A DNA stretch of 64,000 nt from Kutzneria buriramensis (GTDB lineage: Bacteria > Actinomycetota > Actinomycetes > Mycobacteriales > Pseudonocardiaceae), in the NCBI RefSeq assembly GCF_003387475.1, contig NZ_QUNO01000009.1, positions 186,001 through 250,000 of the forward strand, given 5' to 3'. The notes under the pieces are model-generated. The model worked only from the letters and a program-made list of their open reading frames with translations, ran no database searches and had not been told where the DNA came from. Of this stretch, positions 1 to 64,000 are shown piece after piece (position 1 is the stretch's first letter; each line of letters begins with the position of its first letter). The position numbers and the translations under genes were made by a program.

Positions 1-1
1 C

Positions 2-403
2 GTCGAGTCGATGGAACTGACGGTCAAGCGGGAGGCCGAGGGCATCCAGGCCGTCGACGGCACCCAGGCGCCGCGGCAGATCTGGGGCGGCATGGTGTCG
101 ACGGACGGCAAGATGACGATCACGGTCGAGGATGAGGTCCAGTACCTGAACTTCATCAACAACTCGCAGCCCTCCCTCGACCTGAACTACGCGTTCGGCA
201 CTGGTGTCAACGCCCGGCAGGTCAAGTTCCACCTGAGCAAGGCCGCCTACACCGCGGTGGCGATCGCCCGCGGCAAGAAGTGGGTGCAGCTGGACGTCAC
301 GTTCAAGGGCCGGTTCAACACCACAGACGTCGGGCCGTCCGGCGGGGCGTCGCCGATCGCGGTCACGCTGCAGAACGCCATCACCCCCGGCACCTACAAG
401 TAG
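2..403 (+). CDS. Phage major tail (tube) protein, C-terminal part
   Basis: The frame is already open at the window edge, so this is a partial gene of which the last 133 residues are visible. The product is rich in alternating beta-type sequence and ends in a Gly/Ser/Thr-rich tail. No enzymatic motif is seen. It sits directly before the two tail assembly chaperone frames and the tape measure gene, which is where siphoviruses keep the tail tube gene, so its role as the subunit of the tail tube is inferred mainly from gene order. It could instead be another structural tail protein. Confidence 0.6.
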   Translation, partial: VESMELTVKREAEGIQAVDGTQAPRQIWGGMVSTDGKMTITVEDEVQYLNFINNSQPSLDLNYAFGTGVNARQVKFHLSKAAYTAVAIARGKKWVQLDVTFKGRFNTTDVGPSGGASPIAVTLQNAITPGTYK

Positions 404-437
404 GGCCGGTTTCCTCTACACAGCAAGGAATAACCCC

Positions 438-878
438 GTGAGCAAGACCACTGTGGACCTGGGCAAGCACGGCACGGCGACGTTGCGCGACCCGGAGGAC
501 GTGCCGGAGAAGCTGCGCCGGCGCGTGCAGCGAGCCAACCTCGCCTCGCAGATCTTCGTCGAGGAGCTCCGCACACGCGGCGACATCCCCGCCGACATCG
601 ATCTGTCCGACGTCGACGAGCAGACGACCCGCACCATCGGGCGGATCGTCATGACCGAGCACCCCGAGTACATGGAGCAGCAGCAGGATGCGGTCATCCT
701 GGCGCTGGTCGAGGACTGGCCGTTCGAGTACCCCAAGACCGCCGAGGGCCTGGCGGAGATCCCCGGGACGGCCTACGACAAGCTGCTGGCCGCGTGCAAG
801 GCCCTGGAGCCGCTGCTGAGCCCCAACCTCACGGCGCCGACGCCGCCGGAGGCGGGGAACACCCCTTTCGACAGCTGA
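438..878 (+). CDS. Phage tail assembly chaperone (gpG-like)
   Basis: A 146-residue acidic, helical protein with a GTG start preceded by an AAGGAA ribosome binding site. In siphoviruses the short chaperone and its frameshifted longer form coat the tape measure protein before the tail tube polymerises. The identification rests on size, on position between tail tube and tape measure genes, and on the canonical slippery heptamer near its 3' end that leads into the following overlapping frame. It terminates normally at 876-878 when no frameshift occurs. Confidence 0.75.
   Translation: MSKTTVDLGKHGTATLRDPEDVPEKLRRRVQRANLASQIFVEELRTRGDIPADIDLSDVDEQTTRTIGRIVMTEHPEYMEQQQDAVILALVEDWPFEYPKTAEGLAEIPGTAYDKLLAACKALEPLLSPNLTAPTPPEAGNTPFDS
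863..869 (+). promoter_or_regulatory. -1 ribosomal frameshift slippery site
   Basis: The heptamer C CCT TTC reads exactly in the zero frame of the chaperone as an X XXY YYZ slippery sequence, so both P-site and A-site tRNAs can re-pair after one base of backward slippage. It lies 7 nt before the zero-frame stop. No downstream pseudoknot was modelled. Confidence 0.75.
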
Positions 879-1099
879 GCCGGCTCCGGCTGCACCTGAT
901 CGAGGGTCGTTCGTATCCGGAGTGCCTGCTGCCCATGGAGCCCTGGCGGATCTATCGGCTGTGCCGGATGTTCGGCCGGTTCCCGCGGCCGGGCAGCCTC
1001 GATGACCAACCGGCGGGGCTCAACGACTGGCTGCTGGCCATCGACGACATCTACCGCGAGCTGGACGCGCGCCGGGAACGGGCGCGCTATCCGGCCTGA
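869..1099 (+). CDS. Tail assembly chaperone, -1 frameshift extension (gpGT-like)
   Basis: This frame has no convincing start of its own and overlaps the chaperone in the -1 frame. Slippage at 863-869 would fuse the first 144 chaperone residues to 76 residues read from here, giving a product of about 220 residues. The extension contains a Trp-rich segment (EPWRIYRL) and a basic C-terminus (DARRERARYPA), as expected for the T domain that contacts the tape measure or tail tube. The frameshifting is inferred from sequence and from the strong conservation of this arrangement in tailed phages. Confidence 0.75.
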   Translation, partial: RQLSRLRLHLIEGRSYPECLLPMEPWRIYRLCRMFGRFPRPGSLDDQPAGLNDWLLAIDDIYRELDARRERARYPA

Positions 1100-1120
1100 C
1101 CACACGAGAACGGGGGGTGT

Positions 1121-1609
1121 GTGGTGATCGGCATCTCGACGGTGATCAGCGGGGCCGAGGACGCGATCAAGGAGTTCAACGCGATCCCGCTGCGCGCGAA
1201 CCGGGCGGTGGCCTCGGCCATCCGCACGGTCGAGCGGAAGATCGTGGCCAAGGTCCGCGCCAACATGGGCGGCAAGCCGCGGTGGAACCACCGTGGCCGT
1301 TCCCGGGTCTACGCCACCCCGGTCAATCTCGGCGGTCCCGAGCACAGCCCGCGTGGCGGCGGACCCGGGGTGTTCACCGGCCGCCTCCGCAAGGGTGTGG
1401 GCGGCAGCAGGCCGGTGACCCTCGGCAACACCACCACCGCGTGGGTGGGTGTCGGCGGTTCCCGGCTGAACGAGAACAATCTCAAGAAGGGGCGTCTCGA
1501 ACAGCGCTACCCGTACTTTGAGCCCGGCGTGAAGGCGGCCGAGGACGGTCTGGTCGGCATCTACGAGTCGGCGCTGGACGCCGCGCTCAAGCGCCGTGGT
1601 GGCCTGTAG
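1121..1609 (+). CDS. Phage tail-associated protein of unknown function
   Basis: A basic 162-residue protein with a GTG start (a second GTG follows at once) behind a purine-rich GAGAACGGGGGG leader. The middle is Gly/Arg rich (RGGGPGVFTGRLRKGVGG), reminiscent of HK97-gp10-like minor structural proteins, but this resemblance is weak. Its stop overlaps the GTG start of the tape measure gene by one base, so translation is probably coupled. I do not recognise a specific function beyond a role in tail or head-tail assembly suggested by position. Confidence 0.6.
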   Translation: MVIGISTVISGAEDAIKEFNAIPLRANRAVASAIRTVERKIVAKVRANMGGKPRWNHRGRSRVYATPVNLGGPEHSPRGGGPGVFTGRLRKGVGGSRPVTLGNTTTAWVGVGGSRLNENNLKKGRLEQRYPYFEPGVKAAEDGLVGIYESALDAALKRRGGL

Positions 1610-4407
1610 TGGGCATCGAGAAGGTCGGCGTCGAGGTCACCGGCGTCATCGGTGGCCTCGCGACGGCGATGCAGGGCGCCATCGGCTGGATCAAGAAGGT
1701 CGAGAAGGCGAACACCGACGGTGCCAGCTCGGCGCAGAAGGCCGCCGCGGTCGGCGGGGCGGCGCTCGCGGTGGTCGGCGGCGCCGCGGTCGCCGCCGGC
1801 GTCAAGTTCGTCGGCATGGCCGCCGATTTCGAGTCCTCCCAGACTCGGCTCGCGACCTCGGCCGGCGAGTCGAAGGACAACCTGCAGATGGTCGGCGACG
1901 GCGTGCTCAAGCTCGCCGGCGACGTCGGTGACAGCACCAAGGAGCTGGAAGCCGGCATGTACACCGTGGAATCCGCCGGGTTCCACGGCAAGGCCGGCCT
2001 GGACGTGCTGAAGTCGGCCGCCGAGGGCGCGAAGGCGGAGAACGCCGACTTGGCGACGGTCGCCAACGCGGTCACCTCGGGCCTGAACGCCTACGGCGTG
2101 CAGGCCGACCAGGCCGGCCGCAAGTCGGTCGAGATGACCAACCAAATGATCGCCGCGGTCGGCGCCGGCAAGATGACCATGGAAGATCTCTCGGGCAGCC
2201 TCTCGGCGGTGCTGCCCACCGCGGCCGCCGCGAAGCTGAGCTTCGATCAGGTCGGCGGCGCGATCGCCACCATGACCGCGCAGGGCATGTCCGCCCAGCA
2301 GTCCGCCCAGGACCTGAACAACACTATCGGCGCGCTGCAGGCCCCCAACCAACAGGCGATCAAGGAAATGGCCCAGCTGGGCCTCAACTCCAACGACGTC
2401 GCGCAGAACCTCGGCAAGAACGGCCTGACCGGCACGCTGGAGATGCTGACCAAGGCGATCACTGACCATATGGGCCCGTCGGGTCAGGTCTTGATGAACG
2501 CGTTCAACCAGAGCAAGGCGGCGGCCGCCGACGCCCAGGCGATGATCGACAAGATGCCGAAGTCGCTGCAGGGGTTGGCAAAGCAGTTCGCCGACGGCCA
2601 GATCAGCGTCAACGACTGGCGCAAGGCGCTCAAGGGATTGCCGGTCGACCAGGCCGCGCTCGCGTCGCAGTTCGCCACCACCGAGACCAACGCCAAGGCG
2701 TTCAACCAGCAGCTCCGATCGGGCAGCCCTGAGGCCCAGACCTACAACGCCGCGCTGGAGAAGATGCTCGGCGGCAGCACCGGGTTGACGACCGCGCTGA
2801 TGCTGACCGGCGACCACATGGCCACGTTCCAGCAGAACGTCAAGACCGTCGGCGACGCGGCCAAGGGCGCAGGCTCGGACGTCAACGGATGGGACGAGAT
2901 CCAGGGCACGCTCAATCAGAAACTGAGCCAGGCCAACGGATCCATGGAGGCCCTAGGTATCTCGATCGGACAGAAGCTGCTGCCGGTCGCCTCGCAGGCG
3001 GTCGGCATGTTCGCCGACGTCGCCAAGTGGCTCTCGCAGCACTCGACCACCGCGCTGGTGCTGGCCGGCGTGATCGGCGGCGTGCTGGTCACCGCCATCA
3101 GCCTGTGGACGTTGAGCACCCTCAAGGGATTCGCCACCAGCCAGGCGGCGATGGCCCGCGACATCGTGCAGGGCACGATCTGGCTGGGCCAGAAGATCGC
3201 CCAGTATTCCGGTGCCGCCGCCGCGGCCACCACGCAGGCCGCCGGCGCCGCCGGCCGGTGGATCTACTGGAACGGCGTGATCCTGGCCGACCAGATCAGC
3301 AGCGGCGTGCGGTGGCTGGCGGCCAGGGCGGCCGCCAGCGCGGCTGCTGCCGCCGGCGCGGTCACCTCCGCGGCAAAGGCCGCCGCGGCGTGGGCGGCCG
3401 GCAACGCTGCGATCGTGGCCGACCAGCTCGCCTCGGGCGCGCGGTGGCTGGCCGCCCGCATCGCGACCTACGCCGCGGCGGCCGGCAGTGCCGTCGTGTC
3501 GGCCGCGACGACCGCGGCCGCGTGGATCGCGGCCAACGCGGCGATGCTGCTTGCCACCGGCGGCATCGTGCTTGCGGTCGGGCTGCTCGTCGCCGCCGGC
3601 GTGTGGCTGTACAACCACTGGGACCAGGTCTGGTCCGGGATCCAGGAGGTCGCCGGCACGGTCTGGAACTGGCTGGACTCCAACGTGTTCCAGCCGATCG
3701 GCGCGGCGTTCCGGTGGCTGTATGAGACCTTCGTCAAGCCCTACATCGACCTGTGGATCCTGCAGTTCCGGCTCGTGCAGACCGTCGCGATGTGGTTGTA
3801 CGACAACGGGATCAAGCCGGCCCTCGACGGAATCGGCGCGGCGTTCTCGTGGCTGGGCGACCACGTGATCGGCCCGTTCCGCGACATGTTCGAGGCCCAG
3901 ATCCACGCGGTCGGCGCCGCGCTGCAGTGGGTCTACGACAACATCATCCGCCCGGTCGCGGACGCCATCGGCAATGTGATCGGCGGCATCATGTCGGCGA
4001 TCCACGGCGTGGCCAACGCCGCGAGCGGCATCGGCAACGCCGTCGGCAGCGTGGGACACATGCTCGGGTTCGCCGAGGGCGGCTGGGTTCCCGGCTCGCC
4101 GGGGCAGGCGCAGCTGGCGGTCGTGCACGGCGGCGAGTACGTGCTCTCGCGCGACATGATCGCCGGCCGCGTCGCCCCCTCGGCGGATCTGCAGCTGGCC
4201 ACCGAGCTGGCCGACGGCGCGGCCGCCGGCGGCCGGACGATCAGCGCCGGCGGCGGGGCCGGCGCGGGCGGCGTGACGATCGTCTACGCGCCGCAGGTGC
4301 AGGGCTCGCTGATCGCGGAGCGGCAGCTGTTCGCCGACTTCCAGACATGGGTGCTGACCTACTTCCAGCGCAACAGCACCAACGGGTTGAGCGGGGGGTT
4401 GGCCTGA
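1609..4407 (+). CDS. Phage tail tape measure protein
   Basis: At 932 residues this is one of the two longest genes of the phage block and has the layout of a TP901-type tape measure protein: an N-terminal Gly/Ala-rich helical region, a core around residues 60-300 resembling the phage minor tail/TP901 domain, two strongly hydrophobic segments (near 480-505 and 640-670), long Ala-rich helices between them, and a C-terminal Gly-rich region ending in a VVHGGEYVLSRD motif common in tape measure proteins. It sets tail length and acts during DNA injection. The family rule of about 0.15 nm per residue predicts a tail near 140 nm. It begins with GTG overlapping the preceding stop and ends in a TGATG overlap with the next gene. 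Confidence 0.93.
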   Translation: MGIEKVGVEVTGVIGGLATAMQGAIGWIKKVEKANTDGASSAQKAAAVGGAALAVVGGAAVAAGVKFVGMAADFESSQTRLATSAGESKDNLQMVGDGVLKLAGDVGDSTKELEAGMYTVESAGFHGKAGLDVLKSAAEGAKAENADLATVANAVTSGLNAYGVQADQAGRKSVEMTNQMIAAVGAGKMTMEDLSGSLSAVLPTAAAAKLSFDQVGGAIATMTAQGMSAQQSAQDLNNTIGALQAPNQQAIKEMAQLGLNSNDVAQNLGKNGLTGTLEMLTKAITDHMGPSGQVLMNAFNQSKAAAADAQAMIDKMPKSLQGLAKQFADGQISVNDWRKALKGLPVDQAALASQFATTETNAKAFNQQLRSGSPEAQTYNAALEKMLGGSTGLTTALMLTGDHMATFQQNVKTVGDAAKGAGSDVNGWDEIQGTLNQKLSQANGSMEALGISIGQKLLPVASQAVGMFADVAKWLSQHSTTALVLAGVIGGVLVTAISLWTLSTLKGFATSQAAMARDIVQGTIWLGQKIAQYSGAAAAATTQAAGAAGRWIYWNGVILADQISSGVRWLAARAAASAAAAAGAVTSAAKAAAAWAAGNAAIVADQLASGARWLAARIATYAAAAGSAVVSAATTAAAWIAANAAMLLATGGIVLAVGLLVAAGVWLYNHWDQVWSGIQEVAGTVWNWLDSNVFQPIGAAFRWLYETFVKPYIDLWILQFRLVQTVAMWLYDNGIKPALDGIGAAFSWLGDHVIGPFRDMFEAQIHAVGAALQWVYDNIIRPVADAIGNVIGGIMSAIHGVANAASGIGNAVGSVGHMLGFAEGGWVPGSPGQAQLAVVHGGEYVLSRDMIAGRVAPSADLQLATELADGAAAGGRTISAGGGAGAGGVTIVYAPQVQGSLIAERQLFADFQTWVLTYFQRNSTNGLSGGLA

Positions 4408-6884
4408 TGGGCGTGCTGCCGAACCCGAACTGGCCGGTGGTGTCGGTGGAAGTCGACTGCACCCAGGGGCCGCCGAACCTGGTCGGGGCGAGCCGGATGT
4501 CGCTGATGGCCCCGAACCGGCAGATGGTCGTCGACGAGATCACCATCAAGCGCGGGCGGCAGTTCGAGCTGAACACCATGGAGGCCGGAACCGCCACGGT
4601 CTCGGTGATCGACCCGCTGGAGATGATCAACCCGGCCAACACGGCGAGCCCGTTCAACACCGGCGGGAACACGATCGACTCCTACCGGTGCATCGGCATT
4701 TACGCGTACTGGCCGTTGACCGGGAACCTCTACAACAGCACGGTGTTCGCCAACTACGACTCGTCGTTCGAGTCGCAGGTCGGCAGCTTCACCGCCGGCG
4801 GCGGCACCACGCTGGCGCTGAGCACGGCGCAGGCCTGGGTCGGCACGCACAGCCTGCTGGTCACCCAGGGCTCGGCCAGCTCGGGCGCCTGGCCCACGGT
4901 GCCGTTGGACACCGTGCCGGGCATGGTGCACACCATCGGCGTGCAGGTCTACCTGACCGGCACCGCCACCGTGCAGCTGCGCGTCCCCGACCAGTCCGGC
5001 GCGACCATGACCTCGGCGACCGCGAGCACCCCGGGCGTGTGGACCCGGCTGACGGTCACGTTCACCGCGGCCGACTGCATCACCACGCTGACCGTCGCCG
5101 GCGCGGTCGCCACCACCCCGACCTACTACCTCGACGGCGTGCAGTACGAGTTCGGCGCGACCGCCAGCGCCTACACCGCCAGCGGGCCGCGCCGCTACCG
5201 GCTGTTCTCCGGCTACGTCGAGCAGTGGCCACAGGACTGGGACAAGGGCGGCCAGCGCGGCATCCGCAAGATCGAATGCGTCGACGCGCTCGCGATCCTG
5301 TCCCGCACCCCCATCGTGCAGTCGTACGCGGCCACCGTCGCCGGCGACAGCCCGCTGGTGTCGATCCCGTTCGACAACACCGCGTCGATGACCACCGCCG
5401 ACGTCGGCACCGGCATGACCGGCGCCATCCCGGTGGAGCTGCCCAACTCGTCCAATGGCAGCCTGCAGTGGGGCAGCGACACCAACCTCGACGGCACCAA
5501 GGCGCTGACGCTCAACCAGCGCAACGCCGCCACTCCGCCCGCCGGCGGTGGCGTGGTCACCGGCAACCAGACGCTGTTCGAAATCACGAACCGGCCGATC
5601 TCCCTGTCGACCACCGGCGCGACCGTCGAGATCTGGGCCCGCAACTCCAGTGGTGTCAACAACTTCATGGGGCTGACCGAGGCCATCGACCCGATCGCCG
5701 GCACCGTCAGCGGGTCCTACCTCGACATCGAGACCAACGCCGGAAAACTCCAGTTCCACGTCGTGGACCCGGCATCCTCGACGAACGCGCTGATCAACAT
5801 CAGCAACGTCACCGGCCTGGTGTCAGGCTACCCGGACGGCCAATGGCACTACTACGCCCTGACCTTCTACGCCAACGGCACCGGCCTTGCGCTCACGGTG
5901 GACGGCACCGAGGCTGACTTCGGCATCTCAATGGGCGTGCGGCAGATCGGCTACCTGTTCGCCTTCTTCACGGCGTTCACGGGCTACGGCGACCCGCAGT
6001 CACAGGTCTCGGTGTCCCGCATGGCCGTCTACACCCGCGACATCAGCTCAGGCAACCGGAACAACCACTACCAGCGTGGCATCGGCTACGCCGGCGAGAT
6101 CTCCGGCGCGCGCGTGTTCCGCTTACTCACAGCGAACTGGTCGGCCGCCAACTGGCAGAACTCCGGCAACGGCTACCTGGCGCTGGCCAACGACTTCTCC
6201 TACAACGGCCGGTACATGTTGGACGTGATCCAGGAGATCACCGACACCGAGAACGGCCAGTTCTACGCGACCGGCAACGGCCTGCCCACCTGGGAGGACC
6301 GCACCGCCCGCTACAAGAGCCAAACGCCGCTGTATGTGTTCGGCGAGCACGCCGACTCCGGGGAGATTCCGTACGTGCCGCTCACCTACGGGTTCGACCC
6401 GAATTACACCTACTCGGGCGCCACGCTGTCCCGGCCCGACTCGACGACACCGCTGGTCTACCCGAACCCGCCGGTGGTGAATCCGCCCTACGGGCAACGG
6501 ATCGTGCAGAAGACGGTCCAGTGCACCAACGACTTCGATTTGCAGCAGGCCGCGATGTTCTACACCACGCGGTACGGCAAGACCAAGCTGCGCGTGAAAA
6601 CCCTGTCGGTCACGCCGTCGGCGCTGAATCCGGTGACGCGGCCCAACGCGTGGCCAGCGGTGCTCGGCGCGGAGATCTCCCAGCGGCACACGGTCACCCG
6701 TCGCACCAGCGCTGGCGTGACCATGACCGGCGACCACTACATCGAGTCGCTGAACCACAAGATCAGCGCGAAGTCGTTGACGTGGCAGACGGATTTCGAG
6801 ATGAGCCCGGTTTTCGTTCCCCGCGCGTGGGTTCTGGGTGACGCGACATACGGAGCGTTGGGGTCCAACGCGATCATCTACTAG
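4407..6884 (+). CDS. Phage minor tail protein with lectin-like domain
   Basis: An 825-residue protein whose ATG overlaps the tape measure stop (TGATG). The N-terminal 130 residues look like a distal tail/baseplate domain. Residues around 130-250 form a carbohydrate-binding-like beta sandwich, and roughly 390-560 contain a concanavalin/LamG-like segment (TVEIWARNSSG, then DGQWHYYALTFYANG). The C-terminal third resembles a tail hub or Dit/Tal-type module. It probably forms part of the adsorption apparatus that contacts the host envelope. One TTA codon is present at 6123. The exact tail component cannot be named from sequence alone. Confidence 0.75.
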   Translation: MGVLPNPNWPVVSVEVDCTQGPPNLVGASRMSLMAPNRQMVVDEITIKRGRQFELNTMEAGTATVSVIDPLEMINPANTASPFNTGGNTIDSYRCIGIYAYWPLTGNLYNSTVFANYDSSFESQVGSFTAGGGTTLALSTAQAWVGTHSLLVTQGSASSGAWPTVPLDTVPGMVHTIGVQVYLTGTATVQLRVPDQSGATMTSATASTPGVWTRLTVTFTAADCITTLTVAGAVATTPTYYLDGVQYEFGATASAYTASGPRRYRLFSGYVEQWPQDWDKGGQRGIRKIECVDALAILSRTPIVQSYAATVAGDSPLVSIPFDNTASMTTADVGTGMTGAIPVELPNSSNGSLQWGSDTNLDGTKALTLNQRNAATPPAGGGVVTGNQTLFEITNRPISLSTTGATVEIWARNSSGVNNFMGLTEAIDPIAGTVSGSYLDIETNAGKLQFHVVDPASSTNALINISNVTGLVSGYPDGQWHYYALTFYANGTGLALTVDGTEADFGISMGVRQIGYLFAFFTAFTGYGDPQSQVSVSRMAVYTRDISSGNRNNHYQRGIGYAGEISGARVFRLLTANWSAANWQNSGNGYLALANDFSYNGRYMLDVIQEITDTENGQFYATGNGLPTWEDRTARYKSQTPLYVFGEHADSGEIPYVPLTYGFDPNYTYSGATLSRPDSTTPLVYPNPPVVNPPYGQRIVQKTVQCTNDFDLQQAAMFYTTRYGKTKLRVKTLSVTPSALNPVTRPNAWPAVLGAEISQRHTVTRRTSAGVTMTGDHYIESLNHKISAKSLTWQTDFEMSPVFVPRAWVLGDATYGALGSNAIIY

Positions 6885-6893
6885 GAGCAACGC

Positions 6894-7466
6894 ATGGTCG
6901 CGATGACCGCCCTGACGTCCTTTGTGGATGGCAACATCCCGCATCAGGGAGACCTGAACAACTACGGCACCAACATCGACGCCCTGTGTCAGCTGACCAC
7001 CGGCAAGACCGCCGCCTCGGGCGTGTCGTCCAAGCCGTTGGTCAAGGTGGCGCTCAACGCCAACCAGTCGATCGCCGGAAACACCCTCACCATCCCGAGC
7101 TGGAACGCCGCGAGCGCGAACACGGACAACATGTGGGTGGTGTCCAATCCGACGTTCCTCACGGTCCGCACGGCCGGCTGGTACGCGATTTTGCTGCAGA
7201 CCAGCTGGGCCAGCGGAACACTGACCGAACGCAACCTCGGCATCATGATCAACGGCACCACCGAGAACACCAACAGCGTCGCCAAGAACGACTACTTTGG
7301 CTCGCCCGCAGACAACATCTATTTGCAGGTCACCGCCTACGAACACCTCGCCGTGGGCGCGACGATCTACGGCTACGTCTATCAGACGTCCGGCGGCAGC
7401 CTGAACCTATTGTCCGCCGCCCCCGCGGGGACCTACCTCAGCGCCCGCTGGGACGCCCCGTACTAA
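6894..7466 (+). CDS. Putative phage tail fibre/receptor-binding protein
   Basis: A 190-residue protein with a good AGGAG site before its ATG. The C-terminal 120 residues (TAGWYAILLQTSW, GIMINGTTENTNS, then a YGYVYQTSGG strand) follow the pattern of C1q/TNF-like jelly-roll heads found at the tips of tail fibres. The short N-terminal part would attach it to the tail. Its place after the large minor tail gene and before the lysis genes agrees with a host-recognition role. Fold assignment is by eye. Confidence 0.6.
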   Translation: MVAMTALTSFVDGNIPHQGDLNNYGTNIDALCQLTTGKTAASGVSSKPLVKVALNANQSIAGNTLTIPSWNAASANTDNMWVVSNPTFLTVRTAGWYAILLQTSWASGTLTERNLGIMINGTTENTNSVAKNDYFGSPADNIYLQVTAYEHLAVGATIYGYVYQTSGGSLNLLSAAPAGTYLSARWDAPY

Positions 7467-7476
7467 CGCCTCACGT

Positions 7477-7505
7477 GGTCCGCGGTCGACCAGAACGCGC
7501 GGACC
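7477..7505. terminator. Possible hairpin after tail fibre gene
   Basis: An 8-bp stem, GGTCCGCG with CGCGGACC, separated by 13 nt, lies 10 nt after the tail fibre stop. There is no T tract, so termination activity is doubtful. Confidence 0.3.
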
Positions 7506-7558
7506 CCTCGCTTGTTCCCACGCTGACGGCCACACGGCCCCGACCTCGAGAGGCCGAC

Positions 7559-7990
7559 ATGGCTGACACGCACCCGGTGGTGCACGCCCACGACCAGGCG
7601 ACCACACGCCACTACCTCATGCACTACCCCGCGCACCCGCCCCGGGAGGGCGACCCGCACTACCGCGACTTCGACGAGTTTCGCCGCCGCACCAAGGCGA
7701 CCGCGCAGTGCGCGTTCGCCGTCGAAACCGGCGACACCTCGGAGTGCCGTGGGGGCCTGGAGCTGCACCACACCCACGTCGAGTTCTCGCTGCAACAGGG
7801 CGTGGATCTGGCGCGGTTGGAGCACCTGTATCCGGGCATCGGCAACCCGGACGAGGTCGGGGCATGGATCGAGACCGCGGCCAATCTCGTGTGGCTGTGC
7901 GCTTTTCATCATCGCGGGCACGGCGGGGTGCACACCGCCGCCGCGGCCGACTACGAGGCGAGCAAGTGGGTTCGGGGGTTGATCACGTGA
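7559..7990 (+). CDS. Phage HNH nuclease-like protein
   Basis: A 143-residue protein starting at ATG 7559 behind a GAGAGG site. It has paired cysteines in the first half, then LELHHTHVEF, an Asn in ANLVWLC and a final CAFHHRGHGG, matching the zinc-supported ββα-metal HNH nuclease layout. Many actinophages carry such small HNH proteins; those beside the terminase aid packaging, but this one lies among tail and lysis genes, so a homing or accessory role is equally possible. The stop overlaps the next GTG start (GTGA). Confidence 0.75.
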   Translation: MADTHPVVHAHDQATTRHYLMHYPAHPPREGDPHYRDFDEFRRRTKATAQCAFAVETGDTSECRGGLELHHTHVEFSLQQGVDLARLEHLYPGIGNPDEVGAWIETAANLVWLCAFHHRGHGGVHTAAAADYEASKWVRGLIT

Positions 7991-8262
7991 GCGCAGAGTT
8001 CGGCGTCGAGCACGCATTCGGCCGGGTCGAGGCCAAATTGGACGCCATCGCCAACCAGGTCGGCGGCCATGGCGAGACGCTCGCCAAGCACGACGTGCGG
8101 ATCGGGCAGACCGAGGCCGACATCCGCGGCATCAAGGCCGGCCTGGTCGGCGAGCAGGGACACCAGCGCAACGGCCGACAGATGCTCATGGCCTCGCTCG
8201 CCTCCGCCGGCGCCGGCTCGTTCCTGACCTGGCTGATCACCGCGCTGACCACCCATCACTGA
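7987..8262 (+). CDS. Small coiled-coil membrane protein of the lysis cassette
   Basis: A 91-residue protein read from GTG 7987, overlapping the HNH stop by 4 bp. Residues 10-55 show heptad-like spacing suited to a coiled coil (DAIANQVGGHGETLAKHDVR), and residues 67-88 form a single hydrophobic segment near the C-terminus. The pattern of soluble coiled coil plus C-terminal anchor is common in phage lysis accessory proteins next to endolysin and holin genes. No family was recognised. Confidence 0.7.
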   Translation: MSAEFGVEHAFGRVEAKLDAIANQVGGHGETLAKHDVRIGQTEADIRGIKAGLVGEQGHQRNGRQMLMASLASAGAGSFLTWLITALTTHH

Positions 8263-8273
8263 GGAGGCCCGCT

Positions 8274-9098
8274 GTGCGCACGATGTACGACTCGGTCAAC
8301 GCCGCGGCGATCCCCGCCAACGCCGGCCTGGTCGCCGGCTACGTCGACGGCCGCTACGCCTGGCCTGCGGCGGACTGGGCCCGGTTCCCGCACGCCGTGC
8401 ATGTGCCGATCGCAGTGTTCGCCACCACGAACGCCGGCGTGGTGCTGGACTGCGAGACCGGCGACGCCACACCGGCCCAGTGCCCTGGCTGGGTGCGGAT
8501 GCGCCGCGCCGCCGGCGTCGACCCCACCGTCTACTGCTCGTATTCGGCCTGGTCGACCGTGCGCGCCGCGTTCGCCGCCGCCGGCGAGCCGGCGCCGCAC
8601 TACTGGATCGCCGGCTACCCCGACCCCGTCGACGCCGACGGCAACCCGGTCATCCCGGCCGGCGCGGTCGCCCACCAATGGATCGACCGCGGCCCCTACG
8701 ACGAGTCGATCGTCGCCGAGTACTGGCCGGGCGTCGACCCCAACACCCCGGCTCCCATCGAGGAGGAGAACATCATGGGCAACTGGATGCGCTACGTCGA
8801 CGCGAAAGGCAACGAGGCGTCCGGGCTGCTGCTGGAGTCCGGCGACTTCATCGGCCTGCCACTGCCGAAGACCGTCCGCGACGCGGAGAGCTACTCCAAC
8901 CTGACCGACGGCACGGACGACGCCGGCGCGCAGGGGCGGTGGCAGGACCTCGTCACCAGGTTCGACCGCGACGCCAAGAAGCTGGCCGCAACGGTCACCG
9001 TCGAGGTGAACGGACAGCCGGCCCAGGCCACGCTCAACCCGAGCACCGGCCACTACGAACTCCAGCTGGTGCCGGACGCGCCGGCCACCACGAACTGA
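8274..9098 (+). CDS. Putative phage lysin, DUF1906/GH25-like
   Basis: A 274-residue protein with a GTG start behind AGGAGG. Residues 1-165 follow the Rv2525c-like glycoside-hydrolase-type TIM barrel (DUF1906): an opening strand ending in an acidic residue (MYDSVN), a VAGYVDGRYAWP strand, VVLDCETGD with the expected acidic pair, and a closing AHQWIDRGPYDESI. The last 100 residues are a separate tail-like domain. It sits between a membrane-anchored lysis protein and the holin, so it is the best candidate endolysin here. Substrate is unproven, and a virion-bound muramidase is the alternative. Confidence 0.65.
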   Translation: MRTMYDSVNAAAIPANAGLVAGYVDGRYAWPAADWARFPHAVHVPIAVFATTNAGVVLDCETGDATPAQCPGWVRMRRAAGVDPTVYCSYSAWSTVRAAFAAAGEPAPHYWIAGYPDPVDADGNPVIPAGAVAHQWIDRGPYDESIVAEYWPGVDPNTPAPIEEENIMGNWMRYVDAKGNEASGLLLESGDFIGLPLPKTVRDAESYSNLTDGTDDAGAQGRWQDLVTRFDRDAKKLAATVTVEVNGQPAQATLNPSTGHYELQLVPDAPATTN

Positions 9099-9110
9099 GA
9101 GGCCTGACCA

Positions 9111-9425
9111 ATGTCCGACAAGCTCACCGCGTGGATCCGCAACGTCGTGCCGGCGGCGTGGTCGGCGCTGATCGCCTACCTGATCACGCTCATCCCCGCC
9201 GCGCACGACCTCGCCGCACCGCTGTCCGGTCTGGGCGCTCTGGTGCTGGTGCCGCTCGTGCTCGCCGTCTACAAGGCCGTCGTGCAGCGCATCGAGACGC
9301 TGCTGCCCACGTGGCTGACGCGCCTGCTGACCGGCTCGACGCAGACCCCGACCTACCCGCGCACGATCCCGGTCGCGATCGTGCCGCCGCCAGCGAGCAC
9401 GCCGCCGGCCGGCGCTTCCAGCTGA
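9111..9425 (+). CDS. Phage holin
   Basis: A 104-residue protein with an AGAGG site, 12 nt after the lysin gene. It has a short charged N-terminus, two hydrophobic segments (about residues 12-30 and 38-56) with a short Ala/His turn, and a long Pro/Thr-rich cytoplasmic-type tail. Size, topology and position beside the lysin are typical of two-helix holins that open the membrane at the end of infection. It is the last gene of the phage block before a strong terminator. Confidence 0.75.
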   Translation: MSDKLTAWIRNVVPAAWSALIAYLITLIPAAHDLAAPLSGLGALVLVPLVLAVYKAVVQRIETLLPTWLTRLLTGSTQTPTYPRTIPVAIVPPPASTPPAGASS

Positions 9426-9445
9426 CCACTTCCAGCGCACAGCAC

Positions 9446-9482
9446 AAGGCCCCCGTGCTCCACAGTGGAGCGCGGGGGCCTT
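9446..9482. terminator. Strong bidirectional hairpin at end of phage block
   Basis: An 18-bp inverted repeat (left arm AAGGCCCCCGTGCTCCAC, one G-U type mismatch, almost no loop) separates the holin from the convergent lipoprotein gene. It can serve both strands: the AA and TT flanks give each RNA a short U end. Confidence 0.8.
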
Positions 9483-9495
9483 GCGGCATGTTCGC

Positions 9496-10206
9496 TCACT
9501 TCGCCGCCACGTGCATCGTGATGGTGGTGTTCGCGGCTACGGCTGTGCCTGCTGGTGGGTTGACGCTCGTGACGACCCACTGCCCTGCCTGGTTGGCCGG
9601 GTCGTTCATGACGTCGTGTCCGTCCGGCGCGATGGCGGACACCGTAAAGCACATCAGCGCGTTGCTGGCATCGCTCAGGTTGGCGCCGACCAGCCCGGCC
9701 GGTACGGGCTGTGGCCACTTCAAGCCCGTGCAGCCGCTGGGCGGCAGCGACGGCCCGACGGGGACCGTTGTGAGCAACACCGAGGGCGTCGAAGGTGTTG
9801 TCCCAAGCGACGAGTGCAGCTGGCTTTGGTAGCTGACGATGGCGTCAGTGCAGCTCACCTTCGTTGCCGTACCGAGCTGCTGCAGGAGTCCGCGCATGAA
9901 TGCCAGGTTTGTCGTCTGTGCCCCGGACTTGTTGAGCACGGTCACAGCGGTGCTGATCGAGAATGCGATTGCTTGGCCATCTGCGCAATGCGAGGTGATC
10001 TGGCCGTACAGCGTCGAGTACGTGGATTGGTCTGACGCTGGGGCCCGGTCGGCATCCCGCAACCCCGTGGCGTCGGTGGCGGCGGTAGATGGTGGGCTGG
10101 TCGTGGTGGAGCTCATCGCCGCGGTTGTGCTTGCCGACGGCACCCCGCAGGCCGCCAGGGCGCCAACGACCGCCAGACCAGCCACTACCCGCAACACGCG
10201 GATCAT
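9496..10206 (-). CDS. Secreted lipoprotein with PASTA-like C-terminal domain
   Basis: The start at 10206 is chosen over an ATG seven codons upstream because GGGGAGAAAG then lies at the correct distance. Residues 1-20 are a signal peptide with lipobox LAAC, followed by a Ser/Thr-rich linker. The middle contains two conserved Cys positions, and the C-terminal 65 residues (VPAGLVGANLSDA, NQAGQWVVTSVNPPAGTAV) have the repeat shape of a PASTA domain, which in actinobacteria binds peptidoglycan or beta-lactams. It is transcribed towards the phage block and separated from it by the 9446 hairpin. The role is unknown. Confidence 0.75.
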   Translation of the reverse strand: MIRVLRVVAGLAVVGALAACGVPSASTTAAMSSTTTSPPSTAATDATGLRDADRAPASDQSTYSTLYGQITSHCADGQAIAFSISTAVTVLNKSGAQTTNLAFMRGLLQQLGTATKVSCTDAIVSYQSQLHSSLGTTPSTPSVLLTTVPVGPSLPPSGCTGLKWPQPVPAGLVGANLSDASNALMCFTVSAIAPDGHDVMNDPANQAGQWVVTSVNPPAGTAVAANTTITMHVAAK

Positions 10207-10275
10207 GTGCTCTTTCTCCCCTCTCATGGACAGTCGCCGTAGGTCGCGGCCATAGCCACCTGCGTTACAAACACC

Positions 10276-10311
10276 TGGCCCCGTGCTCTCCCCTCCGGGA
10301 GCGCGGGGCCA
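10276..10311. terminator. Hairpin between lipoprotein and small gene operon
   Basis: Arms TGGCCCCGTGCTCTCCC and GGGAGCGCGGGGCCA pair with a TC bulge over a 4-nt loop. It lies just downstream of the minus-strand gene ending at 10329 and resembles the stem at 9446, suggesting a related terminator type. Confidence 0.6.
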
Positions 10312-10328
10312 TTCGGCGTGTCCCGGGG

Positions 10329-10571
10329 TCAGTCGGCGACGGCGGCCGGTAGCGACAGCCAGTCCTGCATCCGGGCGATCAGCGGCGCGTCCGGCACGCC
10401 GATCGTCACCACGGTGGCCGAGATGGTGTCGCCGTGGCCCAGCGCCTCGGCCAGGCTCACACGAACCGCCTCGTCATTCGGGTTGTTGCCGATGGCCTCG
10501 GCTGGGTACGCCTCGAACAGCTGGGGCGCCGGGGAATCCCGCCGGATCACGACAATCGCGATCATCTTCAC
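10329..10571 (-). CDS. Small hypothetical protein
   Basis: An 80-residue acidic protein with a GTG start six bases after AGGAG. It begins with a beta-strand-like MKMIAIVVIRR and has a helical middle; no motif is recognised. It is the last member of a minus-strand group with the two genes at 10677 and 10898 and ends before a hairpin. The function is unknown, and the good ribosome binding site is the main reason to call it. Confidence 0.6.
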   Translation of the reverse strand: MKMIAIVVIRRDSPAPQLFEAYPAEAIGNNPNDEAVRVSLAEALGHGDTISATVVTIGVPDAPLIARMQDWLSLPAAVAD

Positions 10572-10676
10572 TGTGTGCTCCTGCTACTTGTCGGGGGCTT
10601 CCCTCGTCGCCGGTGGGCCGGTGGGGGGTCGATCCCGCCGCACTGGCAACGGAGATCATGGGTCAGCACACCCATG

Positions 10677-10901
10677 TCATCCGTCCTTCCCTGGCAGCAT
10701 CTCGGGCGGTATCAGGCCGAGCCGTAGGGCGATCAGGTCCGTCACGTTGCGCACGAGCTGCTCGCCCTCGGCCTGCTCGATCTTGCTGAGGTAGGCGTGG
10801 GCGCCGTCGACGTCGCCGAGGGACACCATCACCTGGACGATGTCCGCGTGGTAGATGCAGCGTGCGCCGGCGGCGATCTGTTCGGGCGTACGTCCGGTCA
10901 C
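10677..10901 (-). CDS. Small hypothetical helical protein
   Basis: A 74-residue protein starting at GTG 10901, whose start overlaps the stop of the upstream gene (GTGA). The sequence is alpha-helical with repeated Ala/Leu/Glu positions (SLGDVDGAHAYLSKIEQAEGEQLVRNV), much like a single TPR-type helix pair. No function is recognised. The overlap implies coupled translation with the membrane-type protein at 10898. Confidence 0.6.
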   Translation of the reverse strand: MTGRTPEQIAAGARCIYHADIVQVMVSLGDVDGAHAYLSKIEQAEGEQLVRNVTDLIALRLGLIPPEMLPGKDG

Positions 10902-11323
10902 GGCGCACCTGCCGGCTGGTCCACGGCGGCGGCGAGGTCGGGTCCGCTCGCCGCCGCCGTGAGTTGGGTGTCCGCCCCGACGCTGGGGGGCACGGATGAC
11001 AGTGCGTCGTCGGGGCGGACGTAGATCCCGCCAGCGCGCGCACCGGGGATGACGCGCGCCGGCGGAGCTGAGACCCCGGCCAGCATCCGGCGGGTGCCGG
11101 GGGTGGCGCCGGCCAGGGCTCCCGCAACCACACGAGGCGTTGCGAGCCTGCGACGGGAGATGGTGGACCCCCATGCCGTCGGGCACAGGCGGGACTCACC
11201 TGTCAGCCGGAGAACGCACTCCTGTACCCGCTCGGACCAGTACAGCCGCTTGAAAGCGAGCCATACCGGCCGGGCAAGAAACGGCGCAACGAGGATGGCC
11301 ACGCCAAGGATCGGGTGGTCCAC
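10898..11323 (-). CDS. Hypothetical protein with N-terminal membrane segment
   Basis: Read from GTG 11323 behind GGAGGCAGGT. Residues 4-25 are hydrophobic, followed by a basic FKRLYWSERVQ stretch, then a low-complexity Ala/Pro/Gly region to the C-terminus (141 residues). Several other frames are open here, so the choice rests on the ribosome binding site, the N-terminal membrane segment and the 4-bp overlap with the next gene. Function unknown. The 245 bp upstream of it hold the divergent promoters of this operon and of the plus-strand operon at 11568. Confidence 0.5.
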   Translation of the reverse strand: MDHPILGVAILVAPFLARPVWLAFKRLYWSERVQECVLRLTGESRLCPTAWGSTISRRRLATPRVVAGALAGATPGTRRMLAGVSAPPARVIPGARAGGIYVRPDDALSSVPPSVGADTQLTAAASGPDLAAAVDQPAGAP

Positions 11324-11567
11324 ACCTGCCTCCCTCGTCGAATTGAGGCCCTTACCGACAGCTGCGCTAGGGGCTCCGATCAGCCAATTGCCAGGCCGGC
11401 ATGGAATCCGGCCAGGCGCTCACCTTGCGCCATCCCGAGCATCTAGACAAGCAATCCGAGCAATCTAATGAGCATGTCCACCCGATTGGCGGACGGCTCG
11501 CGCGCCCGCCGAGCAAGTTGAATGGTGAGGACATGCGGCGGAGGCCGCCGAAAAGAGGAGTACGCCC

Positions 11568-11774
11568 GTGAAGCTGACCCACCTTGCCACCGAGTCCGGT
11601 AAGAGCGGCTGTCCGTCGTTCTTCGCTACTGACCGCGGCACCTATGTCGTGCAGGGCTGGCGTATTGAGGATTCCGAAGCGCTGATGGCCCTCGCCGAGC
11701 GCGGGCTGCCCGACCACGAGACCGCCGTCGAGATCCCGGCAGCACTGGTCGACCGGATCCGCGGGCTGGCCTGA
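11568..11774 (+). CDS. Small protein of the DUF6879 operon
   Basis: A 68-residue protein with GAGGAG before its GTG. It has the sequence CPSFFATDRGTYVVQGWRIED followed by an acidic helix and HETAVEIPAALVDRI, a pattern I associate with small actinobacterial proteins encoded directly before DUF6879 genes. Its last base overlaps the ATG of the DUF6879 gene (TGATG), so the two are translationally coupled. Upstream, the direct repeats AAGCAATC and GAGCAATC around 11450 may be regulator sites. No biochemical role is known to me. Confidence 0.75.
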   Translation: MKLTHLATESGKSGCPSFFATDRGTYVVQGWRIEDSEALMALAERGLPDHETAVEIPAALVDRIRGLA

Positions 11775-12307
11775 TGACCGAGCGGCTTGACCGCTCGGGG
11801 TTCCAAGCGCTGGTTACCGGCTTCGAGCGCTCGGCGTGGCGGTTGGAGATCCAGGGCTGGTACGACGAGCCGGACGAGGGCGAGTTGGTGGCCCAGTGGC
11901 TCGCTGACGGCGACCCGGCCCCGACGCTCACCTGGTTTGCCGACTGGCCGGCATGGATCGCCGAGCAAGGCAGAGCTGGCAAGCGGTTCGAGCGCGTCCG
12001 TGTGCTGACCGACCCGCTGACCGACTACCTGCGGTGGCAGCTCGACGTCATCACCGAGCCCGCCATCGCCGCCGGCGAAGACATCCGCGTGTTGCCGGCG
12101 GCCGCCGCCGCCGATCTCGAGCTCGGTGGTCAGGACTTCTACATCCTCGACGACCGCCAGGTCGCGGTGCTCGACTTCGACGGTGGCCAGGTCATCGGTG
12201 CACGGTTGCTCGACTCGGCCGCCGACATGGCCACCTTCCGCGCAATTCGAGCAACGGCATGGGATCATGCCGAGCGATTCAGGGAGTACCGACGCGCGAG
12301 AGCTTGA
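11774..12307 (+). CDS. DUF6879 family protein
   Basis: A 177-residue acidic protein with the DUF6879 pattern: FERSAWRLEIQGWYDEPDEGE near the start, GKRFERVRVLTDPLTDYLRWQL in the middle, AGEDIRV, then FYILDDRQVAVLDFDGGQVIG and a C-terminal helix ending HAERFREYR. The family is widespread in actinomycetes and almost always sits beside an XRE regulator with a DUF5753 domain, as here. It is often viewed as toxin-antitoxin-like, but no activity is proven. No catalytic residues are obvious. Confidence 0.85.
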   Translation: MTERLDRSGFQALVTGFERSAWRLEIQGWYDEPDEGELVAQWLADGDPAPTLTWFADWPAWIAEQGRAGKRFERVRVLTDPLTDYLRWQLDVITEPAIAAGEDIRVLPAAAAADLELGGQDFYILDDRQVAVLDFDGGQVIGARLLDSAADMATFRAIRATAWDHAERFREYRRARA

Positions 12308-12318
12308 TCGAGGGGACC

Positions 12319-13167
12319 GTGACCAACTTCGAGGCCGCCCGGCTTGAGTTCGGCGACGTGCTGCGCCGCCTGCGCGAACAGGGCGGCCTCGACGGCAAGG
12401 ACCTGGCCAGCCGACTTGGCTGGCACCCGTCGAAGGTCAGCAAGATCGAGCGTGGTAGGCAGACCGTCACCGACTCGGACCTGCTCGACATCCTCGGCGC
12501 GCTCGCGGTGCCGGACGTCGAGGCTGAGCGGCTTAGGCAGGACCTCCGCACGCTGCGGCTGAAGCAGCTCGCCTGGCGGCGCCAGTTGCGCGCCGGCCAC
12601 CGCGACCGCCAGCGGCAGGACCTCGTCGACGAGCAGACGGCATCGACGATTCGCATCGTCGACCTCATGGCGGTGCCCGGCGTCCTTCAGACCCCTGACT
12701 ACGCGCCGGCCATCTTCGTCTCGCAGGCCGCACTCCTTGAGATTCCCGCTGGTGACATCGACGAGGCGATCGCGGTAAGGATGCAGCGGCAGCACGTGCT
12801 CTACGACTCGTCGAAGACGATCGAGATCTTGATCGCCGAGGCCGCGCTGATGCATCCCGTGTGCACGCCGGCGCAGATGGCCGCCCAGGTTGACCGGCTC
12901 GTGTCGGCGACGAGCTTGACTGGCGTCCGCGTCGGGCTGCTGCCGGCGTACCGGCCGGTGCCACACCTACTGCCGCACGGCTTCTGGATCGTCGACGACG
13001 TCGTGAGTGCCGAGAAGGTGACCGGCGAAGACCGAGAGACCGATCCGGAACAGGTCGCCGTCTACGAGCGGCTGACGGACAGCTTGTGGTCGGTCGCGGT
13101 CACCGGCGATGACGCGCGGGGCGTGCTGCTCGCCGTCGGTCGCCGGTGGGCCGAATTGGCCCGGTAG
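12319..13167 (+). CDS. XRE-family regulator with DUF5753 (Scr1-type) domain
   Basis: A 282-residue protein. Residues 10-70 form a helix-turn-helix (LRRLREQGGLDGKDLASRLGWHPSKVSKIERGRQ). The rest is the DUF5753 ligand/partner domain with the typical RIVDLMAVPGVLQTPDYA entry and an LIAEAAL strand. Start GTG 12319 follows AGGGG with a short spacer; TTG 12304, overlapping the previous stop, is an alternative. It probably represses its own operon and acts together with the DUF6879 protein. No DUF397 partner, common for this family, is present. Confidence 0.87.
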   Translation: MTNFEAARLEFGDVLRRLREQGGLDGKDLASRLGWHPSKVSKIERGRQTVTDSDLLDILGALAVPDVEAERLRQDLRTLRLKQLAWRRQLRAGHRDRQRQDLVDEQTASTIRIVDLMAVPGVLQTPDYAPAIFVSQAALLEIPAGDIDEAIAVRMQRQHVLYDSSKTIEILIAEAALMHPVCTPAQMAAQVDRLVSATSLTGVRVGLLPAYRPVPHLLPHGFWIVDDVVSAEKVTGEDRETDPEQVAVYERLTDSLWSVAVTGDDARGVLLAVGRRWAELAR

Positions 13168-13197
13168 CCCGATCGACACTGGCGGTGGTCGCCAGGG

Positions 13198-13434
13198 TCA
13201 CCGGTCGAGCACCTGCGCGGGCACGGGCGCCGACGCAGCAGGGTCGTCAGGGGTGAGGGTGATCGAGGGTGCCGACCCTTCGGGCTGCGGCAGCGGCGGC
13301 CAGGTCGAGCCGGCGAGGCAGAGGCTACACACGATTAGGACGACAGCGGCGACGACGAAGCTGGCCATCGGTAGATGCCGGTCGCTGGCCCGCTCGATGG
13401 CGTCCAGGATGCGTGTGAGGCGTCGCGCACTCAT
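13198..13434 (-). CDS. Small single-pass membrane protein
   Basis: A 78-residue protein from ATG 13434, preceded by GAGGGGA. A basic N-terminus (SARRLTRILDAIERASDR) leads into one transmembrane helix (residues 23-43, ending SLCLAGS) and then a short Pro/Ser-rich outer tail. It converges on the XRE gene. No family is recognised; the good ribosome binding site and clear topology support it as real. Confidence 0.6.
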   Translation of the reverse strand: MSARRLTRILDAIERASDRHLPMASFVVAAVVLIVCSLCLAGSTWPPLPQPEGSAPSITLTPDDPAASAPVPAQVLDR

Positions 13435-13571
13435 GATGAAATCCCCTCGATCAGCTCGGTGTGCCCGAGGCATCGAAGGGATCTCAATCCAAGATAGTGC
13501 CGCAGTGACGCTCCGCCGCGACCTCGAACGAAGCGGCTAAGCACAGCGTCTGAGCTGCTTATACTGGGCGG

Positions 13572-14978
13572 CTATCTGGACTGACACCCGCTCAGGTCAA
13601 CCGCCCGGGACTCGCCCCGGCCGACCGTCACCGGCACGGAACGGCCGGGGCAGCTCACCGTCCAGCTCTCCTCGACGTTCCGGCCGTCCACGCCCGGCCG
13701 GATCGACGGGTTCACGTCCCACGTGAACGCCCCGCCTGCGGCGGTCAACGTCGTACTCAGCTGCGTGCCGGGCTTCGTCAACACCAGCTTCGTGCCCGCG
13801 GCGACGTTTCCGGTGATCCGAGCGTGGTACTGGGCGTTCCCCGCCGCCTCGACGTCCCGCAGCAATGCCTCGCGCTCGCCGCCGTGCGCCTTCCCGCTCA
13901 CGTACTTGCTGGTGCCGAGGTACTGGCCGGGCACGCTGTCCTCCCACGGCCCGTGGTTGTCGTCGCCCGCCAGCTCGGTCTCGAACCCGAGGCTGCCGGT
14001 CGTGTGGTACGCCCACTCCTCGGCCGTGCCGCTCGTCTCGTACAGGTCGCGGCTCAGCTTGTTCGGATAGCCGTTGGCGTCGGCCATCGCCGCGCCGATC
14101 TGCGCGTACACCGCCTCGTCCGGGGTCAACGGCGCCGCGTTCTGGCCGGGCGGGTGCAGGTTCATGTCCCCGTAGGTGTGCAGGCCGATCTCCACCGTGA
14201 CCTGGTGGCCGTCGACGAGGTCGCGGATGTTCCGGCTCTCCGGCTCGGAAAACGCCGCCGGCCCGTGGTAGTCGCCGTCGTCGGGATTGGCGCCGGAGCC
14301 GACGCCGCCGAAGTTCACCGCGAAGTTCCGGTTCAGGTCGACGCCGCCGGTGTCGTAGCCGGTCTCGGGGTCCTTGGCCGCCGCGCACTGCGCCCGGGTC
14401 GCCGGCGTGACCTCGCAGTTCTTGCGTTTCGCGGCGATGTCCCCGCCGCGGGAGACGTCGTAGCCGTCGGGGTTCACCACCGGCACGACGATCACCCGCA
14501 CCCGGTCCAGCAGCGCCGTGATCCGCCGGTCGCGGCCGTCGTGTTCGGCGAGGTCCATCGCGAACTCCGTCGCCACCTCGACGCCCGGCCACTCGTTGGA
14601 GTGGATGCCGCCCATCAGCAGGAACACCGGCTTGCCGTCCGACGCCGACACGTGGTGCGAGATCTCCACCGCCGGCACGTCCTTGCCCAGCACCGTCTTG
14701 TGCGGCAACGACTCCACCCGCACGATGTCCGGCCGGGCCTTGGCGATCTGCCGGATGTCCGCGGCGACGTCGGCCGGGTTCCGATAATCCCTGCGGCCGC
14801 TGGGAAGTTGCGATGCGCCGGCCGGATGCCTCGCGTCCTCCAAGGCCTTGCCGGCCGCCACCGCGTCAACTGCCGGCTCCGCTTGCGACTCGACCGCCGG
14901 TTTCGCCGCCGGCTGCGCGCAGCCCGCCAGCATCAGGGCGCCAACCAGCGCAAACACCGTCCTCTTGATGGCGAACAC
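13572..14978 (-). CDS. Secreted M14-family zinc carboxypeptidase (lipoprotein)
   Basis: A 468-residue protein with a signal peptide and lipobox LAGC (Cys20). The M14 catalytic domain spans about residues 62-390: zinc ligands His126 and Glu129 in GGIHSNEWPG, substrate-binding NR in VDLNRNF (217), third zinc ligand His267 in IGLHTYGD, and catalytic Glu335 in GFETELAG. A C-terminal domain of about 90 residues resembles a carboxypeptidase regulatory-like beta sandwich. It should cleave C-terminal residues of extracellular peptides. It starts 5 bp after the CU044_5270 gene and is the third gene of a sigma factor operon. GTG 14978 is used because it places Lys/Arg before the hydrophobic core. Confidence 0.9.
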   Translation of the reverse strand: MFAIKRTVFALVGALMLAGCAQPAAKPAVESQAEPAVDAVAAGKALEDARHPAGASQLPSGRRDYRNPADVAADIRQIAKARPDIVRVESLPHKTVLGKDVPAVEISHHVSASDGKPVFLLMGGIHSNEWPGVEVATEFAMDLAEHDGRDRRITALLDRVRVIVVPVVNPDGYDVSRGGDIAAKRKNCEVTPATRAQCAAAKDPETGYDTGGVDLNRNFAVNFGGVGSGANPDDGDYHGPAAFSEPESRNIRDLVDGHQVTVEIGLHTYGDMNLHPPGQNAAPLTPDEAVYAQIGAAMADANGYPNKLSRDLYETSGTAEEWAYHTTGSLGFETELAGDDNHGPWEDSVPGQYLGTSKYVSGKAHGGEREALLRDVEAAGNAQYHARITGNVAAGTKLVLTKPGTQLSTTLTAAGGAFTWDVNPSIRPGVDGRNVEESWTVSCPGRSVPVTVGRGESRAVDLSGCQSR

Positions 14979-14982
14979 CCTC

Positions 14983-16095
14983 TCAGCCGACGCCGTTCAC
15001 GATCTTGGTGCTGACCGAGCTGCTCTCGATCAGCGTGCCCGGCCGCAGCCAGGGGAAGTCCTGCGAGTGCTCGCCGACGAGCTGCCGCAGGCCGAGGAAC
15101 TCGCCACTGCCGCCGTCGATGATCACGTCGTCGTGCTCCTCGGCGTCCGAGAGCCCGATCGCGACGCCCGCCCGTCCGTCCACAGTGGCCTGATCCGCGG
15201 TGATCGCCACGCCCGGGATCATCGCCATCGCCCGGTACCAGGACGCGCGCAGCTCCGCCGGCATCACGCCGTCGAGCAACACGTTTGTCGCGTAACGGAA
15301 TTCCGCCAGCGGCGTCGATCCGTGGCCACGGGTTCGAGCAGCCATGAACGCCACCAGCTGCGTCGGATCGCGCGGCAGCTGCTGGTAGAACGCCGCGCTG
15401 CCCGAGTCCGTCGGGTCCTCGCACGGCCGCTTCCCGTCCAGGCTGGGGAAGAACGCCCCGCAGTCCGCCCGCCACTCGCCGCTGTCGGTCTTCGTCGGCG
15501 TCGGCGGCGACGCCTGCGACTCCGGAATGCTGCCGCCCAGCCACTTCGGCGTGGTCGGCGGCGTCTCCCGGCGCATCACCCACTGCCGCGTCGGATCGGC
15601 CGGGATCCACACCTGCTGCCGGTGCTCGACCAGGTAGGAGTAGCCACCCGACAGGTCCAGCTGCTGGCTCACCGAGTCGTACGAATGCGTTGCCACGTAA
15701 CGGTATTGTCCCGGCATGAGCGGCTGATCCACCGCGTGGACCTGGAGGTCCGCCGCGCCGTTGAGGAACTCCGTCGCCGACGCCAGCGAGATCCTCGGCA
15801 CAGGGCCAGGCGCAACAGTCGAGGAACGGGTCGCAGGCGGCGCCGAGGGCGACACCACCTGCGACCCCACCAGCAGCACCAGCGCCGCGGCCCCTGCGAG
15901 CCACAACACGGGCCGCTGCCGCCCGGCAGCCCCTGCCAGCCACCGCCGTCGTCGCACGGCGGCCCCTGCCATCTGCCGTGACGGTCGATCCGCCGCCGCC
16001 AGCACCTTCGCGCGGATCGCGGCCAGGTCCGGCTCGGCGGTCCGCTCCGCCTGGTGCAGCAGGTCCAGTGCCTGATCGAGACGGTCCCCGGTCAT
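14983..16095 (-). CDS. CU044_5270 family membrane-anchored protein
   Basis: A 370-residue protein whose ATG overlaps the sigma factor stop (ATGA). Residues 1-45 form a cytoplasmic helical segment, residues 65-85 one transmembrane helix (VLWLAGAAALVLLVGS), and the rest is an extracellular domain with GQYRYVATHSYDS and repeated Trp/Pro positions, as in the CU044_5270 family. That family is regularly encoded directly after ECF sigma factors in actinomycetes and is presumed to be an anti-sigma or signal-sensing partner. The pairing supports this role here, but no zinc-binding ZAS motif is seen. Confidence 0.8.
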   Translation of the reverse strand: MTGDRLDQALDLLHQAERTAEPDLAAIRAKVLAAADRPSRQMAGAAVRRRRWLAGAAGRQRPVLWLAGAAALVLLVGSQVVSPSAPPATRSSTVAPGPVPRISLASATEFLNGAADLQVHAVDQPLMPGQYRYVATHSYDSVSQQLDLSGGYSYLVEHRQQVWIPADPTRQWVMRRETPPTTPKWLGGSIPESQASPPTPTKTDSGEWRADCGAFFPSLDGKRPCEDPTDSGSAAFYQQLPRDPTQLVAFMAARTRGHGSTPLAEFRYATNVLLDGVMPAELRASWYRAMAMIPGVAITADQATVDGRAGVAIGLSDAEEHDDVIIDGGSGEFLGLRQLVGEHSQDFPWLRPGTLIESSSVSTKIVNGVG

Positions 16096-16625
16096 CGGCC
16101 GCTCCCCTCCTCCAGCCGAGCCCGCAACTTCTCCCGCACCCGCTGCAACTGGGAACGAACCGTGCTCGCCGGCACGCCGGTCGCCGCCGCGACCTCGGCC
16201 GGCGTCAGTCCCGCCCACGACGTCAGCAGCAGCACGTCCCGTTCCTGCTGCCCGAGCGCGGCAAGAGCCGCGGCGAGCGACCGAGTGGCGTTCTCGGCGT
16301 CGACTCGCTCCGCGGCCCTGGTGTCGTGCGGCTCCTGCTCGGTCGCGGCTGCGGCCCGGGCGGTCGCCCGGTAGCCCCTGATCTCCTGGCGCAGGTGGTT
16401 GCGCAGCAGGTTGGTGGCGATGCCGTACAGCCAGCCGCGCACCGGGGCCTGCGCCGGGTCGAAGGTCTCCCACCGGCGCAGGGCCACCAGGAACGTCTCG
16501 GCGACGAGGTCGTCGGCGGTGTGCGAGCCGACCCGGCCGGCGAGGTAGCCGCGCAGCGGGCGGGCGTGCTCGTCGAAGAGGCGCGCGAACACCTCTCGGC
16601 GGTCGGCGTCCTCGTCAACGTCCAT
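16092..16625 (-). CDS. ECF RNA polymerase sigma factor
   Basis: A 177-residue sigma factor with region 2 (FARLFDEHARPLRGYLAGRVG, DDLVAETFLVALRRW, PVRGWLYGIATNLLRNHLR) and region 4 (LGQQERDVLLLTSWAGLTPAEVAAATGVPASTVRSQL), and no region 1 or 3, as for group 4 sigma factors. It directs polymerase to a small regulon, probably including its own operon with the membrane partner and the M14 peptidase. The start is uncertain: ATG 16625 fits the family N-terminus, but no clear ribosome binding site precedes it, and GTG four codons upstream could be used. Confidence 0.9.
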   Translation of the reverse strand: MDVDEDADRREVFARLFDEHARPLRGYLAGRVGSHTADDLVAETFLVALRRWETFDPAQAPVRGWLYGIATNLLRNHLRQEIRGYRATARAAAATEQEPHDTRAAERVDAENATRSLAAALAALGQQERDVLLLTSWAGLTPAEVAAATGVPASTVRSQLQRVREKLRARLEEGSGR

Positions 16626-16702
16626 CAGCGAGGTCACACCCGTGCTTGTCCGCGGGCATGGCCCGCGTCCCACCGACCCGACCAGGTGAGACGCAGGTCA
16701 CA

Positions 16703-17056
16703 TCAGAACCCCACGTGCGGCACCGGCCACAGCTCGACCGGGTCCACGTCGGCCGACGGCATGTCGGCGGCGATCTCCCGGGCCCGGGCCTCGTCGACCA
16801 CGTCCAGCAGGTAGAAGCTGGCCATGTACTCCTTGGTCTCCAGGTACGGCCCGTCGGTCACCACGGGCGCGCCCTTCACCCGGCGGATCAGCTTGGCCTC
16901 GGTGGCGTCGCCCAGCCCGTACGCGCCGAGCAGCTCGCCGGTGTCGCGGTAGCGCTGGTTGAACGCGTCCTGCTTGGCGATCACTTCCTGCCACTGGTCC
17001 TGCGGCAGCGACTCCCACTTCTCCTGGTTGCCGTAGATCATCAAGAGGTACTTCAT
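16703..17056 (-). CDS. YCII-related (DGPF domain) protein
   Basis: A 117-residue protein with the ferredoxin-like YCII fold: MKYLLMIYGN first strand, a helix with the WQEVIAK motif, the family signature VVTDGPYLETKE, and the closing FYLLDVVDEARAREIA helix. Members often lie beside ECF sigma factor genes and are thought to act as small regulatory or degradative domains. It is divergent from the TetR gene at 17185. Confidence 0.9.
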   Translation of the reverse strand: MKYLLMIYGNQEKWESLPQDQWQEVIAKQDAFNQRYRDTGELLGAYGLGDATEAKLIRRVKGAPVVTDGPYLETKEYMASFYLLDVVDEARAREIAADMPSADVDPVELWPVPHVGF

Positions 17057-17184
17057 GGACTTCGCTCCCTCGGTATCGGCTCCGTCATCGGCTGGTCGGA
17101 GCCGCGCCGCCGTCGTCTACACGCCGGGCGGACATTACCCTGAGAAGTCGATACGGAGAGGTCTCCGCGAAAGGTGGCGAGAAC

Positions 17185-17724
17185 ATGGCGCTGCGGAGCG
17201 ACGCCGCGCAGAACCGCGAGCGCATCCTGGCCGTCGCGCGGGAGGCGCTGACCGAGGACGGCGACGCCTCGCTGAACTCCATCGCCAAGCGCGCCGGCGT
17301 CGGCCCCGGCACGCTCTACCGGCACTTCCCCAACCGCGAGTCGCTGGTGCTCGAGGTGTTCCGGACCGAGGTGCAGGGGCTCGCCGCCCGCACGTCCGAG
17401 CTGCTGCGGACCGAGCCGCCACTGGACGCCTTCCGGCAGTGGAGCCGCCGGCTCGCCGCGTACCTGAAGATCAAGCGCGGCCTGGGCGAGGCGCTGACCG
17501 GGGCCGTGCACGACGCCATGACCACCGAGTCGCACGGCCCGGTCATCGCGGGCATCACCGCGCTGCTGGACGCCGGCGTGGCCGACGGCAGCATCCGCCC
17601 CGGCGTCGACCCCGACGACCTGCTGCTGATGATGGGCGCTTTGTGGCGGGTCCCGCCCGGCCCGGCCGGCGAGCGCCAGGCCGACCGGCTGCTGGAGCTG
17701 ATCGTCAGCGCCCTGCGGCCGTGA
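17185..17724 (+). CDS. TetR-family transcriptional regulator
   Basis: A 179-residue protein. Residues 10-57 are the TetR helix-turn-helix (RERILAVAREALTEDGDASLNSIAKRAGVGPGTLYRHFPNRESLV), followed by a helical ligand-binding domain of the SbtR-like type (LAAYLKIKRGLGEAL, PGVDPDDLLLMMGALWR). It is divergent from the YCII gene, the likely target. Its last 20 bp overlap the 3' end of the convergent AraC gene. Confidence 0.9.
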   Translation: MALRSDAAQNRERILAVAREALTEDGDASLNSIAKRAGVGPGTLYRHFPNRESLVLEVFRTEVQGLAARTSELLRTEPPLDAFRQWSRRLAAYLKIKRGLGEALTGAVHDAMTTESHGPVIAGITALLDAGVADGSIRPGVDPDDLLLMMGALWRVPPGPAGERQADRLLELIVSALRP

Positions 17725-18598
17725 CCCGTTCCCGGTCGCGGAACGCGCCGGGCGTCTCGCCGGTCTCGCGCTGGAAGAACTTGCCGAAGTTGGTCGGTTC
17801 GGTGAAGCCGAGCCGGTCGCCGATCGCCGCCGCCGGCAGGTCGGTATGCACGAGCAGGCGCTTCGCCTCCAGCGCCACCCGTGCGTCGACCAGCGCCTTG
17901 GCCGAACGCCCGGCGGCGGCCTCGCAGACCCGGTTGAGCGTGCGAAGCGAGTAGCCGACCTTCGCCGCGTAGTCGGCGGCGCTGCGGGTGGTCGCGAACG
18001 ACCGCTCCAGCTCGTGCTGGAATCGGGTGTACGTCTCGTCCTGCGCCGCCGGCCGACCGTCCGCCGGCAGCCTCGCGATGCGCAGCAACAGGGCCCCGAG
18101 CAGCTGGCGCAGCAGGTCGACGGTGATCGGCTCGCCCCGGTCGACCGCCCGCTGGTACTCCGTCATCAGCTCGCGGACCGCCCTGGTCAGGTCCGTGCGG
18201 TCCGGCTCCGGCACCGTCCACGCCACCGGCCCGAACGGGCTCAGCAGCGGGCGGACCGCCTCCGGGCGGTGCGGGAACGTGTCCGTGAACAGCACCATCA
18301 GCGCTTCCAGCCGGCCCCCTCCGGTCGGCCGGGGCAGCCGCAGCACCCGGCCCGGGCTGACGGACACCAGCGTGCCCGGCACGCACTCGTGTTCGACAAA
18401 ATCGACCATCGCCGCGCCGGTGCCGCCGGTGATCAGGAACAGCTGGTGGAAGTCGGTTCGGTGCACTGTGGACAGCGTCGAGGCCGGCAGCCGAGCGGCG
18501 AGCTTGGCGAAGTCGACCACTTCCAGGCCCAGCCGGGGTCGGTCCGGGTTGCTGAACCCGAACTCCGCCACCGCCGACCGCTGTCCACTTCCCACCAT
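17705..18598 (-). CDS. AraC-family transcriptional regulator
   Basis: A 297-residue protein with an N-terminal cupin-type sensing domain (residues 20-130, TDFHQLFLITGGTGAAMVDF and PGTLVSVSPGRVLRL) and a C-terminal double helix-turn-helix (about 190-290): RSAADYAAKVGYSLRTLNRVCEAA and LPAAAIGDRLGFTEPTNFGKFFQRETGETPGAFR. Activators of this type respond to small hydrophobic ligands. The neighbouring divergent gene is the short secreted peptide at 18686. Confidence 0.9.
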   Translation of the reverse strand: MVGSGQRSAVAEFGFSNPDRPRLGLEVVDFAKLAARLPASTLSTVHRTDFHQLFLITGGTGAAMVDFVEHECVPGTLVSVSPGRVLRLPRPTGGGRLEALMVLFTDTFPHRPEAVRPLLSPFGPVAWTVPEPDRTDLTRAVRELMTEYQRAVDRGEPITVDLLRQLLGALLLRIARLPADGRPAAQDETYTRFQHELERSFATTRSAADYAAKVGYSLRTLNRVCEAAAGRSAKALVDARVALEAKRLLVHTDLPAAAIGDRLGFTEPTNFGKFFQRETGETPGAFRDRERVTAAGR

Positions 18599-18685
18599 GA
18601 CGGCCGCCGATCGTACCCGTCCTCAATCTTTCCTCAATCCCCGGCGGTCACGCTCTGAACGTCAACCGACAAGGGGAGGCACGAG

Positions 18686-18829
18686 ATGGTGAGCAGGCTG
18701 ATGGTCGCCCTGGCGCTGGTGGCGGCGGCCGTCGCGGGGGGAATCACGGTGACGCAGGTGTCGGCCAGCGGGATTCCCGCGCCGACCGGCACGCCGACGC
18801 CGACACGGCACGGTCACGGGCTGGTCTGA
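18686..18829 (+). CDS. Very small secreted peptide precursor
   Basis: A 47-residue reading frame with a strong AAGGGGAGGC site 9 nt before its ATG. It has a hydrophobic signal segment (MVALALVAAAVAGGITV) with a probable cleavage after VSA, leaving about 20 residues rich in Pro, Thr, Gly and His (GTPTPTRHGHGLV). It is divergent from the AraC regulator and ends 11 bp before the convergent SARP gene. Function unknown; the ribosome binding site and signal peptide make it credible. Confidence 0.6.
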   Translation: MVSRLMVALALVAAAVAGGITVTQVSASGIPAPTGTPTPTRHGHGLV

Positions 18830-18839
18830 CGGGGGTCAG

Positions 18840-21800
18840 TCACCGACCCAACCGGGGGAGCCAGAGCCGGCCGCCGGTCGAGACGAAGATCTCGGCCGCG
18901 CGGTCGGCCTGGGCGGCGGCCGCCGAGTGATCGCCGAGCCGCCGGTGGACGTCCGCCAACACGGCGTGGGCGTGGCCGGCGAGCAGGCGGTACCCCGCTC
19001 GCTCGGCGGCCGCCAGTGCTCCCGCACAGTGCTCCAGAGCCGACACCGCACGGTCGAGGCCGAGCGAGGCGTCGGCGAGGCCGATCAACGCCTCGGTCTC
19101 GGCGCGTCGGTCGCCGGTCAGGGCGGCGAGTTCCAGGGCGACCTCGTGGTGGCCGATGGCCTCGCGGTGCCGGCCGAGCCGCTGGCAGATGGACCCGAGC
19201 ACGTTGACGGCGCTGGCCTCGATCCGCCGGCCGCCGATCCGCTGGGCCAGCACGAGCGCGGCCCGCGCCTCGTCGAACGCCTCCGTGAGCCGGCCCCGAT
19301 CCCGTTGCACCGCGGCGATGCTGACGAGCGCGGTCGCCTCGTCGGCGCCGTCGCCGACCTCGCGGGACAGCCGGACGGCGTCGGTCAGGTCGGTCATCGC
19401 GGCGTCCAGCAGGCCCATGTCGTGCCGCACGCAGCCGAGGTTGAGCAGCGAATTGGCCCGTGCGACCAGCGATTCGTGCAGTTCGAGGGCCTCCGTGAAG
19501 TGGGCCTCGGCGTCGGCCAGCGCGCCCTGTTCCCAGTCCACGTTGCCGAGGTTGCTCAGCGTCGCCGCCCGGCGGCCCTTGTCGTGGTGCATGGCCAGCG
19601 CTGTCGAGTAGTGCTGACGGGCCAGATCCAGCTCACCCCGTTCGACGTTGACGCTGGCGAGGTTGCCGAGGATGGTGGCCTGCCCCTCGGTCCAGTCGGC
19701 GTGCCGCGCCAAGTCGAGGGCCGCCGCGTAGCCGGCGATCGCCTCGGCGTGCCGACCGACACTCCAGTGCACGTCGGCGATGCTGAGCTGCGCGGACGCC
19801 TGCGCGAGCGGATCCCCTTCGGCGGCCGCGAGTGCCGTGCGGGCGACGCCGAGCCAGTCGCCGGCGTAGCGGCGGAGCCAGAAGTAGCCGCGCAGCGCAT
19901 CGGACAATTGCCACGCAAGGGAAGGCGGCCCCGCCGAGGCCGCATGCGACACCAGGGCGACCAGGTTGGCCCGTTCGGCGTCGAGCCAGGCCAACGCGTC
20001 GGCGGGCGCGCCGAACCGCTCGCGGTAGCCGGCACGGCCGGGCAGCCGCAGGATCTGCGGATACAGGACGGCAGCGGCGGATTCCGTTGCCTCCAGGTAG
20101 TACGCGGCGAGCCGGCCCATCGCGGCCTCGCGGTCGGGATCGCCCTCGACCAGCTCGGCGGCGAACAGCTTGAGCAGGTCGTGGCAGCGGTAGCGGTCGT
20201 CGCCGGCGGCCTCGACGAGGTGCGCCGCGGCGAGGACTTCCAGCAGCCGCGCGGTGGATTCCACCGATTCGCCGGCGACGGCGGCGACGCCGGCCGCGGT
20301 GAGATCCGGGCCGGGCAGCAGGCCGATCCGCCGGAACAGCAGCTGGGCCCCGGGTTTGAGGGTGGCATAGGACAACTCGAACGCGGCGCGCACGGCCGCC
20401 TCCTGATCGCCGTCGACCTGCAGCGCGTCCAGCCGGTTGCCGAGGCGCAGCTGCTTGACGTAGTCGGCGATCCGCCGTTGCGAGTAGTTCGCGAGGTTCG
20501 CGGCGGCGATCCGTAACGCCAGCGGCAGCCGCACGCACAGCTCGACGAGCTCGTCGACGGCGGTAGGCTCGGCCGATACCCGTTGCACGCCAAGGAGTTT
20601 GCCCAGCAGACCGACGGCCGTCGATGGCGACAGCACGTCCAACGTGAGCCGCCACGCGCCGTCGCGAGCGACGAGCCCACCGAGGCGGTTGCGACTGGTG
20701 ATCACCACGCCGCAGGCGGGATTGCCCGGCAGCAGCGGCCGCACCTGCTCCGGCCCCCTGGCGTCGTCGAGCACGACCAGCACGCGCCGATCGGCCAGCA
20801 CGCTGCGATACAGGGCGGCGGCCTCGTCGACGTCCAGCGGCAGCTGATCCGGCGGAACACCCAGCGCCCGCAGGAACTGCGACAACGCGCTCAGCGGGTG
20901 CAGCGGCGGGCCCGGCGAGTAGCCGCGCAGGTTCACGAACAGTTGTCCGTCAGGGAATCGTGACGCGACGCGCCGGCCCCAGTGGATCGCCAGGGCGGTC
21001 TTGCCCATGCCGGCAGCGCCATCGATCGCCAGCACCGGCGTCTCCCGAACGGCGTCCAGCTGGGCGATTTCCCCGTCCCGGCCGGCGAAATCCGAGGTCA
21101 CCGCGGGAAGCTGGCGCGGCACCGGCCGGGTGGCGGCCTTCGGCGTCCGGACCATCAGCGCCGGGTCGTTGCCGAGGATCTGTCGTTGCAGCGTCTGGAG
21201 TTCCGGGCTCGGATCCAGCCCCAGCTCGTCCTTGAGCAACGCCCGCGTCGTCGCGTACGCGGCGAGGGCGTCGGCCTGCTGCCCGCAGCGGTACAGCGCG
21301 GTCATCAGCTGCCGGGTGACCCGTTCATCCAACGGTTGCGCGGCGGCGAGTTCCCTCAACTCGGCCAACAACTCCGCGTGCCCGCCGGCGCGTAACGCGA
21401 TGTCGTTGCGCAGCAGCGTCGCCGCCATCCGCTCGGTTTCCAGGGTCGCCGCGAGGTTGGCCAGCCACCGCGAGGACGTGTCCGCGAACGCCGGCCCGCG
21501 CCACAGGCCCAGGGCCTCGGTCAGCAGCGCCGGATCCTCGGCCAGCCGCGCGCGTCCGACGAGGTCGCGGAACCGGTGCATGTCCACCAGGTCCGGATCG
21601 ACGGAAACGGCGTAGCCGCCGGGACATCGCTCCAGCGCGACGCCGGGGCCGGCGATCACCGTCCGCAGCCGGGTGATGTACCCCGACAGCACGTTGCGCA
21701 CCCGGTTCGGCGGATCCTCGCCCCACACCCGGTCGATCAGCTGCTCGGTCAGCACCGTCCGGTTGGCCTCGGCCAGCAGCACCGCCAGTACGCAGCGCTG

Positions 21801-21872
21801 CCGGGGGTGCCCCGTCGGCACCACCCGGCCCGCCACCACGAATTCCACCGGTCCGAGGACGTGGAACTCCAT
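18840..21872 (-). CDS. AfsR/SARP-type regulator with NB-ARC and TPR domains
   Basis: A 1010-residue protein with the full AfsR layout: OmpR-like DNA-binding domain (residues 1-92), bacterial transcriptional activation domain BTAD (95-240), an NTPase domain with P-loop GAAGMGKT at 285-292 and Walker B VLVVLDDA, and about ten TPR units from 620 onwards. Such proteins bind direct repeats near -35 elements and switch on secondary metabolism or morphological genes, with ATP hydrolysis and TPR contacts giving control. No biosynthetic cluster lies directly beside it; the nearest is the CDPS cluster about 19 kb away. Start ATG 21872 fits the family N-terminus. Confidence 0.93.
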   Translation of the reverse strand: MEFHVLGPVEFVVAGRVVPTGHPRQRCVLAVLLAEANRTVLTEQLIDRVWGEDPPNRVRNVLSGYITRLRTVIAGPGVALERCPGGYAVSVDPDLVDMHRFRDLVGRARLAEDPALLTEALGLWRGPAFADTSSRWLANLAATLETERMAATLLRNDIALRAGGHAELLAELRELAAAQPLDERVTRQLMTALYRCGQQADALAAYATTRALLKDELGLDPSPELQTLQRQILGNDPALMVRTPKAATRPVPRQLPAVTSDFAGRDGEIAQLDAVRETPVLAIDGAAGMGKTALAIHWGRRVASRFPDGQLFVNLRGYSPGPPLHPLSALSQFLRALGVPPDQLPLDVDEAAALYRSVLADRRVLVVLDDARGPEQVRPLLPGNPACGVVITSRNRLGGLVARDGAWRLTLDVLSPSTAVGLLGKLLGVQRVSAEPTAVDELVELCVRLPLALRIAAANLANYSQRRIADYVKQLRLGNRLDALQVDGDQEAAVRAAFELSYATLKPGAQLLFRRIGLLPGPDLTAAGVAAVAGESVESTARLLEVLAAAHLVEAAGDDRYRCHDLLKLFAAELVEGDPDREAAMGRLAAYYLEATESAAAVLYPQILRLPGRAGYRERFGAPADALAWLDAERANLVALVSHAASAGPPSLAWQLSDALRGYFWLRRYAGDWLGVARTALAAAEGDPLAQASAQLSIADVHWSVGRHAEAIAGYAAALDLARHADWTEGQATILGNLASVNVERGELDLARQHYSTALAMHHDKGRRAATLSNLGNVDWEQGALADAEAHFTEALELHESLVARANSLLNLGCVRHDMGLLDAAMTDLTDAVRLSREVGDGADEATALVSIAAVQRDRGRLTEAFDEARAALVLAQRIGGRRIEASAVNVLGSICQRLGRHREAIGHHEVALELAALTGDRRAETEALIGLADASLGLDRAVSALEHCAGALAAAERAGYRLLAGHAHAVLADVHRRLGDHSAAAAQADRAAEIFVSTGGRLWLPRLGR

Positions 21873-21995
21873 GCACAGCCCCCAACCCGGTTCCGCCGAC
21901 TGCCCCAGGACTATTCCCCAACTCGCCCGGGGAGGGAAGTCATCGGCGGAACCGGGTCGGGCTGGGCGTCACCCCTCGACGGCGCCCGGCGTCGG

Positions 21996-22472
21996 TCAGA
22001 AGCAGGAGTCGTGCGTGTACACCGCGATCGGCGTGATGCCGGCCGCGCCCACGAACAGGCACGAGCCCCTCGGATCGGTCAGCTTCTTCACGTAGTCGGC
22101 CGCCGCGTTGCAGACGAAGCTGAGCCAGCCGAAGCCGTGCGCGTTCAGCTGCGACACGCAGAACGCGGCGGCCGCGTTCACCCCGTTCTTGATGGCGTAC
22201 GTGTAGATCGTCTCGGTCAGGCTCTTGCTGAACACGAAGCCGCACGCGTTGATCGGGTGCGCGATGCACACCAGGCCGTCCGGCCGGGCCACCGCGTCCG
22301 CGCCGGCGGGGATGGCCAGCGAGTGCGCGTGACCCGGGCCGTCCGGCACGATCAGCGTGCCCTGCACGGCCACGTGCTGGGGCGCGGGCGTGGTCGCCGC
22401 GTTCGCGAGGCCGGCCAGGCCGAACATCGCGGCCAGCGCCGCCAGCACCGTGATCGCCAATCTGGTTCGCAT
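21996..22472 (-). CDS. Secreted hypothetical protein with conserved cysteines
   Basis: A 158-residue protein with a signal peptide (residues 1-25, cleavage after ANA). The mature part has six cysteines (CIAHPINACGF, FCVSQLN, FVCNAA, SCLFVG, DSCF), suggesting three disulfides in a compact extracellular domain. No family was recognised. It lies between the AfsR-type regulator and a secreted protease, all on the minus strand but with separate spacing, so co-transcription is uncertain. Confidence 0.75.
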   Translation of the reverse strand: MRTRLAITVLAALAAMFGLAGLANAATTPAPQHVAVQGTLIVPDGPGHAHSLAIPAGADAVARPDGLVCIAHPINACGFVFSKSLTETIYTYAIKNGVNAAAAFCVSQLNAHGFGWLSFVCNAAADYVKKLTDPRGSCLFVGAAGITPIAVYTHDSCF

Positions 22473-22560
22473 GAGGTGTTCCCCTCTGATCGGAGCGTTA
22501 CGCGAACCAGGCTCGGCGGCCCGGATTGGGGGCCGATGCAGGAATCGTTGAAGGACGAGG

Positions 22561-23595
22561 TCAGGGCAGGCTCAGGCCGTACGCGCCGAGCGCGGCCGGC
22601 ACCGGCTGGAAGAACGTCTCGCCGCCGGACTCGCAGTCGCCGCTGCCGCCGGAGGTCAGCCCGAGCGCGGTGTCCCCGTCGTACATCGAGCCGCCGCTGT
22701 CACCGGGCTCGGCGCAGACGTCGGTGTCGATCAGGCCGCTGACGCTGCCCTCCTCGTAGTTCACGGTGGCGTCGAGACCGGTCACCGTGCCGGTGTGCAC
22801 GCCGCTGGTGGAGCCGCTGCGCGTCACCGACTCGCCGACCGTCGCGTCGCCGGCCCGGTCGATCTGCTGGCCGGTGTTGACCGCGCTCGGCGCGTCGACG
22901 CCCTGGTCGAAGACGGCGTACGAGTAGTCGGTGCCGGGGAAGTTGGCCTGGGCGGTGGTGGCGATGTGCTCGTTGTCGCCCTGGTCGGCCCACCAGTCGT
23001 TGGTGGCGACGCCGCAGTGGCCGGCGGTGAGGATCGCCGGGTTGCCGTTGGAGTCGTGCACGTTGAAGCCCAGGGAACAGCGGAGTCCCTGGCCCCAGAT
23101 GGCGTCGCCGCCGGCGATCAGCGGGCGCAGCTTGCCGGCGGTGGTCTTCAGCCGCGCCTTGCCGCCGTACTCCTTGACGGCGCTGGTCAGCGCCGCGAGC
23201 CTGGCGCCGGTGACGGTCGAGTCGGCGGTCACGAGCACCTGGCCGGTGTGCACGTCGATTCGCCAGGCGGTGCCGGGAATCCGTGCCTTCTGTCCGAGTT
23301 GTGCCGTCACGGCGGCGAGTTCGGACGCGCGGTAGGGCACCTTGGCCGGCACGGCGCCCAGCGCGCGGACCTTCGCGGCCGCGGCGTCGTCGGTGACGGT
23401 GACGACCAGCCGCTTCGTGGTCTTGTCGTAGTAGGAACCGATGGTGTGGTCGCCGAGCAGGGACTTGGCGTTGACACCTAACTGCACCGCTTGCCGCGCC
23501 TGTGACGGCTGGGCGTTCGCGGTCGGAACCGCCAGGGCCATGCCGGCGACGAGCAGACCGGCGATGGTCAGGCAGCGATGACGGGCAGGGATCAT
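22561..23595 (-). CDS. Secreted S1 serine protease (streptogrisin/alpha-lytic type)
   Basis: A 344-residue precursor. Residues 1-28 are the signal peptide; about 29-159 form an alpha-lytic-type propeptide that folds the protease and is then removed; the mature enzyme begins near IAGGDA (160). Catalytic triad: His193 in LTAGHCG, Asp223 in GTDYSY, Ser300 in EPGDSGGS. Disulfide cysteines flank the histidine and serine, as in streptogrisins. ATG 23595 is preceded by GGAGAG at a suitable distance. It is an extracellular chymotrypsin-fold protease, probably nutritional. Confidence 0.93.
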   Translation of the reverse strand: MIPARHRCLTIAGLLVAGMALAVPTANAQPSQARQAVQLGVNAKSLLGDHTIGSYYDKTTKRLVVTVTDDAAAAKVRALGAVPAKVPYRASELAAVTAQLGQKARIPGTAWRIDVHTGQVLVTADSTVTGARLAALTSAVKEYGGKARLKTTAGKLRPLIAGGDAIWGQGLRCSLGFNVHDSNGNPAILTAGHCGVATNDWWADQGDNEHIATTAQANFPGTDYSYAVFDQGVDAPSAVNTGQQIDRAGDATVGESVTRSGSTSGVHTGTVTGLDATVNYEEGSVSGLIDTDVCAEPGDSGGSMYDGDTALGLTSGGSGDCESGGETFFQPVPAALGAYGLSLP

Positions 23596-23731
23596 GAGCC
23601 GTCTCTCCGTTCGTTTGGTCACCAATGAGCAGGGGGCACCGGTGCCGCCGGAGTGCGCGCGGGCCCAAGGTAGGGCGGCCATGTGGCGGCCGGCCACCCG
23701 CCGATAGTCGCGCGCCGCTCACATTTAGCAG

Positions 23732-24919
23732 TTACGTGCCGAGGACCGGCGCATTCGGACCGTACGCGTTCGCGCGGGCGGCTCGCTTTCGGACGCCCGG
23801 CAGCGCGGTTATCAGCCGTAGCAGCCTGGCCGGCACGAGCGGGCGGCCCAGTTCGCGGGCGCGGGCCGCCCGCGTCTCGATGCGCACTTGGTCGTTCTGC
23901 ACGATTCTGATCGCCGGCTCGCGTTCGGCCTGGACTGCGGCCAGCACCTCGTCGCGTACCGGGCCGTTGCGCAGGGCCGGCACGAGGTGATTGGCCGCGG
24001 CGACGGCGTCCTGGATCGCCATCAGGATGCCGTTGCCGCCCACCGGCGAGATCACGTGTGCGGCGTCACCGACCAGCAGCAGCCCCGGCCGCCACCACTG
24101 CCGAACCCGCGAGATGTCCACGGACAGCAAGGTGGTCTGGGCGAAGTCGGTCAGCAGGTGCGTGCGGTCGGCCAGCCACGGCACGTGCTCATCGAGGAAA
24201 GCCCGAATCGGTTCGACACCATCGGCGCGGGCCTGGGCGTAGCCGCCCTTGGGGACGCTGTAGCCGAGCTGCCAGCCCTGCGTGCCAGTGAGCAGGCCGA
24301 CGTAGTGGTCACGGCCGAAGAACAGGTCGACGTCAGCGTCCGGAGGGTCGCTTTCCTTGTGCGGCAGGCGGAACCAGACCAGGTCCGTCCGCGCTCCCAG
24401 CGACTCCGCCGGCAGGTCCGCGAGCCGACGCAGGCGCGAGTAGCGGCCGTCCGCGCCGATCACCACGCCCGCCTCGATGTCCTGGACGCCGACGATCCGG
24501 CCGTTCTCGCGCCGGAGTTCGGTGACCTTGCTGCCGGTGCGGAGCTCGCAGCCGGGCAGCGCCCGGAACTCGTCCGCCATGAAGTCGAGGAATCTCGCCT
24601 GCGGCATGAGCGCGACGTAGTTGAACCGCGTGGGCAGGCGACTGTAGTCGGCCGTGGTCACGGAGCCGGTGGGCGTGTGCAGGCGGAACTGCCTGGCCCT
24701 CTCGTGCGGGAGTTCGAGGAGCTTGTCCGCCAGGCCGAGCCGGTCCAGCAGCTCCAGCGTGTAGGGGTGCAGCGAGTCGCCACGGAAGTCCCGGTCGAAG
24801 TCCTTGTGCGACTCGAGCAGCGTGACCGGGACGCCGGCGCGCCCGAGCAGGTACGCCAGCATCATGCCGCCCGGACCAGCGCCGACGACGACCGCAGGGT
24901 CGCTAGAAGTTCTAGCCAT
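23732..24919 (-). CDS. FAD-dependent monooxygenase (class A, PHBH fold) with MarR partner
   Basis: A 395-residue flavoprotein: GxGxxG in VVGAGPGGMMLAYLLGRAG (11-29), DG motif in GVVIGADGRYSRLR, and GD motif in GLLLVGDAAHVISPVGGNG. It matches NAD(P)H-dependent aromatic hydroxylases. The substrate is unknown; the cognate MarR gene suggests a small phenolic or xenobiotic compound. The ATG overlaps the divergent MarR start at a shared CATG, leaving no leader; codons 2-6 coincide with an operator palindrome, so the true start or a leaderless transcript needs checking. Confidence 0.85.
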   Translation of the reverse strand: MARTSSDPAVVVGAGPGGMMLAYLLGRAGVPVTLLESHKDFDRDFRGDSLHPYTLELLDRLGLADKLLELPHERARQFRLHTPTGSVTTADYSRLPTRFNYVALMPQARFLDFMADEFRALPGCELRTGSKVTELRRENGRIVGVQDIEAGVVIGADGRYSRLRRLADLPAESLGARTDLVWFRLPHKESDPPDADVDLFFGRDHYVGLLTGTQGWQLGYSVPKGGYAQARADGVEPIRAFLDEHVPWLADRTHLLTDFAQTTLLSVDISRVRQWWRPGLLLVGDAAHVISPVGGNGILMAIQDAVAAANHLVPALRNGPVRDEVLAAVQAEREPAIRIVQNDQVRIETRAARARELGRPLVPARLLRLITALPGVRKRAARANAYGPNAPVLGT

Positions 24920-24945
24920 GTCGCCATGGTACCTAGATTTCCTAG
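24903..24945. promoter_or_regulatory. Twin CTAG-type operator of divergent MarR/monooxygenase pair
   Basis: Two 13-bp sites, CTAGAAGTTCTAG (24903-24915) and CTAGATTTCCTAG (24933-24945), lie exactly 30 bp apart, three helical turns, so two dimers would bind the same DNA face. The first is part of a perfect 15-bp palindrome. CTAG is rare in high-GC DNA yet occurs four times in 43 bp. The sites cover both start codons. Confidence 0.75.
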
Positions 24946-25424
24946 CTATCATCGACCGGGTGCGAGACGAGCGGATCGGCCTGGCCCTGCGCCGGATGTT
25001 GCAGGCGGGGCGGGAGATGCAGAGCGCGGTGGCGCGGCGGATGGGCGTGCGGCTCACCGACGTGCAGGCCGTGGACCATGTGGTGTCGGCTGTCGACCCG
25101 CTCGGGCCGGTGGAGCTCGGCGCGCGGCTCGGCATCCGCTCCGCGTCCGCGACGGTGCTGGTGGACCGGCTCGTGGCCGCCGGTCACCTACGCCGCTCGG
25201 CCGACCCGTCGGACGGCCGGCGGGTCGTCCTGCACGCCACCGATCACGCCCGTGAGGAGGTGCACGCCGCCCTCGCTCCCCTGCTCACCGAGATCGACGC
25301 CATCGTCTCCCGCCTCACCCCCGCCGAGGCCGCCACCGTCCACACCTTCCTCGACTCCGTCACCACCGCCATGCACACCTATGCCAACCCCGGCGAGTCG
25401 CGCTCTCAGACAGGGCGAATGTAG
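24918..25424 (+). CDS. MarR-family transcriptional regulator
   Basis: A 168-residue regulator with the winged helix of MarR proteins (about residues 50-115): LTDVQAVDHVVSAVDPLGPVELGARLGIRSASATVLVDRLVAAGHLRRSADPSDGRRV, the last part being the wing. It shares a CATG start overlap with the divergent FAD monooxygenase and presumably represses it and itself through the CTAG sites. The final dozen residues and stop codon are encoded by a copy of a 42-bp interspersed repeat, so the C-terminus may have been replaced by repeat insertion. Confidence 0.9.
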   Translation: MSPWYLDFLAIIDRVRDERIGLALRRMLQAGREMQSAVARRMGVRLTDVQAVDHVVSAVDPLGPVELGARLGIRSASATVLVDRLVAAGHLRRSADPSDGRRVVLHATDHAREEVHAALAPLLTEIDAIVSRLTPAEAATVHTFLDSVTTAMHTYANPGESRSQTGRM

Positions 25425-25429
25425 GTTTC
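25388..25429. repeat. 42-bp interspersed repeat, copy 1
   Basis: Begins CCCCGGCGAGTCGCGCTCTC and ends GTAGGTTTC. The first 24 bases are identical to copy 2 at 25496. It supplies the C-terminal codons and stop of the MarR gene. Confidence 0.75.
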
Positions 25430-25495
25430 AGGTAGATCAACAGCGCTGAGCAGCCCCAAATCGAGCCTAGCCACGACCCCCGACAGTCCTGGATA

Positions 25496-25537
25496 CCCCG
25501 GCGAGTCGCGCTCTCAGACACACCGAATGCACGTTTC
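25496..25537. repeat. 42-bp interspersed repeat, copy 2
   Basis: Same orientation as copy 1, with ACACCGAATGCACGTTTC in the second half. It fills the space just beyond the cyclase stop codon. Confidence 0.75.
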
Positions 25538-25540
25538 GGG

Positions 25541-26494
25541 TCAGAAGGTGGCGATCGGGTTGACGGGGCTGCCGGAGGTGCCGGCGAAGCGGACCGGCGC
25601 GACGGCGAACTGGAAGTCCCACTGACCGAGCTCGGTGGCCGTCGCCAAGCACGCCTCCAGGTCGCAGTTGTCGAGCAGCCACAGACCCATCGCAACCAGA
25701 CCCACGGCGTGCACCGGCATCAACACGTCGTCGTACCCCGACGGCTGAACATCCTGGGGCGTGTCGGCGCCGATCAGCGAGACCTGGCGATCATGCAGCC
25801 ACGGCAGGCAGGACGCGTGCCAGCCGGCCTGCGTGAAGTTCCCGGACGCGCCGGCCTCGTGCCGGGAGCGGCCGTAACCGGTCCGCAACAGCACCGCATC
25901 GCCGGGCCGTACCCGCACGCCCTGGCGACGCTCGGCCTCCTCGAGATCCTCGGGGAACACACCCTGCCCCGGCTCCAGCCATGGCACATCGCGGACCGCC
26001 GCGATGTCGAGCAGGACTCCGCGTGTGATGATCCCGTTCGCCGCCGCCGTGACGGCCGCCCACGCCGATCCCGTCGCAGAGTCGACCAACGAGTGCGGCC
26101 GCCCGTTGTACATCTTGCCGTCCCAGAAGATGTGGCACGGCGAGTCGACATGGGTGACGGTGTTGCCGTGGAACATGAAGCCGAGCCGTTCGTGCGAGAA
26201 GCCCCAACGCCGGTCGTTGTGGAACGGCGCTGGCATGCCTTCGGCACCCGGCATGTCGGCGGCGCACGGGCACGCCGTCGTCGATCGCTCCATTTCGTCC
26301 GGTGCGGCAAACTCCCACGCGCACGACACGCTCCGGCCGTGGCGCACGGCCCGCGCCGCCGCCAGCCGCACGTCGTCGGTGATGTGGTTCAGCGTGCCGA
26401 GCTCGTCGTCCTCGCCCCACCGCCCCCAGTTCGACAGCGTGTCGAAGTATCCGATCACGTCGTCCTGTGTGGGCATCGGCCGTCCTGCCGTCAT
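25541..26494 (-). CDS. Cyclase/kynurenine-formamidase-like hydrolase
   Basis: A 317-residue metal-dependent hydrolase of the cyclase family: metal-binding HGNTVTHVDSPCHIFWDG at about 109-126, GVLLDIAAVR, a VRPGDAVLLRTGYG strand and a late GADTPQDVQPSG. Relatives open N-formylkynurenine or cyclise polyketides, or act on aromatic breakdown products. It is bordered on both sides by aromatic-type monooxygenase genes on the same strand, suggesting a shared breakdown or detoxification pathway. ATG 26494 was chosen with GGAGGGGG upstream; ATG 26476 is possible. Confidence 0.85.
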   Translation of the reverse strand: MTAGRPMPTQDDVIGYFDTLSNWGRWGEDDELGTLNHITDDVRLAAARAVRHGRSVSCAWEFAAPDEMERSTTACPCAADMPGAEGMPAPFHNDRRWGFSHERLGFMFHGNTVTHVDSPCHIFWDGKMYNGRPHSLVDSATGSAWAAVTAAANGIITRGVLLDIAAVRDVPWLEPGQGVFPEDLEEAERRQGVRVRPGDAVLLRTGYGRSRHEAGASGNFTQAGWHASCLPWLHDRQVSLIGADTPQDVQPSGYDDVLMPVHAVGLVAMGLWLLDNCDLEACLATATELGQWDFQFAVAPVRFAGTSGSPVNPIATF

Positions 26495-26555
26495 CCCAGC
26501 ATCGCCCCCTCCGGTCACCAAGATCCGCTGAACTCCCCCGACACTAGATCAGACA

Positions 26556-26597
26556 CCCCCGCGAGTCCCGCTCAGCGTCACACCGAAATCCGGTTTC
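26556..26597. repeat. 42-bp interspersed repeat, copy 3 (diverged)
   Basis: Matches copy 2 without gaps at about three quarters of positions (CGCGAGTCCCGCTCAGCG, then CACACCGAAATCCGGTTTC). It lies between the cyclase and the next monooxygenase gene, beside the latter's stop codon. Confidence 0.65.
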
Positions 26598-26606
26598 GTG
26601 CAGTTG

Positions 26607-28061
26607 TCACATGGAGCCGAACCACCGCGCGAGGGCCGTCCGCAACTCGTCGGGGTCCCCGCCGGCCCAGGCGATGTAGCCGTCGGGGCGAACCAACCGC
26701 CCCTCCCCCGACACCTGCTCAGCGTCCACTCGATCCGCCCACGCGGCAACGACATCCGTATCGGGACCGAGATAGCGGCCGCGGCCGTCGAGCAGCTTCA
26801 CGTCGGTGGCGAAGGTCCCGATCAGCGGGTTTTCCGCTGAGCCGTAACGGATCCGCAGCCCGTGGTTCAGTTCGAGCAGGGTACGGGCGGCCTCCGCGGA
26901 TTGCAGCACGTCGCCGAGGACGCCGCGAAGGGCCTCGGTGTGGGGATCGGTGCGCAGCAGGGCGCTCTCGGCCCGACTGTCGCGAAGCACCTGCGCGCCA
27001 ACGGGATGCCGCTCGGCGGTGTAGGTGTCGAGCAACTCGGCGCCGGCCAGTCCGCGGGCGACGAGGGCGAGCTTCCAGCCGAGGTTGGCGGCGTCCTGGA
27101 TGCCGAGGTTGAGGCCCTGACCGCCGATCGGGGAATGCACGTGCGCGGCGTCGCCGGCGAGCAGCACCCGACCGCGCCGATACGTCGAGGTCTGGCGGGC
27201 ATTGTCGGTGATCCGCATCGGCTCCGCGATCTCCGTGACGGCGATGTCCCGACCGCTGACCCGCCGCAGGCTGGTCTCGAACTCGTCGGCGGTGAGCGGT
27301 GACTCCCGGTCGAACGGCGCGGGATCGAACTCGATGGTCATGGACGGCCCGGGCGCGGGCGAAGCGGCGAGGATGCCGCCGGGCAGGCGGTGAATACCGG
27401 GCTCGAAGGGCAGTTCGGCGTACGTGGCGACGGCGCCCCTGGCCAGCATCGACGGTTCCGTGCCGGGAAAGTCGAAGCCGGCGCGCCGGCGGACGACGCT
27501 GCGGCCGCCGTCGCAGCCGACGAGCCAGTCGGCGGTGGTCCGCCCGCCGTCGGCCAACACGGCCGTGACGCCGAATTCCGACGCCTCGACGTCGACGACC
27601 TCCACGCCGCGGCGCACCTCGACGCCGAGGTCGGCGACCCGCTCCGCGAGCAGCCGCTCGAACTCGCCCTGCATGACCATCAGCGGCGGCGCGAGATCCG
27701 CGAGCCGGCCGTCGCGATCGATCAACGGCAGCATCGCGAAGTCGCCCTTGAAATCGGCCATGCCCAGCGCCGCCAGCAGTTCGGCGAGGTCGCGGGGATC
27801 CTCGGCCGCCGTCCGCTCGCTGAAGCCGGCGAGCCGGCGCAGCGCCGCCTCGGTCATGGCCCGCACGAGATCGCCCAGTCCGCGCAGGTCCAGGGTCTGC
27901 ACGGTGCGCGCCGACAACCCCCGGTCGTCGTCGCCCTTGCCCTGTCCCGGCGCCGCCGTCCGCTCCACTACCAGCGGCGTCACGCCGGCCAGCCGCAGCT
28001 CCGCGGCCAGGAACAACCCGACCGGCCCGCCCCCGACGACCAGCACCGTCACGTCCGTCAT
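26607..28061 (-). CDS. FAD-dependent monooxygenase, rifampicin-monooxygenase-like
   Basis: A 484-residue class A flavoprotein monooxygenase: VLVVGGGPVGLFLAAELRLAG (6-26), DWLVGCDGGRSVVRRRAGFDF, and RVLLAGDAAHVHSPIGGQGLNLGIQDAANLGWKLA, then a thioredoxin-like C-terminal extension. The length and motifs match the enzymes that hydroxylate rifamycins, tetracyclines and polyketide aromatics; the actual substrate is unknown. Start ATG 28061 follows GGGGAGGG. The divergent MarR gene and a perfect 15-bp palindrome between them point to ligand-induced expression. Confidence 0.9.
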   Translation of the reverse strand: MTDVTVLVVGGGPVGLFLAAELRLAGVTPLVVERTAAPGQGKGDDDRGLSARTVQTLDLRGLGDLVRAMTEAALRRLAGFSERTAAEDPRDLAELLAALGMADFKGDFAMLPLIDRDGRLADLAPPLMVMQGEFERLLAERVADLGVEVRRGVEVVDVEASEFGVTAVLADGGRTTADWLVGCDGGRSVVRRRAGFDFPGTEPSMLARGAVATYAELPFEPGIHRLPGGILAASPAPGPSMTIEFDPAPFDRESPLTADEFETSLRRVSGRDIAVTEIAEPMRITDNARQTSTYRRGRVLLAGDAAHVHSPIGGQGLNLGIQDAANLGWKLALVARGLAGAELLDTYTAERHPVGAQVLRDSRAESALLRTDPHTEALRGVLGDVLQSAEAARTLLELNHGLRIRYGSAENPLIGTFATDVKLLDGRGRYLGPDTDVVAAWADRVDAEQVSGEGRLVRPDGYIAWAGGDPDELRTALARWFGSM

Positions 28062-28086
28062 GGCACCCTCCCCGAGTCCCAAATAC

Positions 28087-28101
28087 TTCACATGATGTGA
28101 A
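28087..28101. promoter_or_regulatory. MarR operator between divergent genes
   Basis: TTCACATGATGTGAA is a perfect 15-bp palindrome midway between the monooxygenase start (28061) and the MarR start (28139). Its position suits repression of both genes. Confidence 0.7.
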
Positions 28102-28138
28102 CAGTATGCATGCCGTAAACTATCGACGGGAGGTTTTC

Positions 28139-28579
28139 GTGGAGGAAAGAGACCGGCTGATCGCCCGGATCGAGCACGCCGAGGACGAGTTCCTGCGGCT
28201 GACGGCCGGCGGCGCCGCGAGCCCGCTCCAGGCGACGGACCTGACCATGCGGCAGCTCACCGTGCTGCTGATCCTGTCGTACCGGGACGGCGCGTCCGGC
28301 CAGGACCTGGCCCACGCGCTCGGCGTCGGCCTCGCCGCGGTCACCGGCATCACGCACCGGCTGGCCGCCCGCCACCTCATCCGCCGCGCGGTCGACCCGC
28401 ACGACCGCCGCATCCGCCGGATCTACCTGACCGACAAGGGATCCGCCACCCTCGCCGAGATCCGCGACGCCGGCCGTGCCACCAAGCGCCGGCTGCTCAA
28501 ACGTCTCGACACCCACGCCCTCACCCAGCTGGCCGAGGCGATGGACGCGCTCAATGCCGCCGCGGAGGAAGAAGCCTGA
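28139..28579 (+). CDS. MarR-family transcriptional regulator
   Basis: A 146-residue regulator. The start at GTG 28139 is preferred because GGGAGG stands five bases before it; a GTG 42 nt upstream lies inside the operator. The winged helix covers about residues 30-100: TMRQLTVLLILSYRDGASGQDLAHALGVGLAAVTGITHRLAARHLIRRAVDPHDRRIRRIYLT, with long terminal helices for dimerisation. It probably controls the divergent rifampicin-monooxygenase-like gene and possibly the SDR gene 60 bp downstream. Confidence 0.9.
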   Translation: MEERDRLIARIEHAEDEFLRLTAGGAASPLQATDLTMRQLTVLLILSYRDGASGQDLAHALGVGLAAVTGITHRLAARHLIRRAVDPHDRRIRRIYLTDKGSATLAEIRDAGRATKRRLLKRLDTHALTQLAEAMDALNAAAEEEA

Positions 28580-28638
28580 ACTCTGCCCCTTCGGCCAACG
28601 CCGGCGACCGGCGGGAAAGCGCGTGCCAGGATGTTCGA

Positions 28639-29328
28639 ATGGGAACGAACGTAGTCGTCGGCGGCAGCCACGGCATCGGCCGGCTGCTGGCCGAGCGAGC
28701 CGCCGGGCGCGGCGAGACCGTGGTGATCACCAGCCGGGACAAGGGCCGCGCGCAGGGCGTGGCCGCCGAGATCGGCGGCGCGACCACCGGCATCGCGCTG
28801 GACCTGGCCGCCCCCACCACGATCGAGGCGGCGCTGGCCGAGGTCGGCGAGGTGGACCACCTGGTGATCACCGCGATCGAGCAGACCCAGCAGACCATCG
28901 CCGCCTTCGACATCGCCGACGCGATCAACTCGGCGACGATCAAGCTCGTCGGCTACGCCGAGACCGTGCGCGTGCTGCACGGCCGGTTCGGCCCGGACGC
29001 CTCGGTGGTGCTGTTCGGCGGCCTGGCCAAGGAGCGCCCCTACCCCGGTTCGACGATGGTCACCACGATCAACGCCGGCGTCGCCGGCCTCATGCGCACG
29101 CTCGTCCGGGAGCTCGCGCCGGTCCGGGTGAACGCGCTGCACTCCGGCGTGGTCGGTGACAGTCCTAAGTGGATCGCCCAGAAGGACACGCACCCGGCGG
29201 TGGCCCGCACGCCGGTCGGACGGCTGGTCACCATGGCGGAGGTGGCCGACGCCACGGAGTTCCTGCTGCGCAACGGCGGCATGAACGCCCATGAGCTCAA
29301 CGTGGACGGCGGCTGGCTGATCTCCTGA
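28639..29328 (+). CDS. Atypical short-chain dehydrogenase/reductase
   Basis: A 229-residue Rossmann-fold protein with cofactor motif GGSHGIGR at 8-15, TSRDK for NADP-type binding, and the usual C-terminal NVDGGWL. The normal catalytic Tyr-x-x-x-Lys is missing: after GGLAKERPYPGS the segment reads MVTTINAGVAGLMRTL. This suggests altered chemistry or a binding/regulatory role. It follows the MarR gene in the same direction and faces the next monooxygenase gene. Confidence 0.85.
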   Translation: MGTNVVVGGSHGIGRLLAERAAGRGETVVITSRDKGRAQGVAAEIGGATTGIALDLAAPTTIEAALAEVGEVDHLVITAIEQTQQTIAAFDIADAINSATIKLVGYAETVRVLHGRFGPDASVVLFGGLAKERPYPGSTMVTTINAGVAGLMRTLVRELAPVRVNALHSGVVGDSPKWIAQKDTHPAVARTPVGRLVTMAEVADATEFLLRNGGMNAHELNVDGGWLIS

Positions 29329-29330
29329 GG

Positions 29331-30437
29331 TCAGCCGGCCATCCGGGCGAGGAGCCGGGCGGGGCCGTCGGGCTCGAAGCACACGACGAGGTTGGTCGCC
29401 GACTCCCGGGCGGCCGCCTCGGCGCGGGGGAACATGGCGGCCTCGTAGGCGGTGAGCGCCTGCTCGACGTCGTCGTGCGAGGTCAGGGCCAGCGCGAGCT
29501 CGGCGCCGTCGAGCATGGCGAGGTTGGCGCCCTCGCCGGCGAACGGGGACATCAGGTGGGCGGCGTCGCCGAGCAGCGTGACGCCGGGGACGCGGGACCA
29601 GTGGTGGCCGACGGGCAGGGCGTGGATGGGCCGCGGCACGAAGACGTCGTCGCCGTCGGCGATCAGGGCGCGCAGCGGCTCGGCGAAGTCATCGAAGATC
29701 TCCAGCAGCCGAAGCCGGGTCTGCACGGGATCGGCGGGGTCGACGACGTCGGCGGCGACCCAGTTCTCGTCCGCGGCCCGCATGGCGATGTAGACCCGGA
29801 TGCGACCGTCGCCGTTGCGCTGGGCGATCACGCCCTTGCCGTCGGCGAGGGCGAACATCGTTCCGGGGCCGACAAAAGCCGCGGAGCCCGGATACTTGGC
29901 GTCCACATCGGACAGATGCGCCTCGACGAAGGACAGCCCGGAGTAGACCGGACGGGCGTCCGACAGCAGCGGCCGGACCTTGGACCACGCGCCGTCCGCG
30001 CCGACGATCAGGTCGGACTCGACGGTGGTGCCGTCGGCCAGCGTGATGACGGCCGGATCGACGCCGACAACCTTGGTACCCCAGCGAACCGTGTCGACCG
30101 GCAGCGACTGGACGAGGATCCGCTTGAGCTCGCTGCGGTCGACCTCGGGCCGGCCGCCGGGCTCGTCGGGAACGTCCTCGTGGTACACGAAACCCTTGCC
30201 GTCCAACAGGCGCATCGCCTCGCCCTCGTCCCGGGCGACGGCGCGGAACTCGTCGTACAGGCCGGCGGCGCGCAGCGCCCGCTGGCCGGACTCCTCGTGC
30301 ATGTCGAGCGTGCCGCCCTGGTCGCGGGCGGTCGGCGACGCGTCGAGCTCGTACACGGTGGCGTCGACGCCGTTGACGTGCAGGACCCGGGCGAGCGTCA
30401 GCCCGCCGAGCCCGCCGCCGACAATGGTCACCTTCAT
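29331..30437 (-). CDS. FAD-dependent monooxygenase, TetX-like
   Basis: A 368-residue flavoprotein with VTIVGGGLGGLTLARVLHVNG at the N-terminus, DLIVGADGAWSKVRP, and VTLLGDAAHLMSPFAGEGANLAMLDGAELA. It has the compact length of TetX-type enzymes (no C-terminal thioredoxin domain). It may inactivate a polyketide-like antibiotic, but this is inference. The TetR gene follows upstream with only 12 bp between, so the two are one operon with the hydrolase further upstream. It is clearly paralogous to the protein at 32829. Confidence 0.88.
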   Translation of the reverse strand: MKVTIVGGGLGGLTLARVLHVNGVDATVYELDASPTARDQGGTLDMHEESGQRALRAAGLYDEFRAVARDEGEAMRLLDGKGFVYHEDVPDEPGGRPEVDRSELKRILVQSLPVDTVRWGTKVVGVDPAVITLADGTTVESDLIVGADGAWSKVRPLLSDARPVYSGLSFVEAHLSDVDAKYPGSAAFVGPGTMFALADGKGVIAQRNGDGRIRVYIAMRAADENWVAADVVDPADPVQTRLRLLEIFDDFAEPLRALIADGDDVFVPRPIHALPVGHHWSRVPGVTLLGDAAHLMSPFAGEGANLAMLDGAELALALTSHDDVEQALTAYEAAMFPRAEAAARESATNLVVCFEPDGPARLLARMAG

Positions 30438-30449
30438 GGCGGATCTCCT

Positions 30450-31127
30450 TCACGGTAGGGAGGTGTCGAGCGCGCCGTTGAGCAGGACGTTGAACATCCA
30501 GCGCGCCCGCTTCGACGCGGGACCGGCCGTCAGCTCCTCGGCGTGCGCAACGATGTTGGGGTGGCTCTCCGGATCGGCGTCTCGAACCGCGCGCAGCATC
30601 AGGTCGTGGTCGGCGGCCGAGGCGTCGGGGTGTTCGGCGCGGGTGCCCTGCTCGACGGCGCTGGCGGTGGAGATCAGCAGCAGCATGTCGACCGCCCACG
30701 CGGCCTGCGCCCGGGGCATGCCGCCCTCGGCGAGCCGGGCCAGCACCGCCTCGATCACGGCCAGGTAGTTCGGGCCGCTGAGCCGGGTGACCAGCGCGAC
30801 CCGGGCCAGGCTGGGGTGGTCGTACAGCACCTGCTGATAGGAGGTGATGACCTTGTGCAGCCGTCCCCGCCAGCTCGGGGCGTCACCGGGGTCGAGGTCG
30901 ACCTCGCCGAGCAGCTCGTCGAGCATGGCGGCGTGCAGCTCCTCGGTGTCCTTCACGTACACGTAGAGCGAGGCCGGACCGGTGTCGAGCTCCTTGGCCA
31001 GCCGGCGCATGGTCACCTTGTCCATGCCGTCGGCGCGCATCACCGCCAGCGCGGTGGCCACGATGCCGTCGCGGGTGAGGGCCGGCTTGGCCGGGCGTTC
31101 CCGCCGGTTGTAGGTCTTGTCCGTCAT
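30450..31127 (-). CDS. TetR-family regulator, TetR_C_1 type
   Basis: A 225-residue regulator: residues 15-65 are the helix-turn-helix (LTRDGIVATALAVMRADGMDKVTMRRLAKELDTGPASLYVYVKDTEEL), followed by a C-terminal ligand domain like that of the tetracycline repressors. Upstream lies a 28-bp perfect palindrome containing ACGAACATGTTCGT, and the same motif appears twice before the hydrolase gene, defining its regulon: hydrolase, itself and the TetX-like enzyme. Confidence 0.92.
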   Translation of the reverse strand: MTDKTYNRRERPAKPALTRDGIVATALAVMRADGMDKVTMRRLAKELDTGPASLYVYVKDTEELHAAMLDELLGEVDLDPGDAPSWRGRLHKVITSYQQVLYDHPSLARVALVTRLSGPNYLAVIEAVLARLAEGGMPRAQAAWAVDMLLLISTASAVEQGTRAEHPDASAADHDLMLRAVRDADPESHPNIVAHAEELTAGPASKRARWMFNVLLNGALDTSLP

Positions 31128-31148
31128 GAGCGCGAGCCTAACGGACGC

Positions 31149-31176
31149 GTTCGTGACGAACATGTTCGTCACGAAC
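31149..31176. promoter_or_regulatory. TetR operator O1 (28-bp perfect palindrome)
   Basis: A perfect palindrome centred on ACGAACATGTTCGT, 22 bp upstream of the TetR start codon. It also overlaps the last codons of the hydrolase gene. Confidence 0.8.
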
Positions 31177-31810
31177 GGAGAAAATCGGCGATGAGGTCCA
31201 GCGTGCGCTCCTGGGCCTGCATCAGCGGCGCGTGCCCGATGCCCGGCAGCGTCACGAACTCCGCCTTCGGGAAGTTCGCCGCATAGGCGCGGCCGTAGTC
31301 GAGGCTCGCGACCTGGTCGTCCTCGCCCCAGACGAACAGGGTCGGCACGGTCAGGCGCGCCACGCGACGCGGCAGCCGCGGGTCGCCCAACGGATGACGT
31401 GCCGTGTAGTGCGCCAGCACCGCGAAGTTGTCGCGCACCTCCTTCGGCAACCTCGGGTCGTCGGCGGCGGGCGTGGCGATCGGCAGCCCCGGGATCTGCG
31501 GGCCGATCACGTCGATCAGCACCAGGCCGGAGATCCGCCGGCCGCGGTCGCGGATCGCCATCTCGGCGGCGACCCAGCCGCCGAACGAGGTGGCGACCAG
31601 CACCACGTCCTCGATGTCCCCGTCCTCCACCAGGTCCAGGTACTCGATGGCGAGGTCGTCCACGCCCTCGTACCAGTCGGGCCGGGGCGTGCCGTCCCAG
31701 CCGGCGTGGGTCGGCGCGAGCACCCGATGGGTGCCCCCGAAGCGGTCCACGATCGGCTGCACCATGCGCCGCCCCGGGCCTCCATGCAGTGCGAACAGTG
31801 TCTGTGTCAT
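31169..31810 (-). CDS. Alpha/beta-hydrolase
   Basis: A 213-residue alpha/beta-hydrolase with oxyanion motif LHGGPG at 8-13, nucleophile elbow A-T-S-F-G-G around Ser75, a VPTLFVWGEDDQV strand carrying the acid, and catalytic His in PGIGHAPLM. The substrate is unknown; some relatives cleave lactones or C-C bonds of ring-fission products. Two operator copies precede it, so it is co-regulated with the TetR and TetX-like genes downstream. Confidence 0.87.
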   Translation of the reverse strand: MTQTLFALHGGPGRRMVQPIVDRFGGTHRVLAPTHAGWDGTPRPDWYEGVDDLAIEYLDLVEDGDIEDVVLVATSFGGWVAAEMAIRDRGRRISGLVLIDVIGPQIPGLPIATPAADDPRLPKEVRDNFAVLAHYTARHPLGDPRLPRRVARLTVPTLFVWGEDDQVASLDYGRAYAANFPKAEFVTLPGIGHAPLMQAQERTLDLIADFLRS

Positions 31811-31820
31811 GCGATCCACG

Positions 31821-31854
31821 GTAACGAACATGTTCGTTACGAACAAGTTCGTGG
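31821..31854. promoter_or_regulatory. TetR operators O2 and O3
   Basis: GTAACGAACATGTTCGTTAC (31821-31840, perfect) is followed by an overlapping near-palindrome ACGAACAAGTTCGT (31839-31852). Both share the ACGAAC/GTTCGT half-sites of O1 and lie just upstream of the hydrolase start. Confidence 0.8.
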
Positions 31855-31956
31855 TGACCGCCATCACAGGACAGGCCCGGGACAGCCCCGTGTCGTTCGA
31901 GACCGGTGACGGTCTGTCCCGGTGCCCATACCGACAGTTCTCCAGGAGGAGCCCTC

Positions 31957-32841
31957 GTGCGACCAGACTTGACACTGTCCCGCCGCCGCGCCCTCGCCGT
32001 CGCCGCAGCAGCGGCGGGCGGCGCGATCCTGCCCGGCCGGTCCCCCGCCACTGCCGCGGCCACCAGGCCGCCGGTCTTCTTCTACTCACCGCACCAGGAC
32101 GACGAGGCGCTCGGCTACGCCGGGCAGATCCGCGCCGCCCAGGCCGCCGGCCGCCCGGTCTACCTCGTGCTGGTCACCCAGGGCCAGAACGGGGCAATCG
32201 CCGAGCTGATGAACGAGGGCGACGACACCCAGCTCGGGGCCCGCTGCTCGTTCCCCGGCCACTACCACGCGTTGGGCTGGAACGAAGGCCCCGACAACAC
32301 CGACACCCCCGAGGTGGTCGCCGGCCGCACCGCCGAGTTCTACCAATCGGCGCGGGCGATGGGCGTCGACCAGGTGATCAACTGGGCCGTGCCGGAGATC
32401 TACATCAACGGCCAGACCTACGACCAGTTCGTGGCCACCGTGACCGACCGGCTCCGCGCCCTGGTCCGGCGCCATCCCGGCGCAGCGCACCGCTTTCCGG
32501 CCGGATGGCTGGACCGGCAGGCCACGCACAAGGCGATCTCCGACGCCGCGTACGCCGTCCGGCCGCCGGACTCACTGTTCACCTACATCCACATCTACGG
32601 CGACCTCGACACCCAGGCACAGCGCGACACCGTGACCGCCGACCGCATCCTGCGCATTCCCGACGCCGACATGGCGGTCAAGCGCGCCGCGATCCTCGCG
32701 TACAACACCTACGACCCGACTCACGGCCTGTACTGCCTGGGGTATCACAGCTATCACGACGGCCTCGAGCAGGCGTACGCCGATCCGCGTGAGTGGATCT
32801 ACCGGCTGCCCGCCGACTACCAGCCGGGTCAGCTCGACTGA
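31957..32841 (+). CDS. Tat-exported PIG-L family deacetylase
   Basis: A 294-residue protein with GTG start and a strong AGGAGGAG site. Residues 5-35 look like a twin-arginine signal (TLSRRRALAVAAAAAGGAIL). The PIG-L zinc motif PHQDDE is at 45-50, and a later histidine-containing segment (GYHSYHDGLEQ) may supply the third ligand. The family removes N-acetyl groups from GlcNAc-type sugars or mycothiol precursors; export here suggests an extracellular glycan substrate. Its last 13 bp overlap the convergent FAD gene. Confidence 0.88.
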   Translation: MRPDLTLSRRRALAVAAAAAGGAILPGRSPATAAATRPPVFFYSPHQDDEALGYAGQIRAAQAAGRPVYLVLVTQGQNGAIAELMNEGDDTQLGARCSFPGHYHALGWNEGPDNTDTPEVVAGRTAEFYQSARAMGVDQVINWAVPEIYINGQTYDQFVATVTDRLRALVRRHPGAAHRFPAGWLDRQATHKAISDAAYAVRPPDSLFTYIHIYGDLDTQAQRDTVTADRILRIPDADMAVKRAAILAYNTYDPTHGLYCLGYHSYHDGLEQAYADPREWIYRLPADYQPGQLD

Positions 32842-33932
32842 CGACTCCGGTACTCGGCCGCCGCCGCCCGGTAGCGGTCGTGTTCGAGCTGGTGATCCGG
32901 GATGTGCGAACCGGTGCTGTAGAACCGGTCGAGCGCCTGGTTGGCCGCCACCGCCAGCTCCCCCGACCGCGGCAGCATGTCCTTCTCGTACCGGCGGATC
33001 GCCACGTCCAGGTCCCGCTCCTCGGCGATCGCCCGGCCGAGCTCGGCGCCGTCCAACATCGCGAGGTTCGCGCCGTTGCCGCCGAACGGCGACATCAGGT
33101 GCGCGGCGTCGCCGAGCAGCGTGACGCCGGGCGTGTGCGGCCAGGTCAGCGGCGCCGGCAGCACGTGGAGCGGGCGGTTGATGAAGGCCGATCCCTCGCG
33201 GATGACCCGTTGGAACGGCTCGGCCCAGTCGTCGAACGCCGTCCGCAGGTCGATCGGCTCCCCCAGCCCGACCCGCAGGCCGATGTAGCCACGGATGTGG
33301 CCATTGCTGTTGCGCTGCAAGATGATCGCCCGGCCGGCGCCGTTGTTGGCGAACATGTGGCCGGGGCCGACGAGCTCGGCGATCTCCGGGTGTCGGCGGT
33401 CGACGTCGTCGAAGCGGACCTCGACGTGCGTCACCCCGCTGTAGACCGGCGTCGCGTCGCTGACCACCGTGCGCACCCGCGACCACGCGCCGTCCGCGCC
33501 GACCACCAGATCGGCGGAAACGCTGGTGCCGTTGGCGAATTCGAGACAGCCGGCGGCGACGGACACCAGTTTGTGGCCCCAGCGAACGGATCGCACGTGC
33601 GAGGCGAGCAGCGCGCGCAGCTGGCCTCGGTCGATCTCCGGCGCCGCGTTGTCGTCGCCTGTCGGCACGAACTCCTTCAGCACGGTGCCGTGATGGTCGA
33701 GGCGGCGGTTGGCCTGGCTCTCCGGCCGTGCCAACTCGGTGAACTCGGCCAGCAGTCCGACGTCCTCCAGCGCGATCTGGCCGGAGTCGGCGTGCAGGTC
33801 CAGGGTGCCGCCCTCGTCGCGGGCGTCCAGGGAGGCGTCGGCGTCGTACACCGTGACGTCGATGCCGTGCTTCTGAAGCGCGAGCGCGCAGGTCAGCCCC
33901 GCCGGCCCGGCTCCGATGACCGCGATCTCCAT
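32829..33932 (-). CDS. FAD-dependent monooxygenase, TetX-like paralogue
   Basis: A 367-residue class A flavoprotein: IAVIGAGPAGLTCALALQKHG, DLVVGADGAWSRVRT and VTLLGDAAHLMSPFGGNGANLAMLDGAELG. It aligns along its full length with the enzyme at 29331, including GGTLDLHADSGQIAL against GGTLDMHEESGQRAL, so the two arose by duplication. Start ATG 33932 follows GAGGGGAAG. It is divergent from a TetR gene, with direct repeats between them. Confidence 0.9.
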   Translation of the reverse strand: MEIAVIGAGPAGLTCALALQKHGIDVTVYDADASLDARDEGGTLDLHADSGQIALEDVGLLAEFTELARPESQANRRLDHHGTVLKEFVPTGDDNAAPEIDRGQLRALLASHVRSVRWGHKLVSVAAGCLEFANGTSVSADLVVGADGAWSRVRTVVSDATPVYSGVTHVEVRFDDVDRRHPEIAELVGPGHMFANNGAGRAIILQRNSNGHIRGYIGLRVGLGEPIDLRTAFDDWAEPFQRVIREGSAFINRPLHVLPAPLTWPHTPGVTLLGDAAHLMSPFGGNGANLAMLDGAELGRAIAEERDLDVAIRRYEKDMLPRSGELAVAANQALDRFYSTGSHIPDHQLEHDRYRAAAAEYRSRQSS

Positions 33933-33968
33933 GGTCTTCCCCTCTCGATCGGTGTGCCGCCAGCGTAG

Positions 33969-33996
33969 GTGCAACCGCTACAAAAGTGCAACCGCT
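33969..33996. promoter_or_regulatory. Direct repeats between FAD and TetR genes
   Basis: GTGCAACCGCT occurs at 33969-33979 and 33986-33996, 17 bp apart, with TTGCAC in each copy on the minus strand. These may be regulator half-sites overlapping the monooxygenase promoter. Confidence 0.5.
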
Positions 33997-34018
33997 CAAC
34001 TTTCATACCGGTTCCAGT

Positions 34019-34606
34019 ATGCTCGGGGGCGTGACCGAGACCGTGGGGCGCCGCGAGCGCAAGAAGGCCGCGACCCGGCAGGCGCTGGCCGACGCCGCGC
34101 TGGAGCTGTTCCTGGCCCGCGGCTACGACGCCGTCGGCGTGCGCGAGATCGCCGACGCCGCCGACGTGTCCGTGACCACGCTGTTCAAGCACTTCCCCGA
34201 CGGCAAGGAGGCGCTCGTCTTCGACGACGACGCCAACCGCGAGGCCACGCTCGTCGCCGTCGTGCGCGACCGGCCCGCCGGGCTGTCGATTCCCGCCGCG
34301 CTGCACCGGTTCCTCCGCGCCGAGCAGGCCGGGCTGGGCGCGCAGCCCCGATTCGCCGACTTCCTCCGGCTCGTCCGCGAGACCCCCGCGCTCCAGGAGC
34401 ACGCCCGCCGGATGTGGCTACGCCACGAAGTCCGCCTTGCCGGCGCCATCGCGGACGAATCCGGACTTCCTCCCGACGACGCCGCCTGCCAGGCGCTGGC
34501 CCACTTCGCGCTGGAAGCCGTCGGCCTCGCCCGCGGCCACGCCGATCCCGGCGCCGCGCTGGACCGGATTTTCGGTCTGCTCGCCGACGGCTGGGGCAAG
34601 TCCTGA
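34019..34606 (+). CDS. TetR-family transcriptional regulator
   Basis: A 195-residue regulator with helix-turn-helix RQALADAALELFLARGYDAVGVREIADAADVSVTTLFKHFPDGKEALVF and a helical C-terminal domain (LGAQPRFADFLRLVRETPALQEHARRMWLRHE). The start is uncertain: ATG 34019 has no good ribosome binding site, and GTG 34031 has GGGGG immediately before it. It is divergent from the TetX-like gene and probably regulates it, perhaps also the epoxide-hydrolase-like gene 55 bp downstream. Confidence 0.88.
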   Translation: MLGGVTETVGRRERKKAATRQALADAALELFLARGYDAVGVREIADAADVSVTTLFKHFPDGKEALVFDDDANREATLVAVVRDRPAGLSIPAALHRFLRAEQAGLGAQPRFADFLRLVRETPALQEHARRMWLRHEVRLAGAIADESGLPPDDAACQALAHFALEAVGLARGHADPGAALDRIFGLLADGWGKS

Positions 34607-34661
34607 GGTCCGCCGGGTCGCAAGATCCACCCGATCCGGCGCGAGCTGCGACAATGCGGCC

Positions 34662-35480
34662 GTGCGCCTTCCCGTCAACGACATAGAGCTGCACGTCGAG
34701 GAGAGGGGCTCCGGCCCGGCCGTGCTCCTGGTCCACGGATTCCCCGACACGTCGCTGCTCTGGCGGGAACAGGTGCCCGAACTGGCCGCCGCCGGCTATC
34801 GGGTGATCACCCTCGACCTACGCGGTTTCGGCCGCTCCGACATGCCGGCGGACGTCGACGAGTACCGCCCCGACAAGCTCGTCGGCGACCTCGAGGGCGT
34901 GCTCGACCGGCTCGACGTGCCGCAGGCGCACCTCGTCGGCCACGACTGGGGCAGCGTGCTCTCCTGGGTGTTCGCCGCGACCCGGCCGGAGCGGGTCACC
35001 AGCCTCGCCTGCCTGTCCACCGGCCATCCCGCCGCCTACCGCGCCGCCGGCTGGCGGCAGCGCCAGCTCGGCTGGTACGCGCTGCTGTTCCAGTTCGACG
35101 TCGCCGAGCAGTGGCTGCTCCAGGACGACGCCCGCAACCTGCGGGAGTTCCTCTCCGAGCACCCCGACGTCGACGAGGTTCTCGACAGCCTCCGCCGACC
35201 CGGCATGGTCACGCCCGCCCTCAGCCTCTACCGCGCGTGGTCGCCACCGGAGTCCCTGGTCGAGCCGATGCGCCCGCTGCCGAAGATCCCCGTTCCCGTG
35301 CTGGGTGTCTGGAGCAGCAACGATCGCTTCCTCACCGAGGACCAGATGACCGGCTCGGCCGCGCACGTCTCCGGCACGTTCCGGTACGAGCGGATCGAGG
35401 ACGCCGGCCACTGGATACCGTTGGACTGCCCGCGCCGCACCACCGACCTCCTGATCGACTTCTTCGAGAAGGGCGCCTAG
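34662..35480 (+). CDS. Epoxide hydrolase-like alpha/beta-hydrolase
   Basis: A 272-residue enzyme from GTG 34662. HGFPD (25-29) forms the oxyanion site, the nucleophile is Asp95 in VGHDWG (not Ser), a lid domain follows (YALLFQFDVAEQWLLQ), and His250 in AGHWIPLD completes the triad. An aspartate nucleophile next to Trp is the signature of epoxide hydrolases and haloalkane dehalogenases; HGxP favours epoxide hydrolase. It could open epoxides made by nearby monooxygenases, which is inference from context. Confidence 0.88.
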   Translation: MRLPVNDIELHVEERGSGPAVLLVHGFPDTSLLWREQVPELAAAGYRVITLDLRGFGRSDMPADVDEYRPDKLVGDLEGVLDRLDVPQAHLVGHDWGSVLSWVFAATRPERVTSLACLSTGHPAAYRAAGWRQRQLGWYALLFQFDVAEQWLLQDDARNLREFLSEHPDVDEVLDSLRRPGMVTPALSLYRAWSPPESLVEPMRPLPKIPVPVLGVWSSNDRFLTEDQMTGSAAHVSGTFRYERIEDAGHWIPLDCPRRTTDLLIDFFEKGA

Positions 35481-35548
35481 CGGGTCCCGTCGCTCGGCGA
35501 CACACCGACCGCAGAGCCTGATCACACGGGGGAATCCGGACGTGCCTG

Positions 35549-36153
35549 AAGGATGGCCAGCTCCGACTGCTGGGGCCGTTGGACGTTCGGCACGACGGGG
35601 CGCCGGTGCCCGTCGCCGCCCCGAAACAGCGGATCCTGCTCGCGGCTGGCGAGCCGGTCGCGGTGGAGCGGCTGATCGCGTGTCTGTGGGACGACCAACC
35701 CCCGCCCAGCGCCGCAACACGCTTCAGAACCATGTGCTCCGACTGCGGCGCATCCTTCAGGTCGATGCCGAACCGCGCCCGTTGGTCGGCACGGCCGCCG
35801 GATATCGCCTCGACGTGCACCGGTTCCGTTCCTTGGGGCAGTCCGCCCGGGCAGCCGACAAGCCGGAGTCGGGAGCGCTGCTGGACGAGGCGCTGGCGCT
35901 GTGGCGCGGGGATCCGCTAATGGATGTGCCCAGCGCCGTGCTGCACCGCGAGGTGGTGCCGGGGCTCGTCGAGATGGGCGACGTCCCCCACACCGCCACC
36001 GTGCTCGACAGAATCGGCCACTCGCACGCCGCCCTCGGCGGACACGAGCAGGCTCGTTCGGTCTGGCGGAAGGCACTCGAGATGTTCCGGGCGCAGGGGC
36101 GCGATCAGGACGCCGACCGGGTCCGGCGACAGCTCGACGGGGTCCGGCTGTGA
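35549..36153 (+). pseudogene. Decayed SARP/AfsR-type regulator gene
   Basis: The region encodes pieces of an AfsR-like protein in two frames. One frame gives the DNA-binding start (GQLRLLGPLDVRHDGAPVPVAAPKQRILLA, VAVERLIACLWDDQPP); around 35700-35725 the match jumps to another frame ([47 protein letters not shown]). At [13 protein letters not shown] the BTAD domain ends abruptly and continues straight into a TPR-like C-terminus ([17 protein letters not shown]), so BTAD remainder, NTPase domain and most TPRs are deleted. An indel plus a large in-frame deletion explain this. An intact relative is at 18840. Confidence 0.75.
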
Positions 36154-36265
36154 ACCACAGGCATTACGTACTGCTTACGCTGGACCGGACGCACGTCACA
36201 GCGGGGACCAAAACCGGCCTGACCGGTGTTGTATCGACCGTAGGCACGAGATCAGAGAGGGAGCG

Positions 36266-36784
36266 ATGAGCAACACGACCGAGACCGCGGTGCTGGCCGG
36301 TGGCTGCTTCTGGGGCATGCAGGACCTGATCCGCCGCCAGCCCGGGGTGCTGTCCACCAGGGTCGGGTACACCGGCGGCGACACGCCCAACGCGACCTAC
36401 CGCAACCACGGCACGCACGCCGAGGCGGTCGAGATCGTCTTCGACCCGACGGCGACGAGCTTCCGGGACCTGCTGGAGTTCTTCTTCCAGGTGCACGACC
36501 CGAGCACGAAGAACCGGCAGGGCAACGACATCGGGCTGAGCTACCGGTCGGCCATCTACTACACCAGCGACGAGCAGCGCCGGGTGGCCGAGGACACGAT
36601 CGCGGACGTGGACGCGTCCGGGCTGTGGCCGGGCAAGGTGGTCACGGAGGTGCAGCCGGCGGGCCCGTTCTGGGAGGCGGAGCCGGAGCACCAGGACTAC
36701 CTGCTGCGCTACCCCAACGGCTACACGTGCCACTTCGTCCGCCCGGGGTGGAAGCTGCCGAAGCGGGCCGAGGCTCAGAGCTGA
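36266..36784 (+). CDS. msrA: Peptide methionine-S-sulfoxide reductase MsrA
   Basis: A 172-residue enzyme with the MsrA active site GGCFWG (catalytic Cys14), VGYTGG, the [11 protein letters not shown] segment, and RSAIYY. It reduces methionine-S-sulfoxide in proteins with thioredoxin. Family members of this length often lack C-terminal recycling cysteines; one Cys remains in GYTCHF. ATG 36266 follows GAGAGGGAG. It converges with the ArsR-like gene, overlapping by 10 bp. Confidence 0.96.
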
Positions 36785-37749
36785 CGGTCCAGTAGCTGCC
36801 GCCCGAGCGGTGTGAGGGTGTGCAGCACGGCGGCGCCGCGACGGCGGGTGCTGATCAGGCCCGCGTCGCGGAGCACGCCGGTGTGCCGGCTGACGGCCGA
36901 CAGCGAGGTGCCCAGCCGGCGCGCCAGTTCGGTGGTGGTGGCGCCGTCCTCGACGGCGTCCATCACGGCGGCGCGGGTCGCGCCCATCAGGGCGTCCAGC
37001 GACCCGCGCTTGCTGGTGGACAGCTGGGTCCACCGGCTGTGCAGATCGACCGGGTACACCAGCACCGGCGCCAGTTCGGGGTCGGCCAGGGCGTCGAGAG
37101 TGTGCCGGCTGAAGTGGGCCGGCACCAGCCGCAGCCCGCGGCCGTTCAGGTAGAGGTCCCGGTCGAGGGCGAAATGCACAGTCAGCACCGGCGCCTCCCA
37201 CTGCACCTGCGGGCCGAAGCTCCGGAACAGGCCCTCGACACCGTCGGAGAGCATCGCCCTGGCCCGGATCGAGCGGTCGGTGTCGGCGTTGCCCCGCATG
37301 ATCTCCTGGTACGGCGCGATGGCGTCCTCGTGCAGCATCCGCACCTCGGCGCACAGTTGCTCGAGGTACGTGACATCGCCGTCGGCGAGCGGCCGGATCC
37401 AGTCCGGGACGCGGGACGTCCGCGCGAGGTGGAGGACCTCCCGCCGCAGCCGCCGCCGGGGTGTCGACGCGAGCGCCTCCAGCCCGGCCTCGAAGCCGTC
37501 CCGTCCCTCGTCCGGCGTGAGGAAGTCCGGGATGTAGTGGCGCAGCGGCGTCAGCACCGACAGCAGCCGCAGGCTCGGGCCGAGCCGGCGACGGGCCCGC
37601 ACCTCGCGCAGCCACTGGCGGTGCTCCAGGGCGATGTCCGCCTCCCGCAGCCGGAATCCGCTGAGCAGGATCTCCCACATGGGATCCGGGCCGGCGGCCA
37701 CGCTCGTGCGCGCCAGGTCCTCGGCCGTGAAATGGATTCGCAGCGCCAC
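36775..37749 (-). CDS. ArsR-type winged-helix regulator with long N-terminal domain
   Basis: A 324-residue protein when read from GTG 37749, which has GGAGG five bases upstream; ATG 37770 is an alternative. The N-terminal 240 residues are helical ([23 protein letters not shown]) as in the DUF5937 family, and the C-terminal 80 residues form an ArsR winged helix ([57 protein letters not shown]). Its target may be the divergent secreted-protein gene at 37929. Confidence 0.88.
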
Positions 37750-37928
37750 TCGATCCTCCGAACGGACCATTCCCGCCCCGCCATGCCGGGCGGCATCCTA
37801 ACCCCGCCGCGACCTGCGGGTTTGCGGTTCCGCGCAAAGGCTGGCGGGCTATTCGGTCCCGGCCTTAGCGTTTTGCCCATCGGGGGTAGAAACCCGCCTT
37901 TCCGGGCAAATCATCCTTTGGGGAATCC

Positions 37929-38429
37929 ATGAGAACTCATCTTGTCCTGGGCATGACGGCGCTGCTGCTGGGGGCGCTCGCGCCGATCGCGTCGGCGGCC
38001 ACCGAGCACCCGAACGGCTGCCCGCCCGACAACACGTACTCGGTGTCCAACGCGGTCGGGGCGTTCGTGCCGGACGCGGCGAAGAAGGTCTACGGCCAGT
38101 CCGGTGTGACGCTGTCGATCAACGCGGCGGCCGGCACCACCTGGACCGGCACCGTCGGCGGTTCGGCGTCCGGCGACATCGACGCCATCATCGCCTCGGC
38201 CCAGGCGACCGTCAGCAGCAGCATCAGCTGGAGCAAGACGACCACGGTGACGCTCGGCGGCAGCTGGACCGTCCCAAGCAGCCAGAAGACCGGTTGGCTG
38301 GCGCTGGGTTCGCAGGGCTACAGCATGCACTGGCAGGTGGCCGGCTACACCGGCGGCTGCGTGTACAAGGTGCTCCGCTCCGGCTCGGCGGCGCTGCCTG
38401 CGCTCACGCCGATGCTCGCCCACTCCTGA
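37929..38429 (+). CDS. Secreted protein of unknown function
   Basis: A 166-residue protein with signal peptide (cleavage after SASA near 24). The mature part is Ser/Thr/Gly rich with two cysteines (NGCPPDN, GGCVYK), and a beta-strand-rich core (SSSISWSKTTTVTLGGSWTV) of the sort seen in secreted beta-barrel or pore-forming-like proteins. No family was recognised. It is two bases from the next lipoprotein gene, so both are likely one transcript. Confidence 0.75.
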   Translation: MRTHLVLGMTALLLGALAPIASAATEHPNGCPPDNTYSVSNAVGAFVPDAAKKVYGQSGVTLSINAAAGTTWTGTVGGSASGDIDAIIASAQATVSSSISWSKTTTVTLGGSWTVPSSQKTGWLALGSQGYSMHWQVAGYTGGCVYKVLRSGSAALPALTPMLAHS

Positions 38430-38430
38430 C

Positions 38431-38823
38431 ATGCGGACGCGAGTGACAGCGGTCGTCGGAGCCGCGCTGCTCCTGGCCGCGTGCGGCGCGACTCCCCCGC
38501 CTCCCGGGCCGCCATCGCTGCCGGACCCGACGCCCGCCGGCGCGCACGTGGTGTTCGAGTACTCCGGCGTCGGCGCGAAGCAGGTGGACCTCACCAACCG
38601 GGTCGCCAACGCGAAAACCGTGTCGGTGCACTGGTTCTGCCTCGGCGACGACCTGGAGCTGGCGTCCGGCGAAACCACGCTGGTCGGCTCCGGCTGCGCG
38701 CGGTCGTCGGACGGGCTGACGGAATACGGCGGCGACATCCCGCTGTCGCTCGCGTCCACGATGGCGTGGCTGGTCAAGACCGGTCCCGACACCGTGTGGC
38801 GGCTGGCCGTGACCACCACCTGA
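38431..38823 (+). CDS. Lipoprotein of unknown function
   Basis: A 130-residue lipoprotein (lipobox LAAC, Cys18) with a Pro-rich linker and a small beta domain (AHVVFEYSGVGAKQVDLTN, VSVHWFCLGDD, TVWRLAVTTT) resembling membrane-surface MmpS/immunoglobulin-like domains. Two further cysteines may form a disulfide. It starts right after the previous stop, suggesting co-expression. Confidence 0.75.
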   Translation: MRTRVTAVVGAALLLAACGATPPPPGPPSLPDPTPAGAHVVFEYSGVGAKQVDLTNRVANAKTVSVHWFCLGDDLELASGETTLVGSGCARSSDGLTEYGGDIPLSLASTMAWLVKTGPDTVWRLAVTTT

Positions 38824-38953
38824 CCGACCGCGGCAGGTGCGGACCCCGGTCCGCGCCTGCCGCCCCTGAGCCTGCCCCAAGGTGCATGGTCGCCGCAGTG
38901 GATCACGGGTAGTTTCCGACTGATCCACTGTGCTCACTGAGGGGCGTTTCTCC

Positions 38954-40906
38954 TTGCGACACCTACGAAGTGCCGTGATCTTCGTCGCGGCGGCCGCGCT
39001 GCTGGCGGCGTGTTCCGGCGGCCAGCAACAGAATCAGGCGGCGCCGGCGCAGCCGTCCGCGTACGATCTCGTGCTCCAGCAGGTGAAGCCGGACGGCACG
39101 GTGGACAAGGCGACCGCGCTCGCCGCGTTCTCGCTGGCGGTCGCGCCGCTGCCGGACGTGCCGACGCCGCCCGGCCCGAAGGCCCAGCCCGTGTCCGGAT
39201 CCCTTGCGGTGTCGTGGGTCATGGTGCACTGGGCGGAGCTGACGGCGGCTCAGCAGGACGCGGTGCGGCACGCGCTCACCGACGGTGTCAACCCGGCCGC
39301 CGCGATCACCGGGCCCGGCACGCCGGACCCGAACATCGCCTGTGTGAAGGCGGATTCGCCGGACGCCGGGCCGTGGCGGCAGCAGCTGGACTCGGCCATC
39401 TCGGACATAGCGTCACATCTGGGCCGGACCATGAAGATGCACGTCTTCCTCACGGTGAACACCAAGCAACTGGAGGACCACGACAACGGCACGCCGGCGC
39501 TGATGTACACGTGGGCGTGCAAGGCGAACAAGACCGCCAACGGCCAGAACCCGGACGGCTGCACGATCCACGTCAACCCGGCGGCCAACGACGCGCAGTT
39601 CAGCGACCACGACCGGAAGTCGTTCCTCATCCACGAGGCGATGCACTGCTTCCTGTACGACAAGTTCGGCGCCGCCTACGACGACATCGCGCCGTGGCTG
39701 GTGGAGGGCATCCCGATCTGGGTCCAGACCGCGCTGAACGGCGCCGACCCGGTGGCCACCAAGTGGTGGGGCGCCTATCTCGACCTGAACAAGACCTCGC
39801 TGTACAAGCGGAGCTACGACGCCCTGGGCTTCTACGCGCAGCTGGCGGACTCCGGCGTCGACGTCTGGAGCAAGATCGACCCGATGGTCGCCGCCGGCAT
39901 CAGCGGCGGCAACGCCGCGGCGTGGCAGGCGTCCGGCGCGGGTGACGACTTCGTCGGCGTCTGGGGGCCGGGCCACGCGAAGGGCCGGCATCCCGGAAAG
40001 CCCTGGGACATCACGGGTTACGGCGTGCCGGACACCAAGCCCGCGGCGGCCCACGTCGACCTGGCGAACGGCCAGACCGCGAAGGCGGCGGCCCCGGTGA
40101 CGGGCGTGGACCTGGTCGAACTGAACATCCAGTCCGATGTGGTCGGCTTCGCCGGGGACGCGGCGACGAGGGGCATGTTCGGGGCCGCGGACGGCCACGA
40201 CCACCAGTTCGCGGACCTCGACGGCGCCGAGTTCTGCGCCAAGCAGGGCGGCTGCACCTGCCCCGAGGGCAGCCCGGGGGCCGGCACGCAGCTGCCGCCG
40301 ATCGCCGCCGGCACCGGCTATCTGGGCATCAGCGGCGGCGCCAAGGCCACCGCCGTCTCGGTCACCGGGATGAGCCTGGACGACTTCTGCAAGCGGCCGG
40401 CGAAGGGCTGCCTGGTCGGCACGTGGACCAGCGTGGCGTTCGACATCGCGGCCGGCGCCGGCCTGACCGAGCACGGCGGCGCGGGCGTGAAGCTCACCAT
40501 CGACGCCAAGGGCGCCGTCGCGGTCGACTTCAACCCGATGCAGCCGATCGTCGGGCACGTGCAGGACATGACCGTCGACATCGTGTTCGGCGGCGTCAGC
40601 ACCGGGCACATCACGCTGCCGCCGCCGAACGTGACAACCGGCAACTGGGGCGACGCGCACGGTGAATTCGGCAACGTCACCGTCACGGCCGGCGCCACCA
40701 GCCCGATCCAGTTCACCCTGTTCGACCACAAGCCGGTGTCGGACGTGCTGGCGCTGGGCGAAGGGCTGGCGTCCGGGCTCGGCGGCGGCATCTCCAGCCA
40801 GCCGCTGCTCGGCCCCGGCGGGTTCAAGTGCTCCCCGACGCAGCTGGTGATCACGCCGCCGCCGGGCAGCTCCGTGCAGGGCACCTGGACGCTGAGTCGC
40901 TCCTGA
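38954..40906 (+). CDS. Large lipoprotein with gluzincin-type metallopeptidase motif
   Basis: A 650-residue lipoprotein read from TTG 38954 (GAGGGG ten bases before) with lipobox LAAC. Around residues 225-250 it has SFLIHEAMHCF, an HExxH zinc site, followed about 25 residues later by PWLVEGIP, where the Glu would be the third ligand as in peptidase MA-type gluzincins. The C-terminal 250 residues are beta-rich with three Cys in CAKQGGCTC. Peptidase function is inferred. GTG 38930 would add eight residues. Confidence 0.75.
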   Translation: MRHLRSAVIFVAAAALLAACSGGQQQNQAAPAQPSAYDLVLQQVKPDGTVDKATALAAFSLAVAPLPDVPTPPGPKAQPVSGSLAVSWVMVHWAELTAAQQDAVRHALTDGVNPAAAITGPGTPDPNIACVKADSPDAGPWRQQLDSAISDIASHLGRTMKMHVFLTVNTKQLEDHDNGTPALMYTWACKANKTANGQNPDGCTIHVNPAANDAQFSDHDRKSFLIHEAMHCFLYDKFGAAYDDIAPWLVEGIPIWVQTALNGADPVATKWWGAYLDLNKTSLYKRSYDALGFYAQLADSGVDVWSKIDPMVAAGISGGNAAAWQASGAGDDFVGVWGPGHAKGRHPGKPWDITGYGVPDTKPAAAHVDLANGQTAKAAAPVTGVDLVELNIQSDVVGFAGDAATRGMFGAADGHDHQFADLDGAEFCAKQGGCTCPEGSPGAGTQLPPIAAGTGYLGISGGAKATAVSVTGMSLDDFCKRPAKGCLVGTWTSVAFDIAAGAGLTEHGGAGVKLTIDAKGAVAVDFNPMQPIVGHVQDMTVDIVFGGVSTGHITLPPPNVTTGNWGDAHGEFGNVTVTAGATSPIQFTLFDHKPVSDVLALGEGLASGLGGGISSQPLLGPGGFKCSPTQLVITPPPGSSVQGTWTLSRS

Positions 40907-40952
40907 GGTTCACCCGAAAGGTTCGAGTATTCGCGGTATGACCAGGTGGTGA

Positions 40953-40988
40953 GGTCGGCCGGGACACCCTCGGGCGCCCCGGCCGACC
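40953..40988 (+). terminator. Terminator after metallopeptidase gene
   Basis: An 11-bp GC-rich stem, GGTCGGCCGGG with CCCGGCCGACC, separated by 14 nt, 46 bp after the stop codon. Confidence 0.7.
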
Positions 40989-41220
40989 CACGCAGACGAG
41001 CTTCACCCATCCCTCGACCGGGTTGCGCATCACCCGTACGGCCGACCCCCCATCGCGCGGCGTGATTGTTCATTCACACGAACTAGCCCTGTTCGCCGTG
41101 GACGAACGCGACATAGACTTGTGCCGAATTTTGCAGATGTGGCTGTGCAAAGTGCGCGCTTGTCCGTCTCGTCGAGTCCGTCGGCAACTTGCCGCACGGG
41201 TGTGAGGGAGGGGCTTCATC
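40989..41220 (+). other. Leader region of the CDPS cluster
   Basis: This non-coding stretch completes a 314-bp gap before the cyclodipeptide synthase. It has a lower GC content than its surroundings. A weak -10-like TAGACT lies at 41114-41119, which would give a leader of about 95 nt, and GGGAGGGGC precedes the GTG start. A 60-codon frame inside it has no ribosome binding site and is not called. Confidence 0.4.
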
Positions 41221-41928
41221 GTGTTCACGTTCACGCGGTTATCGCCCGCCACGAGCCGGGACCATGTTCTCGTCGGCCTGAGTCCGATGAACGGCCGGTA
41301 CACGCCGGAATACATCCGGAAGCTGATTTACTGGCTGCAACCGCGTTTCAGATCCATCGACGTGATCCTCCCCGGATTCGAGGCCGCGTACACACTCGTG
41401 GCCGCCGGGCAACCGCCGACGCAGGCCGTGCGGCGCGCCCGCCGGGCCTGCCGCCAGGTGCGCAATCCAGCCGTCCAAGCCCTGGCCGACCTGGGCGTTC
41501 CCGACGCCGCGCGGCATGTGACGAGCTGGACTAGACTGCACGCGAACGCCACCTATCGGGCCGCGCTGATCCATTCGCGCCGGGCCTATCTCACCGATTC
41601 ACGCATTCGCCGCGCCTGCCGGGACATGACCGGCGAAGTCGTGCGCAACGCCGCCGCCGGCGGCCGCGAGATCGACGCCGCAGATATCGACATCGCGGTA
41701 CGCTACGTGATTGCCGAAATTCCGCTGTTCATCCACGGTCCGAGCCTGTTCGGCGCGACCGAGAGCGTATTCGTGTACCACCGTCCCACTCCACTCGTCA
41801 CCGCGATCGCGAGCGGTGACTGCATTCTCACCGCGGAACCCGGACAGTCCTGGGCAGTTGTCACCGAGGAGGAGAACAATCATGGGCGAACCGGAACTTC
41901 CGCTGCGCTACCCGTTCCCTCTCGGTGA
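41221..41928 (+). CDS. tRNA-dependent cyclodipeptide synthase (NYH subfamily)
   Basis: A 235-residue CDPS. The P1 loop GLSPMNGRY holds nucleophile Ser21 and Asn24; Tyr162 and Glu166 stand in YVIAEIPLF (Y-x-x-x-E-x-P); Tyr186-His187 in VYHRP complete the NYH signature. Such enzymes fold like class I tRNA synthetases and join two aminoacyl-tRNA-borne residues into a diketopiperazine. The amino acids used cannot be read reliably by eye. A basic helix (RRARRACRQVR) would bind tRNA. The 3' end overlaps the P450 gene by 47 bp, linking the two in translation. Confidence 0.93.
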   Translation: MFTFTRLSPATSRDHVLVGLSPMNGRYTPEYIRKLIYWLQPRFRSIDVILPGFEAAYTLVAAGQPPTQAVRRARRACRQVRNPAVQALADLGVPDAARHVTSWTRLHANATYRAALIHSRRAYLTDSRIRRACRDMTGEVVRNAAAGGREIDAADIDIAVRYVIAEIPLFIHGPSLFGATESVFVYHRPTPLVTAIASGDCILTAEPGQSWAVVTEEENNHGRTGTSAALPVPSR

Positions 41929-43078
41929 CACCGGCGCGCTGCCGCCGCTCACCCGATGGGCTCAGCGGAACAAGCCGGTGTGCCCGGTGCGGCTGCCCAG
42001 CGGGATCACCGCCTGGATGCTGACCCGCAAGGACGATGTCGCGCAGGTGTTGGCGGACAACCGGTTCAGCCGCGACCTCGCCGAGCGCGGCTCGCCCCGC
42101 ATGGTCGGCGAGGACCTCACCTCCGTCGACGACGCGATCTTCAACCTGGACCCGCCGCAGCACGGGCGCGTGCGGCAGGTGCTCAGCGGTTGGTTCACGC
42201 GCCGCGCCGTGCAGCGGCACCGGCCGCTGATCGCCCGGCACGCCGACCGGCTGCTGGACGTGATGGCCGACGGTCCCAATCCCACCGACCTGGTCGAGTC
42301 GTACTCCGCGACGCTGCCGCTGGACGCCATGGGCGAACTGATGGGCGTGCCGGCGGAGCTGGCGCGGGAGTGCCGCCAGACGTACCCGATGAGCCTGGAC
42401 CTGTCGTCGACGCCGGACGCCGTGCAGAAGGAGACCGACGCCGCCAAGCGGTTCATCGCCAAGCTGATCGCCGCGCACCGCGCCGATCCGGCGCCGGACT
42501 CCCCCGTGCATGAGCTCCTCGCGGCGGCCTCGGCCGGCGTGATCACCGAGTCGGAGATGTTCGGCACGGTGTTCCTGGTCTTCGTCACGTCGTTCGACCC
42601 GCTGGTCGCGCCGCTGACCACCGGTCCGATGATCCTCATGTTGCACCGCAAGCAACTCGCCGAATGCCTGGCCGATCCGCAGTTGTGGCCCAAGGCCGTC
42701 GAGGAGATCCTGCGCTACTTCCACAACGGCGGCCTGGGTTTCCCGCGCATCGCCCGCGAGGACGTCGAGGTGCACGGCACGATGATCCGCCGCGGCGACG
42801 CCGTCGTGGTGCCGATGCAGGCCGTCACCTGGGATCCCCGGCACTACCGCAATCCCGAGCGGTTCAACATCCACCGCGCCACCGACGGCTCGGCCACGTT
42901 CGGCGCGGGCCCGCACTACTGCCTCGGCTCGCAGCTGGCGCGGGTGGTGTTGCAGGAGGCGATCTCCGCGCTGTTCCACCGCTTCCCGACGCTGGACCTG
43001 GCCGTCAGCGAGCGGGAGCTGCCGTGGGACCCGAACCGGATGTTCACCCGCCCGATCCAGCTGCCGGTCACGTGGTGA
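41882..43078 (+). CDS. Cytochrome P450 of the cyclodipeptide cluster
   Basis: A 398-residue bacterial P450 with heme ligand Cys347 in FGAGPHYCLG, ExxR at Glu275-Arg278 and a class I (ferredoxin-dependent) length. The I-helix reads VFLVFVTSFDPLV near residue 236, lacking the usual acid-alcohol pair that protonates bound dioxygen. GAGGAG at 41868 precedes its ATG. P450s beside CDPS genes oxidise, couple or dimerise diketopiperazines (CYP121 beside Rv2275 is the classic case), so this one should modify the CDPS product. Confidence 0.93.
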   Translation: MGEPELPLRYPFPLGDTGALPPLTRWAQRNKPVCPVRLPSGITAWMLTRKDDVAQVLADNRFSRDLAERGSPRMVGEDLTSVDDAIFNLDPPQHGRVRQVLSGWFTRRAVQRHRPLIARHADRLLDVMADGPNPTDLVESYSATLPLDAMGELMGVPAELARECRQTYPMSLDLSSTPDAVQKETDAAKRFIAKLIAAHRADPAPDSPVHELLAAASAGVITESEMFGTVFLVFVTSFDPLVAPLTTGPMILMLHRKQLAECLADPQLWPKAVEEILRYFHNGGLGFPRIAREDVEVHGTMIRRGDAVVVPMQAVTWDPRHYRNPERFNIHRATDGSATFGAGPHYCLGSQLARVVLQEAISALFHRFPTLDLAVSERELPWDPNRMFTRPIQLPVTW

Positions 43079-43086
43079 GGACGGCC

Positions 43087-43818
43087 ATGACGACGAGCGA
43101 GTTCGATCACTTGGCATACCTGTACGAGCGCAGCTTCGACGTGTGGCCGTACCGGCGGGACGTGGAACAGCACTCGGTGCGGGTGGCGCTCGGCGACGTG
43201 ACCGGGTCGGCGGCGCTGGATCTCGGCTGCGGCGCCGGCTCCTACACCCGGTGGCTCGCCGGCCTCGGCGCGCGGCCGGTGGTCGGGGTGGACGCCGCCG
43301 CCGGCATGATCGAGCACGCCCGCCGGCGCGAGGCCGCGGACCCCTCCGGCGCGACCTTCGTCCGCCAGGACGCGGGGCGGCCGGTTTCCGGTGACTTCGA
43401 TGTCGTGCTCGCCGTGCACCTGCTGCCGTACGCCGAAACCGTCGCCGCGCTCACCGCCATGTGCGCCACCGCCCGGTCGGCCCTGGCGGGAACGGGAAAG
43501 AGGTTCGTCACCGTGACCATCAATCCCGATTTCGCCACCGAACCGGGCTACTACCGGCGTTACGGATTCGACTTGATAGCCCCTTCGGATGAACTTCGTG
43601 ACGGAGATCCGGTCCGACTGCGCTCCGAGTTCCTGGGCGGCCGCATCGACGTCACGCCGCGCTTCTGGACGCGCTCCACGCAGGAGCTGGCCTTGCGCGC
43701 GGCCGGCTTCCGACGGGTCGAGTGGTGGGATCCCGTGTGCTCGCCGACCGCCGATGTGGGCCACTTCGGCGATTATCTCCGCAAACCGCCGACCCTCGTT
43801 GTCACCGCGACCGCGTGA
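43087..43818 (+). CDS. SAM-dependent methyltransferase of the cyclodipeptide cluster
   Basis: A 243-residue class I methyltransferase with motif I ALDLGCGAGSYTRWLA and the acidic GVDAAAGMIEHA, then FDVVLAVHLLPYAETV. The N-terminal YLYERSFDVWPYRRDVE helix is typical of ToxA/small-molecule methyltransferases. It starts 8 bp after the P450 stop, so it belongs to the same operon and probably methylates the oxidised diketopiperazine on N or O. Confidence 0.9.
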   Translation: MTTSEFDHLAYLYERSFDVWPYRRDVEQHSVRVALGDVTGSAALDLGCGAGSYTRWLAGLGARPVVGVDAAAGMIEHARRREAADPSGATFVRQDAGRPVSGDFDVVLAVHLLPYAETVAALTAMCATARSALAGTGKRFVTVTINPDFATEPGYYRRYGFDLIAPSDELRDGDPVRLRSEFLGGRIDVTPRFWTRSTQELALRAAGFRRVEWWDPVCSPTADVGHFGDYLRKPPTLVVTATA

Positions 43819-43884
43819 GGCTGTACTAGTATTCCCGCGGCGATTCGGGCGTCCGCACAAACTGTGGGCTACGGGAGGTCATTC

Positions 43885-44697
43885 GTGCACGATTCAGCGT
43901 GGATGCCGACCGGGCTCGATCCGGACGTGCCCAGTGCGGCCCGTGTCTACGACTACTTCCTCGGCGGCCATCACAACCTCGCCGTCGACCGGGCGTTCGC
44001 GCACCGGGCCGCGCAGGCGCTGCCCGACCTGCCGCTGATCCTGCGCACGTCGCGGCACTTCCTGCGGCGGGCCGTGCACTTCCTGCTGGACGTCGGCGTC
44101 ACGCAGTTCCTCGACCTGGGTTCCGGCATTCCCAGCGCCGGCAACGTGCACGAGATCGCCCAGTCGGTGACCGGCGACTCGCGGGTCGTCTACGTGGACC
44201 GGGATGCCGTCGCCATCGCGCACGCCGGCCTGATGCTGGAGGGCGACGATCACGCCGTCGCCCTGCGGGCCGACATGCGGCGACCGTGGGACGTGCTGCA
44301 CAGCGACGCCGTCACCAAGATGCTGGACCTGTCCCAGCCGGTGGCTGTGCTGCTGTCGGCCGTGCTGCACTTCGTGCCCGACGACGCCGAGGCCCAGTCC
44401 ATCGTGGCCGGTTACCGCGGCGCCCTCGCCCCCGGCAGCTACATCGTGATCTCCCAGGGCACCAAGGAACCCGCCGGGCGGCGTGGCGACGACGTGATCC
44501 GCCTGTACGAGGAGACCGACAGTCCTTTCACCGCGCGCGACCGGGCGCAGTTCACCGCGCTGTTCAAGGGCCTGGAACTGGTCGAGCCCGGCGTCGTGTA
44601 CGTGCCCCAGTGGCGGCCCGAGACGCCCGAGGACGTCGACGACCATCCCGAGCGCAGCTGCGCGTTCGGGGCGATCGGCCGCAAGCCGATGTTCTGA
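43885..44697 (+). CDS. DUF574/Methyltransf_19 family SAM methyltransferase
   Basis: A 270-residue protein read from GTG 43885, six bases after GGGAGG. It has the family signature AARVYDYFLGGHHNLAVDRAFA, then FLDLGSGIPSAGNVHEIAQ (SAM motif I), VVYVDRDAVAIAHA, and a LLSAVLHFVPDD strand. This family is abundant in actinomycetes, often next to MmyB/DUF397-type regulators; its substrates are unknown. The 66-bp gap from the cyclodipeptide methyltransferase leaves open whether it belongs to that cluster. Confidence 0.93.
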   Translation: MHDSAWMPTGLDPDVPSAARVYDYFLGGHHNLAVDRAFAHRAAQALPDLPLILRTSRHFLRRAVHFLLDVGVTQFLDLGSGIPSAGNVHEIAQSVTGDSRVVYVDRDAVAIAHAGLMLEGDDHAVALRADMRRPWDVLHSDAVTKMLDLSQPVAVLLSAVLHFVPDDAEAQSIVAGYRGALAPGSYIVISQGTKEPAGRRGDDVIRLYEETDSPFTARDRAQFTALFKGLELVEPGVVYVPQWRPETPEDVDDHPERSCAFGAIGRKPMF

Positions 44698-44711
44698 GTA
44701 CCATCGCCGGG

Positions 44712-45290
44712 ATGACGTCCCCGGACAACGAGTTCCTGCGGTCGGACCGCGCCGGTCTCGAGCCGTCCAGCGCCGGCCTGTCCGTGCATCCCGCGCTGCG
44801 GCAGCTCCTCGACGCCTTCCCCCGTGCGGCCGCGTTCGTGCTGGGTCCCGCGCTCGACGTCCTGGCCGCCAACCGTATCGCCGACGCCCTGCTGGCCCCC
44901 TTCGGCGACGAGCGGAGCCTGCCGCGGATCCTGTTCACCCACCCGGCGGCGCGGGCCGTGTTCGTCGAGTGGCCCTTCGTCGTCAGCGCCACCGTGCACG
45001 CCCTCCGCCTCAACGCCGACCGCTTCCCGTCCGAGCCGACCATCGCCGCCGTCGTGGCCGAGCTTTCCGCCGGCTCCGCCGAGTTCCGCTCGCTGTGGGC
45101 GGATGCACCGGCTTCCGGTCTTGGCCGCCCGTACAAGGTTTTCGCGCACCCGCGGGTGGGGCGAGTGGAGCTCACGTACCAGACCTTCGGCGTGGAGGAC
45201 GCTCCCGGCCAGCAGCTGCTGGTGGGCACCGCCGAGAGCCTCGCCAGCCAGGACGCCATCGACCAGCTGGCCGCCCTGGCCCGCGCCTAG
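44712..45290 (+). CDS. MmyB-type ligand-binding domain lacking the HTH
   Basis: A 192-residue protein matching only the C-terminal domain of MmyB-like regulators: VHPALRQLLDAFPRAAAFVLGPALDVLAANRIADALLAPF, RILFTHPAARAVFVEW, ELSAGSAEFRSLWAD, and KVFAHPRVGRVELTYQTFGV. The usual N-terminal XRE helix-turn-helix is absent; only RAGL-like remnant sequence precedes the domain. It could be a stand-alone ligand binder or a truncated regulator. The ribosome binding site is weak. It starts 15 bp after the DUF574 gene. Confidence 0.8.
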   Translation: MTSPDNEFLRSDRAGLEPSSAGLSVHPALRQLLDAFPRAAAFVLGPALDVLAANRIADALLAPFGDERSLPRILFTHPAARAVFVEWPFVVSATVHALRLNADRFPSEPTIAAVVAELSAGSAEFRSLWADAPASGLGRPYKVFAHPRVGRVELTYQTFGVEDAPGQQLLVGTAESLASQDAIDQLAALARA

Positions 45291-45329
45291 CTCCGTCGTC
45301 CGGGACGGAACCCGTCGGGAGGACCCCCG

Positions 45330-45381
45330 TTGACAACCCGCCCGACCCCGCCCAGGATAACTGATTGGTCAGCCAGTTATC
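45330..45381 (+). promoter_or_regulatory. Promoter and inverted repeat of the acyl-CoA operon
   Basis: A consensus -35 TTGACA (45330-45335) precedes a -10-like AGGATA/GATAAC. The latter begins the inverted repeat GATAACTG (45356-45363)/CAGTTATC (45374-45381), which would let a TetR dimer block the promoter. The right half is repeated before the TetR gene at 48554. Confidence 0.65.
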
Positions 45382-45403
45382 TATCGGAGCGGAGCGCCGC
45401 GGC

Positions 45404-47395
45404 ATGGACCTCACCCCCTTCCGGGACCCCGCCTCGGTGGCGGTGGTCGGCGCGTCGGACAACCGGTCCAAGTGGGGCTACTGGCTGGCCGCGGGCGCCC
45501 TGACGGGGGCGCATCGCCGCCGCGTCGACCTGGTCAACCGCAACGGCGGCACGGTCTGCGGCCAGCCCTGCGCCACCAGCCTGCGAGCCCTCGAAACACC
45601 TCCCGAGCTGGTCGCGCTGTGCGTGCCGGCCGAACACGTGCCACGAGTCGTCGACGAAGGCCTCGAACTCGGCGTCAAGGGATTCCTGGGCATCACGGCC
45701 GGCGTCGCGAACGAGCCAGAGCTCGCCCGGCGGATCAGAGAAGCCGGCGCACGCCTCATCGGCACGAACAGCCTCGGCCTCGTCGACACGGCGACCGACC
45801 TCCGCCTCGCCTGGGGCACCTTCACCCCAGGCCCACTGGCGATCCTCTCCCAGAGCGGCCAGGTCGGCTCCGAGCTGGCGCTGCTCGGCGCGCGCCACGG
45901 CCTGGGCATCTCCCGGTTCATCTCCCTCGGCAACGCCAGCGACGTGACGGCCAACGAACTGGCCGATGACCTGAAAGATCATGCGTCCGTTGGCGTCGTC
46001 GCGCTGTACCTGGAGAACTTCACCGACGGCCCGGCGCTGCTGGACACGTTGCGGGCGCTGCGCGAGGCCGGCAAGCCGACCCTCCTGCTCACCGTCGGCG
46101 GCAGCGCCGCGAGCAGCCGCCTCGCCCGATCGCACACCGGATCCCTCACGTCGAACCTGGACGTCGTCGACGCCGCCTGCCGCGCCGCCGGTGTCGCCCG
46201 CGTCAGCACCCCGGCCGAGCTGATCGACGTCGCGCGGGCGGTCCTGACCACCAAGCCCCCACGCGGCAATCGGGTGGCGATCATCGGCGACAGCGGCGGC
46301 CAATGCGGCATCGCGGCGGACGTGGCGCACGCCAACACCCTTGCGGTGCCACACTTCTCCCACGACATCGGCGTTACCCTGCCGGCCGGCGCGGCGATCG
46401 ACAACCCCATCGACCTCGCCGGCGCCGGCGAGCAGGACATCGCCAACTACGCCCGGATCGTCGAGGCAACACTGCGTTCCGACGACATCGACGCGGCCGT
46501 GCTCACCGGCTACTTCGGCCGCTACGGCATGGACATCCCGACCCTCGGTGACCTCGAAGTCGCCACCGCGCAACGAATCGGCGACGCCGCCCGGTCCAAA
46601 CCGGTGATCGTGCACTCGATGGGCCCGGACAGCGCCACCGCCCACGCGCTGTGGGCCGCCGGCGTGCCGACCTACGACCGCATCGAGGCAGCCCTCTCCG
46701 CACTGAAGGGCCTCGCCACGTTCACAAGGTCCACCGAACCACCACTCCCCTACCAGGCACACCCTATCGGCACCCTTTCCGACGGCTACTGGGCCACCCG
46801 CCAGCTGCTGACAGAAGTCCCCTTCCCCAAGGGATTCCTCGTCCGCAGCCGCGAGGACCTCACCACAGACCTCACCCCTCCCTACGTCCTCAAGGCCAAC
46901 TGGCTGGAGCACAAGAGCGACGCCGGCGGCGTCCGAATGGGACTGTCCACATTGGCCGATGCCTACGACGAGATGGTCGCCAGGCTCGGCCCCGGCGAGT
47001 ACGTCGTCGAGGAGCAGGACACGCGCCCGGACACCGTCGAGATCCTCATCGGCATCCGCCGCGACCCGGACTTCGGCCCGCTGGTCGTGGTCGGCGCCGG
47101 CGGCACCGAAACCGAGCTGCACCAGGACATCGCCACCGAACTGGCACCGGTCTCCCCCGCCACGGCGAGGAACATGCTCGAACGCCTGCGCTGCGCGAAG
47201 TTGCTGCACGGCTGGCGCGGCCGCCCGCCCGTGGACATCGACGGCCTGGCCGAGCTGGTGCACCGCGTGTCGGTGCTGGTCGCCGCCTCGCCGCTGGTCG
47301 GCGAGCTGGAGCTGAACCCCGTCCGGGTCGGTCCCGACGGCCCCATCGCCGTCGACGCCCTCATCATCCCCACCGCACGTCAGGAGCGCGCATGA
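45404..47395 (+). CDS. Acetate/acyl-CoA ligase (NDP-forming) family
   Basis: A 663-residue protein with a CoA-binding domain (residues 5-100, SVAVVGASDNRSKWGYW), a succinyl-CoA-ligase-like middle (AILSQSGQVGSELALLGARHGLGISRFISLGNASDV, with the IGDSGGQCG segment) and a C-terminal ATP-grasp domain (about 470-655, PYVLKANWLEHKSDAGGVRMGL, LELNPVRV). It makes an acyl-CoA from an acid with ATP. It shares an ATGA overlap with the acyl-CoA dehydrogenase, so the acid is probably activated and then desaturated. The substrate is unknown. Confidence 0.9.
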   Translation: MDLTPFRDPASVAVVGASDNRSKWGYWLAAGALTGAHRRRVDLVNRNGGTVCGQPCATSLRALETPPELVALCVPAEHVPRVVDEGLELGVKGFLGITAGVANEPELARRIREAGARLIGTNSLGLVDTATDLRLAWGTFTPGPLAILSQSGQVGSELALLGARHGLGISRFISLGNASDVTANELADDLKDHASVGVVALYLENFTDGPALLDTLRALREAGKPTLLLTVGGSAASSRLARSHTGSLTSNLDVVDAACRAAGVARVSTPAELIDVARAVLTTKPPRGNRVAIIGDSGGQCGIAADVAHANTLAVPHFSHDIGVTLPAGAAIDNPIDLAGAGEQDIANYARIVEATLRSDDIDAAVLTGYFGRYGMDIPTLGDLEVATAQRIGDAARSKPVIVHSMGPDSATAHALWAAGVPTYDRIEAALSALKGLATFTRSTEPPLPYQAHPIGTLSDGYWATRQLLTEVPFPKGFLVRSREDLTTDLTPPYVLKANWLEHKSDAGGVRMGLSTLADAYDEMVARLGPGEYVVEEQDTRPDTVEILIGIRRDPDFGPLVVVGAGGTETELHQDIATELAPVSPATARNMLERLRCAKLLHGWRGRPPVDIDGLAELVHRVSVLVAASPLVGELELNPVRVGPDGPIAVDALIIPTARQERA

Positions 47396-48549
47396 CCATC
47401 CATTTCCCGGCCTGGCCCCTGACCGACGAGCAGCAGCAGATCATCAAGCTGTGCCGGGACTTCGCCGCGCGGGAGATCCGCCCGCGGGCGCGCGAGGTCG
47501 ACGAGGCGGACGTGGTGACGCCGGTGGACCTGTTCGCCAAGGCGGCCGAGGTCGGCATCACGGACTTCATGCTGCCCGAGGAGTACGGCGGAGGCGGCTT
47601 CACCGACGTCTTCACGCAGTGCCTGGTGCAGGAGGAGCTGTGCTGGGGCGACCCGGGCATCGGCAACCTGGTGTGCTCCAACGGGTTCTTCGCCGACCCG
47701 ATCCTGGTGCTGGGCACCGAGGAGCAGAAGCGCCGCTGGCTCACGCCACTGGCCGGCCCGAATGCCCCGATGACGGCGCTGGCCACCACCGAGCCGGACG
47801 CCGGCTCGGACGCCGCGTCCATGATCACCAGCGCCCGCCGGGTCGAGGGCGGCTACGTGCTCAGCGGCCAGAAGGCGTGGATCTCCAACGCCGGCACGGC
47901 GCAGTACTACGTGGTGTTCGCGAAGACCGACACGAGCCTGCGTAGTGCCGGGGTGTCGGCGTTCCTGCTGCAAAAGGAAACGCCGGGCCTGCGGTTCGGC
48001 GAGCCGATGCGCAAGATGGGGCAACGGGCCATCGTCTGCCGCGAGATCTTCTTCGACGACGTGTTCGTGCCGGAGCACGACCGGCTCGGCGAGGAGGGCC
48101 GCGGCTTCCACGGCCTGATGGGCACCTTCGACATCTCACGGGTGGTGCTCGGCGCGGCGGCGGTCGGCGCGGCGCGCGCCGCGTACGAGTTCGCGCACGA
48201 CTACGCCAAGACCCGTCGGCAGTTCGGCAAGCCGATCATCGAGCACCAGGCGGTCGCGTTCCGGCTGGCCGACATGGCCACCCGCATCGAGTCCGCACGA
48301 TTGCTGGTGCACCACGCGGCCCGCCGGATCGACGCCGGCCACCGGGTCACCGGCCTGGCCGCGATGGCCAAGCTGACCGCCTCCGAGACGGCCATGTTCG
48401 TCACCTGGGCGGCCGTGCAGACGCTAGGCGGCTGGGGCTACTCGCGGGAGTACCCGGTGGAGCAGTGGATGCGGGACGTGAAGCTGGAGGAGATCGAGGA
48501 GGGCACGTCCGACATCATGCGTCTGGTGATCTCCCGCAACCTCGGCTGA
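47392..48549 (+). CDS. Acyl-CoA dehydrogenase
   Basis: A 385-residue flavoenzyme: ALATTEPDAGSDAASM binds FAD and substrate, WISNAGTAQYYVVFAKT, the QFGKPIIEHQAVAFRLADM helix, and catalytic Glu370 in EEGTSDIM near the C-terminus. It forms a trans-2-enoyl-CoA and passes electrons to ETF. Its ATG overlaps the ligase stop. Together with the ligase it forms a two-gene acid catabolism operon followed by a TetR gene. Confidence 0.95.
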   Translation: MTIHFPAWPLTDEQQQIIKLCRDFAAREIRPRAREVDEADVVTPVDLFAKAAEVGITDFMLPEEYGGGGFTDVFTQCLVQEELCWGDPGIGNLVCSNGFFADPILVLGTEEQKRRWLTPLAGPNAPMTALATTEPDAGSDAASMITSARRVEGGYVLSGQKAWISNAGTAQYYVVFAKTDTSLRSAGVSAFLLQKETPGLRFGEPMRKMGQRAIVCREIFFDDVFVPEHDRLGEEGRGFHGLMGTFDISRVVLGAAAVGAARAAYEFAHDYAKTRRQFGKPIIEHQAVAFRLADMATRIESARLLVHHAARRIDAGHRVTGLAAMAKLTASETAMFVTWAAVQTLGGWGYSREYPVEQWMRDVKLEEIEEGTSDIMRLVISRNLG

Positions 48550-48553
48550 CGGG

Positions 48554-48568
48554 CCAGTTATCTATACT
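48554..48568 (+). promoter_or_regulatory. TetR gene promoter with shared operator half
   Basis: CCAGTTATCTAT here equals 45373-45384 before the ligase gene and runs into a -10-like TATACT (48563-48568). Shared sequence at both promoters suggests the TetR protein controls both. Confidence 0.6.
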
Positions 48569-48597
48569 CAGGGTCACACCCGCGGGGAGGAGTGACC

Positions 48598-49218
48598 GTG
48601 CCGCGTCCCAGCGTCGAGGCCGAACGCAAGGCGCAGATCCTGAGCGCGACCTGCGCGGTGATCGCCGAGTCCGGCATCCACGACCTGCGGCTGACCGACG
48701 TCGCGAAGCGAGCGGGCGTCAGCTCCGGGATCATCCACTACTACTTCGCCAGCAAGCAGGCGCTGCTGCACGCGGCGTTCGAGCACAACTTCCGACACTC
48801 GCTCGAGCGCCGCGCCGCCGTGCTCGCCAGCGGCGGCGACCCGCTGGAGCTGCTGGTGCAGCTGGTGGAGTCGTACGCGCCGTTGGACCCCGAGAGCGTC
48901 GCGGCGTGGCGCGTGTGGGCGGAACTGTGGGTGCACGGCCTGCGTGAGCCGGAGCTCCAGGAGCTCAACGAGAGCATCTACGGCGACTGGCGGCACACCG
49001 TCGTCGCCCTGGTCCGGGACGCGCAGGACCAGGGGCTGATCGAGGACGGGGATCCCGTGCTGGTGGCCAACACCGTCGTCGCGATGATCGACGGGTTGGC
49101 CATCCAGGTGCTGCTCGGGTCGCGGAACATGACGGTGGAGCGGATGCGCGCCACCTGCCGGGCCTACCTCGCCGGGCTGGCTCCGGACCGGCGGAAGAAC
49201 GCCGGCGTCACGGCCTGA
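48598..49218 (+). CDS. TetR-family regulator of the acyl-CoA operon
   Basis: A 206-residue regulator with helix-turn-helix RKAQILSATCAVIAESGIHDLRLTDVAKRAGVSSGIIHYYFASKQALLHAAFE and a BetI-like C-terminal domain (WRVWAELWVHGLREPELQELN). GTG 48598 is preferred because GGAGG is seven bases upstream. It likely senses an acyl-CoA or free acid and represses the ligase/dehydrogenase operon. Its 3' end overlaps a permease remnant on the other strand. Confidence 0.92.
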   Translation: MPRPSVEAERKAQILSATCAVIAESGIHDLRLTDVAKRAGVSSGIIHYYFASKQALLHAAFEHNFRHSLERRAAVLASGGDPLELLVQLVESYAPLDPESVAAWRVWAELWVHGLREPELQELNESIYGDWRHTVVALVRDAQDQGLIEDGDPVLVANTVVAMIDGLAIQVLLGSRNMTVERMRATCRAYLAGLAPDRRKNAGVTA

Positions 49219-49499
49219 CCGACCAGCAGCGCGCCGACGCCGATGACGAAGATGCCGCCGATCTGCCGGTGCGGCGGGAACGGCAGCGTCCACGAGGTGG
49301 CGCTGTTGGCCGGATCCCAGTCGTTGCGCAGGCTCCACATGCCGGCCCCGAACAGCACCAGCCCGCCGATCGCCGGCAGCACCGCCCGCCACGACCGCCG
49401 GTGCACTCGGGCCGCCGTGATGCCGGTCAGTCCGTAGTAGAGGGCGATCATCAGTCCGCACGAGGAGACGGCGTCGCCGATCACCTGTCCGTTGCTCAC
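49164..49499 (-). pseudogene. C-terminal remnant of an APC-family amino acid permease
   Basis: The 111 residues readable from GTG 49499 match only the end of an APC permease: SNGQVIGDAVSSCGLMIALYYGLTGITAARVHRR, a hydrophobic helix VLPAIGGLVLFGAGMWSL, and a last helix IGGIFVIGVGALLVGQAVTPAFFRRS. The preceding ten or so transmembrane segments are absent; an MFS gene ends ten bases upstream. This is best read as a gene remnant left after a rearrangement. Confidence 0.65.
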
Positions 49500-49509
49500 T
49501 ACACCCTGA

Positions 49510-50721
49510 TCAGGCACGCGATGCGCCGCTGGTGACCGGTGTCCGCGCAGTGGGCCGGGCGAGTCCGCGCCACCCCGTCGCGGCCGCGAGGATCATCGCG
49601 ATGCCGGCGACCCCGAACCCGAGCCGCGCGTCGGTCACACCGCCGACCCACCCGATGAACGGGCCCGTGACCACCGAGAATCCCGGCAGCGCCATGCCCC
49701 ACACGGCCATCACCCTGCCCCGCATGCCCGGGTCGGATTCCAGCTGCACCAGCGTGTTCGCCAGCGAAATGAACCAGATCGAGGCGCACCCCGTCACCGC
49801 GACACCCACGAACGCCAGCGTCACCGTTGGGGCGTAAGCGGTTGCCAGGATCGCCACGCCCGTCGCGACGGCCAGCACCGCCACGCGGAGGCCGCTCGGC
49901 CGGCTCGGACCGGCCGCCGCCAACAGCACGCCGGGAAGCGAGCCGATGCCGAAAGTTGCCATCATCAGGCCGAAACCCGTGCCGTCGAGGTGGAAGATGG
50001 CCGTGGTGAAGGGCGTCAGCGGCACGTTGAGGGAGAAAAGCATGCCCGAGGCCGCCGCCAGCAGCACGCAGACCCGGATCGTCGGATTCCGCCAGACGTA
50101 ACGGAGTCCGCCGATCTTCTGGGTGTGCGGATGGGTGACGGTCTTCGTCTTGTGCCGCAGCACCACGATCAGCGGCGGCAGGAACGACGCCGCGTTCAGC
50201 GCGCAACACGCCCAGACGCCCCACAGCCCGAGCGCCGCGCCGCCGATCGCCGGGCCGAGGATCCGCGAGCCGTTCACCACGATCTCGTTCAACGCCACCG
50301 CGTTGCTCACCCGGTCGGCTCCGACCAGGTCGATCACGTACACCTGCCGCGCCGACGCGTCGGCCGCGCTCACCGTGCCCGAAATCGCCGCGATCGCGTA
50401 CAGCATCCACATCTGCTCGGCGCCGGTGGCGGTGAGTACGGCGAGCAGCCCGGACAGCGTCGCCAGGAGGGTCTGCGTGACGAGCAGGACCCGCCGCGGC
50501 CCGATCCGGTCCACCAGCGCGCCGGCGTAGGAGCCGAACAGGAACAGCGGCACGAAGGTGCAGGTCGTCATCCAGCCGACGGCGATGCCGCTGTCGGTGA
50601 GCCGGTACACCAGCACCGACACCGCGACGCCCTGCGTCATGGTGCCCGAGGCGGACAGCACCGAGCTGAAGAACCACTGCCGGAAAACCGGTTCCCGCAA
50701 CGACTGGAAGCGGCCGCCCAT
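49510..50721 (-). CDS. MFS transporter, EntS-like
   Basis: A 403-residue protein with about twelve transmembrane segments, MFS signature DRIGPRRVLLVTQTLLA between helices 2 and 3, and an early REPVFRQWFFSSVLSASGTMTQGVAVSVLVYRLT region typical of the siderophore-exporter (EntS) group. It probably exports a small molecule or drug. ATG 50721 follows AGGGGGG. It is transcribed after the AraC gene, 35 bp apart. Confidence 0.92.
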   Translation of the reverse strand: MGGRFQSLREPVFRQWFFSSVLSASGTMTQGVAVSVLVYRLTDSGIAVGWMTTCTFVPLFLFGSYAGALVDRIGPRRVLLVTQTLLATLSGLLAVLTATGAEQMWMLYAIAAISGTVSAADASARQVYVIDLVGADRVSNAVALNEIVVNGSRILGPAIGGAALGLWGVWACCALNAASFLPPLIVVLRHKTKTVTHPHTQKIGGLRYVWRNPTIRVCVLLAAASGMLFSLNVPLTPFTTAIFHLDGTGFGLMMATFGIGSLPGVLLAAAGPSRPSGLRVAVLAVATGVAILATAYAPTVTLAFVGVAVTGCASIWFISLANTLVQLESDPGMRGRVMAVWGMALPGFSVVTGPFIGWVGGVTDARLGFGVAGIAMILAAATGWRGLARPTARTPVTSGASRA

Positions 50722-50755
50722 GCATCCCCCCTTGTGGTGTCCCCAGCACGCTATC

Positions 50756-51568
50756 TCAGTACCGCAAGGCATATTGCGTGGGCGATTCACCGAACATCTT
50801 GGTGAAATCCCGCACGAAATGCGCCTGATCGGCGTACCCCAGCTCGGCGGCCAGGCCCGCCCAGTCGATCACCGCGCCCTTGGCCAACCGCTCGGTGACC
50901 TCGTGCAACCGGTAGCGCCGGATCACCCATTTCGGATTGATGCCCACGTATTCGGCGAACAGCCGCTGCAATTGACGGATGGTCGTGGACCGCATCGTCA
51001 CCAACTCGTCCACCCGGGTGATCTCCGGCTTGGCGGCGATCAGAGCCACGATGTCGGCGGCCTCCTCGGCCCGGGGATCGGGCTCGGCGGGCAGGTGGCG
51101 TCTGAGCACGTCCTCGACGGTGTCCACGCTGAGAACATCCGGGGCGAAGACGTCCGCGCCGAAGATGTCGGCCGCAGGGACGACGCGATCGGTGATCGTG
51201 GCGACCGAGCCTTTCAGGAACGGACGGAAGCCGCCGGGGCGGAACGCCACGCCCAACACCTTCCGGTCACCCTCCAGCACGCGGATCCCGTACGAGCTGG
51301 CCACGCCAGTGACGACGGCCGTTCCGTCGTCGGCGACGGTCAGGTTCACCCGCGGGTACGGCACGATCTTCTGCCGGTACGGCTCCGCGTAGGACCAGCT
51401 GACCACCCAGTAGTGGTCGACGTAGGCGGCGAGGTCCGGGGACGGCTGCGGGAAGTCGTGGGTCTGGAACCGCCGCCACGCGCCGCGCAGCTCCCGCTCG
51501 TCCCGCTCAGCCGCGGCGGGCGAGGTCTTCCTTGCTGCCGTTGGGCATTCCCCGTCCGACTTCGACAT
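50756..51568 (-). CDS. AraC-family regulator
   Basis: A 270-residue protein with an N-terminal sensing domain (FPQPSPDLAAYVDHYWVVSW, VLGVAFRPGGFRPFL, DUF6597-like) and C-terminal AraC helix-turn-helix pair (STTIRQLQRLFAEYVGINPKWVIRRYRLHEV, DWAGLAAELGYADQAHFVRDFTKMFGESPTQYA). The start lies 62 bp inside the previous gene on the same strand, so coupling is likely. A short N-terminus could also begin later. Confidence 0.88.
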   Translation of the reverse strand: MSKSDGECPTAARKTSPAAAERDERELRGAWRRFQTHDFPQPSPDLAAYVDHYWVVSWSYAEPYRQKIVPYPRVNLTVADDGTAVVTGVASSYGIRVLEGDRKVLGVAFRPGGFRPFLKGSVATITDRVVPAADIFGADVFAPDVLSVDTVEDVLRRHLPAEPDPRAEEAADIVALIAAKPEITRVDELVTMRSTTIRQLQRLFAEYVGINPKWVIRRYRLHEVTERLAKGAVIDWAGLAAELGYADQAHFVRDFTKMFGESPTQYALRY

Positions 51569-51956
51569 ACCGGCGCAGGCTCTCCATGAAGTGGTTCCAA
51601 CCGCTGGTGCAGTCGGTGATGCAGTCCAGCTCCTCCGTCAGACCATGATGACGGAACCGCAGCTCCGACGCGCCGCCGTCGAGCGGGACGATGTCGAACG
51701 TCGGCCGCGTGCCGACCCAGTCGGTGAGGAACGGGCAGTCGGTCACGGTCCACCGCACCGAGGTCGGGCGGTCGGCCCGGTCGACCCGCATCACGCACGG
51801 CTGCGGCTGGTTGAAGCTGAACGCCAGCTCGCCGCCGGCCTCGCCGGATCCGGTCGCCGTGGTCCACCACGCCGTCAGGCCGTCGGTGGTGGTGAGGGCG
51901 TCGAACACCACGTCCGGCCCGGCCTGGACCGTGATCGTCTTCTGGTAGTCGGTCAT
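51507..51956 (-). CDS. SRPBCC/AHSA1-type domain protein
   Basis: A 149-residue START/Bet v1-like protein: YQKTITVQAGPDVVFDALTTTDGLTAWWT opening, ELAFSFNQPQ, SELRFRHHGLT and a closing helix SGWNHFMESLRRYVEVG. Such proteins bind small hydrophobic ligands and are commonly operon partners of ArsR repressors. ATG overlaps the ArsR stop (ATGA). Confidence 0.9.
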   Translation of the reverse strand: MTDYQKTITVQAGPDVVFDALTTTDGLTAWWTTATGSGEAGGELAFSFNQPQPCVMRVDRADRPTSVRWTVTDCPFLTDWVGTRPTFDIVPLDGGASELRFRHHGLTEELDCITDCTSGWNHFMESLRRYVEVGRGMPNGSKEDLARRG

Positions 51957-52294
51957 CGTCCCGATTCCTTTCGCTGCTGTTGGATCGTCTCCGCGATCGT
52001 CTTGATGCGCCGCAGCCGGGCGTCCCAGGCCGCGCCGACCATCGCCAACTGCTCCACGGCCCGGGCGAACTGCGCCTCGTTGACGACGTAGCGCACCTCG
52101 CGGCCGTCCTTGTGCGACACCACCAGCTCGGCACGCTCCAGCACGCCGAGGTGCTTGGCCACGGCCTGCCGCGTGACCGGCAGCCGGTCGCTCAGGCTGG
52201 TCGCGGTGCCAGTGCCGGCGGCCAGCAGGTGGTCCATCAGGTGGCGGCGGGTCGGGTCGCCGAGGGCCGCCCACAGCTCGTCGTCGACGGTCAT
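51953..52294 (-). CDS. ArsR-family transcriptional repressor
   Basis: A 113-residue winged-helix repressor: DDELWAALGDPTRRHLMDHLLAAGTGTATSLSDRLPVTRQAVAKHLGVLERAELVVSHKDGREVRYVV. No metal-binding Cys/His motif is present, so it belongs to the ligand-sensing group that accompanies SRPBCC genes. It overlaps the SRPBCC genes on each side by 4 bp. The two GCAACC/GGTTGC palindromes upstream of the operon are the likely binding sites. Confidence 0.93.
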   Translation of the reverse strand: MTVDDELWAALGDPTRRHLMDHLLAAGTGTATSLSDRLPVTRQAVAKHLGVLERAELVVSHKDGREVRYVVNEAQFARAVEQLAMVGAAWDARLRRIKTIAETIQQQRKESGR

Positions 52295-52716
52295 GACCGC
52301 GCCGCGTACGTCCGCAGCTCGGCGAGGTGCTTGTCCCAGCCGATGCTGTGCGAGCGGTAGTTCTCCTCCAGCACCGCCGCCTCCCAGCCGACCTCGCGGA
52401 AGCCCTCCTCGGTCAGCCGCAGCGTGGTGCCGCCGGCGGCCGGCGACAGTTCGAACGTCACCAGGAACGAGTTCGCCGGGGTCGGCGCCTCGCCCTCGGG
52501 CTGGCACCAGCGGAACACGAACCGTTTGGGGGCGACGGCCTCCACGACCTGGACCCGCACGACCGTCCCCGAGCCGCGCCAGGACATCGTGCCGTCGTCG
52601 AACCGCGCGTCCACGCCCCACCAGACGGCCAGGTGCTCCGGCTGCGTGATGACCTCGAAGACCACCTCCGGCGTGGCCTCGATGTGGATCTCCCGCTCGA
52701 CGGTCCCGCGTTCCAT
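52291..52716 (-). CDS. SRPBCC/AHSA1-type domain protein, operon leader gene
   Basis: A 141-residue START-like protein: VEREIHIEATPEVVFEVITQPEHLAVWWGVDARFD, FVFRWCQPEGEAP, and a C-terminal helix SIGWDKHLAELRTYAA. ATG 52716 follows GAGGAGCGGG. It is the first gene of the SRPBCC-ArsR-SRPBCC-AraC operon and is only distantly similar to the other SRPBCC member. Ligand unknown. Confidence 0.92.
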   Translation of the reverse strand: MERGTVEREIHIEATPEVVFEVITQPEHLAVWWGVDARFDDGTMSWRGSGTVVRVQVVEAVAPKRFVFRWCQPEGEAPTPANSFLVTFELSPAAGGTTLRLTEEGFREVGWEAAVLEENYRSHSIGWDKHLAELRTYAARS

Positions 52717-52733
52717 GCCCGCTCCTCGCATCC

Positions 52734-52789
52734 GCAACCGATGGTTGCACTTTAGGCTCACAGGGGTCGAATGCGCAACCATCGGTTGC
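52734..52789. promoter_or_regulatory. Twin ArsR operators flanking the operon promoter
   Basis: GCAACCGATGGTTGC (52734-52748) and GCAACCATCGGTTGC (52775-52789) are perfect 6+3+6 inverted repeats, 41 bp centre to centre. On the minus strand, TTGCGC in the far site and TAAAGT, 18 nt later, form a -35/-10 pair, placing the promoter between the two operators. Confidence 0.8.
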
Positions 52790-52839
52790 GTGTCGCGTTT
52801 GTTCAATACCGCCGAGCCGGCGGACGGTTGACTACGTCC

Positions 52840-53436
52840 ATGCTGATCGAACGCGCTGCCGCACCGCTGCTGGACCTGATCCCCTCGCTCGCGGGGCACC
52901 CGGACGACCCCACGCCGTGCACCGAGTACACCGTCCGCCAACTGGTCAACCACCTGCTGATCTGGGGGCCGACGCTGGCCGGCGCGGGGAGCAAGCAGGA
53001 CGTGCGGCCGCCGGCGGAGGGCACCGATCTCACCGCCGGCGACTGGGCCGCGGCGCTGGCCGAGTCGGTCAACGCCACCGTGAAGGCCTGGGGCGACCCG
53101 GCGGCCTGGGAGGGGTCGACCAGGATGGGGAGCGAGATGGAGATGCCGGCCGACCTGGTCGGGGGGATGATCGCCGGCGAACTCGTGGTGCACGGCTGGG
53201 ACCTCGCCCGTGCGGCCGGCCGGGACCTGACCGTGGACACCGACGTCGCGGAGTACGTGGAGGTCGAGCTGGCCAAGACGGCGGAGCTGGGCCGGCAGAT
53301 GGGCATGTTCGGCCCGGAGGTCGCCGTGCCGGCCGACGCCCCGGCGCTGCACCGCGTGCTGGCGCTGACCGGCCGCGATCCGCACTGGCACCGTGCGCCG
53401 GGGGCGGCGTCCCCGACACACGGCCTGCACGTCTAG
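52840..53436 (+). CDS. DinB-like/mycothiol-dependent isomerase family protein (TIGR03086-like)
   Basis: A 198-residue helical-bundle protein with PCTEYTVRQLVNHLLIWGPTLAG, the GEL-VVHGWDLARA helix carrying a metal-site His, and a DPHWHRA end, as in TIGR03086/maleylpyruvate-isomerase-type proteins thought to use mycothiol. It is divergent from the ArsR/SRPBCC operon and may share its operators. Start ATG 52840 was chosen; TTG 52828 is possible. It overlaps the CHRD gene by 4 bp at the 3' end. Confidence 0.85.
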   Translation: MLIERAAAPLLDLIPSLAGHPDDPTPCTEYTVRQLVNHLLIWGPTLAGAGSKQDVRPPAEGTDLTAGDWAAALAESVNATVKAWGDPAAWEGSTRMGSEMEMPADLVGGMIAGELVVHGWDLARAAGRDLTVDTDVAEYVEVELAKTAELGRQMGMFGPEVAVPADAPALHRVLALTGRDPHWHRAPGAASPTHGLHV

Positions 53437-54302
53437 ATCACGATCACCAGCTGGCCTCGGGCGACGCCGGCCGGGAACGCGGCGGTGTGCATGTTGAAGT
53501 AGTACGCCGACGGGTTCTGCCGGACCTGGGTCAGCAGGGCGGGATCGGCGGTTACCGAGCCGGCGACGCCGGTGAGGGTCGCGGGCAACCCGGCCTGGGT
53601 GGCCGTGGCGAAGAAGGGCACGACGACCGGGCCGGGGGCGCCGGCGACCCCGGAGTGGATGTGCGCCGCGAACGGCGAGGCGATGCCCTGCCAGTGCAGT
53701 GCGAAGCCGACCGTGTTCGCGCCGACGTCGAACAGGCCGATGGCCACGCCGGTCGGCGAGCCCGGCGTCGGCACCTCGTTGGAACCACGGGCCAGGGCGG
53801 CGAGGTTGGGGTGGGCCATGAACTGTTGCATGTCAACGGAATGGTGCAGCTTGGCCAGCTGACCCCGCGCCGCGCCGGCCGGGAACAACGGGGTGTGGAT
53901 GTTGACGTAGAAGCCGGCCGGGTTGGCGGCGATCGCGTCCAGCGTGGCGGCGTCGGACGTGGTGCAACCGGTCAGCGCGGAGATGCTCGCCGGCACCATG
54001 CCGGCGTAGAAGGGAATCTTCACCGGCCCGGCGGCGCCCGTGGCGCCGGCGTGGATGTGCGACGCGGTGGGCGTGGTCAGGTGCGACCAGCGCTCCGCGA
54101 AGCACACGGTGGTGCCGGTGACGCTGACGATCGCCGAGGCCTGGTCGGCCGGATCGGCGGCCGGGACCTCGTTGGCGCCGGCCAGCGTGGCGGCGTAGAA
54201 GACGGTCTGGGGTTGGGACTGTTCCGCTGCGGCCACTCCGCCGGTGGTGAGCGTGATACCGACGGCCAGGGCCAGCATGCTCGGCAGTGCACGTCTGAAC
54301 AT
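53433..54302 (-). CDS. Secreted protein with two CHRD domains
   Basis: A 289-residue secreted protein (signal peptide 1-26). Two CHRD-type repeats follow, at about 35-150 and 165-289, each with GANEVP or GSNEVP, an ASHIHAG or AAHIHSG strand, GPVKIPF/GPVVVPF, and YVNIHT/YFNMHT ending in ARGQL. The repeats bind surfaces or metals through conserved His in other bacteria; the exact role is unknown. Two cysteines lie in the first repeat. Confidence 0.92.
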   Translation of the reverse strand: MFRRALPSMLALAVGITLTTGGVAAAEQSQPQTVFYAATLAGANEVPAADPADQASAIVSVTGTTVCFAERWSHLTTPTASHIHAGATGAAGPVKIPFYAGMVPASISALTGCTTSDAATLDAIAANPAGFYVNIHTPLFPAGAARGQLAKLHHSVDMQQFMAHPNLAALARGSNEVPTPGSPTGVAIGLFDVGANTVGFALHWQGIASPFAAHIHSGVAGAPGPVVVPFFATATQAGLPATLTGVAGSVTADPALLTQVRQNPSAYYFNMHTAAFPAGVARGQLVIVI

Positions 54303-54407
54303 GGGACCTTGTCCTCCATGCGCGGCGACCGGATGTCGCCGACAGGACCGCCACGGATGCCGGGAACCGTTGGTTCACAAGGATCTTCGTTGACAATTGA
54401 CGAGTAC

Positions 54408-55034
54408 CTAGGTGACAGGCAGCAGTCCGCGGCCGATGGCGACGGTGACCGCGGCGGTGCGGTCCGACACCTCAAGCTTGTCGAAGATCCTGACCAGGTG
54501 GCTCTTCACGGTGGTCTCGCTGATGAACAGCGCCCGCCCGATGTCCGGATTGGACAGTCCACGTGCTACACAGCGAAGGACGTCGAGTTCGCGCGCGGTC
54601 AGGGGAACCGGTTCGGGTCGTCGCATGCGGTTGACCAGCCGGGACGCGACGGTCGGCGACAGCACGGTTTCGCCGCGGGCCGTAGCGCGGACGCCGGCGA
54701 CGAGCACGTCGCGCGGGCTGTCCTTGAGCAGGTAGCCAACCGCGCCGGCGGCCACCGCGGCGAGGACGTCGGCGTCGTTGTCGTAGGTGGTGAGCATGAG
54801 AACCTTGGCGTCGGTGGTGGCGACGATGCGTTTCGTCGCCTCCGCACCGCCGAGGTCGGGCATCCGCACGTCCATCAGCACGACATCCGGCGCGAGATCG
54901 CCGGCCACCGCTACGGCATCGGCGCCGCTGCCACAGTCGCCGACCACCTCCAGGTCGGGCTCGGCGGCCAGCAGCGCGCGAACCCCTTCCCGCACAACGG
55001 GATGGTCGTCGACGATCAGCACGGTGATCAACAC
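54408..55034 (-). CDS. NarL/LuxR-type response regulator
   Basis: A 208-residue regulator: receiver domain (1-120) with acidic pair DD at 9-10, phospho-acceptor Asp55 in VVLMDVRMP, and conserved Thr/Lys (LTTYDN, LLKDSP), and a LuxR helix-turn-helix (about 143-205, LTARELDVLRCVARGLSNPDIGRALFISETTVKSHLVRIFDKL). GTG 55034 overlaps the histidine kinase stop, so kinase and regulator are coupled. Divergent from, and possibly controlling, the secreted protease at 56358. Confidence 0.95.
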   Translation of the reverse strand: MLITVLIVDDHPVVREGVRALLAAEPDLEVVGDCGSGADAVAVAGDLAPDVVLMDVRMPDLGGAEATKRIVATTDAKVLMLTTYDNDADVLAAVAAGAVGYLLKDSPRDVLVAGVRATARGETVLSPTVASRLVNRMRRPEPVPLTARELDVLRCVARGLSNPDIGRALFISETTVKSHLVRIFDKLEVSDRTAAVTVAIGRGLLPVT

Positions 55035-56173
55035 GGCAGCTCGACCACGACGGCGGTACCCTCTCCCGGTTCGCTGGTGACGGTGCAGCGGCCGCCGGCC
55101 TCACGGGCTCGCCGCCGTATCCCGTCGAGGCCGAAACCTCCTTCGGCATTGCGGAATCCCCGACCGTCGTCACATACGGAGACCTCCACCCGGTCGTCGT
55201 CCAGCCGCAGGCACACCCGGACCTTCGACGCCTCGGCGTGCTTGCGCACGTTGGCAAGGCACTCCTGCACCGCACGCAGCAGCACCACCTGCGCCGCCGT
55301 TGGCAGCGAACGGGGATCTCCTGCGACCTCGAATTCCGTTGCCACCGCGGCTTCCCGGCCGAATCGGGTCACCACCTCGCGTAGCGCATCGGCCAGCGAG
55401 GCGGCGGCCAGGTCCGGCGGCGTCATCGTGGCCACCAGGCAGCGCGCCTCGGCCAGGTTCCGGCGAGCGGTGACACGCGCCTGCGACAGTCGCAGCCGAG
55501 CCTGTGGGGCGTCGGTGTCGAGGTCCACGTCGGCCGCGTCGAGCAGCAGCAGGATGCTGGTGAACCCCTGGGCGAGGGTGTCGTGGATCTCGCCGGCCAG
55601 CCGCTCCCGTTCCACCAGCGCACCCCGTTCGCGGTTGGCCGCGGCCAGTTCGGCGCGGGTGGCGAGCAGCTCGGCGACGGTCGCGGCCTGGGTGCGGTTG
55701 CGGTCCAGGACCGTGCGTATCCAGGTGGCGATGGCCAGTGCGAGGATCATCCCACCGAGGGCGGCCGCCAGCGACGCGACGACCGAGTTCTCGTTCAGGC
55801 CGAGGTGCCAGACGAAGATCAGAGACACCATGGTCATCGTCAGGGTGGTCGCGGCCATGGCTTGACGGGCCGGCAACAGCGTCCAGACGTGCGGGTACAG
55901 CAGGAGAAGCATGATGGCGCCCAGCGGGGACGCGGTGAACATCAGCACCGTCAGCGGGACGGCGCCGACCAGGTAGCGCACCGCCGCGCCGGTTTCCCTG
56001 GTGCGCAACGCTTCCCGGCCAGTTCGCCGGTACCACCAGTGCAGGGTCGCCAGCACGGCGATCGACGCGAACGGCCCCGCCGTGTCGATCGGCGCCGCTA
56101 TCAGCATGGCCGTCCCCGTCAGCACGGTGAGCGCGTGCTGCACCTGGTCCCACATGGCGCGTCCGGCCGCCAC
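55028..56173 (-). CDS. Sensor histidine kinase, HisKA_3 type
   Basis: A 381-residue membrane kinase. The N-terminal 150 residues contain about five transmembrane segments, followed by a coiled coil (155-190), the dimerisation motif with phospho-acceptor His197 in EIHDTLAQGF, and an HATPase domain with ECLANVRKHA, DDGRGF and FGLDGIRRRA. GTG 56173 follows GGGGAGG. It phosphorylates the response regulator encoded next. The signal is unknown. Confidence 0.94.
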   Translation of the reverse strand: MAAGRAMWDQVQHALTVLTGTAMLIAAPIDTAGPFASIAVLATLHWWYRRTGREALRTRETGAAVRYLVGAVPLTVLMFTASPLGAIMLLLLYPHVWTLLPARQAMAATTLTMTMVSLIFVWHLGLNENSVVASLAAALGGMILALAIATWIRTVLDRNRTQAATVAELLATRAELAAANRERGALVERERLAGEIHDTLAQGFTSILLLLDAADVDLDTDAPQARLRLSQARVTARRNLAEARCLVATMTPPDLAAASLADALREVVTRFGREAAVATEFEVAGDPRSLPTAAQVVLLRAVQECLANVRKHAEASKVRVCLRLDDDRVEVSVCDDGRGFRNAEGGFGLDGIRRRAREAGGRCTVTSEPGEGTAVVVELPC

Positions 56174-56357
56174 TCGACCTCCCCAAGCGATCGATGCCCA
56201 GTATCGACCGGCTCATGGGTCTCGACATCGTCCGACCGGACCGGGTGCGACCGTCCAGTCGGCCGGCACCCGCGACCGTCCGGCCGATGGTGCCGGCGTT
56301 GCCGTTGGCGCGGCGAGGATTCGGATGGTGAAAGCCCTTTCCTCATCGGAGGTGTCC

Positions 56358-57596
56358 ATGCAGCGAAGACTTCGATGGCTCGCGGCCGTGGCGGTTGCCG
56401 CCGCGGCAGTGGCCGTTCCCGTGCAGGCGGCCGCGGCCGGCACGCCGTACTCGGCGCTGCTGAGCCGGCTGAGCCCGTCCGATCAACAGCTGATGCGACA
56501 ACAGGTTCCCCTCGCCGACGCCGGCTCCGCCGTCGACTCCGCGCTGCGCGGGGATCGGGCGCATTACGCCGGCGTGTCGATCTCGCCAGAGAACCGGCAG
56601 GTCGTCCTCTACTGGCACGGGGCGGCGACCCCGGCCATGACGACGGCTGTGCAGCGGGCGAAGAGGGAGCTGGGCGGAGACGGCGAGCTGGTCGTCCGCG
56701 CCGCCCGGTACTCGCAGGCACAGCTCGACGCCGAGGCGAACCGTCTTGTCGGCGGGCGGGTCGACGGCGGCACCGTCGTCGTGGCGGCCGCGCGGCCGGA
56801 CGCCAGCGGCCTCGATCTGACGGTGACGCGGGAGGGCACCGCCAGTTCGCCGGTCGTCAGCGCGGTGGACACGTCGGTGGTCTGGGGCTCCGCGCCGGTG
56901 CCCGATTTCGGCCGGTTCAACGACACCGCCCCGTACAACGGCGGGGCGGCGATCGTCAACGCGTCCGAGGGGTTGGAGTGCTCGTCCGGGTTCACGGTGG
57001 CGAACCCGTTCGGGCAGCGGTTTCTGCTGACCGCCGGACACTGCGGCGTGGTCGGCGCCCAGTGGCAGACGGCCGGTGGTCAGGCGATCGGCACCACTCC
57101 GTTGACGGTGCCGCAGCGTGACGTGGAGCTGGTGTCGACGTCGTCGGCCGAACCGGACATCTACAACGGTGGGCCGGATCCGTCCGGGCAGGGGCTCGGG
57201 GAGTCTTTGCTGGGCATCTCCGGCGCCCGGCGGACGCTGGCCGGGGAGATGATCTGCCAGCTCGGGGCGTTCTCCGGGCCGCGGTGCAACATCCAGATCC
57301 TCAGCCATGCCACCGTCAACATCAACGGCGTGAACATCCAGGAGATCAAGGCCCGGACGCGGGACGGGTCGGAGGGTATCGGGCAGGGCGACAGCGGCGG
57401 TCCCGTCATCACGCTGGGACCACCCGGATTCGTGATCGCGCTGGGGATCAATTCGGCGGAGGACCTCAGTCACGGGGTGGCGTGCGTGGGCGTGCCGATT
57501 GCTGGGCGGCTGTGCAGCACCCAGATGTTCTTCAACGACATCGCGGACATTCAGCCGGCGACGGGGACGGCGGTGGTGATCGCGCCGACGTCGTAG
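56358..57596 (+). CDS. Secreted S1 serine protease with long propeptide
   Basis: A 412-residue precursor: signal peptide (1-27), a propeptide of about 150 residues with alpha-lytic-type elements (VVLYWHGAATPAMTTAVQRAKREL), and a trypsin-fold domain with His228 in LLTAGHCG, probable Asp255 in PQRDVEL, and Ser346 in GQGDSGGPV. Four cysteines flank these motifs. Divergent from the two-component system, which may regulate it. Distinct from the smaller streptogrisin-like enzyme at 22561. Confidence 0.9.
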   Translation: MQRRLRWLAAVAVAAAAVAVPVQAAAAGTPYSALLSRLSPSDQQLMRQQVPLADAGSAVDSALRGDRAHYAGVSISPENRQVVLYWHGAATPAMTTAVQRAKRELGGDGELVVRAARYSQAQLDAEANRLVGGRVDGGTVVVAAARPDASGLDLTVTREGTASSPVVSAVDTSVVWGSAPVPDFGRFNDTAPYNGGAAIVNASEGLECSSGFTVANPFGQRFLLTAGHCGVVGAQWQTAGGQAIGTTPLTVPQRDVELVSTSSAEPDIYNGGPDPSGQGLGESLLGISGARRTLAGEMICQLGAFSGPRCNIQILSHATVNINGVNIQEIKARTRDGSEGIGQGDSGGPVITLGPPGFVIALGINSAEDLSHGVACVGVPIAGRLCSTQMFFNDIADIQPATGTAVVIAPTS

Positions 57597-57597
57597 C

Positions 57598-57621
57598 GGG
57601 GTTGGGGGCTGGGGTTGGGGG
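57598..57621 (+). other. G-quadruplex-type motif after protease stop
   Basis: Four G runs of 4, 5, 4 and 5 bases with two-base loops (TT, CT, TT) begin two bases after the TAG stop. This fits an intramolecular G4 in the 3' untranslated RNA. No function shown. Confidence 0.6.
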
Positions 57622-57660
57622 CCGAGTGGGGGTGGCCTTGCGCTGGTGGGAGGCTTCTGT

Positions 57661-57745
57661 TGACTGCCATAGCCAGTCACTCCCACCGGTCACCTTTGCC
57701 GACCAGTTTCGGGTGACCGCCGTAGCCGGTCACTCCCGCCGGTTA
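57661..57745. repeat. Tandem pair of 32-bp hairpin repeats with compensatory changes
   Basis: Copies at 57661-57692 and 57714-57745 match at 27 of 32 positions, with only transitions. Each opens with a small hairpin: TGACTG/CAGTCA in the first and TGACCG/CGGTCA in the second, so a change in one arm is balanced in the other. Both continue CACTCCC then CCGGT. The rest of this gene-free area up to 57894 shows no gene. Confidence 0.65.
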
Positions 57746-57894
57746 TGGTGGTCCTGGGGTGCTGGTTCGGGGCGGTGCCTCCGTGGAGGTTGTCCGGGGG
57801 CGTCGTGAGGGCGTCTTCCCGTTGTCTCGACTGGCGGCCAGATGTTCCGGGTTTCACTTTGGCGCCTTGACGGAATTCTCGTCGTTGCCTACGC

Positions 57895-58010
57895 GGGGAT
57901 TTTGTGTGGAGCCTCTGGACGACGGCTTTGAGGGGCATCTCCGGGGCAGGCTACGCCTGCCCCTCACGCCGACAAGCTTAAGCCATCGTCCCCCTCCACA
58001 CAAAATCCCC
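57895..58010. repeat. Long-hairpin element, left copy (L)
   Basis: A 116-bp near-palindrome with three nested stems: a perfect 17-bp outer stem (GGGGATTTTGTGTGGAG with 57994-58010), a 12-bp middle stem GGACGACGGCTT/AAGCCATCGTCC with one mismatch, and an inner stem GGGGCAGG/CCTGCCCC at 57943-57963. It matches the reverse complement of the copy at 59736, in inverted orientation around the DUF222 gene. Confidence 0.85.
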
Positions 58011-58069
58011 ACTCAAGCCGTTCGTTGCCGGTCGCGTTGTTCACGGCGGTCGCCGGCGATTATGCATGA

Positions 58070-58099
58070 AACTCGATTCACCCGTTGGTGATTCGAGTT
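58070..58099. promoter_or_regulatory. Inverted repeat at the DUF222 gene promoter
   Basis: AACTCGATTCACC (58070-58082) and GGTGATTCGAGTT (58087-58099) pair with one mismatch over a CGTT loop. The right arm reaches a possible -35 (TTCGAG, 58092), 18 nt before a -10-like TATTCT (58116-58121), seven bases before the ATG, so the mRNA may be leaderless. Confidence 0.55.
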
Positions 58100-58128
58100 G
58101 GATCTTGTAGGCGAGTATTCTTAGAGGT

Positions 58129-59271
58129 ATGAAACTCACCCGAGAGTTGGAGAGAGCGGAGCCCAGCGGGGCCATGCTCGATCTCCTCGCGGGGCTCGAT
58201 CTGGACGCCCTTTCCGCCGACGAACGGGTCACCGTCACCATTCTCGCCCGCAAGATCAAGGCCTTCGCCGACTACGTGGAGTTGACTGTTCTGCGGGGTG
58301 TCGAGGACACCGCCGAGCTGGCCATGGCCATCACCGAACCCGAGCAGACCGTGGCCCGCCGCAAGGAGTTGACCCAGGACCTGCAGACCCTGCCCCGCCT
58401 GATGAACCAGTTGCGGCAGGGGCGCCTGGACCTGCGCCGGCTCGAAGCGGTCCGCGATCGGGTCCGCAACCTGCCGTCCGTGGCACTCATCGCCGAGGTC
58501 GAAGACACCCTGCTCGACATCGCCCCAGGACTCACCCACTCCCAGTTGAGCCGGCGGACCACCGCCCTGGTCGCGCAAGCCGACCCCACCGGCTACGAAC
58601 AACGCCACCAGAAAGCCAAGTCCGACCGTCGCGTGGAGATCCGGCCACTCCCGGACGGCATGGCCCACCTCACCGCCGTGCTGCCCGCCGTCGACGCCCG
58701 CATGATCCACGACCTGCTCTGCGCCGACGCCAAAGACCTCCCGAAGGACGATCGCACCACCGACCAGAAACGCGCCGATGCCTTCCTGGACCGGTTCCTG
58801 GGCAACGTTGGGAAGCGCGATGTCCAGGTCCACGTCACCATCTCGATGGAGACCCTGATGGGGTTGACCGAAGACCCCGCCCTACTCGACGGCTACGGCC
58901 CCATCTCAGCGGACACGGCTCGCGAACTCGCCATGGACGGCATCTGGCGGGCGATCCTGCTCGACGAACACGACCACGCCGACACCATCGGCAAACACAC
59001 CTACCGCCCCGGCCGCCGCCTCAAAGAACTCGTCGGCGTCCGCGCCGGCAGTGTGTGCTCCGCACCGGGCTGCACCCGACCCATCCAAGAAGGCGACCAC
59101 GTCACCCCCTGGCCAAAAGGCCACACCACACTCCCCAACCTCAAAGGCCTCTGCACCCGCCACCACCACCTCAAACACGACACCCACAAAGCCACCGTCG
59201 ACAACGACGGCACCCTGCACTGGACCACCCCACACGGCCGCACCTACACCACCACACCCCACAACTACTGA
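58129..59271 (+). CDS. DUF222/13E12-family HNH endonuclease-like protein
   Basis: A 380-residue protein. Residues 20-260 are the helical DUF222 domain (DERVTVTILARKIKAFADYVELTVL, RQGRLDLRRLEAVRDRV, LTHSQLSRRTTALVAQ). The C-terminal HNH domain has CSAPGCTRPI, DHVTPWPKG, TTLPNLKGLCTRHHHLKH, with paired zinc cysteines and the catalytic His-Asn-His set intact. This is the family of the mycobacterial REP13E12 repeat proteins. It is enclosed by inverted hairpin elements. The second half uses unusually many C/A-rich codons (CAC, ACC), merging into the C-rich tract beyond. Confidence 0.92.
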   Translation: MKLTRELERAEPSGAMLDLLAGLDLDALSADERVTVTILARKIKAFADYVELTVLRGVEDTAELAMAITEPEQTVARRKELTQDLQTLPRLMNQLRQGRLDLRRLEAVRDRVRNLPSVALIAEVEDTLLDIAPGLTHSQLSRRTTALVAQADPTGYEQRHQKAKSDRRVEIRPLPDGMAHLTAVLPAVDARMIHDLLCADAKDLPKDDRTTDQKRADAFLDRFLGNVGKRDVQVHVTISMETLMGLTEDPALLDGYGPISADTARELAMDGIWRAILLDEHDHADTIGKHTYRPGRRLKELVGVRAGSVCSAPGCTRPIQEGDHVTPWPKGHTTLPNLKGLCTRHHHLKHDTHKATVDNDGTLHWTTPHGRTYTTTPHNY

Positions 59272-59735
59272 CCGGCCCGGCGGCCCAAAGCCCCACACAC
59301 CAGCAAGCCGCCCCCATCGCCCCACCAGACCTCCGCCCCACCGGGCCACAGACCCACACACACCGGCCAGCCACCCCCATCGGGGCCGCCGCCCCCTCGG
59401 ACCAGCCCTATCGCCCCACCGGGGGCCACCACCCCGCCCGACCTCCGCCCAGCCGGACCCCACCCAGCCGGGCTCCAGCCCGCCGGATCTCCGCGCCACC
59501 CAACCTCCGCCCAGCCGGACCCGGCCCGCCGGACCACCGCACCACCGCCCCGCCGGACCACCGCGCCACCGCGCCACCGCCCCGCCAAGCCACCGGCCAG
59601 CCACCCCACCGCCAAACCGGGCCACCCCCCACGACCCCATTCCCACCACCCAACCACCCCAATACCACCCCCACATTCCTTGACAATTCCACAGCGAACC
59701 GAAAATTCGCCAGCACACCACCGGAAACTACCGCC
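59272..59735 (+). other. C-rich, G-poor low-complexity tract
   Basis: A gene-free 464-bp stretch with strong strand asymmetry: long C runs broken by A and CCGG, and degenerate units such as CGCCGGACCACCG and CCCAGCCGGACCC. The open frames here encode only Pro/Thr/His or Gly/Trp repeats and are not called. It joins the DUF222 gene to the right hairpin element. Confidence 0.7.
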
Positions 59736-59859
59736 TCGGGTCGATTTTGTGTGGAGGTGGACGATGGCCTAAGCTTTCCGCGCGAGGGGCAGGCGTAGCC
59801 TGCCCCGGAAAGGCTCCTCGAAGGCCATCGTCCAGAGGCTCCACACCAAATCGACCCGA
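59736..59859. repeat. Long-hairpin element, right copy (R)
   Basis: A 124-bp near-palindrome with a 21-bp outer stem (left arm TCGGGTCGATTTTGTGTGGA onward, one mismatch), a perfect 12-bp middle stem (GGACGATGGCCT/AGGCCATCGTCC) and the same inner stem at 59786-59806. Its reverse complement matches the left copy throughout, including CCTCTGGACGA and AAGCTTA. Outer arms differ from L but still pair. Confidence 0.85.
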
Positions 59860-60299
59860 ACCACGCCACCCTAAAAAGGGCCACACCCTCCCCCAGAACC
59901 ACCCAGAACCCCAGCATCACAAAAACACCGCCACCCTCACCACAAACGCCCAGAAAAACACCACCCAGCCGCCCCCAAATAAACCGCAAATCCAATGCCG
60001 CCACCACACTCAAACCCTCGAACCACACCGCCAACAACGCGCCCCCGGCCCAAAGACCCGTACCCGCCGCCCACACCACCACACGCCGGCCTCGCTCGAA
60101 CCGAAGACAGCAGCCGAGCTGGGGCCTGAGCTCCCCGACCACCCTCCCGTCGTCCGTCACGGACATCGCCGACCCGCTGGACCGCCTCCGCGGACGCCCG
60201 AATGTCCAGAACTGACAACTCGCGCCGTTTTCCTTGACACCACGGGTGATCCAGTCCACGGTTCGGGTCGTTTGTGGACCGAACCCGTGGAGGAAGACC
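59860..60299 (+). other. Gene-free upstream region of the PI-PLC gene
   Basis: About 440 bp without a credible gene. The first half continues the C/A-rich composition seen before the R element. Near the end an imperfect hairpin (CCACGGTTCGGGTC with GACCGAACCCGTGG, 60257-60291) partly covers the GGAGGAAG ribosome binding site of the next gene, which could affect its translation. No clear promoter was identified. Confidence 0.4.
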
Positions 60300-61730
60300 A
60301 TGCGGCATACCGCCGTGGCCGTGCTGTCCACGTCCCTGCTCCTGCTGACGACGCTCACGACGCTGGCAACCACCGCCGGCACCGCTTCCGCGCAGCCGAC
60401 CACCTCGTCGGACGCCTTCAACAGCCTCACCGTCGAGAGCCACCCCGACTGGATGGCCGGCCTGCCCGCCCAGACCGGCATAAACGCCCTCACCATCCCC
60501 GGCACGCACGACACGATGGCCATCCACGGCGGCTGGGCGCCGTGGGCGTACGAGGCCCAGGAGGATCACGGCGACAGCGGCGCCACGCTCGACGCCCAGC
60601 TCAACGCCGGCGTGCGGGCGATCGACATCCGGGTGCGGGTGGTGAACAACGACACCGCCTTCGCCATCCACCACACGGACGTCTACCAGAACGCCAACTT
60701 CGACGACGTCCTGACGCACGCCCGCAACTTCCTGTCCGCGCACCCGGGCGAGACCGTGCTGATGGACCTGCACGGCGAATGCGACGGCGACTCCACCGAG
60801 GGCGGCAGTGGCAGCAGCTCGGTCGGGCACTGCGCCGACGACCCGTCCAACATCACCCAGGCCGACCGCACCCGGATCTTCGACGGCTACGTTTCCCGCT
60901 ACCCCGGCCTGTTCTACGCACCCACGGTGACCGGCAACAGCACCGCCGACATGCCGACCCTCGGCCAGGCCCGCGGGCACATCGTGCTGACGACGTTCAC
61001 CGGCCCGCGCGGCGGAATCTACGGCGGCTACGGCCTGACCCAGCTGACGACCGGGGACTACAACCAGTACGTCGAGAACGACTGGACGCAGTGCAACACC
61101 GACTCCAAGTGGGGCGAGGCGCAGGCCAACATGGTCAAGGCCAACGCCTCGAACGCGATGTACACGACCTACCTCTCCGCGAACTGCACGCCGCTCGGGG
61201 CGGGCCCGGCCGACGTCGCCGGCGCGGTGAACCCGCGCGCCGTCGACTTCCTCAACAGTGGTGCCACGAACCACGTCGGCGTGGTGCTGACGGACTTCCC
61301 CGGCCACGCCCTGATCGCGGCCCTGATCCGCCAGCAGTCCTACCAGCAGGTCGTGGCGGTGCCGTCCGGGCTCGCGGGCAAGTGCCTTGACGACTACAAC
61401 TCCTCCACCACGCCCGGCGCGACCGTGGATCTGTGGGACTGCAACGGAACCGGCGCACAGCAGTGGACCGTGATGCCGGACCGCACGCTGCGCACCGCCG
61501 GCCTCTGCCTGGACGTCACCGGCGGCGCGACCGCCAACGGCACGCACGTCGAACTCTGGACGTGCAACGGGGCCGCCAACCAGAAGTGGACCGGCGGCGC
61601 GAACGGCTCGCTGGTGAGCGTGGCCTCCGGCAAGTGCCTCGACGACCCCGGCGCCTCCACCGACAACGGCTCGCAGCTGATCATCTGGGACTGCAACGGC
61701 GGCGCCAACCAGCGGTGGACCCTGCCCTAG
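60300..61730 (+). CDS. Secreted PI-PLC-X phosphodiesterase with ricin-B lectin domain
   Basis: A 476-residue secreted protein from ATG 60300 (GGAGGAAG upstream). Signal peptide 1-32; PI-PLC X domain about 45-340 with catalytic His70 in LTIPGTHDTM, the ALRAIDIRV-type strand (GVRAIDIRVRV), and the second His at 124/125 in FAIHHTDVYQ; then a ricin-B (CBM13) domain about 347-476 with three QxW repeats (QQW, QKW, QRW) and paired cysteines. It should cleave phosphatidylinositol or related lipids outside the cell while the lectin binds galactose-type sugars. Ca-independent like bacterial family members. Confidence 0.93.
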   Translation: MRHTAVAVLSTSLLLLTTLTTLATTAGTASAQPTTSSDAFNSLTVESHPDWMAGLPAQTGINALTIPGTHDTMAIHGGWAPWAYEAQEDHGDSGATLDAQLNAGVRAIDIRVRVVNNDTAFAIHHTDVYQNANFDDVLTHARNFLSAHPGETVLMDLHGECDGDSTEGGSGSSSVGHCADDPSNITQADRTRIFDGYVSRYPGLFYAPTVTGNSTADMPTLGQARGHIVLTTFTGPRGGIYGGYGLTQLTTGDYNQYVENDWTQCNTDSKWGEAQANMVKANASNAMYTTYLSANCTPLGAGPADVAGAVNPRAVDFLNSGATNHVGVVLTDFPGHALIAALIRQQSYQQVVAVPSGLAGKCLDDYNSSTTPGATVDLWDCNGTGAQQWTVMPDRTLRTAGLCLDVTGGATANGTHVELWTCNGAANQKWTGGANGSLVSVASGKCLDDPGASTDNGSQLIIWDCNGGANQRWTLP

Positions 61731-61788
61731 AAAGTCCACTATGGATAGTGACGATTCGGTCAATCCGCTGAGCTACCACGCAATACCA

Positions 61789-61818
61789 GGGCGGACCACC
61801 GCGACCGGTGGTCCGCCC
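61789..61818. terminator. Terminator after PI-PLC gene
   Basis: A perfect 12-bp stem, GGGCGGACCACC/GGTGGTCCGCCC, with a 6-nt loop, 58 bp after the stop codon. Confidence 0.8.
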
Positions 61819-61912
61819 GCGCAGGGCGTTCACAGTTGACAGCCCTTGACGGCGGTCGGTGGTCTAGTCCACTTTCGGGGTGGTACTCCACCGCCGCCGT
61901 TGGAGGGAACAC

Positions 61913-63385
61913 ATGCCGTCCCTGTCACGCACCCGCCTCGGCATCGCGGCGGCCCTCGCGGCCGCGATGACCGCCCTGCTCACCGCCGCCCTGCTGACCA
62001 CCGCCGCGCCGAATGCCACCGCGGCCACCAACCTCGTCGCCGATCCCGGCTTCGAATCCGGCCTCACCGGCTGGACCTGCGACGCCGGCACCGCGACCGT
62101 GGTGTCCTCGCCGGTGCACGCCGGCACGAAGGCGCTCTCCGGCACGCCGTCCAGCGCCGCCGACGCCCAGTGCACGCAGACGATCAGCGTCGCTCCGAAC
62201 AGCGCGTACACCCTGACCGCGTTCGTCCAGGGCTCCTACGTCTACCTGGGCGCCACCGGAACCGGCGTCAACGCCAGCACCTGGACCGCGTCCGCGCCGT
62301 CGTACCAACAACTCAGCACCACCTTCACCACCGGCGCGTCGACCACGAGCGTCACGGTGTTCGTGCACGGCTGGTACGGCCAACCCGCCTACTACGCCGA
62401 CGACGTCAGCCTCACCGGCCCGGCCGGCACGCCGCCGACGAGCACCACCGACACCACCACGACGACCACCACGGTCACGCCGCCGCCGAACACCGGCTGG
62501 ACCCACCCGGTCTACCTGATGCCGCTGGACAACAACCCGCCGTCGATCAGCGCCATCGTCGCCGGCTCGGGCGAGAAGGAGTTCAACCTCGCCTTCGTGC
62601 TGGACTCTGGCGGCTGCACGCCGGCGTGGGACGGCAGCAGCACCCAGCTCGTCAGCAACGACACCGCGGTGGCCGGGCAGATCAACGCCATTCGCGCGGC
62701 CGGCGGCGACGCGGCCGTCTCCTTCGGCGGCTACAACGGCACCGAGCTCGGCACCACCTGCGGCAGCGCGGCCGCACTGGCCGCCGCCTACCAGCAAGTG
62801 ATCACCAAGTACCAGCTCAAGCACGTCGACTTCGACTACGAGAACGGCGCTCTGGACGCCAACACCGCCGTCCGCTTCGGGGCCATCGCCACCCTGGAGC
62901 GCAACAATCCGAACCTGGTGGTGTCGCTGACGATTCCGATGACCACCGTCGGCTTCCCGGGCAGCGGCACGGACGAGATCCGCGCCGCGGTCGCCGCCGG
63001 CGCGCGGCTGGACATCGTCAACATCATGGACTTCGACACCGGCCTCACCAGCGGCACCGAGGTGGCGCAGACCGAGAACATCGCCACCACAGCGGCCTCG
63101 CAGCTGGCCTCCATCTACGGCTGGAGCACCGCCACCGCGTGGGCGCACCTGGGCCTCCAGCTGATGAACGGGCACAGCGACCAGCCCAGCGAGCTGTTCA
63201 CCCAGGACACCTTCACCCAGCTGCTGTCCTTCGCGCAGGCGAACCATCCCGCCTGGTTCTCCTACTGGTCGGTCAACCGGGACTTCCAGTGCCCGGCGGG
63301 CGTGCCCGAGAACTGGGCGCCCGGCACCTGCAGCAACATCACGCAGGCCGCCTACGACTTCACCAAGATCATCGTTCGGTACTGA
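61913..63385 (+). CDS. Secreted GH18 chitinase with N-terminal carbohydrate-binding module
   Basis: A 490-residue secreted protein from ATG 61913 (GGAGGG upstream). Signal peptide to about residue 38; a CBM4/9- or CBM16-like beta sandwich (40-178, NLVADPGFESGLTGWTCDAG); a Thr-rich linker (TTDTTTTTTTV); and a GH18 barrel (200-490) with the catalytic DxDxE, Asp306-Asp308-Glu310 in HVDFDYENG, and AAVSFGGYNG as the SxGG strand. Predicted to hydrolyse chitin. It precedes a second GH18 gene by 18 bp, so both are likely co-transcribed. Confidence 0.9.
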   Translation: MPSLSRTRLGIAAALAAAMTALLTAALLTTAAPNATAATNLVADPGFESGLTGWTCDAGTATVVSSPVHAGTKALSGTPSSAADAQCTQTISVAPNSAYTLTAFVQGSYVYLGATGTGVNASTWTASAPSYQQLSTTFTTGASTTSVTVFVHGWYGQPAYYADDVSLTGPAGTPPTSTTDTTTTTTTVTPPPNTGWTHPVYLMPLDNNPPSISAIVAGSGEKEFNLAFVLDSGGCTPAWDGSSTQLVSNDTAVAGQINAIRAAGGDAAVSFGGYNGTELGTTCGSAAALAAAYQQVITKYQLKHVDFDYENGALDANTAVRFGAIATLERNNPNLVVSLTIPMTTVGFPGSGTDEIRAAVAAGARLDIVNIMDFDTGLTSGTEVAQTENIATTAASQLASIYGWSTATAWAHLGLQLMNGHSDQPSELFTQDTFTQLLSFAQANHPAWFSYWSVNRDFQCPAGVPENWAPGTCSNITQAAYDFTKIIVRY

Positions 63386-63403
63386 CACCCCTGCGAGGCA
63401 ACG

Positions 63404-64000
63404 ATGAAACTCTTACGTCCCAAGGCGGCCTGGCCGGCGGCGGCTGCCGGGCTGTTGCTCACCGTCGGTTTGGTCGGCTATGCCGGCGCAGCCAACAACA
63501 CCGTCGCCACACCGGCGGCAACGGGCTTCGGCGTCGCGCCGTACGTGGACATGACCAACAACCAGGAGCCGATGCTGAACGCCGCGATCAGCGGCGCCGG
63601 CCTCAAGGCGTTCACCGCCGCGTTCGTGATCGGCAGCGGCTGCACCCCGATCTGGGGTGACACGCTGCCCGTCAGCAACGACCCCACGGTGAACGGTGAG
63701 ATCAGCGCGGCGGTGTCGTCCGGCGCGCAGGCGATCGTGTCCTTCGGCGGCGCCGGCGGCGTCGAGCTGGCGCAGTCCTGCACCAACACCAGCTCGCTCA
63801 CCGCGGCGTACCAGTCGGTGATAAACACCCTGCACGTCAACCACATCGACTTCGACGTGGAGGGTGCGTCGATCGCCGACCCGACCTCGATCAACAACCG
63901 CTTCGCGGCGATCAAGAACCTGGAGAGCGCCAACCCCGGGCTCGTGGTGTCGGTGACGATTCCGGTGCTGCCCAACGGTCCCGACAACAACGGGCAGACC
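63404..64000 (+). CDS. Second secreted GH18 chitinase-type protein, 5' part
   Basis: The frame runs off the window after 199 codons. Signal peptide 1-30 is followed directly by a GH18 barrel without a binding module: GFGVAPYVDMTNNQ, FTAAFVIGSGCTPIWGD, AIVSFGGAGG, and the catalytic motif Asp149-Asp151-Glu153 in HIDFDVEG. It is a paralogue of the gene upstream (same FVxxSGGCTPxW-type segment). A rare TTA leucine codon stands at codon 4 (63413-63415), which in related actinomycetes makes translation depend on the bldA tRNA. Confidence 0.88.
   Translation, partial: MKLLRPKAAWPAAAAGLLLTVGLVGYAGAANNTVATPAATGFGVAPYVDMTNNQEPMLNAAISGAGLKAFTAAFVIGSGCTPIWGDTLPVSNDPTVNGEISAAVSSGAQAIVSFGGAGGVELAQSCTNTSSLTAAYQSVINTLHVNHIDFDVEGASIADPTSINNRFAAIKNLESANPGLVVSVTIPVLPNGPDNNGQT

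Follow-up and report, generated by a model that had tools for sequence, protein, structure and literature searches.

A hairpin-ended DUF222-HNH unit as a multicopy element of Kutzneria with mirror-image strand skew on its flanks

Overall, our analysis of a window of the Kutzneria buriramensis genome (the whole stretch of 64,000 nucleotides) revealed a DUF222-HNH gene enclosed by two inverted copies of a single 110-bp hairpin. This unit forms a multicopy element in Kutzneria, in which hairpin and gene are linked, and mirror-image strand skew marks both of its flanks. We propose, at a little short of an even chance, that the unit is a selfish hairpin-ended element whose ParB/Noc-like and HNH protein causes recurrent breaks at the hairpins, which would be repaired by copying between copies.

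The hairpin pair and the enclosed gene

The left hairpin occupies positions 57898-58007 on the forward strand; in the window sequence, read directly, the arm GATTTTGTGTGGAG begins at 57898 and its complement CTCCACACAAAATC closes at 58007, with outer pairing to about 57893-58012. The right hairpin (59743-59852, reverse strand) is the left copy inverted, and its paired bases run on beyond the core to about 59736-59859. The preliminary description had reported inverted hairpins around one intact DUF222/HNH gene, and this arrangement was confirmed with coordinates shifted by a few bases. As single-stranded DNA, the left hairpin folded at -39.5 kcal/mol compared with -18.4 ± 2.8 kcal/mol for its shuffles, and the right at -51.9 compared with -24.4 ± 3.2 kcal/mol; none of 200 shuffles reached the native value in either case. 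Long DNA stems are expected to be fragile.

The pairing of the hairpin is conserved by compensatory change. Pairs were counted in 27 of 93 distinct hairpins, chosen by dissimilarity (119 hairpins in all). In these 27, 96.7% of 944 cells were paired in the three-stem structure, compared with 40-46% when the structure was slid, so the earlier remark on outer arms that pair despite their differing sequence is borne out in these hairpins. The covariation score was 0.173 (0.054 ± 0.007 in shuffles, 0 of 500 reaching it), nine pairs had changes on both sides, and RNAalifold added a fourth, inner stem of covarying pairs. Reverse-complementing the 51 right hairpins of the family shows an asymmetric GGAGCC..CTG bulge on their outward arm, where the left hairpins also have it. 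Mispaired cells comprised 22 A-C and 6 G-T among 1052; the aligned strand thus shows no preference for wobble pairs, as DNA would give. A reading of the hairpins as RNA was therefore unsupported on that strand, and the opposite strand may still fit it.

The only gene between the hairpins (58129-59271, forward strand) encodes a protein of 380 aa that belongs to the DUF222 family, scoring 74.5 bits with PF02720 against a curated cut-off of 24.4. The Pfam HNH model scored 15.5, below its cut-off of 21.4, HNH families of PHROG matched the window protein at about 1e-4, and the protein has the C-terminal HNH nuclease domain of the DUF222/13E12 family. In the HNH region (59056-59181, forward strand), C310, C315, D323, H324, C342, H345-H347, K349 and H350 are near-invariant in 62 copies, and C310, C315, D323, H324, C342, H345 and K349 are invariant in 40 wider relatives. 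Among copies within genomes, pN/pS ranged from 0.14 to 0.51, with the highest value in genome G002, which has two groups; these ratios indicate that the gene is under purifying selection. A -10-like box, TATTCT (58116-58121, forward strand), lies 7 bases before the ATG, is kept in the eight copies printed and may be a leaderless promoter.

An alignment of 15 rows yielded a poor structure model (pLDDT 63), and 40 rows raised the pLDDT to 86. The helical domain of residues 44-154 (58258-58590, forward strand) is modelled with a resemblance, of fold only, to the DNA-binding domains of ParB, Noc and Spo0J; the match is only moderate, and the DUF222 part may have a ParB/Noc-like fold. The HNH fold was likened to those of restriction-type TagI and McrA and also to IscB. 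Foldseek returned no match to the PDB at E <= 0.001, and the best hit of a PDB sequence search, a nanoantibody chain at E 0.0087, was judged to be a chance match. Up to E 1, the Pfam matches of the window unit were DUF222, HNH and two unrelated weak matches, with no DDE, HuH, serine or tyrosine recombinase; the HuH Y1 transposase typical of IS200/IS605 and REP-RAYT systems was likewise absent up to E 1. A PADLOC defence scan of three proteins gave no match.

A multicopy family and its relatives

In the genome that contains the window, the arm pattern matched 31 times with at most one mismatch and never when read backwards. The same genome has 17 DUF222 matches. Eight of them form one close subfamily, each with a left hairpin; the nine others had no arm match (at most one mismatch) within 20 kb, in a comparison with this arm pattern alone, from which other hairpin types may differ. 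Among 60 genomes, this one included, the wider arm pattern was found in five of seven Kutzneria genomes versus one of 53 others, the latter with a single two-mismatch match.

We collected 72 loci from five genomes: 70 have the gene or a fragment of it, 68 a left hairpin, 51 a right hairpin and 50 both. Frames of 360-400 aa are present in 62 loci, two of them flawed (L070 is frameshifted and L016 is cut by a contig end), and the unit is 1543-1984 bp long with a single exception of 3112 bp. A gene was missing from two loci: L017 lies at a contig start, and L128 is a remnant. Gene-bearing loci number 16-24 per genome in three Kutzneria species and eight in K. buriramensis.

Linkage between hairpin and gene was assessed with a gene-blind covariance model made from 27 distinct hairpins and run over six genomes, and a hairpin was scored as linked when it fell in a locus with the gene or a fragment, irrespective of distance. 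Among the matches listed, 119 of the 121 strong hairpins (above 110 bits) lay in such loci; of the remaining two, G006:1317808 abuts a DUF222 match and C15:450 lies at a contig start. The check covers these 121 matches; the weaker rows listed are opposite-strand matches, and unlisted matches, all 19 in G004 among them, stand outside the check. Contig C27 stops within a gene copy, and two more DUF222 matches in G006 (1212320 and 4825865) have no hairpin among the matches listed. Hairpins scattered without any DUF222 gene had been named in advance as the observation that would speak against a linked unit. With 120 of the 121 listed strong hairpins beside the gene and the last at a contig end, the hairpins are tied to the DUF222 gene, and we therefore rejected the possibility that they are ordinary intergenic palindromes.

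Individual copies have been altered in several ways. In the genome of the window, the copy at L010:6100-7238 (contig C6) has a frameshift in the HNH region, after which the frame continues to 557 aa, and retains both hairpins. A 1432-bp DDE_5 transposon, which we take to be IS701-like, sits within the right hairpin of L084 (L084:4573-6004, G002) and also beyond the right hairpin in L077 (by 46 bp) and in L078 (by 18 bp), always at CTAA and in copies that are 99.9% identical. At L070:4510-6865 (G002), a 2.3-kb insert with two transposase-like frames splits the right hairpin.

With an alignment of 15 proteins as the query, DUF222 genes turned up at E <= 1e-20 in 13 of 31 further genomes, and related arrangements occur in two other genera. 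Hairpins in other genera were judged by arm comparisons, and an MFE scan was uninformative in GC-rich DNA. G004, a Kutzneria genome without the arm pattern, has at six of 11 loci a complete left hairpin that follows this design in a different sequence, and at three a short piece of it, with no right hairpin at any of the 11. In G034, from another genus, three of six loci are flanked on both sides by inverted copies of an element of ~130 bp, and one has it on the left only. In G014, from a third genus, 17 of 20 loci have a hairpin element upstream, which belongs to either of two types and in one case is only a 49-bp piece; three loci have an inverted downstream element of the second type while the upstream element is of the first, and these are therefore not matched pairs. 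Arm comparison detected no shared element in G013 (two loci) or G008 (one locus), and an initial scan of 31 loci in other genomes showed nothing obvious at most of them. In G012, from another genus of the same family, there are 31 DUF222 matches; many share a 382-aa frame type in which the match stops short of the HNH end.

Exchange between copies, sites and flanking skew

In a tree of 62 proteins, G000, G005 and G006 formed one group each and G002 two, and copies are more alike within a genome than between genomes. The tree and the dN/dS analysis used 62 of the 70 gene loci (360-390 aa), among them L070, with its frameshift near residue 327, and L016, truncated at the contig end. In four genomes (6, 15, 8 and 20 copies), nearby informative sites were more often compatible than shuffled ones, and in each of them 0 of 300 permutations gave a value as low. 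Incompatibility climbed mostly over about 20-200 bp and in G002 went on climbing slowly; the test was run without L016, L102 and three G006 copies, and in G002 with eight copies only. These mosaic patterns indicate that copies exchange short tracts often within each genome. Sites A, B, D and E are shared between genomes; there, protein identity is 51-71% and nucleotide identity 64-74%, although the flanks align at 76-90% DNA identity. Some of these alignments enter the element, and site E has one flank in common. Such sites may represent either independent filling or replaced occupants. In addition, flanks of different copies are recombined between genomes in two cases: L070 (G002) combines the left flank of L016 with the right flank of L009 on one element, and L110 joins flanks from L093 and L094, which would place elements at rearrangement breakpoints or else reflect assembly joins at repeats in a draft genome.

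No target duplication was detected in 50 two-ended units: the longest match between left and right flanks averaged 4.88 bases, compared with 4.76 in a control that paired a flank with another copy's right flank. Beyond about 10-30 common bases on the left, the flanks of copies are unrelated, and on the right they have common 3' tails of varying length. A fixed conserved target of the kind used by homing endonucleases was not found across copy flanks. Near the copy at C20:148k (L014), a host palindrome, AATTACACCGC...GCGGTGTAATT (L014:7543-7600), lies just outside the left hairpin, close to the left edge.

Four element-free sites were compared (A, B, L089 and the window), in a set of genomes with no close strains, and none was cleanly empty. 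In G006, site A (L132) is filled by 4.5 kb of different sequence, and synteny is lost at site B (L133). An intact Peptidase_S66 gene stands in G001 (L210) in place of the L089 element of G005. At the window site, G005 lacks the entire 54406-60194 interval and G006 matches the right side only. This interval is a 5.8-kb block composed of a response regulator, a histidine kinase, a trypsin-like gene and the element, and it is absent from the orthologous place in G005. At site C (L014), a single flank is kept in four genomes, and for L099 a distant flank piece was the only match found. The compared elements sit at synteny breaks or adjoin replaced neighbors, and gain or loss of the element appears to have accompanied gain or loss of neighbors where comparison was possible. 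Ordinary transposition is unsupported, because there are neither target duplications nor clean empty sites at the few sites compared. Of the earlier suggestion that the unit is mobile or domesticated, the repeated, selfish-looking element is supported and its movement is unsupported, for these same reasons.

Strand composition around the element is biased. Within the window, 80-bp windows at G+T >= 0.72 on the forward strand occur only in the left flank (57561-57820; 57561-57660 and 57741-57820). The gene 3' end, 3' region and right flank (59061-60120) are rich in C+A, with windows at G+T <= 0.28 covering 59061-59720 and 59821-60120; only one other such window, 62381-62460, exists elsewhere in the 64 kb. 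When loci were aligned by the gene, the mean G+T was 0.72 just outside the left hairpin and 0.26 outside the right, with a background of 0.497 (SD 0.070). A G+T of at least 0.70 was reached by 57% of 68 left edges versus 0.25% of 7459 background windows, and a G+T of at most 0.30 by 75% of 51 right edges versus 0.47% of background windows. The skew extends through the 3' end of the DUF222-HNH gene. In other genomes, left-edge G+T averaged 0.68 in G014 (16 of 17 loci used) and was weaker in G004 and G034, at 0.62 each; on the right, three G014 loci had values of 0.26-0.35, and G034 was hardly skewed (0.41-0.49). Part of the edge skew is short filler common to copies. Inserted filler as the sole source was ruled out because alignable host DNA is biased as well.

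The bias in host DNA was seen by comparing occupied flanks with unoccupied orthologous ones. On the left, G/T gain was found in nine of nine comparisons (p 1e-3 to 3e-10); on the right, A/C gain was found at p < 0.02 in six of eight and at p 0.05 in one, with none at site B (80:78). These comparisons are not independent, L132 being used four times on each side and L014 four times. Site W showed weak asymmetry (p 0.02 and 0.05). Polarity was taken from seven unoccupied-unoccupied control pairs rather than from an outgroup; their p values were 0.03-0.85, and three pairs with L137 lean the same way as occupied flanks. Occupied-occupied pairs had no asymmetry on the left (p 0.10-1), and on the right they were asymmetric for L100 against L080 and L127. 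On the inward-running strand, the first 250 bp had C>G at 81:30, C>T at 44:16 and A>G at 35:17 (one pair per flank; seven flanks, five sites). The asymmetry vanished by 1-1.5 kb at site A (33:33) and on the left of L089 (32:41). At site C, it was undiminished over 2.5 kb (64:24 at 1-1.5 kb and 49:17 at 1.5-2.5 kb), and at site W it persisted to 4 kb (55:37); some of the asymmetry may thus have a regional and not a local cause. Pooled C>G counts were 208:129 at 1.5-2.5 kb and 49:61 farther out. The excess is mostly C>G and not plain deamination (C>T); to produce the C>G part, uracil excision followed by error-prone synthesis, or a lesion of another kind, would be required.

In yeast, according to the part of PMC6786661 that concerns two-sided 5'-3' resection, C's of the top strand are mutated to the left of a break and G's to the right. 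The flanks of the Kutzneria element show the same left/right order. Because of this match, we infer recurrent breakage at the elements, a proposition that we regard as evenly balanced.

Possible mechanism and biological meaning

We provide a putative mechanism for the maintenance of this family. The DUF222 part, modelled as ParB/Noc-like, would bind the hairpin or palindromic ends, and the HNH domain would cut at the bound ends or nearby; cutting of the hairpins by the element's own nuclease is our best guess. The break would be resected and then repaired from another copy, and such repair would replace divergent or broken copies and homogenize the family. Occasionally, repair could also seed or rearrange copies, with loss of neighboring DNA. 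The 3' single strands exposed during resection would give rise to the mirror-image substitution skew on both sides. The element would act in a homing-like manner without a fixed target, and it most likely serves its own maintenance rather than that of the host. Weighing against this breakage model, the substitution asymmetry is uneven and mostly C>G, the skew also covers the 3' end of the gene, G004 has left hairpins only, the two-ended loci of G014 have mixed types, and the ParB-like match is moderate.

A conventional mobile element, in which DUF222-HNH is a recombinase that excises or copies the unit and the hairpins are terminal inverted repeats, would account for the inverted ends, the sharp left edges followed by unrelated flanks and the many dispersed copies. 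However, we consider it unlikely: the flanks contain no target duplication (4.88 versus 4.76 bases), at the element-free sites compared (A, B, L089 and the window) something else is present or synteny is broken, Pfam up to E 1 detects no DDE, HuH, serine or tyrosine recombinase, and the mosaic copies are unlike the product of copy-out transposition alone. Alternatively, the hairpins may be passive, with palindromes that stall forks or meet host enzymes leading to breaks, skew and recombination while DUF222 has a separate role. The skew pattern requires a break and not this nuclease, and long stems are expected on general grounds to be fragile (compare PMC10164571). Nevertheless, strong hairpins without the gene are almost never found, and the purifying selection on the gene would be needless for a passive palindrome, which makes this reading rather improbable.

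We assign still less probability to an ordinary gene family, in which general homologous recombination would homogenize host duplicates, the hairpins would terminate transcripts leaving the unit and the C-rich 3' regions would act as Rho sites. Transcription outward on either side would indeed yield C/A-rich RNA with a hairpin at its end, and reading the opposite strand turns the 22 A-C cells into G-U pairs. However, no gene is evident that a leftward terminator would serve, the bias extends to alignable host flanks, and the aligned strand lacks a wobble preference. A host-serving nuclease family for defence or genome policing seems very improbable. In its favor, the HNH fold is like those of restriction-type TagI and McrA and of IscB. 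Against it, the PADLOC scan of three proteins gave no match, and the copy number and mosaicism look selfish; our analyses likewise gave no support to the idea in the preliminary description of a nuclease that guards repeat DNA.

The selfish, self-cutting element that we favor can be set beside known systems. Homing endonuclease genes include the HNH type, and the likeness would lie in an HNH nuclease gene that apparently spreads or persists via break-induced copying; in contrast, the Kutzneria unit has no fixed target, brings its own inverted hairpins and occupies up to 24 loci per genome. In REP/BIME palindromes with RAYT and in the ends of IS200/IS605, a nuclease-type protein is tied to terminal or repeated hairpins. 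The Kutzneria unit differs in having no HuH/Y1 match in Pfam, mutually inverted hairpins and a near absence of strong hairpins without the gene. It also differs from the TnpB/IscB transposon nucleases, since its protein reaches the NCBIfam IscB model only at E 0.1 and in only one of three scanned copies. REP13E12 is a repeat class among repetitive DUF222/HNH sequences, as stated in the relevant section of PMC10589994, and the corresponding section of the preprint PMC13061034 describes these repeats as gene-conversion hotspots without a defined function. With the mycobacterial side known from these descriptions, both families have several DUF222 copies per genome and gene conversion between copies, and flanking inverted hairpins or skew go unmentioned in those sections of PMC13061034 and PMC10589994. 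The Kutzneria copies, for their part, are complete and mostly two-ended units. In the open-licence literature, we found no account recognizable as hairpin-flanked DUF222 units or as such skew.

The DUF222 family owes its name to its unknown function, and according to the same section of PMC13061034 its repeats are some of the most recombining loci in a major bacterium. In the Kutzneria copies the ends are defined, the structure is conserved at the DNA level and most genes are full length; the copies also come with a substitution signature, which makes repeated cutting of the element a testable claim. The unit may represent a new selfish class, in which a protein repeatedly cuts the ends of its own family, copying keeps a dispersed family uniform and a mirror-image scar is left in host genes; this broader claim is doubtful, and we place it well short of even. 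If true, bacteria would have a gene-drive-like system that works with no transposase, no guide RNA and no fixed target; it would exist in Kutzneria, probably also in further genera of the same family, and would possibly explain the gene-conversion hotspots at DUF222 repeats elsewhere. It would also constitute a new route by which bacterial selfish elements persist, and local strand skew would become a marker of recurrent breakage that can be read from sequence only.
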